From a virus, in IMG/VR virus record IMGVR_UViG_3300029787_000120, positions 1 through 40,152 of that record: 40,152 nt of DNA; one strand, written 5' to 3'. The notes under the pieces are model-generated. The model did no database searches, had not been told where the DNA came from, and saw only the letters and a list, made by a program, of their open reading frames with translations. This document shows positions 1-40,152 of this stretch, piece by piece. A program made the position numbers and the translations under genes. Positions within the stretch are counted from its first letter, which is position 1. The number at the start of each line of letters is the position of its first letter.

Positions 1-1834
1 GCACATACATAGTCTCTTTGACCTGCGCCCACAGCTGTTGCATATTGACGCCATGATTGACATTGATATCGCGCACTGCCAACACCCAAAATCTTCGATT
101 CCCCGACGTGTCCGTCAAAAACTCGCGTGCATTGACTGACGCATAAAACGCCGTCCTGCGCTGATAGGTCGTAAACGCCCGGTCATACGGCAACCTCAGC
201 TCATCCGTCTTCGCCGTCACAAACGCTTTGAGCTGGTCGATGTCCGATTTTTTAAACGTCGACTCGATCTCGCCTAACTCTACAATCCAATGGCTAACCG
301 CCCGCTTAACGCTGTCTTTATCCGACGGATTCAGCGTTGCACCTTCTAACAGCCAACCTTTATTGTAATCACACAGGCGCTTAAACCATAAGGTTTTCCC
401 GAGTCCTTGAGCGCCCTGCAACACGAGAATCCCCTCGAGCTCAACGCCATTCTTCTCAAAGGCAGCAGCTACGCAAGATATGAGCCATTTTTTCAGCAAC
501 ATATCGCGTAACTGCGCCGACTCCTCCGTTGTCAGCGAGTCCAAAAAGTCTGGCAGTCTGTCGACTCCATCCCACGGCTCGCTCTCTATCCATTCTTTCA
601 CCGGGTTGTATTCGCGTGCTAACACCTTGAGATAGTCGCGCACTTTAGTATGCGGTATGCCCATATTAATACACCGATTTTCAATCTCTATCAGGCTGGC
701 CTCCTCATGCATGTCAGCGATGAAAGTCATGTCTGGTATATCTATCTCCATTTTTTTCTTAATTACATTGTAGCGCACATCAACACCGTGCGTAGCTAGC
801 ACTCCACCGATATTGTCTTTGGTGTTCAAGAAGCGTCCGCTTGCAGATCTGACAAAGTCAAACTCCACCGGGACATCGACACTCTGCATGACCACCTCGC
901 CTTCGACGACAGCAACTTCGTTCTTATGGTCGTTATAGTCGCCCTTACTCTCAGGCATTTGAATCTCAGCATAACCGCCAAGTTTTTTAATATGCGCCGC
1001 TGCTTTCTTGGCCTCTCGCTCACCTGTTTGACTATCATCGTTATCAGCAACAAAGATGTGCTTATGATTAGGAAAGTATTTATACATCACCTCAGCTACT
1101 GGGCTGAGATTAAACGCATCAAAGGCGACTACTACCGGTTGCGATCTATCTGCATAAATCGACGCTGCGGTCGCATAGCCTTCGGCATAATTAAGGGTAT
1201 CTGAGCTATTAAAGATCTCTCTGCCGAGCAGAAAAAAGCTACCGCTTTTTTTAGAACCAGTGAGAAAACGCTTGGTGCCATCGGCGGCGATAAACTGGAG
1301 ACCAACGATAGTGCCCTGGCCATCCTTCATCGGAATAACCAAATTATCATGGGTATCCTTTTTTAACCCATACGACAAGACCTGTTTGTGCTCCAGGTAT
1401 TCATGTTTGACACAGTCCTCAGCTCGATCCCAAATAGACTGCGCGCGCTGTGCGGCCTGCGTATATTTTTCAGCTGTCTTGACCTCGGCTTGGCGTCGTA
1501 GCTCCTCGATCTCCGCCTTCTGCTCTTTCGTCATGCGATACCTTTTACTATTTTCTGGTTTCCAAGTAGCTGTGGGTTGATCCGTGCTGACTCGATAATC
1601 GCCTAGTCTACCGTAGGGGGATGACTGCTCGAGCCAAGCCTGATACCAACCCACGAGCTTACGTTGATTGCCGATATTGATGTAGGCTCGACCTATTGAG
1701 CCATCGGTAATCAATCCCTTATTGGGATCGGGTTCATAGCCATGGTCGGCTAAGAAATCTCTAAACTGCGAGGTGTAATCCTTGGTAAAAGGTTTGTTGA
1801 AATTTTTGTTAGGTCCTTTAATTTTTAATGACAT
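1..1834 (-). CDS. Primase-helicase, TOPRIM plus VirE/VapE-type ATPase (C-terminus cut by window edge)
   Basis: The reading frame is open from an ATG at 1834 to the window edge, giving 611 residues without the C-terminus. A TOPRIM-like core is visible: EGYATAAS near residue 218 (the catalytic Glu motif) followed by an FVADNDDS acidic motif. Further on, GAQGLGKT near residue 476 is a Walker A, and the following block (WIVELGE, LKAFVTAK, DELRLPYDRAF, DTSGNRRFWV) has the order expected of the VirE/VapE helicase family (PF05272). Known members prime and unwind phage DNA at replication forks. It is divergent from the plus-strand replication/recombination genes at 1938. Base composition is visibly more GC-rich than the virion genes. 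Without the missing C-terminus and the rest of the replication module I cannot say whether it works with its own polymerase. Confidence 0.9.
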   Translation of the reverse strand, partial: MSLKIKGPNKNFNKPFTKDYTSQFRDFLADHGYEPDPNKGLITDGSIGRAYINIGNQRKLVGWYQAWLEQSSPYGRLGDYRVSTDQPTATWKPENSKRYRMTKEQKAEIEELRRQAEVKTAEKYTQAAQRAQSIWDRAEDCVKHEYLEHKQVLSYGLKKDTHDNLVIPMKDGQGTIVGLQFIAADGTKRFLTGSKKSGSFFLLGREIFNSSDTLNYAEGYATAASIYADRSQPVVVAFDAFNLSPVAEVMYKYFPNHKHIFVADNDDSQTGEREAKKAAAHIKKLGGYAEIQMPESKGDYNDHKNEVAVVEGEVVMQSVDVPVEFDFVRSASGRFLNTKDNIGGVLATHGVDVRYNVIKKKMEIDIPDMTFIADMHEEASLIEIENRCINMGIPHTKVRDYLKVLAREYNPVKEWIESEPWDGVDRLPDFLDSLTTEESAQLRDMLLKKWLISCVAAAFEKNGVELEGILVLQGAQGLGKTLWFKRLCDYNKGWLLEGATLNPSDKDSVKRAVSHWIVELGEIESTFKKSDIDQLKAFVTAKTDELRLPYDRAFTTYQRRTAFYASVNAREFLTDTSGNRRFWVLAVRDINVNHGVNMQQLWAQVKETMYV

Positions 1835-1858
1835 CAATCCATCGCTTGTTTTTTTGTG

Positions 1859-1887
1859 TTTACTTCTTTTATAAAAGTGTATAGAAT
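1859..1887 (+). promoter_or_regulatory. Putative sigma70-like promoter for the 1938–4073 genes
   Basis: In the 103-base gap between divergent genes there is TTTACT (1859–1864), a 17-base spacer and TAGAAT (1882–1887). The context TATAGAATATTACC recurs almost identically at 5296–5306 in front of the other plus-strand operon. A strong Shine-Dalgarno AGGAGG (1928–1933) precedes the ATG at 1938. Nothing else is evident in 1835–1937. Confidence 0.45.
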
Positions 1888-1937
1888 ATTACCCAAGTTT
1901 ATTATAATTTGCAAACACATTTCATACAGGAGGAATT

Positions 1938-2423
1938 ATGTACAGACTTAATAAAAAAGAATTTTTAAATAATATGTCGGGGTTTTGGTCACAGAATACC
2001 GAGGCATGGAGAAAAAAAAGAACAGAGATTGATAAGGCAAGATACGTTTACAAAGGTAAAGACAAACAAAAGATAAAAACTTTTGATGAATATTTGACCT
2101 ACATCCAAGACAAAGATGCTGTTATTTGGTCAACACAACATTTTGATGGCAAGCCATCTGATCTTGATGACAAAATGAAAAGAACTTACACCAAACACAT
2201 AAGATTTTTTGATAACAAAGCAGACAGACACTTGTTTTGCAAAAGCCTAAAATTTAATTTTAGTAAACACATTAACATTAAAGATTATTTACAAAGCAAC
2301 TACAATTCTGAAAAAGATCTCAGAGAGTTAGCAATCAGTTTTTACGAGTATCATCACGATGACTACATTGATTTTGTCAATGTGTTTAGGTTTATTCATC
2401 ACGATGATCTAGACGTAGATTAA
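1938..2423 (+). CDS. Hypothetical protein, 161 aa
   Basis: The start is supported by AGGAGG five bases upstream of the ATG. The product is a soluble, charged protein of 161 residues, rich in Lys/Arg in the first half and in Asp/His near the end (YEYHHDDYIDF, FIHHDDLDVD). The histidine/aspartate pairs could bind metal, but no family is recognised. It is the first gene of a plus-strand group that continues with the SSB-like gene 34 bases downstream, so a role in early infection or DNA metabolism is a reasonable guess from position only. Confidence 0.7.
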   Translation: MYRLNKKEFLNNMSGFWSQNTEAWRKKRTEIDKARYVYKGKDKQKIKTFDEYLTYIQDKDAVIWSTQHFDGKPSDLDDKMKRTYTKHIRFFDNKADRHLFCKSLKFNFSKHINIKDYLQSNYNSEKDLRELAISFYEYHHDDYIDFVNVFRFIHHDDLDVD

Positions 2424-2457
2424 TTATTAATTAAACAAACACAGCGAGGAAAAAAAT

Positions 2458-3216
2458 ATGAGTTTAACAATAAGCGGCGAAGGTGGTGGCGAAGCTCTAC
2501 CAAAATTACAACAAGGCATTTACTTAGGAACCTGTTACCGGATTGTCGATCTTGGTACCACGGATCAAGAGTATCAAGGCACAAAAAGCAAGAAAACTAG
2601 AGTACAAATAACTTTTGAAGTATCCGAAGCATTAGATCCAGCTGAGAACAAAACTTTAATGGATGACGGCAGACCGTTTGTAGTCTCTAAAACCTATACA
2701 GCATCGTTATTTGAAATGGCTGCGTTGCGCAAAGATCTACAAAGCTGGCGTGGTAAAAGTTTTACCGAGGAAGAACTCAAAGGTTTTGATATTACCAACC
2801 TATTAGGTTGCACAGCTAGAATCGAGGTTGGACACACGAAACCTATGCCAGATGGCACTGGAGGCGGTAACCAAAAGATTCTTAATCTGCAAAGACCAGA
2901 CGGCGGCATCCAACAGGCACAGACTCACAACGAACAAGAGGTATTTGATCTCGATGTGTATTGTGATTTTATTAAAGGCAACAAAACACCTGACGGTCAA
3001 GCTATGGCTGACATTTATGAAACTCTGCCACCATGGCAACAGGAAGATATCTCTAGCAGTTATGAGTTTATTGCAGCCGCTGGACAATCAACTGACACAG
3101 CTATGGCTGATGATTTATCTAATTTAACCGATCAAGCTGCAACGGAAATGAACAGTCCTGACTTTGATAGCGACGATAGCAAAGGCGGACTAACTGACGA
3201 CAAAATTCCGTTTTAG
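2458..3216 (+). CDS. Probable single-stranded-DNA-binding protein
   Basis: The 252-residue protein has a predicted compact N-terminal part (about 1–170) and a low-complexity acidic C-terminus that ends DDKIPF. That tip closely resembles the DDDIPF tail by which bacterial SSB recruits partner proteins. The N-terminal segment (GIYLGTCYRIVDLG, RVQITFEVSE) looks like an OB-type beta-rich domain as in phage ssDNA-binding proteins, but this is inference from pattern, not an alignment. It lies directly before a PD-(D/E)XK exonuclease gene, the usual pairing in phage recombination/replication modules. The SD (GAGGA) is moderately placed before ATG 2458. An alternative is a replication protein of another family with a convergent acidic tail. 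Confidence 0.65.
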   Translation: MSLTISGEGGGEALPKLQQGIYLGTCYRIVDLGTTDQEYQGTKSKKTRVQITFEVSEALDPAENKTLMDDGRPFVVSKTYTASLFEMAALRKDLQSWRGKSFTEEELKGFDITNLLGCTARIEVGHTKPMPDGTGGGNQKILNLQRPDGGIQQAQTHNEQEVFDLDVYCDFIKGNKTPDGQAMADIYETLPPWQQEDISSSYEFIAAAGQSTDTAMADDLSNLTDQAATEMNSPDFDSDDSKGGLTDDKIPF

Positions 3217-3257
3217 TTTGTAGGTAGGCGACAACCCTCCTACTCACACACTCTAAC

Positions 3258-4073
3258 ATGAGTAAGTCGCCTACCGCATCTACCGAGAACATTATGTTTG
3301 AAGATATGAAACCAGGTATTTACGAAGATATACCGTACGAAGAATATGCACAGATTCCAGCTTTTAGATCTCACGATCTAACTGCGGTCATTAAATGCCC
3401 GTATCGCTGGAAGCATCAAAAGGCGTTGACACAAACGCCGGCTTTACTCGAAGGCCGCGTGCAGCATACTGTATTTTTAGAACACCACAACTTTGACAAA
3501 GAGTTTGTAATCCAACCCAATATCGATCGCAGAACTAAAGTCGGCAAGGAAGACTATGCCAACTTTATGGAAACCGTCGGTGAGCGCACAGCAATCAGCC
3601 GGGACCTGTATGACGTTTGTATGGAGAGGCGCGCAGTTGTGCAAGAGTATGTGCCAGCCAAAGATGCTCTGACTGAACTGACGCTTGTCTTTGAGCTCCA
3701 TGGCCACCCTTTCAAGTGTCGACTCGACTGGTATGACGGTGAGCGCGTTTGGGATCTAAAAACCTGCCGTGACGCTTCACCGCGTGGCTTTCGTAATGCG
3801 ATTAACAGTTTTAACTATCACATGCAAGCTGCGCTGTATGTAGATGGCTGTAAAGCCTCTGGCTTGCGTGCTGATGGTTTTAACTTCCTTGCACAGGAAA
3901 AGGCACACCCTTACCCATATGGCGTTTATACGCTATCTGATGAAGCGTTAGAGTATGCAAGAGCTCGTAATGAGCAAGCGTTAGAGTTGTTGTTGAAGTG
4001 TAAAGATAAAGATGATTTTAGACCTTACAACCTAGACGGCGTCCAAGTTGTAGAGATCTCAGATTTGTATTAG
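3258..4073 (+). CDS. PD-(D/E)XK exonuclease, RecE/DUF3799-like
   Basis: The 271-residue protein carries the ordered motifs of lambda-exo/RecE-type nucleases: an EGRVQH block near residues 65–70, Asp157 in CRLDWYD, the D-x-K core at Asp166/Lys168 (VWDLKTCRD), and Q190-xxx-Y194 (YHMQAALYVDG). The N-terminal MKPGIYEDIPYEEY segment is typical of the DUF3799 family (PF12684), as I recall. Such enzymes resect double-stranded DNA 5'→3' for single-strand annealing. The partner SSB-like protein is encoded immediately upstream. No strong SD precedes ATG 3258. An in-frame ATG at 3294 is the main alternative start. It converges tail to tail with the small minus-strand gene at 4081. Confidence 0.85.
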   Translation: MSKSPTASTENIMFEDMKPGIYEDIPYEEYAQIPAFRSHDLTAVIKCPYRWKHQKALTQTPALLEGRVQHTVFLEHHNFDKEFVIQPNIDRRTKVGKEDYANFMETVGERTAISRDLYDVCMERRAVVQEYVPAKDALTELTLVFELHGHPFKCRLDWYDGERVWDLKTCRDASPRGFRNAINSFNYHMQAALYVDGCKASGLRADGFNFLAQEKAHPYPYGVYTLSDEALEYARARNEQALELLLKCKDKDDFRPYNLDGVQVVEISDLY

Positions 4074-4080
4074 TGGTTGC

Positions 4081-4260
4081 TTACGCCATCTCCTTAATTA
4101 CAATTTTGGCTTTTTTATCACCGATTATTTTTCTAGCTCTGTTAATTGCTTTTCTATCAGTTCCACAATTCATGTTGTGAATTTGGAGATAGTTACCCTC
4201 TTGTGGCAACTCTTCAAAGTTAAACCAGCCGTTACCATGTGTTCTAATTACATATTCCAT
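4081..4260 (-). CDS. Small hypothetical protein, 59 aa
   Basis: A 59-residue frame starts at ATG 4260, sharing one base with the TAA of the gene before it (TAATG), which indicates translational coupling. The sequence begins MEYVIRTHGNGWFNFEELP and ends with a basic segment (AINRARKIIGDKKAKIVIKE). It is soluble with no known motif that I recognise. With its 53-aa partner it forms a two-gene minus-strand unit behind the promoter at 4467–4495. The stop lies 8 bases from the end of the convergent exonuclease gene. Confidence 0.65.
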   Translation of the reverse strand: MEYVIRTHGNGWFNFEELPQEGNYLQIHNMNCGTDRKAINRARKIIGDKKAKIVIKEMA

Positions 4261-4421
4261 TACGCCACCTCTATGTCTTTAAGTTTATTGAAAGCATTTA
4301 CAACATCTTTGTCAGTATAATCTGTGCCACCATTAGCTTTGATTACATCTTTTAAATGACCAACGATTTCAAATACCTCGCCTATTGTTAATTCTACTTT
4401 TACCTTTGTGTCATAATTCAT
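4260..4421 (-). CDS. Small hypothetical protein, 53 aa
   Basis: The frame is open back to 4460, but the ATG at 4421 is chosen because it is preceded by a strong AAGGAGGG Shine-Dalgarno, while the upstream in-frame ATG has none. The product starts MNYDTKVKVELTIGEVFEI and is acidic and probably mostly helical. No family is recognised. It is the first gene behind a promoter-leader that is nearly duplicated in front of the DUF2958-like gene at 24348, suggesting that both small operons are expressed at the same stage. Confidence 0.7.
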   Translation of the reverse strand: MNYDTKVKVELTIGEVFEIVGHLKDVIKANGGTDYTDKDVVNAFNKLKDIEVA

Positions 4422-4466
4422 ACCACCCTCCTTTTTAGTGTTTATAAATAAAATTCCCACATAGAT

Positions 4467-4495
4467 ATATTACTAAAAATTGCAACTATTTGCAA
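4467..4495 (-). promoter_or_regulatory. Putative promoter with repeated leader motif
   Basis: On the minus strand TTGCAA (4490–4495), a 17-base spacer and TAATAT (4467–4472) are followed by ATCTATGTGGG. The upstream side contains a tandem TTGCAAATAG / TTGCAATTTT repeat. The block TAATATAWCTATGTG and the AAAAGGAGGG SD recur at 24346–24417. The 4422–4524 gap holds nothing else that I can identify. Confidence 0.5.
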
Positions 4496-4524
4496 CTATT
4501 TACACACAATAATAACAAGTTTTT

Positions 4525-5238
4525 TTAGTCTAAAGAATGGTATAAATCTACCGTTTTTTGTTTATCACATAGCCAGAAAACTAAAAGATATCTGTCGCCA
4601 CTGTCAACAGGCAGGCCTTTATGCAGATTGTTAAACGAGGGAAACATGAGTGCATGTCCTGTCGGCAAGGGCGCCACTTCACCATAATTGTGAAATGCCG
4701 TACCGCCACCTTTATACTTACCAGTATTCAACGGCACCACCACCGATATATCTGCCGATTCATCATGGTGCCAAGCGCCTTGTTGTTTATCGATTAGATT
4801 ATAGTTAGCAATCTGTATGCTTGCAGGATCTTTACAGTCGCGCTGCCAAATGGCATTGAAGATCGGATTTAATACCGTTTGCACTACAAACCACATGGTC
4901 CGATACAGCTCAGGCACATGTTCTTTTAAAACTATCTCTGGGATCTGTCGCAGTATATCTTCCTCAGCATTGCCCGCAAAACCTACTTCTTTTTTCATGT
5001 GCTCTATCTCGCGCAACAGAACAGTACAAAAGTGTCTACGAAACAAAGGAAAGCGATAGATCTCTGGATAAATCTTCTTGACTACATCATGCACAGGAGT
5101 CTTGGCCATGTCCTCCATACCATTACTAGCCTTGTATTTGACCACGGCTGGAATACTGTCCTGGACAGCCTGATACGTCGTATGGTTTATCATCCAATGC
5201 GACTGCATGCTCAACAGATAGTTTCTAAGTTTATACAT
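4525..5238 (-). CDS. 2-oxoglutarate/Fe(II)-dependent oxygenase
   Basis: The 237-residue protein has the double-stranded beta-helix signature of 2OG-Fe(II) oxygenases: His157/Asp159 (WHHDES, the HxD motif), distal His206 (NNLHKGLP) and Arg216 (SGDRYLLVFW), which binds 2-oxoglutarate. The GGGTAFHNYG stretch between them is also characteristic of prolyl-4-hydroxylase-like members. About 150 N-terminal residues are helical and unlike anything I recognise. Members hydroxylate proteins, nucleobases or small molecules; the substrate here cannot be read from sequence. Such genes are frequent accessory genes in marine phages. It stands between small genes on the same strand and a divergent plus-strand operon at 5336. 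Confidence 0.85.
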   Translation of the reverse strand: MYKLRNYLLSMQSHWMINHTTYQAVQDSIPAVVKYKASNGMEDMAKTPVHDVVKKIYPEIYRFPLFRRHFCTVLLREIEHMKKEVGFAGNAEEDILRQIPEIVLKEHVPELYRTMWFVVQTVLNPIFNAIWQRDCKDPASIQIANYNLIDKQQGAWHHDESADISVVVPLNTGKYKGGGTAFHNYGEVAPLPTGHALMFPSFNNLHKGLPVDSGDRYLLVFWLCDKQKTVDLYHSLD

Positions 5239-5273
5239 GCGATTTAGTATATCAGATAAATATAAATAAAATG

Positions 5274-5302
5274 TTGTATATTTGTGTAAATTTTTATAGA
5301 AT
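5274..5302 (+). promoter_or_regulatory. Putative sigma70-like promoter for 5336–5735
   Basis: TTGTAT (5274–5279), a 17-base spacer and TAGAAT (5297–5302) lie 34 bases before the ATG at 5336. The TATAGAATATACC context matches the promoter at 1859–1887. The gap 5239–5335 is very AT-rich and may also hold the divergent promoter for the oxygenase, which I could not define. Confidence 0.45.
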
Positions 5303-5335
5303 ATACCAAACCATAAATATATTTATATAAAAACT

Positions 5336-5506
5336 ATGAGCGAAGGAAAAGAAATTAGAAAAAGTTTAGCAGTAGATCCTAGCACCTATGATCTGTTGTG
5401 TGAAATATGCGCAAGTGAGCACAGATCTAAAATAGATCAGCTCAAAGTGCTAATACAAAAAGAACACAAAAGATTAGCTACGGTCAACGCAGATGAAGCT
5501 ATTTAA
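5336..5506 (+). CDS. Small ribbon-helix-helix-like protein, 56 aa
   Basis: The 56-residue frame reads MSEGKEIRKSLAVDPSTYDL and continues with an LLCEICASEHRSKIDQLKVL segment. This is the beta-strand, helix, turn, helix pattern of Arc/CopG-type DNA-binding proteins: a short KSLAVDP strand, then helix A and helix B. Such proteins dimerise and repress promoters. It is the first gene after a clear promoter and overlaps the next gene by 14 bases, so autoregulation would fit. Identification rests on pattern alone and no structure prediction was run. Confidence 0.6.
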   Translation: MSEGKEIRKSLAVDPSTYDLLCEICASEHRSKIDQLKVLIQKEHKRLATVNADEAI

Positions 5507-5735
5507 CAAGATAGTGGCTAAAGAAAAACCAATACCACAGTCTTACCGCCCGGTCATGGAAGCGCAAGAGATTGTCGATGTCTTTAGTAGAACCACACTA
5601 CATCAGCAAGCTGCATTGCTTAGGCTGATTTCAAGAAACGTCATTATTAATATGGACGGCCAAGATACTCACGGCTTAGATCTTAACTACGAAGTTGAAG
5701 GCGCGATTATAAAAGCTACTGAGTCCTCAGACTAA
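5493..5735 (+). CDS. Small hypothetical protein, 80 aa
   Basis: ATG 5493 lies inside the end of the ribbon-helix-helix-like gene. The 80-residue product is probably helical (EAQEIVDVFSRTTLHQQAAL, LLRLISRNVI) and soluble. No family is recognised. Its last three codons overlap the last codons of the converging minus-strand gene at 5727, an extreme packing of two operon ends. It is probably an early-expressed accessory protein, judged only by its neighbour. Confidence 0.6.
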   Translation: MKLFNKIVAKEKPIPQSYRPVMEAQEIVDVFSRTTLHQQAALLRLISRNVIINMDGQDTHGLDLNYEVEGAIIKATESSD

Positions 5736-8258
5736 AGATCCCAACCCAGCCATTTGTCGCATTGCGATCTCACGATCTCTTTCATCTGGCAATATGGTCG
5801 GCGACAACATTTGTGGTGGCGCTAAGTCTGATCCGGGCAAGTCAAAGGCTGGTTGCTCTAACGTCGGCATACTAAACTGATCTAGAGATGTCTGTAAATT
5901 AGGATCTACTTGTGGTTGTTCTACTTGCTCAGGTTGCTCAAGCGCACCGCTTGTAGGTTGTTGCAACTCCTGTTGTATCGCCTCGTTTTGTTTAGTGATC
6001 GTATCTGCTAGCTCTTTTACACCCTCAACACCACCTCTTGCAAAAGTTTGTGTCGCCAAATAGACACTTGGTTTAAAAACCTGTAAGCCTTCTTGCATAA
6101 CTACCCTTTTGCTTGGATCAACAACATGAGCAATCAACAAATCTATGTAAGCATCTTTTTGCGCGGCATTTGCTTTTCCCGCTAGATCTGTGCCTTTAAA
6201 CAAAACTCTTGATGGCAGACCTGTCACCGTATCAACCACACCTAATGTTTTACCAACTACAGCAGCTCCCGGAGCTCCACTACCGATAACCTGTTTAGAA
6301 CCAGCAGTTATGATTTCATCTATTGCAAGATTAGCAAATGTGTCAGATCCAGCTGCTGTTTGTAATCTACCTACAGCTTGCAACATATCCGTTAAATCCA
6401 TAAAAGCATCCAACTCATCCGGCTCAAATATCGCCTCCCACATTCTTGCTTTCTTACCCTTAACCTGTGCTTCTGCTACCTCTTGCGACAACCTAGCCAT
6501 TTCATCTGCTGTGGCTGGTAAAGGGTTACCTAACGCATCGTATTTTAGTTTTTGTGCAGGGAAAGCTTTACCTGGTGACTTTATACCAAGCGCCCTAAGA
6601 TAAGCGTTGGGCTCTCCTAAAGGATTGGTTTGACTGACAATGACATCTTCCCATTGCGTCGACAACCAAGTGCCTTTTAGATTTTGCCAAGCAGTAGCAC
6701 CCTCTGGTGTTTCTTGTAAGATTCTTTTGAGTTCCGCAACTTCTTTTGGCGGTATGTTGCCACTAAACATCTTCTTTGATAGAGCTGCCGCTCTTTGACC
6801 GCCTAAGTCTACGACTTTTGCAAACTGCCCAGCAATGCTTTTCTCTAGCTGTTGCGCCGTGCCTGTAGCCTCATTATATATGTCCGTTGCTTTCTTATAG
6901 CTTGGATTAACCTCTCTGATCCTGTTTTGTACTTGGTTTCTTATCTGTGTAATTTCACGTTTTAAAATAGCATCAGCGTTATTGCCCGTTGATAGGCCAG
7001 CAAACACCCGGTTAAAATCATCTTTTAAACCTTGGTGCAATAGCTCTGTCGTGTTTCGAGCAGAATCAGTATTTGCATCTGTTAGAGCTTTTTGTATTTT
7101 CAAATATGCGTTTTTCTTAGCCGCTGAAACATTCGGATCGTTGATAACTTTGACTACATTTTCTAAGATATCTGATACATCTACCGCCACATCTAAATCA
7201 TAAGCTTGTTGATATACAGGCCCAACTCGAGTTTGTAATTTTTTCTTCTCGTTTACTAAAAAATCATCTAAAGCACGAGCAACATCGACATCTGCATCAA
7301 TAGCAGCCTTTCCTGTGAGTTTATTTTTTAAAGTGCTGTCAACATACTTACCAGATAAGATCTCATCAAAAAAGTTTTCTGCTATATCTCTAACTCGCTC
7401 GTTTCTGTTATTATAAAAATTAACTAACTTCTCATTCTCAGGTTGTTTTAGTAACCATGCTTGTAGTTGTGCGCCACGGCTACCGACCAAGGCATCAGCT
7501 TCGGCTCTTGTTATAGTTATGTCTGGATACCTACTACTTAAATAAGCTATCTTATCGTCAACCGTTTGACCGCCATTGAGAACAATGTCTTGTAAAGCCT
7601 CACGACCTTCAATACCGGGAAACTTCTCGTAAACACCTTTAAATGCTTTCGGTACAGCACTACTAGGTACACCGATGGGTAAGGCACCAAACGCTGATGA
7701 AAATGCTAAATCTTTTGCTGCTTGTTGCACAGCCATAGGTGGGCCGCCAAAAAACTGTGAAATACCACCTCTCACTCCATAAGCCAAAGCACCACCTGCT
7801 GCTGTCCCACCAGCACCACCTGCTGACGCTCCAGGCAATCCACCAACCGTAAAACCAGCACCCAAACCTATTACTCCCGGTATAACCTCAGCAAGGAATT
7901 GTCCTGTTGGACCTATGTTGTCAAAATAGTCAACATCTTGGCCTAACAAGCCTTCTTTAAATTCTTTTTTAGCTTTAAATCCGTCCTTAGGATCTTTGTA
8001 TGATAAATCGCCATCACCGTCGACAAAATAAAACTGCAATGGATCAACACCTTGTTCAACCAAATCAGGAAATCTTTTTTCTGCCAACCATCGAGTTTTG
8101 TAATCTTCGTTGTTGGACATACCAGCTAGAAAAGCATCAATTCTACCCGACGCCTCTGGATCATTAATCACTATACCTTCGTCAGTGGTTTGTTCTTGTG
8201 TTTTTTGAAAAGCTAAAAAGTCTTCAAGCTCTTGACCACTTAAAACTTCTGTGCTCAT
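5727..8258 (-). CDS. Large virion protein, probable internal/DNA-ejection protein
   Basis: An 843-residue protein at the distal end of the late operon. The N-terminus is acidic. Residues 121–165 are a Gly/Ala-rich hydrophobic stretch (FLAEVIPGVIGLGAGF onward) able to insert in a membrane. The middle (about 200–620) is long and helical with coiled-coil character. The C-terminus is Gln/Pro-rich (EQPEQVEQPQ) and ends with several Leu/Pro motifs. Large size, terminal position after tail genes and a membrane-active segment fit an ejection (pilot) protein of podoviruses, such as T7 gp15/gp16 or P22 gp16/gp20, but I see no enzymatic motif and no direct homology. It overlaps the upstream gene by four bases (ATGA). 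Confidence 0.65.
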   Translation of the reverse strand: MSTEVLSGQELEDFLAFQKTQEQTTDEGIVINDPEASGRIDAFLAGMSNNEDYKTRWLAEKRFPDLVEQGVDPLQFYFVDGDGDLSYKDPKDGFKAKKEFKEGLLGQDVDYFDNIGPTGQFLAEVIPGVIGLGAGFTVGGLPGASAGGAGGTAAGGALAYGVRGGISQFFGGPPMAVQQAAKDLAFSSAFGALPIGVPSSAVPKAFKGVYEKFPGIEGREALQDIVLNGGQTVDDKIAYLSSRYPDITITRAEADALVGSRGAQLQAWLLKQPENEKLVNFYNNRNERVRDIAENFFDEILSGKYVDSTLKNKLTGKAAIDADVDVARALDDFLVNEKKKLQTRVGPVYQQAYDLDVAVDVSDILENVVKVINDPNVSAAKKNAYLKIQKALTDANTDSARNTTELLHQGLKDDFNRVFAGLSTGNNADAILKREITQIRNQVQNRIREVNPSYKKATDIYNEATGTAQQLEKSIAGQFAKVVDLGGQRAAALSKKMFSGNIPPKEVAELKRILQETPEGATAWQNLKGTWLSTQWEDVIVSQTNPLGEPNAYLRALGIKSPGKAFPAQKLKYDALGNPLPATADEMARLSQEVAEAQVKGKKARMWEAIFEPDELDAFMDLTDMLQAVGRLQTAAGSDTFANLAIDEIITAGSKQVIGSGAPGAAVVGKTLGVVDTVTGLPSRVLFKGTDLAGKANAAQKDAYIDLLIAHVVDPSKRVVMQEGLQVFKPSVYLATQTFARGGVEGVKELADTITKQNEAIQQELQQPTSGALEQPEQVEQPQVDPNLQTSLDQFSMPTLEQPAFDLPGSDLAPPQMLSPTILPDERDREIAMRQMAGLGSLV

Positions 8259-9667
8259 TTTGTGACCTTTACGAATGTTACTCCATCAGGTAAAACATAA
8301 ACATTGTTGCCCGCTTGATCTGGACCAACAAATTTTAAAACTGTTCCATCCTCAACACCCTCAATACCCATCGCAACTATTTGATCTTGTTCCGTTTTAT
8401 TTCTTGGTGTTGCTTGTTCTTTTTTTCTATCATTGATGCTTTTCTCGAACTCATCTCTATTAAAGTCCTCGGCTAAACCCTCACCTGATGCAACAACACC
8501 TTCCAGATACTTTGTTTCTTCTGGTGTAAACAACGGATTATTCTTCTTCCAATTTGTTGCAAACTTTTCTAACTGTGCCTGCATCTTTTGTGGCCCAATA
8601 CCTCCGTCTATCATTCTTGTATATTCATCTAAATAATCAGAATAAAAATCAGAATCTCTAGCTGCCAACCGTTCAAGCAATTCAAGCTGTTTCATATAAC
8701 CATCATAAGTTGATCCAAGAGTAGGTGAGGCTTGAATAAATAATTTCATTTCTCTATCAGAAATAGCACCCTTTGTTTGGGAAACGATACCCATTGTAAA
8801 ACTCATAGATAGCTGATTTAGTGCTTTTTGCGGCGCTATAACGCTTGGATCTTCTAAAAAATCACTAAAACCTATACCATCTACAAACTCTCTTAAATAC
8901 AGAGTAGATCTTGAGAATGGTCCAAAGTTTTCTGGACCAACCTCCTGCGCCAAAGATCTTGCTTGGCTTACTTGGTCTAGAGTTGCATTAGATGCCTCTG
9001 CCTTTTCACCAAACGACTCTTGATCTTTAAATATTTGATCTATAGCTTTTTTATCACCTGGTTGTTCGCTACCCGGCATGTTAATTTGGGTGCTTGCAGG
9101 TTTTACCTCTTTGCCACCTTTGTTTTGTATGATGTCATTGATTTGTGGTGCATATTGATTGGTGTCGGGCAGTCTTATCATTTTTGTTTCATCACCCTCC
9201 ATGTACTCTAAGGTAATGTAATCAACTTTTTTGTTTACTGCGCTAATTCTCTCTAAAGCAATTTTATTCAGAAAATCATCAGCTCTCTGTTCATCTTGCA
9301 TGGCCATCTGCGATGCCATCATAGCTACTTCATTTCTGCGTTTCTCATGCATCTCACGATCAGCTTTTAACCTTGCAGATATGTTGTCAAAGCCAACACC
9401 TAAACCTTGATAGGTTGAACCAACACCAGTATTAGGTGTAGCCAGCAAACCTCTACCAAGCTCACTTGCAACTTGAAATATGCTCATCTTGGATTGCTCA
9501 GGCGCAAACTGTGACAATCTTTGCAAGTATTTGTTGTAGCTATCTTCGTAATTGGCTTGTGATAATTGATCGTATAGATTTGTATATGAATCAGCATTAG
9601 ATTCAGCGGCTCCGCCCTCTGCGAATATATCTACTTGTTCTGGTATTTGTGCGCGTGATATAGCCAC
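8255..9667 (-). CDS. Virion protein of unknown function, 470 aa
   Basis: GTG start at 9667 overlaps the TAG of the preceding gene and is supported by a strong GGAGGAGG. The product begins MAISRAQIPEQVDIFAEGG; the MAISRAQ beginning is shared with the capsid gene at 25436. It is mostly helical with long amphipathic stretches (residues 40–150 and 200–330) and a small beta-rich C-terminal end (VLKFVGPD, NNVYVLPDGVTFVKV). It lies between two other large proteins of the tail/ejection block and is probably a structural or internal virion component. No family is recognised. Confidence 0.65.
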   Translation of the reverse strand: MAISRAQIPEQVDIFAEGGAAESNADSYTNLYDQLSQANYEDSYNKYLQRLSQFAPEQSKMSIFQVASELGRGLLATPNTGVGSTYQGLGVGFDNISARLKADREMHEKRRNEVAMMASQMAMQDEQRADDFLNKIALERISAVNKKVDYITLEYMEGDETKMIRLPDTNQYAPQINDIIQNKGGKEVKPASTQINMPGSEQPGDKKAIDQIFKDQESFGEKAEASNATLDQVSQARSLAQEVGPENFGPFSRSTLYLREFVDGIGFSDFLEDPSVIAPQKALNQLSMSFTMGIVSQTKGAISDREMKLFIQASPTLGSTYDGYMKQLELLERLAARDSDFYSDYLDEYTRMIDGGIGPQKMQAQLEKFATNWKKNNPLFTPEETKYLEGVVASGEGLAEDFNRDEFEKSINDRKKEQATPRNKTEQDQIVAMGIEGVEDGTVLKFVGPDQAGNNVYVLPDGVTFVKVTK

Positions 9668-12060
9668 TATTGACCTCCTCCGTACAACTGTCCTAATGCA
9701 CCGAACGCCGATAGACCAACGCCAAGTCCTGCCTGCATTGGGCTAGGTGGCGGCGCAAACTGAGTTGTGGTTGTGAACTGACCTGCTGGTGCCATACTTA
9801 CAAACGGAGCTAATGATTGATATTGTAGCAATGGTGTCATTTGTCTCTGTTGTAGATTGCGACGTTGCGCATCTAACATTTGCTGCGTTTGTCCTTGTTG
9901 TTGTGATCCCATGCCATAAAGTGCAGCTATGTCAGATGCTGATGCACCTGCTGCCTGCGCACCAAGACCTTGTAATCCTGTGCCTAAACCAAATTGCCCA
10001 CTATATCTTTGTTGTCCTATATCTTGCTCGGTTTGTCCTAAGCCACTTAGAGCGCCTGCTAATGCTTGCGAACCACCAAAGCCTTGACCTGCTAAACTAG
10101 CTAAACCTGTGCTTGCAGCTCTTTCCGCAGCTTTTTGTCGAGCAAACTCGCCTAAACCTGTCTGTTGAGCTTCTCTAAAGCCTCTAGATCGTATGCCACC
10201 CAATGCCTCAGCCAAACCCCTTCCTAATGCTTCTTGACGCTCTCCTGCGCCGAGACGAGCTCTAGAACCAAAGGCAGACTCTCCACCTCTTGCAATATCG
10301 CTGGCTCTTGCGCCGATATCTGATTTAGCGCCTTGCTCCATAATATCTGTTATGGTTTGTTGCACCACACGATCTTCAAACGGATCATAGAATCGATCCG
10401 TCATACTTGGATCATAACCACCTAAGGTGCTTCTGAGTATGTCAGCTGATTCGCCTAAGCCTTCTTGTAAAGATCCAACTCCTCCCTTGGTTGCTTCCAG
10501 CGCTCCAACAGCTGCGGTTCTACCTCTTTGTAAGCCTTCTTCAAGTGCTTTTGTACCGGCACCAAAAGCTTGTCCTGCGCCTTGTAAATATGGATCTTGC
10601 ATGCCAAGTGCTTCTCTTTGCATTTGCATAGCCTGTAATTGATCTGGACTAAAGCCAGCAACTTGTTCGTCAATAACCACAGGGTTGCCTTGGTCATCGT
10701 AAAATACCTTCTCAGCAGCTCGCATCGCTCCGGGAATAAAGCCACCTTGTCCATCTAAACCAAATAATAATTGTTCTGTAAGCGGATCTAAGCCAGTTGC
10801 AACTTGCGTAACACCAGCTGCAAAAGGTTGCTCGTTTGCGATAGAAGGTGTTGGCATGTCGTTGCCTGTGGTTACTAGATCTTGTTGTTGATCTGCTACA
10901 GGATCAGAAGTAGAAGTTGGTGTAGGCCCTTGAATCGGAGCATCTGTAGGTAAACCTGTGCCAACTAAGTTTCCATCTGGTCCAAAAAATTCGCCTGGTG
11001 GTGAAGGTCTTTGAACAATACCTGTACCTACTGGTAAAGGTCTATCTATACCTCCACCTGGACCGCCAATTGAAATAGGTGGTTGTGGTCTTTGATTTGG
11101 TGGCGTAAATGGAACACCCTCACCCATCTGCATATTTCCAACAGCAGGATCATCAAGTCTATCAAAAATAGTGCCGCCACCTGGTAATGGTTTTGCAAAA
11201 TCACGTGGGTCTGGTCTGTTTTCTTTTACAGATAAATCAAGATCACCTGGGGGTTGTATTGGTAATGGTTGCTGTAAAGCTCCAAGCCTGCTTTCAAAGT
11301 CATCTAGTCTCGACATAAGCCCACTAGGATCAAAAGCTGGTGGTGCTACAGGCTGCACGTTCTCTAATGCAGACAAACGCTCTTGTAGTCTTGATGGGTC
11401 AAATTGTGGCATTTCTCTGCTCTCTAAAGCTTGTAGTCTATTTTGCAAGCCACTTGGATCAAACGCCTGTGTTGGTTGTGGTATATCTATACCTTCTCTT
11501 GCTATATTTAAAAACTGGTCTCTAAAATCTTCTGGGTTAAAAGTTGGCGCTTGTCGGCCTTCTAACTCTGCAAGTCTACTTTGCAAGGCAGAAGGATCAA
11601 ACTGAGGTATGTTAGCTAATCTATCCTCTAAACCAGCAATACCAGCTTGTAGTTGCGAAGGGTCAAACTGAGGAATGTTTGCTAGCCTGTCTTCCAATCC
11701 TCCAATCTGCGATTGTAGATTACTTGGGTCAAACTGTGGTATTTCTCTGTTCTGTAAATCTTGTAACTGTCTTTCAATAGACATGAAATCATCTCTACCC
11801 GGTCTTTGTCCTAACTCTCTAATTTGTCTTTGGAAATCACTTGGATCAAACACAGGTGCTTGTCTGCCTTCAAGTTCTGCCAGTCTTGCCTGTAACGCAC
11901 TTGGATCAAATTGTGGTATGACTCTACCCTCTAGTTCTTTAAGTCTACGACGCAATTCAGAGTCATCAAAGCTTGGTGGCGGTGGTACAGGTCTACCAAC
12001 AGCTATAGGACTTGGCTTAGTAATAGGTGTGCGCATCATTGGCGGCTTTACTCTAACCAT
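9667..12060 (-). CDS. Repeat-bearing virion protein, 797 aa
   Basis: The N-terminal third (residues 31–265) consists of about ten copies of a 20–26 residue unit of the form FDPSxLQxRLxxLExR followed by a short PQ/AP linker. Each unit could form one short amphipathic helix. The middle (about 270–420) is Pro/Gly-rich and low in complexity. The C-terminal half is helical and then Gly/Ala/Gln-rich, with motifs such as DPFEDRVVQQTITDI and RARLGAGERQEALGRG that I associate with internal virion proteins of marine phages, from memory. It overlaps both neighbours by one base or less. A role as tail-tube-like, ejection or fibre-adaptor protein cannot be separated by sequence alone. Confidence 0.65.
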   Translation of the reverse strand: MVRVKPPMMRTPITKPSPIAVGRPVPPPPSFDDSELRRRLKELEGRVIPQFDPSALQARLAELEGRQAPVFDPSDFQRQIRELGQRPGRDDFMSIERQLQDLQNREIPQFDPSNLQSQIGGLEDRLANIPQFDPSQLQAGIAGLEDRLANIPQFDPSALQSRLAELEGRQAPTFNPEDFRDQFLNIAREGIDIPQPTQAFDPSGLQNRLQALESREMPQFDPSRLQERLSALENVQPVAPPAFDPSGLMSRLDDFESRLGALQQPLPIQPPGDLDLSVKENRPDPRDFAKPLPGGGTIFDRLDDPAVGNMQMGEGVPFTPPNQRPQPPISIGGPGGGIDRPLPVGTGIVQRPSPPGEFFGPDGNLVGTGLPTDAPIQGPTPTSTSDPVADQQQDLVTTGNDMPTPSIANEQPFAAGVTQVATGLDPLTEQLLFGLDGQGGFIPGAMRAAEKVFYDDQGNPVVIDEQVAGFSPDQLQAMQMQREALGMQDPYLQGAGQAFGAGTKALEEGLQRGRTAAVGALEATKGGVGSLQEGLGESADILRSTLGGYDPSMTDRFYDPFEDRVVQQTITDIMEQGAKSDIGARASDIARGGESAFGSRARLGAGERQEALGRGLAEALGGIRSRGFREAQQTGLGEFARQKAAERAASTGLASLAGQGFGGSQALAGALSGLGQTEQDIGQQRYSGQFGLGTGLQGLGAQAAGASASDIAALYGMGSQQQGQTQQMLDAQRRNLQQRQMTPLLQYQSLAPFVSMAPAGQFTTTTQFAPPPSPMQAGLGVGLSAFGALGQLYGGGQ
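11270..11970 (-). repeat. Coding tandem repeat, ~10 units of 60–78 bases
   Basis: Within the 797-aa protein gene, a unit encoding FDPSxLQxRLxxLExR recurs about ten times at 60–78 base spacing. At DNA level the GGATCAAA-containing core (plus-strand view of FDPS) is well conserved while the linkers vary. One unit is degenerate (FNPEDF). The array is a likely site of copy-number change by recombination. Confidence 0.8.
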
Positions 12061-13844
12061 TATGAGGGATCCGCTCTGTTAGCAAAGGTATCCATCATCT
12101 TATACATGTTGTCCATACCTCGCTCTCTGTCTTCATTTAACGACGGTATTAGGCTGATGATACCATTACCATCAGATTGCATTTCGTATGCTCCTGCGCC
12201 TCTTACAGCTTGTCCTGTCATAACAAACTCGCCGTCACTTAACATAGCAGGTATGTCATCGCTAGTCTCTGTGCCCGGACCGTTTATATCGCCATCCATT
12301 CTAGGAAACTGGCTCGGATCCATTTCACCACCTTCTTGCATTTGCACGGCTCCGCCTTGAGCATAAGCCATAACAGGCCCGCCATACATCATACCTCTTG
12401 GCTTACCACCTGATAACTCTGGTATGGTGCCTGCTGGCAATAACCCAAACTCAACTGGGTTTGGTGTTTGCTGGCCCATTCTTCTTGCGATCTCAGCTTC
12501 TATATTGTATCTACCTGTAGGACTCATAGTTGTAAGTGGTGTTAAAGGTACGCCTTTCTGTTTTTTTGCATCCTCGTAAGCTAACTTACCTAAACCAGCT
12601 GCCAAAGCTCCTATGCCACCCATCTTGAGTGCGTCACCAAAACCTCCGCCGAATAAACCGCCACTTTGTTGTTGGTTTTGACCTCCACTAAAGATGCCAC
12701 CGCCTTGTGGGCCAGTGCCCAACACGTTTTCAACGCCTTGTGGTAAAAATTTTGCGCTTAATCTTTGCATTAAGGTTTTATCGTTGACAGCAGCTTGTGT
12801 CATTTGTATATTTGCTATTTGATCTGGTGTCATATTTGCTAAGTCAGCTCTTGTTACTGGACGACCGTCTAAAGTACCAATAACATCACCTGTATCGTAG
12901 GTTTGTTGTCCTGGTGTTTGGCCTAAGCCAGTAAAGCTACCTAAACCTCTTCTTATGTTTGGCCCTAGTTTGCCACCAAATATGCCTGTATCACCTGTTG
13001 GATTAAAAAATGTGCTTGCTAAGTTACCAGATTTCAAACCGCTACCCAAAGCTCTAAATTTATCTAATCCACCAAGGCTACTAAAATTACCAGCTCCTAC
13101 TGTTTTGCCGCCAACTGTGCCTAAACTACCAACACCACTAAATAATTTACCAGCACCATAACCGCCCAATGCTCCTGATACTGCGCCTTTTAATCCCTCA
13201 CCAGCAGCCACATTGGTTGCAGCTCCAATTGCACCAGCTAATACTGGACCGACTCCTGGAATAAAGTTAGCTAATGGGCCAGCTATTGGTGCTATTTTTT
13301 TAGCTACTTTTTTTAAACTTTTACCTATCTTTTTGAAAAACCCAAACTGCTCTAAACCAGTCATGGGGTTAAGGCTTGCTATACCTACACCAACTACGGC
13401 TTGCTCAGGGTTGATATCCAATTCTTTAAATTTACGCTCGACTGCGCTTTCAAACTGTTCATCCTCAAAAAACTCAGGTGGTAACACCACCTCGCCTGGT
13501 CGTAAATGTGCTAATTGTGTATCATCGCCTTCGCCTTGCATGGCAAGTTCTTGTGCTATTTCGCTTAATGGTGCCATCCCCACTTGCTGTGCTCTTAGTA
13601 ACATAGACTCTAGAGTTTCTTTGTCTTCTGCCGACACACCAGCACGCTGCTGATCTTTTAACATTTGCTCTGCGGCTGAAATATCCCGATTTGAAAGAAC
13701 TCCCTTTGCTCTGCTGCGACCCGACATTGCTGCACCAATTTGCATGTCACGATTAGATAAAGCGCCTTTAGGATTTGATGACATCTCTGCCATACTGTCA
13801 CCTGTTAGATTTGCTATTCTTTGTTGTAGTCTTTCGCTTATCAT
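12060..13844 (-). CDS. Virion protein with tape-measure-like GEFVM motifs, 594 aa
   Basis: The N-terminus has two LSNRD repeats. Residues about 110–125 carry LAHLRPGEVVLPPEFF, and the C-terminus carries a second related motif, DDIPAMLSDGEFVMTGQAV. This D-x-x-A-x-L-x-x-GE-x-V pattern is one I know from C-terminal regions of phage tail tape-measure and related proteins. Between them lies a basic helix (FFKKIGKSLKKVAKK) followed by a hydrophobic Gly/Ala/Pro-rich stretch (IPGVGPVLAGAIGAA) that could cross or perturb a membrane. The protein is therefore a good candidate for a membrane-interacting ejection protein. It overlaps its upstream neighbour by four bases. Confidence 0.65.
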   Translation of the reverse strand: MISERLQQRIANLTGDSMAEMSSNPKGALSNRDMQIGAAMSGRSRAKGVLSNRDISAAEQMLKDQQRAGVSAEDKETLESMLLRAQQVGMAPLSEIAQELAMQGEGDDTQLAHLRPGEVVLPPEFFEDEQFESAVERKFKELDINPEQAVVGVGIASLNPMTGLEQFGFFKKIGKSLKKVAKKIAPIAGPLANFIPGVGPVLAGAIGAATNVAAGEGLKGAVSGALGGYGAGKLFSGVGSLGTVGGKTVGAGNFSSLGGLDKFRALGSGLKSGNLASTFFNPTGDTGIFGGKLGPNIRRGLGSFTGLGQTPGQQTYDTGDVIGTLDGRPVTRADLANMTPDQIANIQMTQAAVNDKTLMQRLSAKFLPQGVENVLGTGPQGGGIFSGGQNQQQSGGLFGGGFGDALKMGGIGALAAGLGKLAYEDAKKQKGVPLTPLTTMSPTGRYNIEAEIARRMGQQTPNPVEFGLLPAGTIPELSGGKPRGMMYGGPVMAYAQGGAVQMQEGGEMDPSQFPRMDGDINGPGTETSDDIPAMLSDGEFVMTGQAVRGAGAYEMQSDGNGIISLIPSLNEDRERGMDNMYKMMDTFANRADPS

Positions 13845-14152
13845 GGTGTGCTTACTGTTACTGCTCCTATACTCATCGTTGCAGAGATCCCAGTCAAATA
13901 AGTTTGATGCTCATACAGGTTTCTAAACTGCGTTCCATCAAAGGCTTGGTGAACCTCTGTCGTTGAGTTAAATATAATAGCACCGGTGGCAAATTGCAAC
14001 TCACTAAGGTCTGTGGAGTTAAACGATTTTATGCTGTCAGGATCAACAGAACCAAGGTTTATCTCTAATATTCTAATTAATCTGTTAAAAGTATCTGCTG
14101 AAACGGACTCGCCTTCAGCTCTCGGCAATAGGGTTGGTAATAATTTACTCAT
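13841..14152 (-). CDS. Small virion-module protein, 103 aa
   Basis: The 103-residue product starts MSKLLPTLLPRAEGESVSAD and has a helical first half and a Ser/Thr/Val-rich beta-type second half. The start overlaps the stop of the 630-aa tail protein gene by one base (TAATG-like). It is followed by the 594-aa protein with a four-base overlap. Position between tail proteins suggests a minor structural or tail-assembly role. No family is recognised. Confidence 0.6.
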   Translation of the reverse strand: MSKLLPTLLPRAEGESVSADTFNRLIRILEINLGSVDPDSIKSFNSTDLSELQFATGAIIFNSTTEVHQAFDGTQFRNLYEHQTYLTGISATMSIGAVTVSTP

Positions 14153-16044
14153 TATCTACGCCCGGATGGTTGTACTTCTACTCTAGTGCTGCCAAGCCTC
14201 CACTTGTAATTTTTTCTATCGTTGACGGCATTATCGTCATCTGATTCAAACCGCAACACAAACTGTCTTGCTCGTGATCGCAAAGATCCAAAAGTTGAAT
14301 TAGGTGTTATCTGCGTCGTCGAATCTGTTGATAGTGTTTGATTGTTAAAATCACGTCTTTTCACCACAACATTTATGGCTGGACTTTGACTTGTGCCTAC
14401 ATCGTTGACAAATAATATATCAGGCAAAATTCGTTTTAAAAATACAAATCTATCGCCGTCTGCAATGTCTATATCGGCTGATTCAATAAATACGCCATCC
14501 ATAGCGCTTTCATCATCATTAAAGCCTTTCTCGTGTTCATAGATGCGTTTAGTTGAACTTTCTTCACCAGCAGCTAAGGGTTTATCCAATACACCTGCGG
14601 CCAACCAACTATAGCGCTCTAGCGTACCGATACTCCAAGAACCTTCTTCATAATTGTATATTACATATCTTGAAATCTCTGTTTCGTTATCGGTGACCGA
14701 TGGATAAAAAAACCAAATTTCAGAAAACTCTTCATTTAAACCTGCAAAACATTTGAAGGCCTGCGTATCATCAAGATCTGAAAACACATAATCTTGCACG
14801 CTACATGGCAGTTTTTGAACAGATCCGTTGTAAAAGTAGAAACCTTTTTTTGACATGTAGTAAACGCCTCGTGGTGAGTTAGAAGCAGCTTTAGGACCTA
14901 TCAACCCTGCACCTTCGTTAATTAAATTAAGAGCGAAGGTAAGGGGTGGCCCAATAAAATTCATTGAGTATAAAGAAGTGTCAGTCCATATTAAAACCTC
15001 TTGTCTTGCTTTAAGGCCGCCAATTATTGCAGAACCAGCTGATAATCTCAGTGATCCAGCAGTATTGGTTGCCAATGGCTCAAACTCTAGCGGGTTTTCT
15101 TGGTCACTAAATGCAATTAACATAGGATCTAATACTCCTGTTCTTGCGCCGCTGCTAATAGGATCTGCTCCTAAAATTATTAAGTGCCTATCTGTTTCAG
15201 AGGTTATTACTTGCAAAGCTTTGGTTGGCACTAAATTAGCTCCACTTGTAGTTGCTAGATTGACTGCCCTAGTGGTAACACCATCATTTTCAATCCATCT
15301 AAATATGCCACCAGCTCTAGGATTTATAATTAAATCTTCACCATAATTATCATGCGTCCATAAGCGCAGATTGTTTGTGTCTGATAGTTCGGTTGCAGAT
15401 CCCCACGGACCAGCACCCCAAGCTCCTACTCCCCAACCAGTAGAAGGGACGTATACATCTAAGCCTGAATTTAATAAATATACTGCATCTGTATTAGAAC
15501 CGCCGTTACCAGAATCACTAGCATTTGCAGTGACGCTAGCTCCGCTTGTATCTTTTGCAGTAATTTCATAAGTGTTAGTGCCTGTAACTAAAGCGATCTG
15601 GTATTCTTGATTAATAACCGCTGCTGTTACATTACCTCCTAAACTAACAGCGCTTGAGAAGGTTACAAAGTCACCATTGACAGCGCCGTGAGCGCTATCT
15701 GTTACAGTTAAGGTTGAAGATCCGTTGGTGGCTGCAAACGTAGCTGAGTTAGTAGTGGTTTTTCTAATTGGGGTTATGTCGTTATATGCACCACCCTCTT
15801 CGATGTAATACTTGTTAGTTGTGCCTATGCCTAGATACTTGTTACCCCCAAGAGAAATCCATGAATGTAATGCTCTTGCAGAACCAACCAAGGTATCCGA
15901 GGAGAGTTTTTCCCAGCCACCTATTTTTTCAACTCTGCCTTTTCTAAAACGAATTTTATCGCCATTTACCCAGCCACCCTCGTTTGAGTAATCGGTTTCC
16001 TCTTTGTTTATACCAGGCTTAAAATTAAGTTTTGATAGTGGCAT
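14152..16044 (-). CDS. Tail/stabilisation protein, 630 aa, beta-rich
   Basis: The product begins MPLSKLNFKPGINKEETDYS and is followed by a GGWVNGDKIRFRKGRVEKIG block. I recall this kind of N-terminus from podovirus structural proteins annotated near P22 gp10 (head-completion/DNA-stabilisation) and tubular tail proteins. The body is a long series of beta-strand-like segments with short loops, consistent with a beta-propeller or beta-helix fold. It lies downstream of two adaptor-like proteins and upstream of the ejection-type proteins, the position expected for a tail hub or nozzle. The exact role is inference. Confidence 0.65.
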   Translation of the reverse strand: MPLSKLNFKPGINKEETDYSNEGGWVNGDKIRFRKGRVEKIGGWEKLSSDTLVGSARALHSWISLGGNKYLGIGTTNKYYIEEGGAYNDITPIRKTTTNSATFAATNGSSTLTVTDSAHGAVNGDFVTFSSAVSLGGNVTAAVINQEYQIALVTGTNTYEITAKDTSGASVTANASDSGNGGSNTDAVYLLNSGLDVYVPSTGWGVGAWGAGPWGSATELSDTNNLRLWTHDNYGEDLIINPRAGGIFRWIENDGVTTRAVNLATTSGANLVPTKALQVITSETDRHLIILGADPISSGARTGVLDPMLIAFSDQENPLEFEPLATNTAGSLRLSAGSAIIGGLKARQEVLIWTDTSLYSMNFIGPPLTFALNLINEGAGLIGPKAASNSPRGVYYMSKKGFYFYNGSVQKLPCSVQDYVFSDLDDTQAFKCFAGLNEEFSEIWFFYPSVTDNETEISRYVIYNYEEGSWSIGTLERYSWLAAGVLDKPLAAGEESSTKRIYEHEKGFNDDESAMDGVFIESADIDIADGDRFVFLKRILPDILFVNDVGTSQSPAINVVVKRRDFNNQTLSTDSTTQITPNSTFGSLRSRARQFVLRFESDDDNAVNDRKNYKWRLGSTRVEVQPSGRR

Positions 16045-16054
16045 GAGGCGACAT

Positions 16055-16483
16055 CTAAGCTAACCTAATAATTGCACCAGTCGCAGTGGCGCTAGGAAAC
16101 ACTACAGTAAAATCCCCTGCGGTTGAGGTTTTATCTCCACCAAAATCAATAGCCGCAACAGCTTTATCTGATTGTGTGTCATTATATATTAAGCACCCTC
16201 TTGCTGTAACTGTAGCGTTACTGAATGTTAAATCTGCAAAGTCGCATAAAGCTGTCGTTCCTGATGTAGTAGGCGTCACGCTTGTTAGCGCAGAACCTCC
16301 AGAAGTATAGTTTGTACCACTTGCTTGCCCTGTTGTGACAAAAGCTGTTGTGCCTGCTCCCAATGTTGCAGAGCTAGTGTATAAAGCCAGTTTAAATGAA
16401 TTACCACTTGACGCAGTAAAATTATGTGTGCCGACTAACAACTCTTGTTTAAAGCTTGTACATATTGCTGATGTTATTGCCAT
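16055..16483 (-). CDS. Small beta-rich virion protein, 142 aa
   Basis: The product begins MAITSAICTSFKQELLVGTH and is almost entirely Ser/Thr/Ala/Gly with alternating hydrophobics, as in a small beta-sandwich. I associate this type with short structural or fibre-knob-like proteins in marine phages, from memory. It is preceded by an overlapping 95-aa gene and followed 10 bases later by the tail protein gene. It has no enzymatic motif. It may be a tail appendage or decoration subunit. Confidence 0.6.
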   Translation of the reverse strand: MAITSAICTSFKQELLVGTHNFTASSGNSFKLALYTSSATLGAGTTAFVTTGQASGTNYTSGGSALTSVTPTTSGTTALCDFADLTFSNATVTARGCLIYNDTQSDKAVAAIDFGGDKTSTAGDFTVVFPSATATGAIIRLA

Positions 16484-16770
16484 TATAGCTCCTTCAATAT
16501 TTTAGCCATGTCGCTGTGGCCTTGTTTTTCTAACAAATTTGCATAAGTCGTGTTTTGCGACTTAATTGCATTTTTTATAGTATATAAGATTACAGTATAA
16601 ACTTGGTTTTGAAAAGCCAAAGCCTGTTGTTTAATATGGTCAGGAGCGTTGTCAGAGATGTCACATATTTTTTTTGTAGCTTGAGCTGCCCAAAACTCTG
16701 GATCATGTCCTTTTCCCTCGGTTGTTGTAACGCCAACCCTTCCTAAAACGAAATCGCTTTTTGCACTCAT
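16483..16770 (-). CDS. Small hypothetical protein, 95 aa
   Basis: The helical 95-residue protein starts MSAKSDFVLGRVGVTTTEGK and contains amphipathic helices (HIKQQALAFQNQVYTVILY, ANLLEKQGHSDMAKILKEL). It overlaps the upstream Rossmann-like gene by four bases and the downstream gene by one. It is found between virion genes and may be a chaperone or minor structural protein. No family is recognised. Confidence 0.6.
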   Translation of the reverse strand: MSAKSDFVLGRVGVTTTEGKGHDPEFWAAQATKKICDISDNAPDHIKQQALAFQNQVYTVILYTIKNAIKSQNTTYANLLEKQGHSDMAKILKEL

Positions 16771-17486
16771 CCTTTGTATGGCTCTGGCGGTACCACGTCC
16801 TCATCAATCTTAAGTCCGTATTGTTCTAGTTGTTTGTTAATATCTTGATATGGCCCAATGATAAATCGCCCTTCATGGGGTACAGCTACGAGTGGTTTGT
16901 CTAATCTATGAAAACCATAAAGCTTTTCAGTAGCCGGGACATTGGAATCTAATACGGTTGATCTACCGCTAATACCAATAAGTATATCTTCGCTCATACA
17001 CTTACTAATCCAAAACTCAACACAAGCTCTGCCAGCTTCTGCAAAGTGCATATTTTCTTTGTATGAAAAATCTATACCGAATAGATCTAGTCTTTCTACT
17101 TTATTGTATAAAGCAAAGGCAACAGCATAAGCCACTGTATTATTTAGATATGCGCATTTTGTTGCATTACATACATCCTCAACAGGATACATTACAGGGT
17201 TATTAATTCTTGGATCTAACTCACAGGTGTAAACCGGTGTTTGTGTTTCTCGCAGAACTCTGCACATTACAGACGTTTGTTTACCTGCATCGTCGGTATC
17301 AAAAAACCTACTTGCAGGATCTAACATAAATATGCGATCACATGGATATGTTGATGCAGCCGAGTTTATGCACCAAACCTCATCCCACTGTCTACCATTT
17401 TGTAAACCTATTGCGAAATCTACTTGAGATATGCCAAGTCCGACTAGAGCAACGCTTTTGCCCTCTAAAGATTCTATTCTACTCAT
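16767..17486 (-). CDS. Rossmann-like protein in the virion block (DUF115/MptE-like?), 239 aa
   Basis: Near the N-terminus KSVALVGLGISQVDFA forms a beta-strand plus glycine-rich turn like those of nucleotide-binding Rossmann folds, followed by EVWCINSAAS and RIFMLDPASRFFD. Later come VERLDLFGIDFSY and CVEFWISKCMSED. The layout reminds me of DUF115/MptE-like or sialyltransferase-like proteins that sit in phage genomes and may modify glycans, but this is recall without alignment. It is embedded, with overlaps on both sides, among adaptor and tail genes, so it is probably expressed late and might act on a virion or surface component. The catalytic chemistry cannot be inferred. Confidence 0.55.
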   Translation of the reverse strand: MSRIESLEGKSVALVGLGISQVDFAIGLQNGRQWDEVWCINSAASTYPCDRIFMLDPASRFFDTDDAGKQTSVMCRVLRETQTPVYTCELDPRINNPVMYPVEDVCNATKCAYLNNTVAYAVAFALYNKVERLDLFGIDFSYKENMHFAEAGRACVEFWISKCMSEDILIGISGRSTVLDSNVPATEKLYGFHRLDKPLVAVPHEGRFIIGPYQDINKQLEQYGLKIDEDVVPPEPYKG

Positions 17487-18130
17487 CAGCTCACGTTAGA
17501 GCGAACTGAATCATACCTATACTCGTCGCGTGTACCACGACCTTCTGATGTGTTTTTCATTCTAGCTATCGCCTCCTTAAAACGCCCTTCTAACTGTGCA
17601 ATAACGTCAGCCGGTTCTTTTAAAAAGATTGCACCCTCAACCAAGGAACCATACAATAATGCATCGCTGTAGTCCGTCGATAAGAATGTCGTGCCAGAGT
17701 CGCTACCAGCAGTCAAAGAGACTGGTTTATGTAAATAATGAAGTTCAACCGTATAATCTGCATCAGGTATAGGCGAAACCTCAAAAGCCGCATCGTCAAA
17801 CAAAGAATAATATTTAGGCGTGCTTCTTGTAGTGCCTGGTGAATATTCTTTAATAAATGACGGATGTTTAAAATCTAGATAATCGTATGTTGACGAGCTT
17901 ATTAAGGCCAAGCTCATCGGCGCATAAAAATCTGTTGGTGTAGCTAAAAAACGATTACCTGTTGTCAAAGTCCCTTGTACATTCTTTCTTTGTTCAGGCA
18001 GTTGTACAAAAGAAAATATACGATCCTCTGACTGTTGAATAAATGTTGGTAGTTGAGAGGTAAATGTCGACTCAGATACCTCAAGGTAATCTTGTATTGC
18101 TGTCTTTAGTGTTGCAAATGTAAAGCTCAT
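17486..18130 (-). CDS. Probable head-tail adaptor protein, 214 aa
   Basis: The product starts MSFTFATLKTAIQDYLEVSE, a helical start, then FIQQSEDRIFSFVQLPEQR, a beta-rich centre (DADYTVELHYLHKP) and a C-terminal helix rich in Arg/Glu (LEGRFKEAIARMKNTSE). This helix–beta insert–helix plan and the Tyr/Pro-rich strand are what I recall for SU10-type adaptor proteins in marine podoviruses. It comes two genes after another adaptor-like protein, as expected for a connector stack. It overlaps both neighbours. Assignment is moderate. Confidence 0.6.
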   Translation of the reverse strand: MSFTFATLKTAIQDYLEVSESTFTSQLPTFIQQSEDRIFSFVQLPEQRKNVQGTLTTGNRFLATPTDFYAPMSLALISSSTYDYLDFKHPSFIKEYSPGTTRSTPKYYSLFDDAAFEVSPIPDADYTVELHYLHKPVSLTAGSDSGTTFLSTDYSDALLYGSLVEGAIFLKEPADVIAQLEGRFKEAIARMKNTSEGRGTRDEYRYDSVRSNVS

Positions 18131-18438
18131 GTTGTCACCGTAACCTCACCAACGCTAGAGCTAACAGAAAAAGTTGTAAGCAAGCTACCTAATTTACCAT
18201 CCCCAACATTCGTATAAACCAAAAATCTTGAGTTGTCATCTGCTATATCTGGCCTCGGGTCTTTTACTGCCTGAGGATCGACGGCAGTCGGTTTTGGCTG
18301 TAACTGTGGGTGCTTTGCATCCCATTGGTCAGGACCAACCAATAAACCGTCCCAAGTTTTACGCATTTCTCGCAACTTATACCTGAAGCCAGATATATCA
18401 CAGATACCGTAAGAATTTTTACCAGATGCGAAAGCCAT
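18127..18438 (-). CDS. Conserved marine-phage-type protein, 103 aa
   Basis: The sequence contains YGICDISGFRYKLREM, then DGLLVGPDQWDAKHPQ and KDPRPDIADDN. I recognise this order (GICD..GFRYKLRE..DGL.VGPD.WD..HPQ) as a family that recurs in phages next to adaptor genes, from memory; its function is unknown to me. Cys and His are too few for a clear zinc site. It overlaps both neighbours by four bases or less, so its synthesis is tied to that of the two adaptors. A connector or tail-completion role is inferred by position. Confidence 0.6.
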   Translation of the reverse strand: MAFASGKNSYGICDISGFRYKLREMRKTWDGLLVGPDQWDAKHPQLQPKPTAVDPQAVKDPRPDIADDNSRFLVYTNVGDGKLGSLLTTFSVSSSVGEVTVTT

Positions 18439-19133
18439 TATGCGTTGTTATAACTCCGTAAGTTAGGTGTAATGTTAAATGATGCACGGTCTTCATCAGT
18501 AGACAATGCTCTTTGAAACTCCTCTTCATACAAACCTTTTAGCAACCCGGTTCTCTCTGGCGCTCTTTTCAAGGACATGTAATAAGCCAGCCCAGCAGCT
18601 AAACATGGATAAAACCGAAACGGCATATCTAATGTATTAGCGCCTGCGTCTGCGTCATCCATTCTTGTTAGAACATTCATGTGAACAACATAAGTGCTAG
18701 ATTTGTCTGGCGTTGGCCAAACTTTGATAGTTGGTGTTGTTTGTTTGTTTATAAAATATTGGTTTGGCTTACCAGTGCTAGATTTTGTTGTTATATGTGA
18801 ATACTCTGCTCTGCTTAGTCTTGTAAGCGGTAGATCTGTGGTTTCAGTACCTACTGTTTCTCTTATAAACACATCTAATACATCTATAGGTGCTGTAGCG
18901 TTGGTGCTATCTATGTTGTATGTTGCAGTATCTTTGACCATGTCTAGAGTTTTTTCTTGCACAGTCCATTGATTTAGACCTCTGTTTGCCCACTCAGCAA
19001 GCATAAGATTTAGGCTTCTTGTTGCACTTTTAAGATCATAACCTGTTCTAAGCTCTAAACCACAGCGCTCAAAAGCCTCCTCAACGTAATCAGCTACATC
19101 TAATTCAAAATCTTTACTGCCTGATAATGCCAT
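18438..19133 (-). CDS. Probable head-tail adaptor / tail accessory protein, 231 aa
   Basis: The N-terminus (DVADYVEEAFERCGLEL, then RSLNLMLAEWANRGLNQWTV) is a helical pair that resembles the N-terminal helices of P22 gp4-type tail accessory factors. The middle has beta strands (TYNIDSTNATAPIDVLDVF, TPTIKVWPTPD) and the C-terminal part returns to helices (YPCLAAGLAYYMSLK). This plan is typical of connector proteins that bind under the portal. It is first of the adaptor trio in transcription order. Confidence is moderate as no alignment was run. Confidence 0.6.
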   Translation of the reverse strand: MALSGSKDFELDVADYVEEAFERCGLELRTGYDLKSATRSLNLMLAEWANRGLNQWTVQEKTLDMVKDTATYNIDSTNATAPIDVLDVFIRETVGTETTDLPLTRLSRAEYSHITTKSSTGKPNQYFINKQTTPTIKVWPTPDKSSTYVVHMNVLTRMDDADAGANTLDMPFRFYPCLAAGLAYYMSLKRAPERTGLLKGLYEEEFQRALSTDEDRASFNITPNLRSYNNA

Positions 19134-19135
19134 AA

Positions 19136-19825
19136 TTACTCTCTATCTTCGTCTGAGGCATATAAATTGTCAAATGTAGATACTGGATCTGTGTAACTCT
19201 CATGTGCCTCAGCTGAGTGAACCCACTGTGATGGAGAAAAATCTGGTGGTCCTTCACCTGTTCTCCATAAAGCTGGATTAGTTGCTCTAACGCGATTATT
19301 TGGCAAAGCAACAAAATTACCTGTGTATTCACCAGCGTTAGTCAAGTATAGCACATGACTTTGTTTGTGTTGTGCGGGATCATCTGCTATTGAGTGCTCA
19401 GTATAATCAACGGTAAACATATATTTGCCTAGATAAAACTCACCACCTATTTTGCAATACCACGGACTTGAGCTAACTCGATCTAAGATAACCACGCTAT
19501 GATGATGACTTAGACAATCCCAAGGTTGTGCTAAATGATCTTCCATTGGTTTTGGCCACTCTGGTAAAGGTATATCGCCTACGAGCGCTTGTATTGGCAT
19601 CCTTGCCCACATGGCTCCACCATGTACATTTTCATCAGGATAGCCTTCAAAATCAGTTTCACAACCTGTAAATACCACTTGGAAGGAGAGAGATCTGTCC
19701 GGGATTGTGTTGACTGCAAAAGCCAAGGCATGCAAATACTCACCATGCCCATGTTGATGATTGGTTGTAAACTCTTTTCTTACCCAGCATTTAAACTGCG
19801 GGATATTTGATATTAAATACGCCAC
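19136..19825 (-). CDS. Histidine/tryptophan-rich conserved protein, 229 aa
   Basis: The product starts MAYLISNIPQFKCWVRKEFT and has clustered histidines (NHQHGHGEYLH near residue 22, LSHHHSVVIL near residue 107) and many Trp/Pro. The segment pattern is beta-rich, and the overall look is of a compact globular domain with a possible metal site. I recall similar proteins in marine phages among structural genes, without assigned function. It is separated by two bases from the adaptor gene downstream and by 20 bases from the basic-protein cluster upstream. Confidence 0.6.
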   Translation of the reverse strand: MAYLISNIPQFKCWVRKEFTTNHQHGHGEYLHALAFAVNTIPDRSLSFQVVFTGCETDFEGYPDENVHGGAMWARMPIQALVGDIPLPEWPKPMEDHLAQPWDCLSHHHSVVILDRVSSSPWYCKIGGEFYLGKYMFTVDYTEHSIADDPAQHKQSHVLYLTNAGEYTGNFVALPNNRVRATNPALWRTGEGPPDFSPSQWVHSAEAHESYTDPVSTFDNLYASDEDRE

Positions 19826-19845
19826 CTTATTTAATTAAAAAAGTA

Positions 19846-20118
19846 TTACCTTTTTCCGCCTTTTGCTCTGTATTTGGTGCCTTTCATGCCGCCACCTTTA
19901 GCCATACCTTTTGTGCTTTTAATTTTTGCTATATCGCCACCTAAAGCCATTCTTACAGAGGCTGGCATATTGCTCATGCCTGGATTAGCTTTCATTTCGC
20001 TCATCAAAGCAGCTCCGCCTTTAGCCATGTACTTAGTTCCTTTCATACTACCACCTTTGGCCATATATTTAGTCCCTTTCATACCACCGCCTCTTGCCAT
20101 GTATTTACTTTTTTTCAT
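19846..20118 (-). CDS. Repeat protein with KYMAKGG units, very basic, 90 aa
   Basis: The product is built from repeats of KYMAKGG-x-MKGT, with three near-identical tandem copies at the N-terminus and degenerate copies at the C-terminus around a short helical middle (LMSEMKANPGMSNMPASVRM). Lysine, methionine and glycine dominate, and there is almost no acid. No catalytic motif is present. It is the last of six consecutive small basic genes. A nucleic-acid- or capsid-associated role is plausible, but only by composition. Confidence 0.7.
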   Translation of the reverse strand: MKKSKYMARGGGMKGTKYMAKGGSMKGTKYMAKGGAALMSEMKANPGMSNMPASVRMALGGDIAKIKSTKGMAKGGGMKGTKYRAKGGKR

Positions 20119-20121
20119 TTT

Positions 20122-20430
20122 TTATCTCCTTCCAAACAAACCCATGTTTGAACTGTTGTTAATAATACCACCTTTTGCTGCAAAAGTTTTCACATTAGTA
20201 GGTTTACCACCTACACCTTGTTTTTTTGCACGCTTGCGAGTGACCGCTGATCTAATTTGTGACTTAGTCATGCGCTTTGCTTTTGATCTTGGCACGCATT
20301 TTGGATACTTGCGTTTAGATCCTTTTGCAGAAGCACGACCACATTTTTGAAATTTGCCCTTTTTCTTAGGCGCACCTATATCTACCCAATCTCCTTTAGG
20401 GCCTTTGCCAAACCATTCTTTAAGTGACAT
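20122..20430 (-). CDS. Small basic marine-phage-type protein, 102 aa
   Basis: The product begins MSLKEWFGKGPKGDWVDIGA and continues with KFQKCGRASAKGSKRKYPKC, MTKSQIRSAVTRKR and GGKPTNVKTF. I recognise this arrangement as a family recurrent in marine phages (cyanophages and pelagiphages, from memory). Two Cys near residues 30 and 45 could be paired or bind metal. It is strongly basic. The start shares one base with the stop of the preceding gene (TAATG). Function is unknown. Confidence 0.7.
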   Translation of the reverse strand: MSLKEWFGKGPKGDWVDIGAPKKKGKFQKCGRASAKGSKRKYPKCVPRSKAKRMTKSQIRSAVTRKRAKKQGVGGKPTNVKTFAAKGGIINNSSNMGLFGRR

Positions 20431-20717
20431 TACTTCTTCCTACTCCGTCTTATGGCTTCTTTACCGCGCTTAAACACGTTAGCAATACCGGTTTTACCCA
20501 TAACTTTGGCTCTTTGTTCGCCCACCGTTAAAATTTGGATTTTTCTAGCAAACGGTTTTTTTATACGCTTTACTTTATTAACAGTAGCGTTTGCATCCTT
20601 CATAGTAGCAAACTTGATGCTAACAGTGTCCTTAGGATTTTCGTCAGTATATAAACGTCTGCCCGAACCTTTAGGTTTTTTACCTGTGCCTTTTTTTGGA
20701 TCTCTTTTTTTTCTCAT
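20430..20717 (-). CDS. Small basic protein, 95 aa
   Basis: The first 20 residues are almost all Lys/Arg/Gly, followed by GRRLYTDENPKDTVSIKFAT, then TVNKVKRIKKPFARKIQILT and VGEQRAKVMGK. The centre alternates strand and helix like a small alpha/beta domain, suggesting a folded core with a disordered basic N-terminus. I recall near-identical motifs in marine phage proteins of unknown function. It overlaps the 55-aa gene upstream by four bases (ATGA). Confidence 0.7.
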   Translation of the reverse strand: MRKKRDPKKGTGKKPKGSGRRLYTDENPKDTVSIKFATMKDANATVNKVKRIKKPFARKIQILTVGEQRAKVMGKTGIANVFKRGKEAIRRSRKK

Positions 20718-20881
20718 CGGGACAATCTTCGTTTTAAACGTTTTTTATACTTAGCACTCTTTCTTTTGGTGCCATCTGATCGTTTTATTAGACCTCTTGC
20801 CTTGGCTGAGGCTCGCTCACTAAAACCCAGTTTTTTTCTTTGTCTAAGTTTGCGTCTTATAGTGCTACCTTTGGCAACCAT
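20714..20881 (-). CDS. Very small arginine/lysine-rich protein, 55 aa
   Basis: The 55-residue frame runs from ATG 20881 (which shares a base with the stop of the 163-aa gene) to a TGA that overlaps the next gene's ATG. Both overlaps make it a genuine gene despite its size. The sequence starts MVAKGSTIRRKLRQRKKLGF and ends KYKKRLKRRLSR; roughly half of the residues are Lys/Arg. It has the composition of a DNA-condensing or RNA-binding peptide. No family is recognised. Confidence 0.7.
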   Translation of the reverse strand: MVAKGSTIRRKLRQRKKLGFSERASAKARGLIKRSDGTKRKSAKYKKRLKRRLSR

Positions 20882-21372
20882 TAGCTTCTTGGAACTCTAG
20901 TTTTTTTGCGTTTTGAATCCATCATGGCGCCACAGCCTCTGCCTTGAACCATTGTTACAGCTCCGCCGTTACGCATAAAACCCATTTTGTTTCTAACTCG
21001 TTTTGGTAACTTTGGTAAGCCTTTATTATCAGCTGGTATTGGTTTGAGGTTTTTATTATTTACCTCACCGCCAACAGCTTTCTTAGCTCCCTTATACTTA
21101 CCACCGCGTTTTTTGTAAGTTCTAACCAACCAAGCGTTTGCGTATGCGCTGGGGTAAACATCAAACTTTCTTTTTGCTTCTGCTTTGACCCGAGCATACA
21201 AGCTTGGATTCGCAACATTGCTTGGTGCACCAGACTTCTTCTTAGCTTTACCACCTTTTTTAAGTTTTAATGTCTCTAAAGTCTTAGCTTGTTTGGCATG
21301 CGTGTTGCTTGCTTTTTTAAGAGCTTTGGATACTTTGTTTATTTTTTTTCTTGCGTTTTTTCTAACAATCAT
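20881..21372 (-). CDS. Basic protein with DUF5872-like segment, 163 aa
   Basis: The N-terminal 50 residues are Lys-rich and helical. Residues about 56–95 contain PSLYARVKAEAKRKFDVYPS then AYANAWLVRTYKKRGGKYK, which I recognise as a DUF5872-type signature found in phages and large algal viruses, from memory. The C-terminus is Gly/Met/Arg-rich (FMRNGGAVTMVQGRGCGAMM) and ends in basic residues. The gene is the longest in the run of six basic genes. A virion-packaged DNA-associated role is possible but unproven. Confidence 0.7.
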   Translation of the reverse strand: MIVRKNARKKINKVSKALKKASNTHAKQAKTLETLKLKKGGKAKKKSGAPSNVANPSLYARVKAEAKRKFDVYPSAYANAWLVRTYKKRGGKYKGAKKAVGGEVNNKNLKPIPADNKGLPKLPKRVRNKMGFMRNGGAVTMVQGRGCGAMMDSKRKKTRVPRS

Positions 21373-21681
21373 TTAACACTTCCACCTTCTTCTTGCTTGC
21401 CTAATTCTAGAATTAGGATTATTTCTTGTTTTAGCTGAACTTTTTTTGAGTTGGCCTAAAGATCTAGCGCAAAATGACTTTCGTCTTTTTGCAGCTTTGC
21501 TACCTTTTTTGACCTTACCAGTAACAGCACCTTTTAATTTTGAACCTGGATTCTTTTTACGATAGGCTTTTATGCCTTTACGCGTCATCCCGGCTCCCTG
21601 TTTGGTAGGGCGATAATTACCGCCCTTGCCAACAGTGCGTCGGACTTGTTTTGCCCTACGCTTTGGTTTTTTTACAGCCAT
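21373..21681 (-). CDS. Small basic DUF6321-like protein, 102 aa
   Basis: Motifs GAGMTRKGIKAYRKKNPGSK and KKGSKAAKRRKSFCARSLGQ are the signature I recall for DUF6321, widespread in marine phages and some bacteria. The protein is extremely basic throughout and ends ARRRWKC. One base separates its stop (21373) from the start of the next basic gene (21372). It is the first of the six basic genes in transcription order, directly behind the 134-aa virion protein gene with a shared base. Confidence 0.75.
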   Translation of the reverse strand: MAVKKPKRRAKQVRRTVGKGGNYRPTKQGAGMTRKGIKAYRKKNPGSKLKGAVTGKVKKGSKAAKRRKSFCARSLGQLKKSSAKTRNNPNSRIRQARRRWKC

Positions 21682-22085
21682 TAGCCGTAATTTTTATTCA
21701 ATATCAAAATGATAGAGTAAGCATCGCCACTAGAGTGTCCTACCGTTGTAAAGTCGATATCTCCTGTTACGCCTGAACCTGCATTATTTGGTATTCCAGA
21801 AAACTGGTCAAAATACTCGTCACCAGAACTATCTGGAGCCAAAGTCACTGCTAAAACATTAGTGCTAGCATCAAACTCGATGTCAACACCCATGCCTCGG
21901 CAAAACCAATGTATTCTTGAAATAGCTACGCTAGTACAAGCTCTGCCCTTGCTGTCACCTTGCAGTGCCGAAACATCGACTTTTTTAACAGAAGATTCGC
22001 CTGTGCCATCAGATTCATTAGTAAATTTTAATATAGCAAGCCTCTCACCATCTTGAATGGTTTGTGAGGTAACTGTATCAGCCAT
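21681..22085 (-). CDS. Small virion protein, 134 aa, beta-rich
   Basis: The product begins MADTVTSQTIQDGERLAILK, then FTNESDGTGESSVKKVDVS. It ends VTGDIDFTTVGHSSGDAYSI followed by ILILNKN. I recognise the pattern (MADTVTS…ISDGTGES…TGDI..TT.GHSSGD.Y.I.L) as a small virion structural family widely present in marine myo- and podophages, from memory. A beta-sandwich fold is expected, and decoration or collar roles have been suggested for such proteins. It is nine bases downstream of the 236-aa gene. Confidence 0.7.
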   Translation of the reverse strand: MADTVTSQTIQDGERLAILKFTNESDGTGESSVKKVDVSALQGDSKGRACTSVAISRIHWFCRGMGVDIEFDASTNVLAVTLAPDSSGDEYFDQFSGIPNNAGSGVTGDIDFTTVGHSSGDAYSIILILNKNYG

Positions 22086-22094
22086 TATCTACTC

Positions 22095-22805
22095 CTATAA
22101 CTCTGTAACTGCTGTTCTTTCTTTGTAAGCACCTACATAGTCAACGGTAAGTGTTTTTGCAGCAGCAGCACCATTTTGAATACCAAAGGAGAGAGCAAGC
22201 TCTTCATCGTCTGGTGCATTAGTGCTAACCACTGTGCCAGCTAGAACATTATTTTGGTAAACATGAAACTTTTGATCTTTTGGATCATAAATAAATCCTA
22301 ATGTCATAAAAGTGTCATCTGCCAAAGAGTTAGGCAAAGTTAAAGTAGATTGTGTGCTGTCTTTTTCAACAATAAAGCTGATAGTTGCAGCTCCATCTGA
22401 TTTTAAAAAGAACACACCATCTGTTACATCCAATGGTGTTGTGTCAGTTAGTTGTAAACCAGCGACAATATCAGACTGAGTAGCGTCATTAGTTTTAAAT
22501 CTAATGTGAAACCCGATCTGTTTGCCTGCTTCATACTTATAACCTTCCTTCACCAATTGAAAAAAGTCGTGGTCATTATCAGCATCGTCATTGGTAATCA
22601 ACAACAACCCGCCGTCACCGTCAGTTAAGGCCTCACTGGCGTTACCAGAGCCACCTTCTGTTGTTGTTATTGTCCAATCAGACGCTAGGTAAGTATCAAA
22701 ATCATTAAAGTATTGATGATACTTGTGTGGTGCAGGTGCTTTTAATTTACCTAATGTTCCGTCAGACGAGACATTGGTAACACCCGAAGTAAAATGCGTA
22801 GTCAT
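22095..22805 (-). CDS. Virion protein with jelly-roll-like pattern, 236 aa
   Basis: The ATG at 22805 has an AGGAGG eight bases upstream. The sequence is Thr/Asp-rich with alternating strands (YFNDFDTYLASDWTITTTEG, QIGFHIRFKTNDATQSDIVA, FHVYQNNVLAGTVV), the plan of a concanavalin-type jelly roll with a Trp/Asp entry strand. Such proteins are common as head-decoration or carbohydrate-binding virion parts in marine phages, as I recall. It is the first gene behind the promoter at 22872–22900, so this promoter would start the second virion block. Confidence 0.6.
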   Translation of the reverse strand: MTTHFTSGVTNVSSDGTLGKLKAPAPHKYHQYFNDFDTYLASDWTITTTEGGSGNASEALTDGDGGLLLITNDDADNDHDFFQLVKEGYKYEAGKQIGFHIRFKTNDATQSDIVAGLQLTDTTPLDVTDGVFFLKSDGAATISFIVEKDSTQSTLTLPNSLADDTFMTLGFIYDPKDQKFHVYQNNVLAGTVVSTNAPDDEELALSFGIQNGAAAAKTLTVDYVGAYKERTAVTEL

Positions 22806-22871
22806 AATCAGCCTCCTATAAAATTAGCCATTGCAAACACCATGCCTGCAACAATCATTTCTACAGTATTG

Positions 22872-22900
22872 ATAATACTCTTTGGCTCTTATTTACGCAA
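22872..22900 (-). promoter_or_regulatory. Putative promoter of the second virion block, with inverted repeat
   Basis: In the gap 22806–22907, minus strand, TTGCGT (22895–22900), 17-base spacer, TATTAT (22872–22877) fit a sigma70 promoter. A perfect 6-base inverted repeat AGTATT-N3-AATACT (22865–22879) covers the −10 and could be an operator or a small hairpin. A 16-codon frame at the leader was seen but is not called a gene. Confidence 0.5.
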
Positions 22901-22907
22901 CTACGAA

Positions 22908-23408
22908 CTAGCTGTAAGGGTTTTTACCATTAAGCTTATTTAGATGATCTATTGTGGTTTTAGCATCAATATGCAAGATACCATAGCCACCTGCGTCTTG
23001 CCACGCCTTAATATTACTTTGTTTATCGTCAATCAACACATGTCCTGGTCTAGCAAACACAGCTTTGTCTTTGCCTTTTAGCGTGCATGTGATGATAACG
23101 CTTGGGTGCACATATTTTCTAATCCAATCAATCTTATCTTTGGTAGCTTTGTCTCTGTTAACCATGCCAGAGCAAGATAAGATCTCCCAATCAATACCAC
23201 AATTCTTGCAATAATTAACCAAAGTCTGCATATCTTTCATAGGCGGTAGATCTCTAAATAAACCAGCATTAGTAAACTTTAGTTTTTGATCGTCATAGTC
23301 TGCCTGTCTATCAAATGGTCCGTTAAGATACTTAGAGCTTTCTACACCACGGACGAAGTCCGCTAAGACTCCGTCCATATCAACGAATATTTTGGTTATT
23401 TCTGGCAT
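22908..23408 (-). CDS. HAD-superfamily 5'-nucleotidase / deoxyribonucleotidase (NT5C-like), 166 aa
   Basis: Motif I is FVDMDGVLADF with Asp10 and Asp12, the nucleophile and acid of HAD phosphatases; the VLADF ending is typical of the 5'(3')-deoxyribonucleotidase family (PF06941). Motif IV is HVLIDDKQSNIKAWQ. Motif II/III residues lie in the ILSCSG and CTLKGKDKAVF segments. Known members dephosphorylate (deoxy)nucleoside monophosphates, so the enzyme would adjust nucleotide pools in the infected cell. It is the last gene of a four-gene non-structural island with its own promoter. The length of 166 residues fits the short bacterial/phage members. Confidence 0.85.
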   Translation of the reverse strand: MPEITKIFVDMDGVLADFVRGVESSKYLNGPFDRQADYDDQKLKFTNAGLFRDLPPMKDMQTLVNYCKNCGIDWEILSCSGMVNRDKATKDKIDWIRKYVHPSVIITCTLKGKDKAVFARPGHVLIDDKQSNIKAWQDAGGYGILHIDAKTTIDHLNKLNGKNPYS

Positions 23409-23731
23409 TGTGTAGTCTCGCCTTGATAGATAAAACCATCAGGATTAAAGTAATTTATTTCCTCAGTTTCACCCCAATTATCATACATTTTGTCGCCTCT
23501 ACGACCATTGCCCATAGGCACAAGAAAATAAGTTATTTCAGTGTCAAGACCTTCGTCAAGAACAAGAACATCGCCCTCAGATGTGCTTCTAAGATTATCC
23601 TCTGACCAAGCCTCATCAATATTTTGAGTCTTGCGGTAAGCATGTTGAAAAGATAAGGTATCAATCAAAGCAACTTTTTTATAAGGCTTCTCGTTATTCC
23701 CAAATTCAGTAGCATGATATACAGTAATCAT
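23396..23731 (-). CDS. Hypothetical protein, 111 aa
   Basis: The product starts MITVYHATEFGNNEKPYKKV and is mixed alpha/beta with an acidic centre (STSEGDVLVLDEGLDTE) and aromatic residues near the C-terminus (GETEEINYFNPDGFIYQG). It overlaps the start of the nucleotidase gene by 13 bases, implying coupled translation. The MxxVYHATE beginning might recall ADP-ribosyltransferase-like or RES-type beginnings, but no supporting motifs were found, so no function is assigned. Confidence 0.6.
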   Translation of the reverse strand: MITVYHATEFGNNEKPYKKVALIDTLSFQHAYRKTQNIDEAWSEDNLRSTSEGDVLVLDEGLDTEITYFLVPMGNGRRGDKMYDNWGETEEINYFNPDGFIYQGETTQCQK

Positions 23732-23743
23732 AATTTTGCCTCC

Positions 23744-24052
23744 TTAATAGTGCAAAGGACTGGTCGTATTATTCCAGTCAAGTTCATTAGGATCTTCTTC
23801 ATTTTCCCAATCTTTGTATGTTGTTAATAATTTTTCATTAAGATCGTGAAAGTTAGCATCTTCTAAAGCTGAGAACATAGTCTCCATTATATCGCTACCG
23901 CACCATTTTAAATACTTGGACACAACTAACCCAAGAACTTCTGCGTCAGTAACCTTTGGATCATTTGGATCAATGTATGCTGTTTGTCTAACCAACTTAA
24001 CAACCTGTGGCATTAAGTCTTTTATCACATCATCACTTGATTTATATTTCAT
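23744..24052 (-). CDS. Hypothetical protein, 102 aa
   Basis: The protein is helical and acidic, starting MKYKSSDDVIKDLMPQVVKL and ending with an Asp/Glu/Asn-rich tail. The ATG overlaps the stop of the DUF2958-like gene by one base. A segment near residues 34–65 (VTDAEVLGLVVSKYLKWCGS) would form helices with a hydrophobic face. No family is recognised. It belongs to the island 22908–24348. Confidence 0.6.
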   Translation of the reverse strand: MKYKSSDDVIKDLMPQVVKLVRQTAYIDPNDPKVTDAEVLGLVVSKYLKWCGSDIMETMFSALEDANFHDLNEKLLTTYKDWENEEDPNELDWNNTTSPLHY

Positions 24053-24348
24053 TATGCTATCCCCGCATATTCAGCCAAGGTTTTATCTGGATTCCACCAA
24101 GCATCTCTCTCGATTTTCATACCAAAAGGCAAATCCAAATCTTCAAGCTCTTTAAGGTTTACATAACCTAACTCTGGGTAACCAAGATCACAAAGACCAA
24201 ACATAAGTCCAGTATCTTCATCATATTCTGTGATTAACCAAGTGCCAATACCAGCTGGATTAAATAACTTTAACCACGGCTTGTCGACATTTGCATCACC
24301 AACATTCTTTGCAAGTTTGTTTTTAATTTCTTTTGTAATTAATTTCAT
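24052..24348 (-). CDS. DUF2958-like protein, 98 aa
   Basis: The start MKLITKEIKNKLAKN, then KLFNPAGIGTWLITEYDED, FGLCDLGYPELGYVNLKELE and LPFGMKIERD follow the order I know for DUF2958 (a small domain found on plasmids and phages: MKLLTKE…K.F.P…TWY.TE…FFGL.D…ELGYFSL.EL…G.P.ERD). Biochemical function is unknown to me. It is the first gene behind the promoter at 24390–24417, with an AAGGAGGG SD. Confidence 0.75.
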   Translation of the reverse strand: MKLITKEIKNKLAKNVGDANVDKPWLKLFNPAGIGTWLITEYDEDTGLMFGLCDLGYPELGYVNLKELEDLDLPFGMKIERDAWWNPDKTLAEYAGIA

Positions 24349-24389
24349 AGTCCCTCCTTTTGATTACAAATTAATTTACTCACATAGTT

Positions 24390-24417
24390 ATATTATCAAA
24401 TATACACAAATATGCAA
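24390..24417 (-). promoter_or_regulatory. Putative promoter of the 22908–24348 island
   Basis: Minus strand: TTGCAT (24412–24417), 16-base spacer, TAATAT (24390–24395), followed by AACTATGTGAG and an AAAAGGAGGG SD. It matches the promoter/leader at 4419–4495 over the −10 and downstream block. It lies just after the terminator that ends the capsid operon. Confidence 0.5.
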
Positions 24418-24453
24418 CTATTTATACAAATTAACATAACTTATTTTAGACAT

Positions 24454-24478
24454 AAAAAAAGGGCCAGTTAAGGCCCTT
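24454..24478 (-). terminator. Intrinsic terminator after the capsid gene
   Basis: Read on the minus strand, AAGGGCC, a 6-base loop (TTAACT) and GGCCCTT form a perfect 7-bp stem (24459–24478) followed by a run of seven T. It stands 40 bases after the capsid stop codon. The remainder of the 170-base gap 24349–24518 holds the promoter at 24390–24417. Confidence 0.9.
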
Positions 24479-24518
24479 CAATGTAATACTGAGGTAAAAA
24501 GTGTATTACTACTTCAAT

Positions 24519-25436
24519 CTATGCACCTTGAGATCCAAAGATTCCTCTCCAATCAGAGAAACCAAATGAATATCTTTCTCTAGCCTTATATCTGATGTTG
24601 CCAGTTGAAAAGTCTGGTTCCATAGAAGTCTCCATTGGAGATCTTTGGAACATTTTAAGACCTTCACCTGCGCTGTTTACAGATGTAAGAATAAAGTATG
24701 CGTCCGGATCAGTTAGATAATGATTAACTGAATAGCCACCAGGCATGACACCTGTGTTTCTAATCGCGTTAATATCGTTATCAGCAGTTCCAGATCTTAA
24801 CTGAGAGTTTAATATTCTGTCAGCCACAAATACTAATTGTGGTGGGACAATAATTTTGTCCGCCTGAACAGATATAGTAAGTCCTCTGTCATCTGTAAAT
24901 GTTGATATATCGATAAGATTATCTTCCAATGACGCCTCATTCAAGTCAGCCATGGTTGTTGCTCTATTCGCAGCTGAACCACCACCGGAAAGTGGGTGAT
25001 CTGTTGCAATTAAAGATTTACCATCACCGCCTGTAAAGCTAGATGAGAAAGCATTGTTAAGAACATCAGCTCCTTTGACTTCCTTAGTGTTAGCCATTGA
25101 TTTTGCTAATGCTTTTACATATCTTTTTCCGAGACTGTCATAAAGATTGTCTTCAACTGCTTCTTCGGTTAAAGCAAACGCTAACGCCACGGTATCGTGT
25201 GTATAACGTGCACTGTAACTTTCAGATGCGTTGTCAAATTGAACCCCTTGTCCTTCAGACTTAAGTGGTGCGGAACCAAATCCTGTAATTAATACTTCTT
25301 CTTCAAATGCTCTGTTTGAATCTTCGATAACGAAAATATCTTCATATTCGTTCTCATAAGAGTCATAGGACATTCCAAAAAGGGCATTAAGACCGGGCTC
25401 TAGCTCTTTTGCTAATTGTGCTCTTGATATAGCCAT
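24519..25436 (-). CDS. Major capsid protein, 305 aa
   Basis: The product starts MAISRAQLAKELEPGLNALF and has the size and position expected for a phage major capsid protein: after portal and scaffold, last before a strong terminator. Segments ALAFALTEEAVEDNLYDSLG (a helix like the spine helix of the HK97 fold), SLIATDHPL, LVFVADRILNSQLRSGTADN and AYFILTSV alternate as expected, and the C-terminus ends with aromatic strands (RYSFGFSDWRGIFG). I recall such 'IATDHPL…' motifs from capsid proteins of marine podophages and Mu-like heads. The SD GGAGA precedes the ATG. No protease gene was found nearby, and there is no evident N-terminal delta domain. Confidence 0.85.
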   Translation of the reverse strand: MAISRAQLAKELEPGLNALFGMSYDSYENEYEDIFVIEDSNRAFEEEVLITGFGSAPLKSEGQGVQFDNASESYSARYTHDTVALAFALTEEAVEDNLYDSLGKRYVKALAKSMANTKEVKGADVLNNAFSSSFTGGDGKSLIATDHPLSGGGSAANRATTMADLNEASLEDNLIDISTFTDDRGLTISVQADKIIVPPQLVFVADRILNSQLRSGTADNDINAIRNTGVMPGGYSVNHYLTDPDAYFILTSVNSAGEGLKMFQRSPMETSMEPDFSTGNIRYKARERYSFGFSDWRGIFGSQGA

Positions 25437-25447
25437 AATTTATCTCC

Positions 25448-26035
25448 TTATGCTAAACCAGCACCTTTCTGTCCCATTATGTGATTTTGAATCACACAAA
25501 GAACATTGGTGTTAGCCGATGAAACATCGTCGTTATCAGGATCCTGAGATATATCTAACGCTTTGAGCGGTAGTGTAGCTGTAGTAGCTCCAGTACCAAC
25601 ATCAAGTTCTGCGTTGGAAATCCCAGACGAAGTATCGCCAACTGGTGATCCGTCAACAATGTCGAAATTTCCAAACAAGTCTGCTACTGGCATTGCAGCA
25701 TCAGCTTGTAATTCAAAAACAACATTAGGATCATCAATGACGCTTGCAACTATATCTGATGCAGCAATGCTGCCCGGATAATAGTTATTAAACACTTGTT
25801 CGCCTGTTGTTGGATCAGTGTATTGAACGCCGTTAAACACACCGACAATTGGAACAGTGCCAGAAGCTGCATGTCTACCAATTACACCAGCAGTAAGCTG
25901 AGTAACCAAGTCTCCTTGGAATATTGGTGTCGTTGCTCCACTAGCAATCCTATATCTAGATTGACCTCCAGAATAAGGCGCTCCGCTCATCATACGAACA
26001 GGTTTACATCCAAATGGGCTGTTATTATTAGCCAT
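25448..26035 (-). CDS. Capsid-associated protein, probable decoration protein, 195 aa
   Basis: The product starts MANNNSPFGCKPVRMMSGAP and is Gly/Ala/Val-rich with many short strands (VPIVGVFNGVQYTD, FNNYYPGSIAASDIVAS, VVFELQADAAMPVAD). It lies 11 bases before the capsid gene in the same operon, the usual place of a head-decoration or stabilising protein. It could equally be a second shell subunit. No enzymatic motif is present. Confidence 0.65.
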   Translation of the reverse strand: MANNNSPFGCKPVRMMSGAPYSGGQSRYRIASGATTPIFQGDLVTQLTAGVIGRHAASGTVPIVGVFNGVQYTDPTTGEQVFNNYYPGSIAASDIVASVIDDPNVVFELQADAAMPVADLFGNFDIVDGSPVGDTSSGISNAELDVGTGATTATLPLKALDISQDPDNDDVSSANTNVLCVIQNHIMGQKGAGLA

Positions 26036-26059
26036 TGTATATTCTCCTATATATGATTG

Positions 26060-26545
26060 TTACTTTTTCCCAAAAGTAACATTAGATCTCCTATCAGAGT
26101 CATACTTTACATACCTGCCGTCTTTTTTTGATTCATTAAACATATTATTGTCCAACGCATCTTTTTTTCTTGCAGTTTGTTCCTCGTAATAAGCATTACG
26201 CTCATTCTTGGTTTCAATTGGTATTTTCGCTAATAAAAGACCTTCACTATAAACTAAACCAGCGTGTCTTGAATTTTCGTCAGCTACAGGTAAAGCATAT
26301 TCTGTAGGTAAGTCTGTACCTCTTACGAGTTCCCATCCTTCTCTAAGTCGTCTACTTACATTAGCAACGTCCTGCTGTCCCAGCATAGATTCTCTTATCC
26401 ATCGATATTCGTATCCCTCTGGTGGTGCAGGTGTTTCAAGTTTTCTTACTGGTCTCCATGGTTGTCTACGAGTATTATTAGCGTGATTCTCGGATTCACG
26501 GGAATTTCTGGAATGTGTCATATCATTATTTTCTTTAGTTGTCAT
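26060..26545 (-). CDS. Charged virion-module protein, 161 aa
   Basis: The N-terminal 35 residues are polar and disordered-looking. The core (PPEGYEYRWIRESMLGQ, VANVSRRLREGWELVRGTDL) is a family I have seen among head genes of marine phages, from memory, with the E-x-R-W-I-R pattern. It ends with a basic helix and KSDRR-like tail (KYDSDRRSNVTFGKK). The start overlaps the scaffold stop by four bases; a start at the internal ATG (codon 9) is possible. Function unknown. Confidence 0.65.
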   Translation of the reverse strand: MTTKENNDMTHSRNSRESENHANNTRRQPWRPVRKLETPAPPEGYEYRWIRESMLGQQDVANVSRRLREGWELVRGTDLPTEYALPVADENSRHAGLVYSEGLLLAKIPIETKNERNAYYEEQTARKKDALDNNMFNESKKDGRYVKYDSDRRSNVTFGKK

Positions 26546-27474
26546 TTTGCCTCCCTGGACTGTATGCGTTGTTTTTCTTTAGCAACGGACTTAATCCACG
26601 CGTCTTCCGACATACCATGTGGTTTTAATCCACGGAGTCTGGCAACTTCAGATTTTGAAAATTGCACACCGTTCTTTTTGCCTTGTGTTTTTTGCCGACC
26701 TCCTACAGAGGCTGAGGCGACTCTTTGCACAGCGGGTCTATCCTCACTTTGTTCAGCGTTTCCTGATTGTAAACCAGGATAAACTTTATAAACTCTTTGA
26801 TTTAAAGCTTCGTAATACTCATTAGAATCAGGCTCATATCCTTCATTAACGAGATTCATGTGCGTATATTGCGCATATTGTGTTGCTTCAACATCTTCAC
26901 CAAACCAACTATTCTTTGATTTCCATTCAAGTGCTTCTTGTGTTGGTTGCACAAGTGCTTCTTGTGGCTGTTGTTGATAGGTTTGTGGCTGTTGTTGACC
27001 TTGAAACGCTTGTTGATTTTGTGTATTAGCCTCTTCCTGTCTTTGTTTGGCTATACGAACTTTCTCTTTTTGTATGGATACCTCGTTTTTAAGGCTGTCA
27101 GCTTTGGATATTAAATCAGCATCGCCAGATTCATGTGCTTTTTTGTAAAGCTGATCGGCTTCGCGTTCTTTAATTTGTACTGCTTCTTCTTCTTTTGCCA
27201 ACAAATTTTGCTGATAAGTAACAGCTGCATTGTAATATTGCTGTACTTGTTGATCTTTTTGCAAAAGCTCTTGCTCTAATCTAGCTGCTTTTTCCTCAGC
27301 CTCTCTTCTTTTTGCATTAACTTTATTAATTCTTTTTGATACACCTTTGGTGTAATTTTCTAACTCATCGTCACTTGAGGGCGCTGCTACGTCCTGTTGT
27401 TCAGATTCAGTAACCTCTACCTCAATTTCTTCAACCTCAGGTTGTATTTGATTTTGTTCGTTTTCTGTCGTCAT
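26542..27474 (-). CDS. Scaffold protein, 310 aa
   Basis: It is located between portal/GroES and capsid genes. The N-terminus is very acidic (VEEIEVEVTESEQQ). A long predicted coiled coil spans about residues 40–150 (KRREAEEKAARLEQELLQKD), then a Gln-rich linker (QQPQTYQQQPQEA). The C-terminal part is basic and helical (KSEVARLRGLKPHGMSEDAW), typical for the capsid-binding end of scaffolds. Known scaffolds guide procapsid assembly and are removed before packaging. No protease motif is visible. Confidence 0.8.
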   Translation of the reverse strand: MTTENEQNQIQPEVEEIEVEVTESEQQDVAAPSSDDELENYTKGVSKRINKVNAKRREAEEKAARLEQELLQKDQQVQQYYNAAVTYQQNLLAKEEEAVQIKEREADQLYKKAHESGDADLISKADSLKNEVSIQKEKVRIAKQRQEEANTQNQQAFQGQQQPQTYQQQPQEALVQPTQEALEWKSKNSWFGEDVEATQYAQYTHMNLVNEGYEPDSNEYYEALNQRVYKVYPGLQSGNAEQSEDRPAVQRVASASVGGRQKTQGKKNGVQFSKSEVARLRGLKPHGMSEDAWIKSVAKEKQRIQSREAK

Positions 27475-27911
27475 AAGCTCACTATATCATCTGGATCAAG
27501 AATTGTGGCTATAATTTCATCATCATTGATGATTCGTACCTCTGCACCATCCTCAAGTTTAAATCTCGAACCAGAGTAGCGTCCGATTAAAACCCATTGT
27601 TTTTCTTCACACCAAGGCGTTTCTCCATACCTAGATTTATCGTTATAACAAAGCGGTCCTTTTTTAACCACATAAGCTACGACGGTTGCTAGCGCCTCAC
27701 GATCTGTTGTTTGTTTTGTTAATACAATGCCACCTTCTGTTTTTGCTTTACCAGCGTAAGGTAAAACCAACATACGCCAGCCTGTCGGTTGCGGCATCCT
27801 TTCTAAAATTGACGCATCAAGTTTTTCTGGATCAAGAACCCGGTCACTAGGATCGATATAAGCCTCAGCCACTTTTTTGTTTTGTTCTGTATTTTGTGCT
27901 GGCTCTGTCAT
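27471..27911 (-). CDS. GroES-like co-chaperonin, 146 aa
   Basis: After a polar N-terminus of about 40 residues, the sequence has the Cpn10 order: PTGWRMLVLPYAGKAKTEGG (strand plus mobile-loop region, GGIVL as in bacterial GroES), then a YVVKKGPLCYNDK strand, VLIGRYSGSRFKLEDGAEVR and INDDEIIATI at the end. These correspond to the PL.DRV…GGI.L…A.V…V..GD.V.F……YLI..E.DILA pattern of GroES (PF00166). The likely job is to cap the host GroEL and fold the capsid protein, as T4 gp31 does. Genomic placement between portal and scaffold agrees. It is longer than the ~97 residues of bacterial GroES because of the N-terminal extension and a larger central loop. Confidence 0.85.
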   Translation of the reverse strand: MTEPAQNTEQNKKVAEAYIDPSDRVLDPEKLDASILERMPQPTGWRMLVLPYAGKAKTEGGIVLTKQTTDREALATVVAYVVKKGPLCYNDKSRYGETPWCEEKQWVLIGRYSGSRFKLEDGAEVRIINDDEIIATILDPDDIVSL

Positions 27912-28090
27912 ATTTGTTTTCCCATGTCACTTATTGCGTTTGCAATATAGTATAAAGCAGAAAGCTCTCCTTGCAAATATTTATAATGTTCAATATCTTT
28001 CAAGCCACCAGACATTAGGGTTTCTTGTATCTGTTGCTCCCGGCTAGCAATAACTTTCTTAATATTATCGATTACTTGAATTTCGTCCAT
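27908..28090 (-). CDS. Small hypothetical protein, 60 aa
   Basis: A helical, amphipathic 60-residue protein (MDEIQVIDNIKKVIASREQQ, then a second helix LQGELSALYYIANAISDMGK). It overlaps the GroES-like gene by four bases and is three bases after the basic protein gene. I recall such two-helix proteins between portal and capsid genes of marine phages, with no known role. It may be a small head-assembly factor. Confidence 0.55.
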   Translation of the reverse strand: MDEIQVIDNIKKVIASREQQIQETLMSGGLKDIEHYKYLQGELSALYYIANAISDMGKQI

Positions 28091-28093
28091 AAA

Positions 28094-28363
28094 TTAAGAT
28101 TTTTTTGGCCTACCTCTTTTTTTTGCCGCTGGTTTTTTTGGTTTTGCTTTTTTTACTGTAGTTTTTTTCTTGGCTGGCTTTTCCTCTTCGACAACTTCGC
28201 CGTTAATTCTTGCCATCTTTTGAGCCAACCTTTCCATATTAGCTTGATGAGCTTTCTCAGCTTGCTCAAGCTTTGCTTTATGTTCAATTGCCTCTTGCTC
28301 TCTAAGAACTTTTTTTTCAGCTGCAAGTTTTTTTTGTGCCTCTAATTTATATGATGTGGTCAT
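28094..28363 (-). CDS. Coiled-coil protein with H1-like, AT-hook tail, 89 aa
   Basis: Residues 5–55 form a Lys/Glu/Ala-rich helix (LEAQKKLAAEKKVLREQEAI). The last 30 residues are Lys/Ala/Pro-rich (AKKKTTVKKAKPKKPAAKK) and end in KRGRPKKS, the R-G-R-P core of an AT-hook that binds the minor groove of AT-rich DNA. Similar histone-H1-like tails are known from bacterial nucleoid proteins. It overlaps the portal gene by four bases. A role in packaging, head DNA organisation or host gene regulation is possible; none is shown. Confidence 0.7.
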   Translation of the reverse strand: MTTSYKLEAQKKLAAEKKVLREQEAIEHKAKLEQAEKAHQANMERLAQKMARINGEVVEEEKPAKKKTTVKKAKPKKPAAKKRGRPKKS

Positions 28364-30846
28364 CTTATCCCTCTTAATTTATTCTCAAGCTCAAGCAGTT
28401 TAAGATCTGCATTTTGTCTTAATCTATCTATTGCTACACCAAGTTTATCATCAGCTATTTGTTTTTGCACACTTAGTCTATCTTGTTGTATTTCGCTATC
28501 CATGATTTTTTCTTGCTGTCTTTGGTTTTGTTTTGCAACAAATTGTTCAGATTCCATGTCAAGTTCTTTATCACGCAAGTCTAATTCACGCTTTCTAATA
28601 TCCACTAATGGATCTTCACTGCCTCCCATACCAATAGATTGTAAAAACTCACTAGCTAGTTGTGCCATTATCTGTGAGCTAAATTGTTCAATAATCATTT
28701 GAATCTGTTGTTGTATAGCTGACGCTTCCTGTGGAGACACTTGTTGCATTTGTGCTTGTATTTGCTGTATTTGTTGTTGCATTTCGGATGGCATTTGTTC
28801 TTGTGCCATTTGCATAGCCATAAATTGTAAATGTTGCATACAATGCGAAATTATTAATGCTTGCACTTGTGGACTTTGTTTTACGATATCGGTCAAAAAT
28901 AAACTTTTGTGCGCATCTAGATGAGCTTGGTGGTTCTGCTCTGCAAACGCTTGGGCAGGTTGACCTAGTAACAAACCAGCGTTTTCTTGTCCTGCATCAA
29001 TAGGTTTTGGTGTGTTGTCTGCTGGCGGTTGTAATAGTGCATCTACGTTATCAACACCTAAAGCTGCATACATTCTTCTATAGGCCTCATAAATGCCTGT
29101 CGGACCGTGGATTTCTGGGTTTGATTGCACCATTTGTAATAACTCTTGAGCCAGCGTCACTCTTTGGCTTTGTGAAAAAATATTAGGATCTGAGATAGGA
29201 ATGATATCTACTCTGTCATCAAAATCCATTTGTTTGACTTCTTGAGCTCCGCTACCAACTTGATAATTGTAAACAGGAGGCAAATACTCGCTGAATACTT
29301 TAGCCAACAAACCAAACTCAATTCTTTGTGCGTAGTGTAATCTTTTGTGGATTGCGCTCATAACTTTAGTGCCACGCTCAAGTAAAGCAACAGTTGTACC
29401 AACAGGCATGGCTTGGTTCATATCACCAACATTCATATCAGCTATGGCCGCAAATCTTTTACCAGAGTCAACCAAAATACCTAAAAGTTGCATTAATACA
29501 TTGCTTGGCTCTTTTATTGGCAGAGGTATTAGATTTTCTCGTAAAGAACCACCTGTGGTATCAATATCCCTAAACTCACCAGGTTGTAGTGGATCGTCCT
29601 CATCTCTTATGCGCATGCCTCTTGCTTTAAAACCAGCAGGAAGGTTCGCTAACGTACCAGCATCTATCAACTGTCTAAGAATGGAAGTTGACGCTTTTGA
29701 CAGCCCACCAATCATGTGTGACAGACCTAGGCCGTAAAACCCTAAGCCCGGTAAAAACTTATATTGAACAAAATAATTAATTTTATTTTTAAGGGTGTCA
29801 TTTTCTCTATAGTTTCTACGGATTGAGAGTATTTTTTGTGAATCTTCCTCGATGGTTACAATATATGGCAGTTTAAGTCCTGTTGGCGCACCTTGCGCAT
29901 CAAGATCCTCAAAACCTTCTATATCAAGCACTGTATGCACTTCGTAAACCGTTCTATTTCTATTCTCCTTATAACTTGGTGAAATGCCTTGGATGTCATC
30001 TATTGCCTCAGATATTTCGTCCATATCTTCGCTATATGATCCTGAGCCTATGTCTACGTTTGCATAAAAACCAGAAACCTGTTGTTTTTTAATTTCATTA
30101 GCAGACATGCTTATAGAGTGTGTAATTCTTTCAGCTGAACTAATATCTGTTGCCTCATAGGGAACTATAAGATCCTCAGGAGCTACAAACTTAGCTACTG
30201 CTCTGTTTAACACAAAATCATAATATATTTTTTTAAAACAAGAGCCAGCAAGCGGTAAATAAAACAACATTTGATCTAGCTCAGGATCATATTCGTCCAT
30301 CTCGTTCATAATGTAATAGTTCATAAATTCTTGAACACGCTCTGCTTGACTTTCAGTTTCTATAGTTCTAGCACCAACTATTTCTGTTTTTACTGGACCT
30401 TTTGCTGGCAACATTTCTTTATAAGCTTGTGCTTGAAACTGCGTGACTGCCTCAGCTAAGATAGGATGCACGACGCCAGATGAGCCTTCAAAGGGTTGCG
30501 ATCTGGTATCGTCAAACTTCATGCCTAGGTATTTCAAACCATCTGTATAGGTTTTTTCCCACTCAGCTCTAGATTGTTTGTCAGAATCTATTGCATCTAA
30601 AAGATCATTAGATATTTTTTCTAAGGTGTTAATATCTATAAAATCTACTAAATTAGCATCAAAACTCATCTGTGGTTGTGTTGGCACTTGAATTTCATCA
30701 TCTAGCAAGATCTGTTCATCATTTACCAACACCTGTGCTGCTGCTTGTATTTGCTCGTCTCTAGTGGTGTCAGGTATGACATTCACTGCTGACCCTTGTA
30801 CTTTCACATCTGGATCATTATTAGTGCCTAATTTGTCTATAGCCAT
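28360..30846 (-). CDS. Portal protein, 828 aa
   Basis: The order terminase–portal–scaffold–capsid and the size fit a P22-like portal. Conserved stretches include DLLDAIDSDKQSRAEWEKTY, GSSGVVHPILAEAVTQFQAQ, PLAGSCFKKIYYD, FVAPEDLIVPYEATDIS (typical of portals with the 'APED.ivp' motif) and GLGLSHMIGGLSKASTSILR (the helix lining the channel). After about residue 620 a long Gln/Met-rich helical segment (QMPSEMQQQIQQIQAQMQQV) resembles the C-terminal barrel of P22-type portals, and the tail carries a further coiled coil. The ring would form the DNA channel at one capsid vertex and dock terminase and adaptors. The start is the first in-frame ATG after the small gene at 30848. Confidence 0.9.
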   Translation of the reverse strand: MAIDKLGTNNDPDVKVQGSAVNVIPDTTRDEQIQAAAQVLVNDEQILLDDEIQVPTQPQMSFDANLVDFIDINTLEKISNDLLDAIDSDKQSRAEWEKTYTDGLKYLGMKFDDTRSQPFEGSSGVVHPILAEAVTQFQAQAYKEMLPAKGPVKTEIVGARTIETESQAERVQEFMNYYIMNEMDEYDPELDQMLFYLPLAGSCFKKIYYDFVLNRAVAKFVAPEDLIVPYEATDISSAERITHSISMSANEIKKQQVSGFYANVDIGSGSYSEDMDEISEAIDDIQGISPSYKENRNRTVYEVHTVLDIEGFEDLDAQGAPTGLKLPYIVTIEEDSQKILSIRRNYRENDTLKNKINYFVQYKFLPGLGFYGLGLSHMIGGLSKASTSILRQLIDAGTLANLPAGFKARGMRIRDEDDPLQPGEFRDIDTTGGSLRENLIPLPIKEPSNVLMQLLGILVDSGKRFAAIADMNVGDMNQAMPVGTTVALLERGTKVMSAIHKRLHYAQRIEFGLLAKVFSEYLPPVYNYQVGSGAQEVKQMDFDDRVDIIPISDPNIFSQSQRVTLAQELLQMVQSNPEIHGPTGIYEAYRRMYAALGVDNVDALLQPPADNTPKPIDAGQENAGLLLGQPAQAFAEQNHQAHLDAHKSLFLTDIVKQSPQVQALIISHCMQHLQFMAMQMAQEQMPSEMQQQIQQIQAQMQQVSPQEASAIQQQIQMIIEQFSSQIMAQLASEFLQSIGMGGSEDPLVDIRKRELDLRDKELDMESEQFVAKQNQRQQEKIMDSEIQQDRLSVQKQIADDKLGVAIDRLRQNADLKLLELENKLRGIR

Positions 30847-30847
30847 A

Positions 30848-31069
30848 TTAATGTATTACCTTATTTTTCAGATTTTCTTTTAAATCTATTTCTGTGCCTA
30901 TAATAGCTTCTAATTCACCATCAAGCAAAAGACCATGGTATTCAGCTATGAGCTTTGCTGACTCTAAGGTAGGAGCATGTATTAATGGCCCAATATATTC
31001 TGTGCCATCCCACAAAAACTTAGTTGCATAAGTTTTTAATAATAAATTGTCCTGTTCTTCCTTAATAAT
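30848..31069 (-). CDS. Small protein with non-AUG start (or −1 extension of terminase), about 74 aa
   Basis: Between terminase and portal the minus strand holds an uninterrupted frame (from 31075 down to TAA at 30848–30850) whose product KTYATKFLWDGTEYIGPLIH is clearly protein-like, followed by a Glu/Leu-rich helix (LESAKLIAEYHGLLLDGELE). No ATG or GTG exists in this frame. The most plausible starts are ATT codons at 31069 or 31066 preceded by GAGGTG. The frame is −1 relative to the terminase gene and overlaps its last 11 codons, so a −1 frameshift that extends terminase is an alternative; I see no classical slippery heptamer. Function unknown. Confidence 0.5.
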   Translation of the reverse strand: MIKEEQDNLLLKTYATKFLWDGTEYIGPLIHAPTLESAKLIAEYHGLLLDGELEAIIGTEIDLKENLKNKVIH

Positions 31070-32520
31070 TTCACCTCATCTTGGTAATCCTCATATAAAG
31101 ATATGAAGCCACCTTGCCTAAATCTCATCAAAGCCATTGTAGCACTATCACAATAGTCGTCATAATCACCAAAAGGAAAGGACGCCATCTCTTCAATAAC
31201 CTCCTCTGCAAAATCCGCTTCTGGTGCCCAAACCATACCTGATTCAAATATAGGTGCAACACTATTCATTCGTGCTATTTTGTCTTGTCCTCTGCTTGGA
31301 GTATAAGAGGTTACAGGTATGCCCATACGTCTTAATTCGTGTGTGAGCGGCGTCCCAGATGCTTTTGCCTCGATTAACACACAATCTGGTTCCCAATACC
31401 TATATTCTTCTAATGCTAGTTTTTTTAACTCTGGAAAGTCGCACCTTACTCTTTTGGCATCTAAAAGTATTATTTCATCGTTGTTTTCATCGCCACGATT
31501 AAATATTGCCCATGTTGTTATGGCAGAATAGTCAGCTGTTTCTTTTTTAGAAAAAGCCGTATCGTAACTTTGTATAACATAACTATAAGCTGGGACATCT
31601 TCATCTTCCCACCGATTCCACCATTCTCTTTTAACAATAGATCCCTCCTCAGCTGTTGGGTTTTGCATCCACTGACTGTTCCATTTAGATATAGGTAATG
31701 ATGCTTTAACGCCTAATAATTCTTCTTTTTTCCAAAACTCAGGCCATAATGGCTGCTCTGAATCTGGCATAATTGCAGGAAATTCAACAACCTCCCATTT
31801 GTCTGCATTTTCTTCGCCTTGTTTATTTAAAACTTTGCCTACCAAATCTTTGGTGCTCCATCTAGTCATTACTATTACTATGATCCCACCCGGTTGTAAA
31901 CGCTGTCTTGGTCCAGATGTATACCACTCGTATGCTGATTCTAATGCTTTGGGAGAAAGCGCGTCCTGTTCAGAATGAGGATCATCTATTATAAGTAAGT
32001 CAGCACCACGTCCTGTAATAGCACCACCAACACCAGCAGCAAAAAACTCACCCTCTTGGTTACTTGTCCAACGCCCAGCTGATTTGTTGTCTGCTTGTAA
32101 TTTAAGTTCAGGAAAAATATGTTGATACTCGGTGCTATCAATGATGTTTCTTACCTTTCTACCAAACCTTACTGCAAGTTCAGCTGTGTGAGTGGTTTGT
32201 ATTATTTTTAAATTACCTCTTCTGCCCATCATCCAAGCAGGAAAAAAGGTTGATGCAAACTCTGACTTGGAGTGTCTTGGCGGTAAACAAACAATTAATC
32301 TTTTAAGTTTGCCATCAGCTATATTGTTAAATTTATTAGCAATAATTTTATGATGCCTGCCTTCAATAAAGTCTGGCCACATGTGTTTTATGAAACTAAT
32401 AAAGTCACTTTGACAACCGTCTTGTTTTTCTAGTTGATCGTATCTTTGTACTAGGGCTACTGCCTCAGCTTTATCTTGTTCAGATAAAATATCAAAATCT
32501 TTGAATGATACATCTTTCAT
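31036..32520 (-). CDS. terL: Terminase large subunit
   Basis: ATPase motifs: Walker A-like PPRHSKS (residues 80–86), Walker B LLIIDD (175–180) followed by PHSE, coupling motif VMTRW (228–231). Nuclease motifs: Asp320 (SYDTAFS), Glu384 (VLIEAKASG) and Asp458 (DYCDSATMAL), the RNase H-like acidic triad. The ATG at 32520 is chosen because it overlaps the TGA of the 34-aa frame upstream (ATGA); a TTG six codons upstream would also be in frame. It cuts concatemers and pumps DNA through the portal. No convincing small terminase subunit is seen in the window. The GRRGN and R-H-S-K-S Walker A variant are as in other marine phages. Confidence 0.95.
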   Translation of the reverse strand: MKDVSFKDFDILSEQDKAEAVALVQRYDQLEKQDGCQSDFISFIKHMWPDFIEGRHHKIIANKFNNIADGKLKRLIVCLPPRHSKSEFASTFFPAWMMGRRGNLKIIQTTHTAELAVRFGRKVRNIIDSTEYQHIFPELKLQADNKSAGRWTSNQEGEFFAAGVGGAITGRGADLLIIDDPHSEQDALSPKALESAYEWYTSGPRQRLQPGGIIVIVMTRWSTKDLVGKVLNKQGEENADKWEVVEFPAIMPDSEQPLWPEFWKKEELLGVKASLPISKWNSQWMQNPTAEEGSIVKREWWNRWEDEDVPAYSYVIQSYDTAFSKKETADYSAITTWAIFNRGDENNDEIILLDAKRVRCDFPELKKLALEEYRYWEPDCVLIEAKASGTPLTHELRRMGIPVTSYTPSRGQDKIARMNSVAPIFESGMVWAPEADFAEEVIEEMASFPFGDYDDYCDSATMALMRFRQGGFISLYEDYQDEVKLLRKNRTIYY

Positions 32521-32621
32521 AAACGAGCTGAGAAACAAGGTAGCGACGATATTTTTTGCAACTCAGCTCTAAGCTTTTTACGCCTAGCTGTAGTATTACA
32601 TACTGTTATACTTCGTGCCAT
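32517..32621 (-). CDS. Tiny basic protein, 34 aa, coupled to terL
   Basis: An ATG at 32621, within the last codons of the lysozyme gene, opens a frame reading MARSITVCNTTARRKKLRAE and then LQKISSLPCFSARL, ending in a TGA that overlaps the terL ATG (ATGA). Such a coupling overlap is the same junction used across this operon and is hard to explain otherwise. It is Arg/Lys-rich with two Cys. Function is unknown; I considered a small terminase remnant but see no helix-turn-helix. Confidence 0.5.
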   Translation of the reverse strand: MARSITVCNTTARRKKLRAELQKISSLPCFSARL

Positions 32622-33088
32622 TCCTTGCCTTCAAATAATAAAGCTTCTGCCTCTCTTCTCCTTACCAAACCTTCCAAAACTACTTTTTCACCGTTTACAG
32701 TCGCTTTATTCCAAAGCTTCATGCGTTTTGGCACCTCATCATATTTTTGTTCATTTAAAAATCTTATTGCTGAACTACCTTTTGCTGCATTAGGACCTAT
32801 GTTAAAACACCACGCAACAAGCGCTGAAAACTGATTTTCGCTTAGATTAACATTAACCATGTTGTTTATGTATGATTCATACTCATGGAGCTCTTCTGCT
32901 AATAGCTTGTCTGCATCTTCTAAAGTTATTTTCATACCGTCTTTAACTGGCTTACCTTTATACCTAGTTGATCCGTACCCTATTGTGGGCACATTAGCGG
33001 CACACCGATAACTTACAGCCATGTCACCGTCAGTAGGACACCCTTCGAACTTCTTAATTAATTGTTTTCCTTCCTCTGAAATTTGCAT
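32606..33088 (-). CDS. Endolysin, GH24 (T4-type) lysozyme, 160 aa
   Basis: The ATG at 33088 is chosen because GGGGAG stands eight bases upstream; a longer frame to 33190 lies in the nuclease gene and lacks an SD. The product begins MQISEEGKQLIKKFEGCPTD, with catalytic Glu15. VPTIGYGST (Thr35) and AALVAWCFNIG-type (SALVAWCFNIGP) motifs complete the GH24 lysozyme signature. The usual Asp is replaced by Cys29 (YRCAANVPTIGYG), as in several phage members. No signal peptide or SAR segment is present, so it would depend on a holin to reach the peptidoglycan. It overlaps the tiny gene before terL. Confidence 0.9.
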   Translation of the reverse strand: MQISEEGKQLIKKFEGCPTDGDMAVSYRCAANVPTIGYGSTRYKGKPVKDGMKITLEDADKLLAEELHEYESYINNMVNVNLSENQFSALVAWCFNIGPNAAKGSSAIRFLNEQKYDEVPKRMKLWNKATVNGEKVVLEGLVRRREAEALLFEGKEWHEV

Positions 33089-33089
33089 G

Positions 33090-33485
33090 TTATTCTCCCC
33101 ATTTTGTTGTTTTCTTACCGCCGTCATAATCGACTGCAAGGTTTGCTTCTTTAAGCAAGTCGGCAACATTGCCTTGATCGCAGAATACATCGCCTAAAAC
33201 TCTTCCATATTTATCTGTTCCATAAGATCTTAATGTTATATCACCAACTAACCACTCTTTCAATTTTGCTTTTGCTAACAAGCCAAGCTCCTTTTCTTTA
33301 GTGCGCTCAGGATATCTTTTAATGTTGATCCGGCTTTCTGGAGTGTCGATTTTCGCGATTCGTACAGCTTTGTTGTGTAATTGCACCGAAAAACCAAGAT
33401 CTATAGTCTCAAGACGTATAGTGTCGCCATCGGTGACCGATTTAAGTTTGCATTTATATACAAAAGCTTCTGGTGATTTACTCAT
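33090..33485 (-). CDS. Thermonuclease-like (SNase) protein, 131 aa
   Basis: SNase motifs are intact: Asp19/Asp21 in VTDGDTIRL, Arg42–Asp47–Glu50 in VRIAKIDTPE (spacing R-x4-D-x2-E identical to S. aureus nuclease Arg35/Asp40/Glu43), and Arg95 in DKYGRVLGD (Arg87 equivalent). The enzyme would be a Ca2+-dependent DNase/RNase. There is no signal peptide. It may degrade host nucleic acid or act at release. It overlaps the o-spanin-like gene by eight bases and its stop codon provides part of the lysozyme SD region. Confidence 0.9.
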   Translation of the reverse strand: MSKSPEAFVYKCKLKSVTDGDTIRLETIDLGFSVQLHNKAVRIAKIDTPESRINIKRYPERTKEKELGLLAKAKLKEWLVGDITLRSYGTDKYGRVLGDVFCDQGNVADLLKEANLAVDYDGGKKTTKWGE

Positions 33486-33867
33486 TTTCCTCTCCTTCGT
33501 TTGTTGTTACTTTTCTGTAATAAATAACTACTTCCTTAAGCTCTTTAATATATCTTTTAAGCTCTTGCATATTATATGCCATCAATTCGTAGTCAGGTAC
33601 AGACATAGCCACAAAAACTACTGATCCGTGCTCCTTTTCAATCCGCTCAAGAAATTCATCAATATTCTTTTCAGAGACGACATACCAATAGGGTTCTTGT
33701 AAAGCTACCGCTCGGGGAAGAATTGGCTGCACAATCTTGCGCTCTATTGGCTTGCTTATTACCTCTACTTTTTTAGTCGGTATTAGGCTGCAACTGCAAG
33801 CCATCATCAAGATCGTCGATACTAGCAGTATCTTTTTCAATGCTATCAAATACATCTTTAGTTCCAT
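33478..33867 (-). CDS. Outer-membrane lipoprotein, o-spanin-like (Rz1-type), 129 aa
   Basis: The ATG at 33867 has AAGGG at a good distance. The N-terminus (YLIALKKILLVSTILMMACS) is a lipoprotein signal with Cys24 as lipidation site; the lipobox is atypical (M-M-A-C). About 28 mature residues later there is a Pro/Arg-rich segment (KPIERKIVQPILPRAV), as expected for an o-spanin, and then a further 85-residue folded domain (YWYVVSEKNIDEFLERIEK onward). The start lies out of frame in the end of the preceding i-spanin-like gene (overlap 95 bases), the classical Rz/Rz1 arrangement. The extended C-terminus is unusual for Rz1. Confidence 0.7.
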   Translation of the reverse strand: MELKMYLIALKKILLVSTILMMACSCSLIPTKKVEVISKPIERKIVQPILPRAVALQEPYWYVVSEKNIDEFLERIEKEHGSVVFVAMSVPDYELMAYNMQELKRYIKELKEVVIYYRKVTTNEGEENE

Positions 33868-34168
33868 TGTTTACCCTTGTTTCAATAAGTCCGGGTTTAG
33901 CAATTGCTAATTTGGACAAATTATGTCTTTTAAAAATGTCAAGGTATCTTGACATCTCTAATTCGATTTCTTGGTTCTTAGATTGAAGCTCTAACAAACT
34001 ATTTGTTTGCAATGTAAAATCATCTTGTAAATTCTCAATTGTTGCTTTTTGCTCGGCATCTCTTACAGTGTAAGCGTCATTAAGTGTAGATAATTTACTG
34101 TTTTGCAAATACAAAAAACTACATAACATAATCAATACGCCTACAACCCCTAATAATATTTTACTCAT
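33773..34168 (-). CDS. Inner-membrane i-spanin-like protein (Rz-type), 131 aa
   Basis: One N-terminal membrane segment (ILLGVVGVLIMLCSFLYLQN) without cleavage site, then a periplasmic coiled coil (about residues 25–85: VRDAEQKATIENLQDDFTLQ and LLELQSKNQEIELEMSRYLD). Next comes KPGLIETRVNNGTKDVFDSI, a motif I recall from i-spanin-like proteins of marine phages. Such proteins span the periplasm with an o-spanin to disrupt the outer membrane during lysis. The start overlaps the stop of the cyclase gene by eight bases, and the 3' end contains the start of the lipoprotein gene in another frame. Confidence 0.75.
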   Translation of the reverse strand: MSKILLGVVGVLIMLCSFLYLQNSKLSTLNDAYTVRDAEQKATIENLQDDFTLQTNSLLELQSKNQEIELEMSRYLDIFKRHNLSKLAIAKPGLIETRVNNGTKDVFDSIEKDTASIDDLDDGLQLQPNTD

Positions 34169-35912
34169 CGACTGTCCATATAGTTAGTTTGTCTTTTTTA
34201 CCTTTTACATTTATAGGTTTTAGTAATTTTAATACAATTTTACAATTTTTTGCAGTTTGATCGCCAATTAAGATATCGACACCTACTTCTTTGGTTGCCG
34301 ACTCTAGCCTTGCTGCTGTGTTTACAGGATCTCCGATAGCAGAATAATCAAACCGAGTATCAGATCCCATATTACCTATAACTGCATATCCAGACTGACA
34401 GCCTACGCCTACTGCAACCGGAGTAGATAATGTTTTGTTAAGTTCGCCTATGCCTTTTTGTATATCTATTGCGGCTTGCACCACTTTGGTTTCGTGATCT
34501 TCACAATCCAAGGGTGCTCCAAATATAAACATCCCAGCATCGCCGATAAATTTATCTGTCATGCCACCTAATTTTTGCACTGCGTTTACCTGAACAGTTA
34601 AGGTTTTGTTCATTATTTCAGTAACTTCTTCTGGCGGTAACTTTTCACTTAATGAAGTAAATCCGCGCAAATCGGTGAAAAGATAACTGCAATATTTTTT
34701 TTCGCCACCAAGTTTGAGTGCTTCGGGTGTTTTTTGCAAAATTGCAATCTGTCGTTTGTCTAAATAATGTTCAAATTGTTTTTTAATTTGCTGGCGTAAT
34801 AAATACTCTTTTCTAAAGCGTAAATAGAAAATAACGCTGCCAACAACAAATTCTGATGCTAAAGTCCATGAAAAATCTAGTAAAATGCCGTTTTTTATGC
34901 TGAAAACGCCTAAGAAGCCTGTCAAAGCCATAAAAATCAGTCCGAAGGCTAACGCCTTGGTCATACTAAGATATGCGCATACAAGCGAAACTGTAAGCAC
35001 AAAAATTGTAAAAATTAAAATTTCGGCTGCTAGTGCCCAATCTGGTATTTTTGGTGAGTCTTGAATCAAAATTGACTCAGCTAACGCTGCTTGAACTTTG
35101 TGTGGCCCAAGCAAACCGACAGGGGTTGCGATTTGCGGCATGACACCTGGTGCATCTACAGAAACAAAAACAAACTTACCGTCAACATTCATTTCATCTA
35201 ATGTAGTTTCTGGAGTCTGCACCCAGCTAATCCATTTTCTACCTAAGCGGTCAACATCAACTGGTGGTAAACCTTGCACGGTTATTTGTTGCATACCGTT
35301 TTCATCACCTTTTATTATGTAGGTGTTAGCACCTGCTAAAACCTTTAAGACCTCTGTGCCATAGGATGAGACAAATCCATCTGGTGTTTGCATAAGCAAA
35401 GGTATTCTTCTAACCAAATTATCTATTTCGGTGGGAGCTGATGACAGACCTTGAGGAATATACATGAATAGTTGGCTGTTCGTGACAACTCCCTTTGCCA
35501 TAATACCACTTATATTTTCTCCAAGTAAAACAGTCCCGCTAGTTGGTGGATAAAAACCATTGTCATATTCAAACATAGCCAATACGCTTGGACTATAATT
35601 TAGTGCCTCTAAAAACACGTCATCACCACCAAAACGATCTGCCTGAGGAAAAGATACCACCCAACCAACTCCCAAAGCTCCTGCGTTTAATAAATCTACA
35701 TGTATTTGTGCAAGTTCTTGCCTTGGAAATGGCCAGCCACCGGATTGAAAGATATCCTCTTGAGTAATATTTAGAATAGCAAAATTACCACTTGGCTCAT
35801 ACTCTTTAACAAAAGTATCAAAAGTTTGTAGTTTCAATATCTGTAAAGGATATAACTGAAACAACAGTGGCAACAATAGTATTATAAATACTGTGAATAT
35901 TATCTTTTTCAT
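34161..35912 (-). CDS. CHASE2-domain class III adenylate/guanylate cyclase, 583 aa
   Basis: N-terminal signal-anchor (residues 4–20), a periplasmic CHASE2-like domain (about 30–290, with FDTFVKEYEPSG, VNVDGKFVFVSVDAPG-type strands), three transmembrane helices (about 296–317, 328–346, 355–373), then a class III catalytic domain (about 405–583). Metal-binding Asp414 (LFTDLRGFTSLSEKL) and Asp458 (DKFIGDAGMFIFG) are present, with Lys454 for base recognition, Asn531 and Arg535 (SAIGDPVNTAARLES). The base-selective position is Ser524, where adenylate cyclases have Asp or Thr. All catalytic residues are intact, so a functional cyclase making cAMP (less likely cGMP) in the cytoplasm after a periplasmic cue is expected. 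It overlaps FecR by four bases and the spanin by eight. Confidence 0.9.
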   Translation of the reverse strand: MKKIIFTVFIILLLPLLFQLYPLQILKLQTFDTFVKEYEPSGNFAILNITQEDIFQSGGWPFPRQELAQIHVDLLNAGALGVGWVVSFPQADRFGGDDVFLEALNYSPSVLAMFEYDNGFYPPTSGTVLLGENISGIMAKGVVTNSQLFMYIPQGLSSAPTEIDNLVRRIPLLMQTPDGFVSSYGTEVLKVLAGANTYIIKGDENGMQQITVQGLPPVDVDRLGRKWISWVQTPETTLDEMNVDGKFVFVSVDAPGVMPQIATPVGLLGPHKVQAALAESILIQDSPKIPDWALAAEILIFTIFVLTVSLVCAYLSMTKALAFGLIFMALTGFLGVFSIKNGILLDFSWTLASEFVVGSVIFYLRFRKEYLLRQQIKKQFEHYLDKRQIAILQKTPEALKLGGEKKYCSYLFTDLRGFTSLSEKLPPEEVTEIMNKTLTVQVNAVQKLGGMTDKFIGDAGMFIFGAPLDCEDHETKVVQAAIDIQKGIGELNKTLSTPVAVGVGCQSGYAVIGNMGSDTRFDYSAIGDPVNTAARLESATKEVGVDILIGDQTAKNCKIVLKLLKPINVKGKKDKLTIWTVDE

Positions 35913-37030
35913 CCAGAGCTTTGTTTTATTGTAATAACAGAAGATGATGTGCCGTTGATTTGTACAGTTTTAGTAACACCGTCTTGTATAAAGATAACCG
36001 TGTAAGAATCATCGCCATTTACCAAAACTTGTGCATTTTGATTTACCATGCGCATTAGCTTGACCTGGTTGCCTTGTATTATTGTTGTTATCTGTGTCTC
36101 TAAATCTTGTCCAAAGCTAGTACCAACTAGCTGAACACCGTTAGAAAAATTTGTTAATTGATCCTCTTCATCTTCAATACCTAGCCCATCTAATACATCT
36201 AACAAGTTTTCAAAAAAGTCAGTCGCTAGGTAATCTATATCAAGCTCTGAAAAAGACATGTCCTCTTCTTCCTCCAAAAAGTCTTCTGCCAAAGCATCAA
36301 TTTCTAGATCGCTAAAATCCAAATAATCTGATTGTTCACTTTGTTGTTGCTCCTCATTAATAACTTCTTCTTTGGGTGGCGAGACAATAAGCATGTTGTC
36401 AATAAAATTCAGATCTATGTCTAAGGTTATTGGTTTCGTTGGTGCTTTCTCATACATGGAAGTGGTGGTTGCTTGATATGGCTTATTAAGTACAGTTTGC
36501 CCAGCTGCGGTTTGCACCACAATCTCACCGCTAGCGTTACCAAATTCATCCGGGAGCAAGATTATAAGCGCCTTGCCCAAAAGATCAACGCTACACACAA
36601 AATCAGTACCTTGCACAAAAATTTGTGAAGTAGGCGTAGATAGCGTAATGTTTTTCTTTTTAAGCTTGTTTGCATTACCACTGATAAACCGTATTGTGCC
36701 ACTAGCAAACTGTAAAGCCATTTTAGATTTATCTGGGTTGCTATTGAAGACGTATTCATTTATGAGCAGATTGCTGTGCTCTGTAAGTTTTACAGTAGAC
36801 TCATCAAGAAATGTTATAGCGATGCGGCCAGCTGAGGTTTCAACATTATCTAAAGAGTTTATGTCAAAATCTAACTCAGCAGCAAAAGTCTCGTCTCTTA
36901 CAACTCTGCCGTATCCTGTTAATTCAGTAATATCTCCTATCGCATCAGCATGAAGTGGTGGTGCCACCATCATTTTGAACGACGCAAATATTAGAATTTG
37001 AAGAATTAGTTGAGATGGATAACCAATCAC
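35909..37030 (-). CDS. FecR-domain secreted protein, 373 aa
   Basis: GTG start at 37030 yields a signal peptide (hydrophobic LILQILIFASF, cleavage near HADA, residue 30). Residues 60–150 carry the FecR fold pattern (VETSAGRIAITFLDESTVKL, MALQFASGTIRFISGN, TLSTPTSQIFVQGTDFV), known as a periplasmic/surface beta domain in PF04773. Residues about 221–290 are strongly acidic (FLEEEEDMSFSELDIDYLAT) and the C-terminus is again beta-type (DDSYTVIFIQDGVTKTVQIN). There is no transmembrane helix, so it is probably periplasmic or exported. FecR proteins paired with CHASE2 cyclases occur in bacteria, as I recall, suggesting that FecR presents the signal. It overlaps the curlin-like gene by 86 bases. An ATG start at 36973 would remove the signal peptide. 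Confidence 0.8.
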   Translation of the reverse strand: MIGYPSQLILQILIFASFKMMVAPPLHADAIGDITELTGYGRVVRDETFAAELDFDINSLDNVETSAGRIAITFLDESTVKLTEHSNLLINEYVFNSNPDKSKMALQFASGTIRFISGNANKLKKKNITLSTPTSQIFVQGTDFVCSVDLLGKALIILLPDEFGNASGEIVVQTAAGQTVLNKPYQATTTSMYEKAPTKPITLDIDLNFIDNMLIVSPPKEEVINEEQQQSEQSDYLDFSDLEIDALAEDFLEEEEDMSFSELDIDYLATDFFENLLDVLDGLGIEDEEDQLTNFSNGVQLVGTSFGQDLETQITTIIQGNQVKLMRMVNQNAQVLVNGDDSYTVIFIQDGVTKTVQINGTSSSVITIKQSSG

Positions 37031-37670
37031 GAGCTAAAGTTGAAGATTGTGTGATGTCTAGCGTGTTATTACTGCCATCAAGATCTAAATTAAAATAACC
37101 AGCATCAGATGCTGTAGTACCAGAGTATCCGCTAGCAGTAAAATTTATTGTGTTAGTGCTGCCGTTTATGTCCATATAGTTGACTGCGTTTTCATAATCT
37201 ATATCAAAATCAAACACGTTAGAATCGCCAGTGATAATCCAATCTAAATTAAGATAAGAGGAATCAGCGTTTTCTGCTATTTTAATATCTGCCTCATTAC
37301 TAGATCCTGTAACATCAATATTCAGGTCAACATAATCAGCAGTAATCAAGCCTGTAGAGTTCATCAACAAGTCCCAAACATTGCTATCACCATCAAACTC
37401 AAAAAAACCAGTAAAGTTATCGCCATCAATACCGTCTGATCTAAATATGTTTGAAGATCCTATTTGATTGATGTCAAGTGTCATTGACACTCCATCGAGG
37501 TCAAGTGCGGTCATCGAGGTTGTAGTAGCGCTGGTCCCACCGATAAGGTTTGAAGAGCCGAGCTGTTCTAGATCTATAGTAGCTGAGTTCCCGGTTTGGT
37601 CTACAAAGATTTCGTTGTCTGCAAAAATAGTTGTGCTAAACAATAAAAGAAACAAAAGTTTATTCATCAT
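36945..37670 (-). CDS. Secreted curlin-like repeat protein (CsgA/CsgB-type cargo?), 241 aa
   Basis: A Sec signal peptide (LLFLLLFSTTIFA, cleavage at residue 17) precedes repeats of the curlin type: QTGNSATIDLEQLGSSN, LDINQIGSSN, then variants with G-S/D-S-N and no conserved Gln (FDGDSNVWDL, DVTGSSNEADI, ITGDSNVFDF, INGSTNTINF, LDGSNNTLDI). The spacing of 20–30 residues fits one rung of a beta-solenoid. The C-terminus has two Cys (NICVVQN and the final residue). The gene follows csgG directly (overlap 11 bases), exactly where a substrate of the CsgG pore would be expected. It is not a close curlin, so whether it forms amyloid is unknown. Confidence 0.75.
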   Translation of the reverse strand: MMNKLLFLLLFSTTIFADNEIFVDQTGNSATIDLEQLGSSNLIGGTSATTTSMTALDLDGVSMTLDINQIGSSNIFRSDGIDGDNFTGFFEFDGDSNVWDLLMNSTGLITADYVDLNIDVTGSSNEADIKIAENADSSYLNLDWIITGDSNVFDFDIDYENAVNYMDINGSTNTINFTASGYSGTTASDAGYFNLDLDGSNNTLDITQSSTLARDWLSISTNSSNSNICVVQNDGGTTTSC

Positions 37671-38505
37671 AATATTTCCAAAAATTTCGTTCGCGCCCTT
37701 GTTTTACAATATCTACAATACCAATTTCTATAGCTGATTGCAAAGCGATAGACTTGCTTTCATTCATGGCATTTCCTGTTTCAAACTCTATTAATTCTGT
37801 CGAGTTATTAGTAAACCTAAATACATCGCTTGAAATACCTACGGATAAAATAGTCCTAGTCGTTAAGTTTTCTAATAAAATTTCACCAGTGCTAACGGAG
37901 ACAACTCTAATAGAAACCAAAACAGTATCCTCCCGGTATTGTTTTGATCTGCCGATGCCAAGCGTTCTGGCTCCCGCACCTCCAGTTCTTAAATTAGTGT
38001 TGTAATCTACAATACCACCTTCAATAATAAGTCCAGCAAAGAGTAACGGCAGTTGTTCTGTTTCATCCTCAAACTTCTCGCGAGTCGACCTAATTATTTG
38101 GCGTTCACGGGTGATGTGATCTATATTTACACGCTCTACTACACGAAAAAAGCCAGACTGTTTCAATGCTCTTATAAGATAAGTCTCAGGTGCTTGTGTC
38201 ATAGCTGTGCTGAAATTTGCATAGCCGTCTACTGATTTTCTTTGTCCGGTAAAGTCACCAAACTTATACACAGCAACTATGGGTTGATCTTTGGGTTTAG
38301 GTATATCAAGTATTTCTTCCGTTATCGGTAGATTAATAAAAGCGTCCTTGGAAAAACATTGAGCTTTGCCAACGATGGAGACAAGATCTTTGTAATCTCC
38401 TTCGGGGTTAGTAAGACATGGTGATATTAATTTAGCGTGCGAAGAGCAACTAATTACCAAAACCAAAGTCGCCGATTGGTACAATAATTTCAGTAGTCGT
38501 GCCAT
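37660..38505 (-). CDS. csgG: CsgG-like outer-membrane curli secretion pore
   Basis: The lipoprotein signal ends VLVISC (Cys20). From residue 76 the sequence follows E. coli CsgG: IVAVYKFGDFTGQRK, NFSTAMTQAPETYLIRALKQ, ERQIIRSTRE, GGAGARTLGIG, IRVVSVSTGEILLEN, ILSVGISSDVFRFTNN, SAIEIGIVDIVKQGRERNFW. The constriction loop keeps Asn97/Phe98 (N55/F56 in E. coli) with Tyr95 shifted by a one-residue insertion. About 35 extra residues follow the lipobox, with two Cys (30, 50). CsgG forms a nonameric channel that exports unfolded curlin. It overlaps csgF by 56 bases and the curlin-like gene by 11. Outer-membrane localisation in the host is implied. Confidence 0.93.
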   Translation of the reverse strand: MARLLKLLYQSATLVLVISCSSHAKLISPCLTNPEGDYKDLVSIVGKAQCFSKDAFINLPITEEILDIPKPKDQPIVAVYKFGDFTGQRKSVDGYANFSTAMTQAPETYLIRALKQSGFFRVVERVNIDHITRERQIIRSTREKFEDETEQLPLLFAGLIIEGGIVDYNTNLRTGGAGARTLGIGRSKQYREDTVLVSIRVVSVSTGEILLENLTTRTILSVGISSDVFRFTNNSTELIEFETGNAMNESKSIALQSAIEIGIVDIVKQGRERNFWKYYDE

Positions 38506-38944
38506 CTAAAGTATTAAAAATAGTTAGGGTTATGTAAGTCCCGTCGCTGGACCAACTGATTATGTTATCAAATAAAGTAAAAGATCCTGTGGTCTCAGGG
38601 TTCTCGCCAAATAACTGTTCTACGATCTGTCTACTTATTTGTGCAAAGATGCGTGATTCTAGGTTTTTAGTAAATCTAGAAATTACTGAGTTTTCTTCGT
38701 CTCTTTTTCTTTGTTCTTCTAAGGCCTTCAAGTCTGCTTTTAATTGTTCTTTCCGTGAAAACTCTTGTTGCTCTATCGTAAGATAATGTGCTGAGGTGCC
38801 AATACCACTGAAAGATGGAGATTTGAAATTAAATTTAATTTCGTCTGCTCGCAAGTTTGTGGCTAAAATACCTATAAATAAAACCAACGCCCATACAAAA
38901 ACTATTTTGTAATGGAGTGGTAGTTTAGTCTTTGTTTTCATCAT
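38450..38944 (-). CDS. csgF: CsgF-like curli assembly protein, 164 aa
   Basis: After a signal peptide (IVFVWALVLFIGILATNLRA, cleavage about residue 33) the mature end is IKFNFKSPSFSGIG, closely matching the FQFRNPNFGG segment by which CsgF plugs into the CsgG barrel. Residues 60–84 form a charged helix that is longer than in E. coli. RFTKNLESRIFAQISRQI parallels the FTQAIQSQIL helix, and the C-terminal strands (GTYITLTIFNTLDGTTTEII) match the DGQLQLNVTDRKTGQTSTI region of CsgF (PF10614). It would sit on the outside of the CsgG pore and help nucleation of the secreted fibre. It overlaps the membrane protein upstream by 20 bases and csgG by 56. Confidence 0.88.
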   Translation of the reverse strand: MMKTKTKLPLHYKIVFVWALVLFIGILATNLRADEIKFNFKSPSFSGIGTSAHYLTIEQQEFSRKEQLKADLKALEEQRKRDEENSVISRFTKNLESRIFAQISRQIVEQLFGENPETTGSFTLFDNIISWSSDGTYITLTIFNTLDGTTTEIIVPIGDFGFGN

Positions 38945-39182
38945 TTTCTTTTAGCTTGACCACTGTATCAACCTTCTCTTTTAATCGTATCATATCTTGA
39001 TCCAAAAGTCGTAGTTGGTCCGTTAGCCTTATTATTGTAGTTTTCATTTGTGCTACGGCAGGATCTATCACATTATTAATTGTTTGCCAAACGTAGTAAA
39101 CAAAATAGCCCAGTCCGACAACCATAACCACTGGAAATCCAAAGTCAGCTATTAACTGCGCAACACTAATCTCTTCTAGCAT
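38925..39182 (-). CDS. Small membrane protein with coiled coil, holin-like, 85 aa
   Basis: One predicted transmembrane helix (FPVVMVVGLGYFVYYVWQTI, residues 16–36) is followed by a coiled coil (QMKTTIIRLTDQLRLLDQDM, residues 45–75) and a charged tail. This short N-terminal membrane segment with a coiled coil is typical of marine phage proteins next to lysis genes and of class III holin-like proteins, but no holin signature was confirmed. It overlaps the next gene by 17 bases and csgF by 20, tying it to the curli cassette. Confidence 0.6.
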   Translation of the reverse strand: MLEEISVAQLIADFGFPVVMVVGLGYFVYYVWQTINNVIDPAVAQMKTTIIRLTDQLRLLDQDMIRLKEKVDTVVKLKENDENKD

Positions 39183-39459
39183 CTATTTTGCCATCTTCAA
39201 CAAAATTTTCTGCTCTAGCTATCCTGTCTAAATCTGGCGGTAGATTGAGTGCGCTTGATACGGATGTATCAATGCGTATGATATCGTTGTTCATTATTGA
39301 AGCTCTGGTTATCAACATTTTTGTTATCGCTTGAACTGTCTTGATTTCATCAACCAGGCCTTCCATTAGTTGTTTCATTACAAGAAATATAAAGTAAGCC
39401 ATGACTAGAGCACCCGCAATTGGCACGCCAACCTCTCCAACAAGATTAAAGACTTCCAT
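39166..39459 (-). CDS. Small membrane protein, holin-like, 97 aa
   Basis: One transmembrane helix (VPIAGALVMAYFIFLVMKQL, residues 12–31) then an amphipathic helical region (EIKTVQAITKMLITRASIMN) and a polar C-terminus. Same architecture as the following 85-residue protein, suggesting an ancient duplication or a paired function. Start ATG 39459 shares a base with the stop of the gene before it. Function unknown; lysis or membrane scaffold by context. Confidence 0.6.
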   Translation of the reverse strand: MEVFNLVGEVGVPIAGALVMAYFIFLVMKQLMEGLVDEIKTVQAITKMLITRASIMNNDIIRIDTSVSSALNLPPDLDRIARAENFVEDGKIDARRD

Positions 39460-39845
39460 TAATTATCTTCGCCTTTAAATGTTTTTGATGAATTAGTAGT
39501 GCCTGCGTAGAGACCAAACCATGCAGCTCCAGCGCCAACAACAATAGAGATTAGACCTGATTGTTCAAAGCTAGGAGCTTCCAAGGCCATAAACCACATA
39601 GTGCATTTATAAAGTAAGATTATGTAGACTGATAAAAATATACGAGGGAAGATTCTCCAAGAGTCTACAGCTTTGGCAAGATGAATCCATTTTTGATGTG
39701 GGTTTACTTTAGTATCTGACTCTAGATCTCTTATTTTATCTTTTAGATCGGATATTTCCTGAATCATAGCCATAAATTTATTGAGGTCCATTTCAACCTC
39801 ATTACGGTCCATATCGCCACCAAATCTTCCGCTTTCTTGATTCAT
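39459..39845 (-). CDS. Putative holin, 128 aa
   Basis: The start at 39845 is chosen because its ATG overlaps the TGA of the upstream gene (ATGA); an upstream in-frame ATG lies inside that gene. A coiled coil (DLNKFMAMIQEISDLKDKIR) precedes two transmembrane helices (about 66–85, IFPRIFLSVYIILLYKCTMW; about 97–115, GLISIVVGAGAAWFGLYAGT). The ...MWFMALEAPSFEQSG... loop and the following helix are those I recall for holin-like proteins of marine phages. It would permeabilise the inner membrane for the endolysin at 32606. A cytoplasmic or structural role is not excluded. Confidence 0.65.
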   Translation of the reverse strand: MNQESGRFGGDMDRNEVEMDLNKFMAMIQEISDLKDKIRDLESDTKVNPHQKWIHLAKAVDSWRIFPRIFLSVYIILLYKCTMWFMALEAPSFEQSGLISIVVGAGAAWFGLYAGTTNSSKTFKGEDN

Positions 39846-40024
39846 ACAAAACTTGCTGCAACTATTGCGCCAACAATAAATGGATATACTGCCCATAGCA
39901 TAGTTTCTAGCTTATCAAATCTTTTTGAGCCATCTGCTAGTCTTTGTTCTATATTGGCATAACGAATAGCACATTCTTTTTCATGTGTCTCTAGTTTGGC
40001 TATAGTTTCTTTTACCGTTGCCAT
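39842..40024 (-). CDS. XhlA-like small membrane protein, 60 aa
   Basis: The 60-residue product (MATVKETIAKLETHEKECAI, then a coiled-coil RLADGSKRFDKLETM) ends in one transmembrane helix (residues 43–60, ends AASFV). This plan, with KLETHEKECA-x-RY, is that of XhlA/haemolysin-type proteins that assist phage holins (PF10779, from memory). It overlaps the partial gene upstream (shared base) and the putative holin downstream by four bases, giving the first four small membrane genes of a lysis block. Confidence 0.7.
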   Translation of the reverse strand: MATVKETIAKLETHEKECAIRYANIEQRLADGSKRFDKLETMLWAVYPFIVGAIVAASFV

Positions 40025-40152
40025 TACTTTTTACTTTTCTTCACTCTTTTTGTTGTATAGGCTTCATTTACATCAGGTGTTGATTTGTCATCTGCTACAT
40101 AACGCCCTTTTTTATTACGAGCTCTTACTTGTACTTGTTCAGTGTTTGTAAT
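40024..40152 (-). CDS. Partial small basic protein (C-terminal 42 aa, cut by window edge)
   Basis: The frame is open from the window edge to a TAA that shares a base with the next ATG (40024). The visible end ITNTEQVQVRARNKKGRYVA, followed by DDKSTPDVNEAYT and a Lys-rich tail, matches a short motif (ARNKKGRYV-DDKSTPD-VNEA) that I recall from small proteins of marine phages, of unknown function. The N-terminus is outside the window. Confidence 0.6.
   Translation of the reverse strand: MTNTEQVQVRARNKKGRYVADDKSTPDVNEAYTTKRVKKSKK

Follow-up and report, generated by a model that had tools for sequence, protein, structure and literature searches.

Six small basic genes in the virion operon of a pelagiphage-like genome and related domains in cyanophage proteins

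Why should a phage carry six consecutive small genes for very basic proteins among the genes for its particle? In the ocean, few viruses are as abundant as pelagiphages and cyanophages and, to our knowledge, most of the small genes in their virion operons have no assigned function. The window (the whole stretch of DNA analysed, 40,152 bases) is an IMG/VR virus record with a pelagiphage-like genome. The original prediction read the six genes as a set of packaged DNA- or capsid-binding proteins; taken as a whole, this interpretation is partly supported.

The six-gene run and its products

The genes, designated p1 to p6, form a run of coupled small genes on the minus strand, from 21681 down to 19846 (Table 1). 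The predicted run of six consecutive, very basic small genes was thus confirmed, with pI values of 10.8 to 12.0. Adjacent genes overlap by 1 or 4 bases or abut, except that p5 and p6 are spaced by 3 bases. Lysine and arginine make up 24 to 44% of the products, and glycine 7 to 21%. The minus-strand gene list between 5727 and 33485 comprises 35 genes, 7 of which encode strongly basic products (pI > 10); six or more of these stand in one unbroken run in 841 of 6,724,520 arrangements (1.3e-4). The virion-operon setting had also been correctly recognised: head genes lie on one side (terminase, portal, GroES and capsid, 5' of the block) and head-tail (tail-adaptor) genes on the other, 3' of it.

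Table 1. Position and properties of the six basic genes in the window
Gene	Coordinates	Strand	Length (aa)	pI	Net charge	Family or feature
p1	21373..21681	-	102	12.0	+38	DUF6321 (PF19846)
p2	20881..21372	-	163	11.3	+41	DUF5872 core in centre
p3	20714..20881	-	55	12.0	+22	no known family
p4	20430..20717	-	95	11.5	+25	no family above cut-off
p5	20122..20430	-	102	11.6	+27	PHROG 23735 (unknown function)
p6	19846..20118	-	90	10.8	+20	12-residue Lys/Gly repeats

Each gene was compared with four or five relatives. In all six families substitutions were more frequent at third codon positions (0.36 to 0.52) than at second positions (0.06 to 0.17), and we therefore conclude that all six are protein-coding. 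Rfam gave zero matches within 19000 to 22500. For p1 to p6, Pfam-A contained no match to HU, H-NS, HMG, histone or any other DNA-binding family at E values up to 1, and NCBIfam yielded zero matches, as it did for the 708-aa cyanophage protein described below.

Of the two family names originally proposed, DUF6321 was right and DUF5872 probably so. The p1 product scored 45.2 bits against DUF6321 (curated cut-off 28.5) over profile positions 6 to 72 of 72, and a search of the genome itself found DUF6321 at the same region. In this family 42 positions are invariant, among them C71 and C102. The structure model of p1 (pTM 0.40) matched nothing in the PDB, and zero matches likewise came from searching PDB sequences with p1, with p4 and with the DUF6321 protein of phage P-SCSP1d. 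The p2 product scored 35.6 bits against DUF5872 (PF19197; cut-off 27.5), covering only profile positions 3 to 50 of 116. Its N-terminal segment resembles the stand-alone protein gp51 of HTVC027P, and its C-terminal segment the stand-alone gp75 of CRP-345. Since an iterated p2 HMM drifted into p5, its counts were discarded and core HMMs were rebuilt from short cut-outs. The p2 core has a pair of tyrosines in the window where relatives have a pair of cysteines. Among 161 p2 domains, the paired positions were CC in 55, YY in 88, WY in 6, SQ in 1 and gapped in 11; a mixed Cys/Tyr pair was absent from these 161 (11 of them gapped). A literature search for a functional study of DUF6321 or DUF5872 returned only a table entry.

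The p4 product gave nothing above cut-off in Pfam, PHROG or NCBIfam. It is predicted to combine a basic, disordered N-terminus with a three-helix C-terminal domain, and 21 positions are invariant in its family. A Foldseek search of the p4 model against the PDB returned nothing at E < 0.001. The hits to Dps/ferritin chains (E 1.4 at best) and to designed proteins were taken as helical-bundle look-alikes and given no weight; the best VIA-align match, a designed helical filament protein (Z 8.8, rmsd 2.9, 69 aligned), falls in the chance range for helical bundles. The p5 family has an invariant cysteine pair (CGR...YPKCVP). With two cysteines and no histidine in each window protein, neither p1 nor p5 was considered to bind zinc by itself; a metal site between molecules could exist. 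Finally, p6 is indeed the repeat protein that had been announced: its 12-residue repeats flank a short non-repeat core, and their copy number differs between relatives, some of which have more copies.

Separate genes and domains of one cyanophage protein

Most of these families recur in the T4-GC119 proteins of T4-like cyanophages (S-SM2 SSM2_109, S-SM1 SSM1_115 and relatives). Domain HMMs were trained on small stand-alone genes only. In the 708-aa protein of S-SM2 they recovered, in order, p4 (1.4e-14), p5 (9.9e-7), p2 (6.2e-4) and p1 (2.7e-14), and in a fusion protein of S-B43 they recovered p5, p2 and p1. Pairwise BLASTP agreed for two of the families (window p4 against S-SM2, 6e-14; HTVC023P p5 against S-SM2, 4e-9). 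Across these proteins p1 is the C-terminal domain, p4 is the N-terminal domain in S-SM2 and Bellamy, and p2 and p5 are present depending on the phage; p5 is also a domain of the S-CREM2 virion protein gp160. As judged by sequence, what podovirus-type phages encode as the separate genes p1, p4 and p5 is thus united in a single cyanophage protein, a correspondence that is new here.

That p2 also belongs among these domains, likewise new, is suggested more weakly. It is the weakest cyanophage link, with HMM values of 6.2e-4 in S-SM2, 2.1e-4 in S-SM1 and 5.8e-6 in S-CREM2 gp160. Pairwise comparison with the cyanophage domain (CYHKVK..WPSAYA..C) covered only 13 residues (E 0.015), and the Pfam DUF5872 profile did not match the cyanophage p2-like domains. 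No counterpart of p3 or p6 was seen in the cyanophage fusions.

As in the window, the T4-GC119 gene lies within the head/terminase block, and in S-SM2 it adjoins the terminase genes. In contrast to the window, its product is a single long chain that also contains linkers, further Cys-rich modules and a DUF192 domain (the latter carried by the S-SM2 fusion), and the hosts are cyanobacteria. Compared with the PDB, the S-SM2 protein matched two DUF192-like entries and otherwise gave weak matches, mostly to a Gly/Asn-rich stretch. The literature search found T4-GC119 in print only in PMC3037559, which names it as part of a mobile cassette.

The Pelagibacter phages HTVC023P and HTVC027P also encode p1, p2 and p5 individually, in small basic genes not far from those for capsid and GroES, and HTVC027P has several further small basic genes in the same region. 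They differ from the window in having p2 split into separate genes, with the cysteine pair, and in gene order; p4 and p3 were not seen in the stretches examined. Among 80 p4-anchored loci, gene order and fusion state differ, and in locus L013 p6-like repeats come after p5 within one ORF. The predicted 'set' therefore has to be narrowed. For p1, p2, p4 and p5, which meet in one cyanophage protein (p2 as the weak member) and adjoin in IMG/VR contigs, it is supported more strongly than the letters alone could show; it does not extend to a fixed six, p3 being an accessory gene (11/80 of these loci) and p6 occurring in 26/80.

Genomic location, and detection of related proteins in virions

In other phages the DUF6321 gene is often found beside head genes. 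It lies in or at the gp16-gp17 interval for 13 of 14 cyanomyovirus genes viewed, between the capsid and tail-tube genes in P-SCSP1d, and between the scaffold and capsid genes in Ran and S-CBP4; in P-TIM68 the gene for the p4 protein comes two genes after the capsid gene. At MCP-anchored IMG/VR loci with at least 6 kb downstream, 15/19 carry at least one of the families there, while on the upstream side they are absent from all 25 loci for which 6 kb or more is available.

The vicinity of terminase genes in cyanomyoviruses, and of scaffold or capsid genes in podoviruses, would also fit basic, scaffold- or terminase-associated factors used in DNA packaging or head assembly without being lasting parts of the virion. 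We regard this as improbable, since proteins bearing p1 and p2+p5 appear in the S-CREM2 virion table (PMC10665884). There, ORF137 is listed with 4 unique peptides (coverage 4.1%) and ORF160 with 7 peptides (13.1%). The C-terminus of ORF137 is DUF6321 (Pfam 3.5e-10), and ORF160 contains p2 (5.8e-6) and p5 (the latter after HMM iteration). The same table includes the prohead protease and the scaffold, so that assembly factors can show up in such tables, and its authors note that other proteins listed may be carry-over. Coverage is low, and the peptides could derive from non-basic parts of ORF137 and ORF160.

A still less probable reading is that these mobile accessory genes play no part in the virion, coding for example for late proteins that bind RNA or ribosomes, and happen to travel with structural genes. 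DUF6321 is found amid helicase genes in Ma-LMM01 and, in HTVC100P, HTVC203P and Lederberg, after a peptidase M15 gene and near a DnaA-like gene, locations that also count against the cargo explanation given below; the mobile cassette named in PMC3037559 points the same way. Against it stand the S-CREM2 detection, the fusion of four families in one protein and the consistent position 3' of the capsid gene.

A further indication comes from protein starts. The DUF6321 protein of P-SSM7 begins MKTYSQFIEE-G, much like T4 IPII and IPIII, which begin MKTYQEFIAE-A, and similar starts are found in the basic S-CREM2 neighbour gp136 and in the cytidylyltransferase of S-CREM2, both listed in the virion table. 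Such a T4-like start was present in only 1 of 14 cyanophage DUF6321 proteins viewed and in none of the six window proteins. The claim that the proteins are packaged thus receives support through relatives (the S-CREM2 virion proteins and the P-SSM7 targeting start) but not from the phage's own kin, no virion proteome of close relatives having been found in the literature searched. Relatives of p1 to p6 would yield tryptic peptides too short for virion proteomics. P-SCSP1u encodes DUF6321 and no solved chain matches; its DUF6321 protein is therefore absent, disordered or unmodelled. A text search of the cryo-EM paper on this phage brought up nothing on the protein.

In the fusion proteins, 32 of the 41 module starts have hydrophobic-x-Glu among the 14 residues that precede them, compared with 14.5 +/- 2.8 in shuffles, 0/2000 of which reach 32; the other nine starts are without it. 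This motif was picked after inspection of the proteins, which are homologous and thus not independent. Control classes at the same place (Lys/Arg/Gln, Asp/Glu/Asn, Gly/Ala/Ser/Thr) showed no excess. A held-out set gave 5/7 against 2.6 expected, a value reached by 80/2000 shuffles.

A possible cargo of the phage head

Because ocean phages link modules of this kind into large proteins, some of which were detected in virions, p1 to p6 are probably cargo packed with the DNA. The explanation we favour, with moderate confidence, is that they belong to a shuffled kit of short basic modules, internal to the head and packed with the genome in marine phages. Association with DNA is probable, judging by the charge of the modules, their location and their conservation in phages whose capsids are unrelated. 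Seated on the packaged DNA, they would screen its charge, help to condense it and enter the host together with it. The invariant cysteine pairs of p1 and p5, and the Cys-or-Tyr pair of p2, may staple each small fold. Podovirus-like phages would make the modules from separate, co-translated genes 3' of the capsid gene; T4-like cyanophages would make a polyprotein, perhaps cut in the head by the prohead protease at inter-module hydrophobic-x-Glu sites. Capsid binding, the other half of the original prediction, is less likely, as the modules are shared among phages with very different capsid proteins. A point against the cargo explanation is that the conservation of p1 and p4 seems higher than electrostatic action alone would call for.

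This conservation (42 and 21 invariant positions) suggests a specific target, and would suit effectors that are packed in the head and act after injection, for instance on the host nucleoid, RNA polymerase or a defence system, like T4 IPI and Alt. According to PMC3012670 and PMC9391042, T4 IPI (a GmrSD inhibitor) and IPIII enter the cell by injection and some hosts require them for infection; the DUF192 domain of the S-SM2 fusion may be counted on the same side. However, p1 modules occur in phages of SAR11, Synechococcus/Prochlorococcus, Microcystis and one listed gammaproteobacterial host, which makes a host-specific target unlikely, and the T4 internal proteins are, by contrast, described as highly diverse. 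We therefore hold the effector reading to be unlikely.

Packed cargo has known parallels. T4 IPI to IPIII are small virion-internal proteins packed with DNA, at about 360 copies each according to PMC9958956, and one DUF6321 protein shares their 10-residue targeting start; the window proteins are without it, and the T4 proteins are described as diverse anti-defence proteins, whereas the window modules are conserved across hosts. The packaged DNA-binding proteins of the chlorella virus PBCV-1 can be likened to p1 to p6 by description only; PBCV-1 infects a eukaryote and has an internal membrane.

A bolder version of the cargo explanation, which we put forward tentatively, is that marine phages share a mobile kit of 'phage chromatin' that is independent of the capsid: small basic modules, stapled by Cys or Tyr, would coat the packaged genome and enter with it, and the head-targeted cyanophage polyprotein would be cut by the prohead protease into modules equivalent to the separate pelagiphage genes. 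The finding that separate genes are domains elsewhere makes of an unnamed gene set a single system open to experiment, for which the published detections in virions offer a starting point. Should the modules indeed coat phage DNA, a conserved kit of proteins for DNA packing would exist in tailed phages besides the internal proteins of T4, and fusion state would predict which phages use protease processing.

The basic gene run and its surroundings

The original prediction described six consecutive, very basic products of 102, 163, 55, 95, 102 and 90 residues. These lengths proved exact, and the six ORFs (p1 to p6, minus strand, 21681 to 19846) have pI values of 10.8 to 12.0 and net charges of +20 to +41 per protein, +173 in sum. 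The genes are coupled, every start overlapping, abutting or lying 3 bases off the previous stop. Strongly basic genes number 7 in the 35-gene list (5727-33485), and the probability of a run of at least six of the seven is 1.3e-4. Codon-position divergence, with four or five relatives each, indicated purifying selection in all six. Of the family names proposed, Pfam supported DUF6321 for p1, and DUF5872 for part of p2 only; the PHROGs families matched by the six genes are mostly of unassigned function. The alignment of p1 at or nearly at the profile C-terminal end in eight PHROGs families was a first hint of fusions. The seventh strongly basic gene gave no match in the PHROG search; we take the end of its product to be AT-hook-like.

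The window is an IMG/VR record of 40,152 bases. Its closest annotated relatives are Pelagibacter phages HTVC027P and HTVC023P, with which it shares the GroES-like gene; the smaller HTVC100P/Skadi/HTVC010P phages match it as well, over a short stretch at p1. Upstream of p1-p6 are the terminase, portal, GroES and capsid genes, and downstream of them the head-tail genes. HTVC027P and HTVC023P carry p1, p2 and p5 as separate small basic genes in an order unlike that of the window, and in HTVC027P they precede GroES and the capsid gene. Elsewhere in the window, phage-borne curli secretion parts adjoin a signalling enzyme.

Positions of features in the window and in related phage loci and proteins
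Feature	Sequence	Position	Strand	Evidence or description
GroES-like co-chaperonin gene in head operon	window	27471-27911	minus	Pfam Cpn10; PHROG co-chaperonin GroES
Seventh strongly basic gene	window	28094-28363	minus	89 aa, pI 10.2; directly after portal gene; C-terminal KKRGRPKKS
CHASE2-nucleotide cyclase, FecR-like, curlin-repeat, CsgG and CsgF genes	window	34161-38944	minus	Pfam
p4 domain	S-SM2 708-aa protein	11-97		HMM, 1.4e-14
p5 domain	S-SM2 708-aa protein	243-327		HMM, 9.9e-7
p2 domain	S-SM2 708-aa protein	445-488		HMM, 6.2e-4
p1 domain	S-SM2 708-aa protein	635-708		HMM, 2.7e-14
Fusion with DUF192	S-SM2 locus L087	1087-3213		Pfam, 3.6e-24
Fusion with DUF192	Bellamy locus L349	3471-5327		by eye
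DUF6321 stretch	S-CBP4 locus L098	4001-4201		
Cytidylyltransferase	cyanophage locus L095	20609-21469		
Cytidylyltransferase	cyanophage locus L085	462-1622		

Module shuffling and the T4-GC119 fusion protein

HTVC027P gp51 (36 aa) resembles only the N-terminal segment of the window's p2 (15 of 22 residues identical), gp49 only its DUF5872 core, and in a gene of Roseobacter phage CRP-345 the resemblance is confined to the C-terminal segment (71% across 31 residues). One ORF of an IMG/VR locus (L013) consists of p5 followed by p6-like Lys/Gly repeats, and at another locus (L047) a 646-aa protein ends in p4.

The idea that the six products form a set is supported for p1, p2, p4 and p5, which neighbour each other in IMG/VR loci. 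In loci that had 3 kb on either side, p2 and p1 were found in 20/20 and 16/20 p5-anchored loci (20 of 80 fetched), p2 and p5 in 19/28 and 16/28 p1-anchored loci (28 of 80), and p2, p5 and p1 in 15, 13 and 10 of 27 p4-anchored loci (27 of 80). Of these 27, 8 had none of p1, p2 and p5. The set is not a constant one: p3 and p6 were present in 11 and 26 of the 80 p4-anchored IMG/VR loci, taken from at least 597 confirmed p4 relatives. Around capsid genes (80 loci fetched), at least one of p1, p2, p4 and p5 lay downstream in 15 of the 19 loci that extended 6 kb or more on that side, and these modules lay upstream in none of the 25 with at least 6 kb there.

A tblastn search with p1 matched 163 phage records, mainly Synechococcus phages, and a search started from a cyanophage sequence matched 549 of 50,697. 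In cyanomyoviruses, DUF6321 is the final domain of the long T4-GC119 proteins. HMMs built only from small stand-alone genes (32 to 69 unique sequences each) detected four modules in the S-SM2 protein (see table), p5, p2 and p1 in that of S-B43, p5 and p1 in those of Sf-CH8 and ACG-2014f, and p2 and p1 in that of S-SM1. Judged by eye, the 618-aa Bellamy protein also has p4, p5, p2 and p1 domains; it is not independent of S-SM2, because their p4 regions are 97% identical. The p4 and p5 links also stand in pairwise comparison; for p2, the pairwise alignment stops at 13 residues. In the S-SM2 fusion, DUF192 lies between p5 and p2, and the Bellamy fusion looks alike by eye. Another module (GLYANIHAKRKR...) has its own gene adjoining DUF6321 in P-SCSP1d and Ran, and lies inside the DUF6321 protein in P-SSM7. 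According to a structure-library match, a protein from an uncultured virus, named cytidyltransferase-like, has a p4-like domain too.

Virion detection, targeting and processing sites

The S-CREM2 virion table, which lists proteins by coordinates, includes ORF137 (4 unique peptides, 4.1% coverage), ORF160 (7 peptides, 13.1% coverage) and ORF136 (PMC10665884). ORF137 ends in DUF6321 (Pfam, 3.5e-10), ORF160 matches p2 (HMM, 5.8e-6) and, after iteration, p5 (4.4e-21), and ORF136, basic with net charge +23, adjoins ORF137. These detections bear on relatives and not on the phage of the window itself, and peptide coverage is low; the S-CREM2 authors raise carry-over for other proteins of the table (PMC10665884).

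T4 IPII and IPIII begin with MKTYQEFIAE-A, the P-SSM7 DUF6321 protein with MKTYSQFIEE-G, and the S-CREM2 virion cytidylyltransferase and ORF136 with MKNFSSFLTE-A and MQTFSMFFSE-D; the shared IPII and IPIII start is the T4 capsid-targeting sequence, described as roughly 10 residues long (PMC9958956). A pattern fitted to these starts was found in 7 of 846 mechanical ORFs from seven cyanomyovirus stretches, in just 1 of 14 DUF6321 cyanophage proteins viewed, and in none of 5,173 ORFs of pelagiphage-like loci; the T4 IPI start falls outside it. Two cyanophage cytidylyltransferases (see table) have a T4-like targeting stretch at their start, which could explain the presence of this enzyme in S-CREM2 virions, where it is listed (PMC10665884). 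Being without a targeting start, the window proteins are not members of the T4 internal-protein family, whose mode of action may be similar.

Of 41 module starts in 13 proteins that are fusions or bear the domains, 32 have a hydrophobic-x-Glu motif ending at most 14 residues ahead of them, compared to 14.5 +/- 2.8 in linker shuffles (32 reached in 0 of 2000 trials) and 12.9 expected at random positions. Other residue classes at the hydrophobic position gave no excess before module starts. In three further phages, the motif precedes 5 of 7 starts, compared to 2.6 expected (5 reached in 80 of 2000 trials). The T4 protease rule is closer to Ile/Leu than to any hydrophobic residue; the Ile/Leu-only version gave 13/41 compared to 5.3 expected, and 4/7 compared to 1.1 in the further phages. 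As these are related proteins and the motif was picked after viewing the first set, the excess is a lead towards putative processing sites, not proof.

Conservation, distribution and the likely target

The same two cysteines are present in 172 of 174 p1 domains, the remaining two being cut short, and in 156 of 159 p5 domains. The matching p2 positions are Cys-Cys in 55 domains, Tyr-Tyr in 88, Trp-Tyr in 6 and Ser-Gln in 1, with 11 gapped on one side; mixed Cys/Tyr occurred in none. Such a joint switch would fit two touching residues, the two large subfamilies representing few independent events. In the AlphaFold2 model of p4, the basic N-terminus is disordered and residues 39-94 form a confidently predicted three-helix domain, which has no clear relative among solved structures; p1 was modelled at low confidence (pTM 0.40). 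Both p1 and p4 are strongly conserved, which speaks for defined folds rather than loose charge.

Among 84,980 bacterial and archaeal species genomes, p1 relatives were present on 23 contigs of scattered phyla, mainly metagenome or single-cell assemblies; in 18 of these 23 stretches, a gene related to a head, tail or GroES gene of the window or of a pelagiphage was present too. The p1 family looks to be viral. An algal giant virus is likewise listed with a DUF5872 protein (PMC12085832), and Synechococcus phage S-CBP4 has a DUF6321 stretch with no annotated gene in its record. The p1-gene placement in Ma-LMM01, HTVC100P, HTVC203P and Lederberg speaks against a strict head link.

The modules might be effectors packed in the head that act after injection, which we consider improbable. 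The modules are shared by phages whose capsid types are unrelated and whose hosts are many, and are encoded either separately or as a single chain; they lie near capsid and terminase genes, and relatives are found in virions. The simplest target of the modules would therefore be the packaged DNA, a virus-intrinsic partner common to all.
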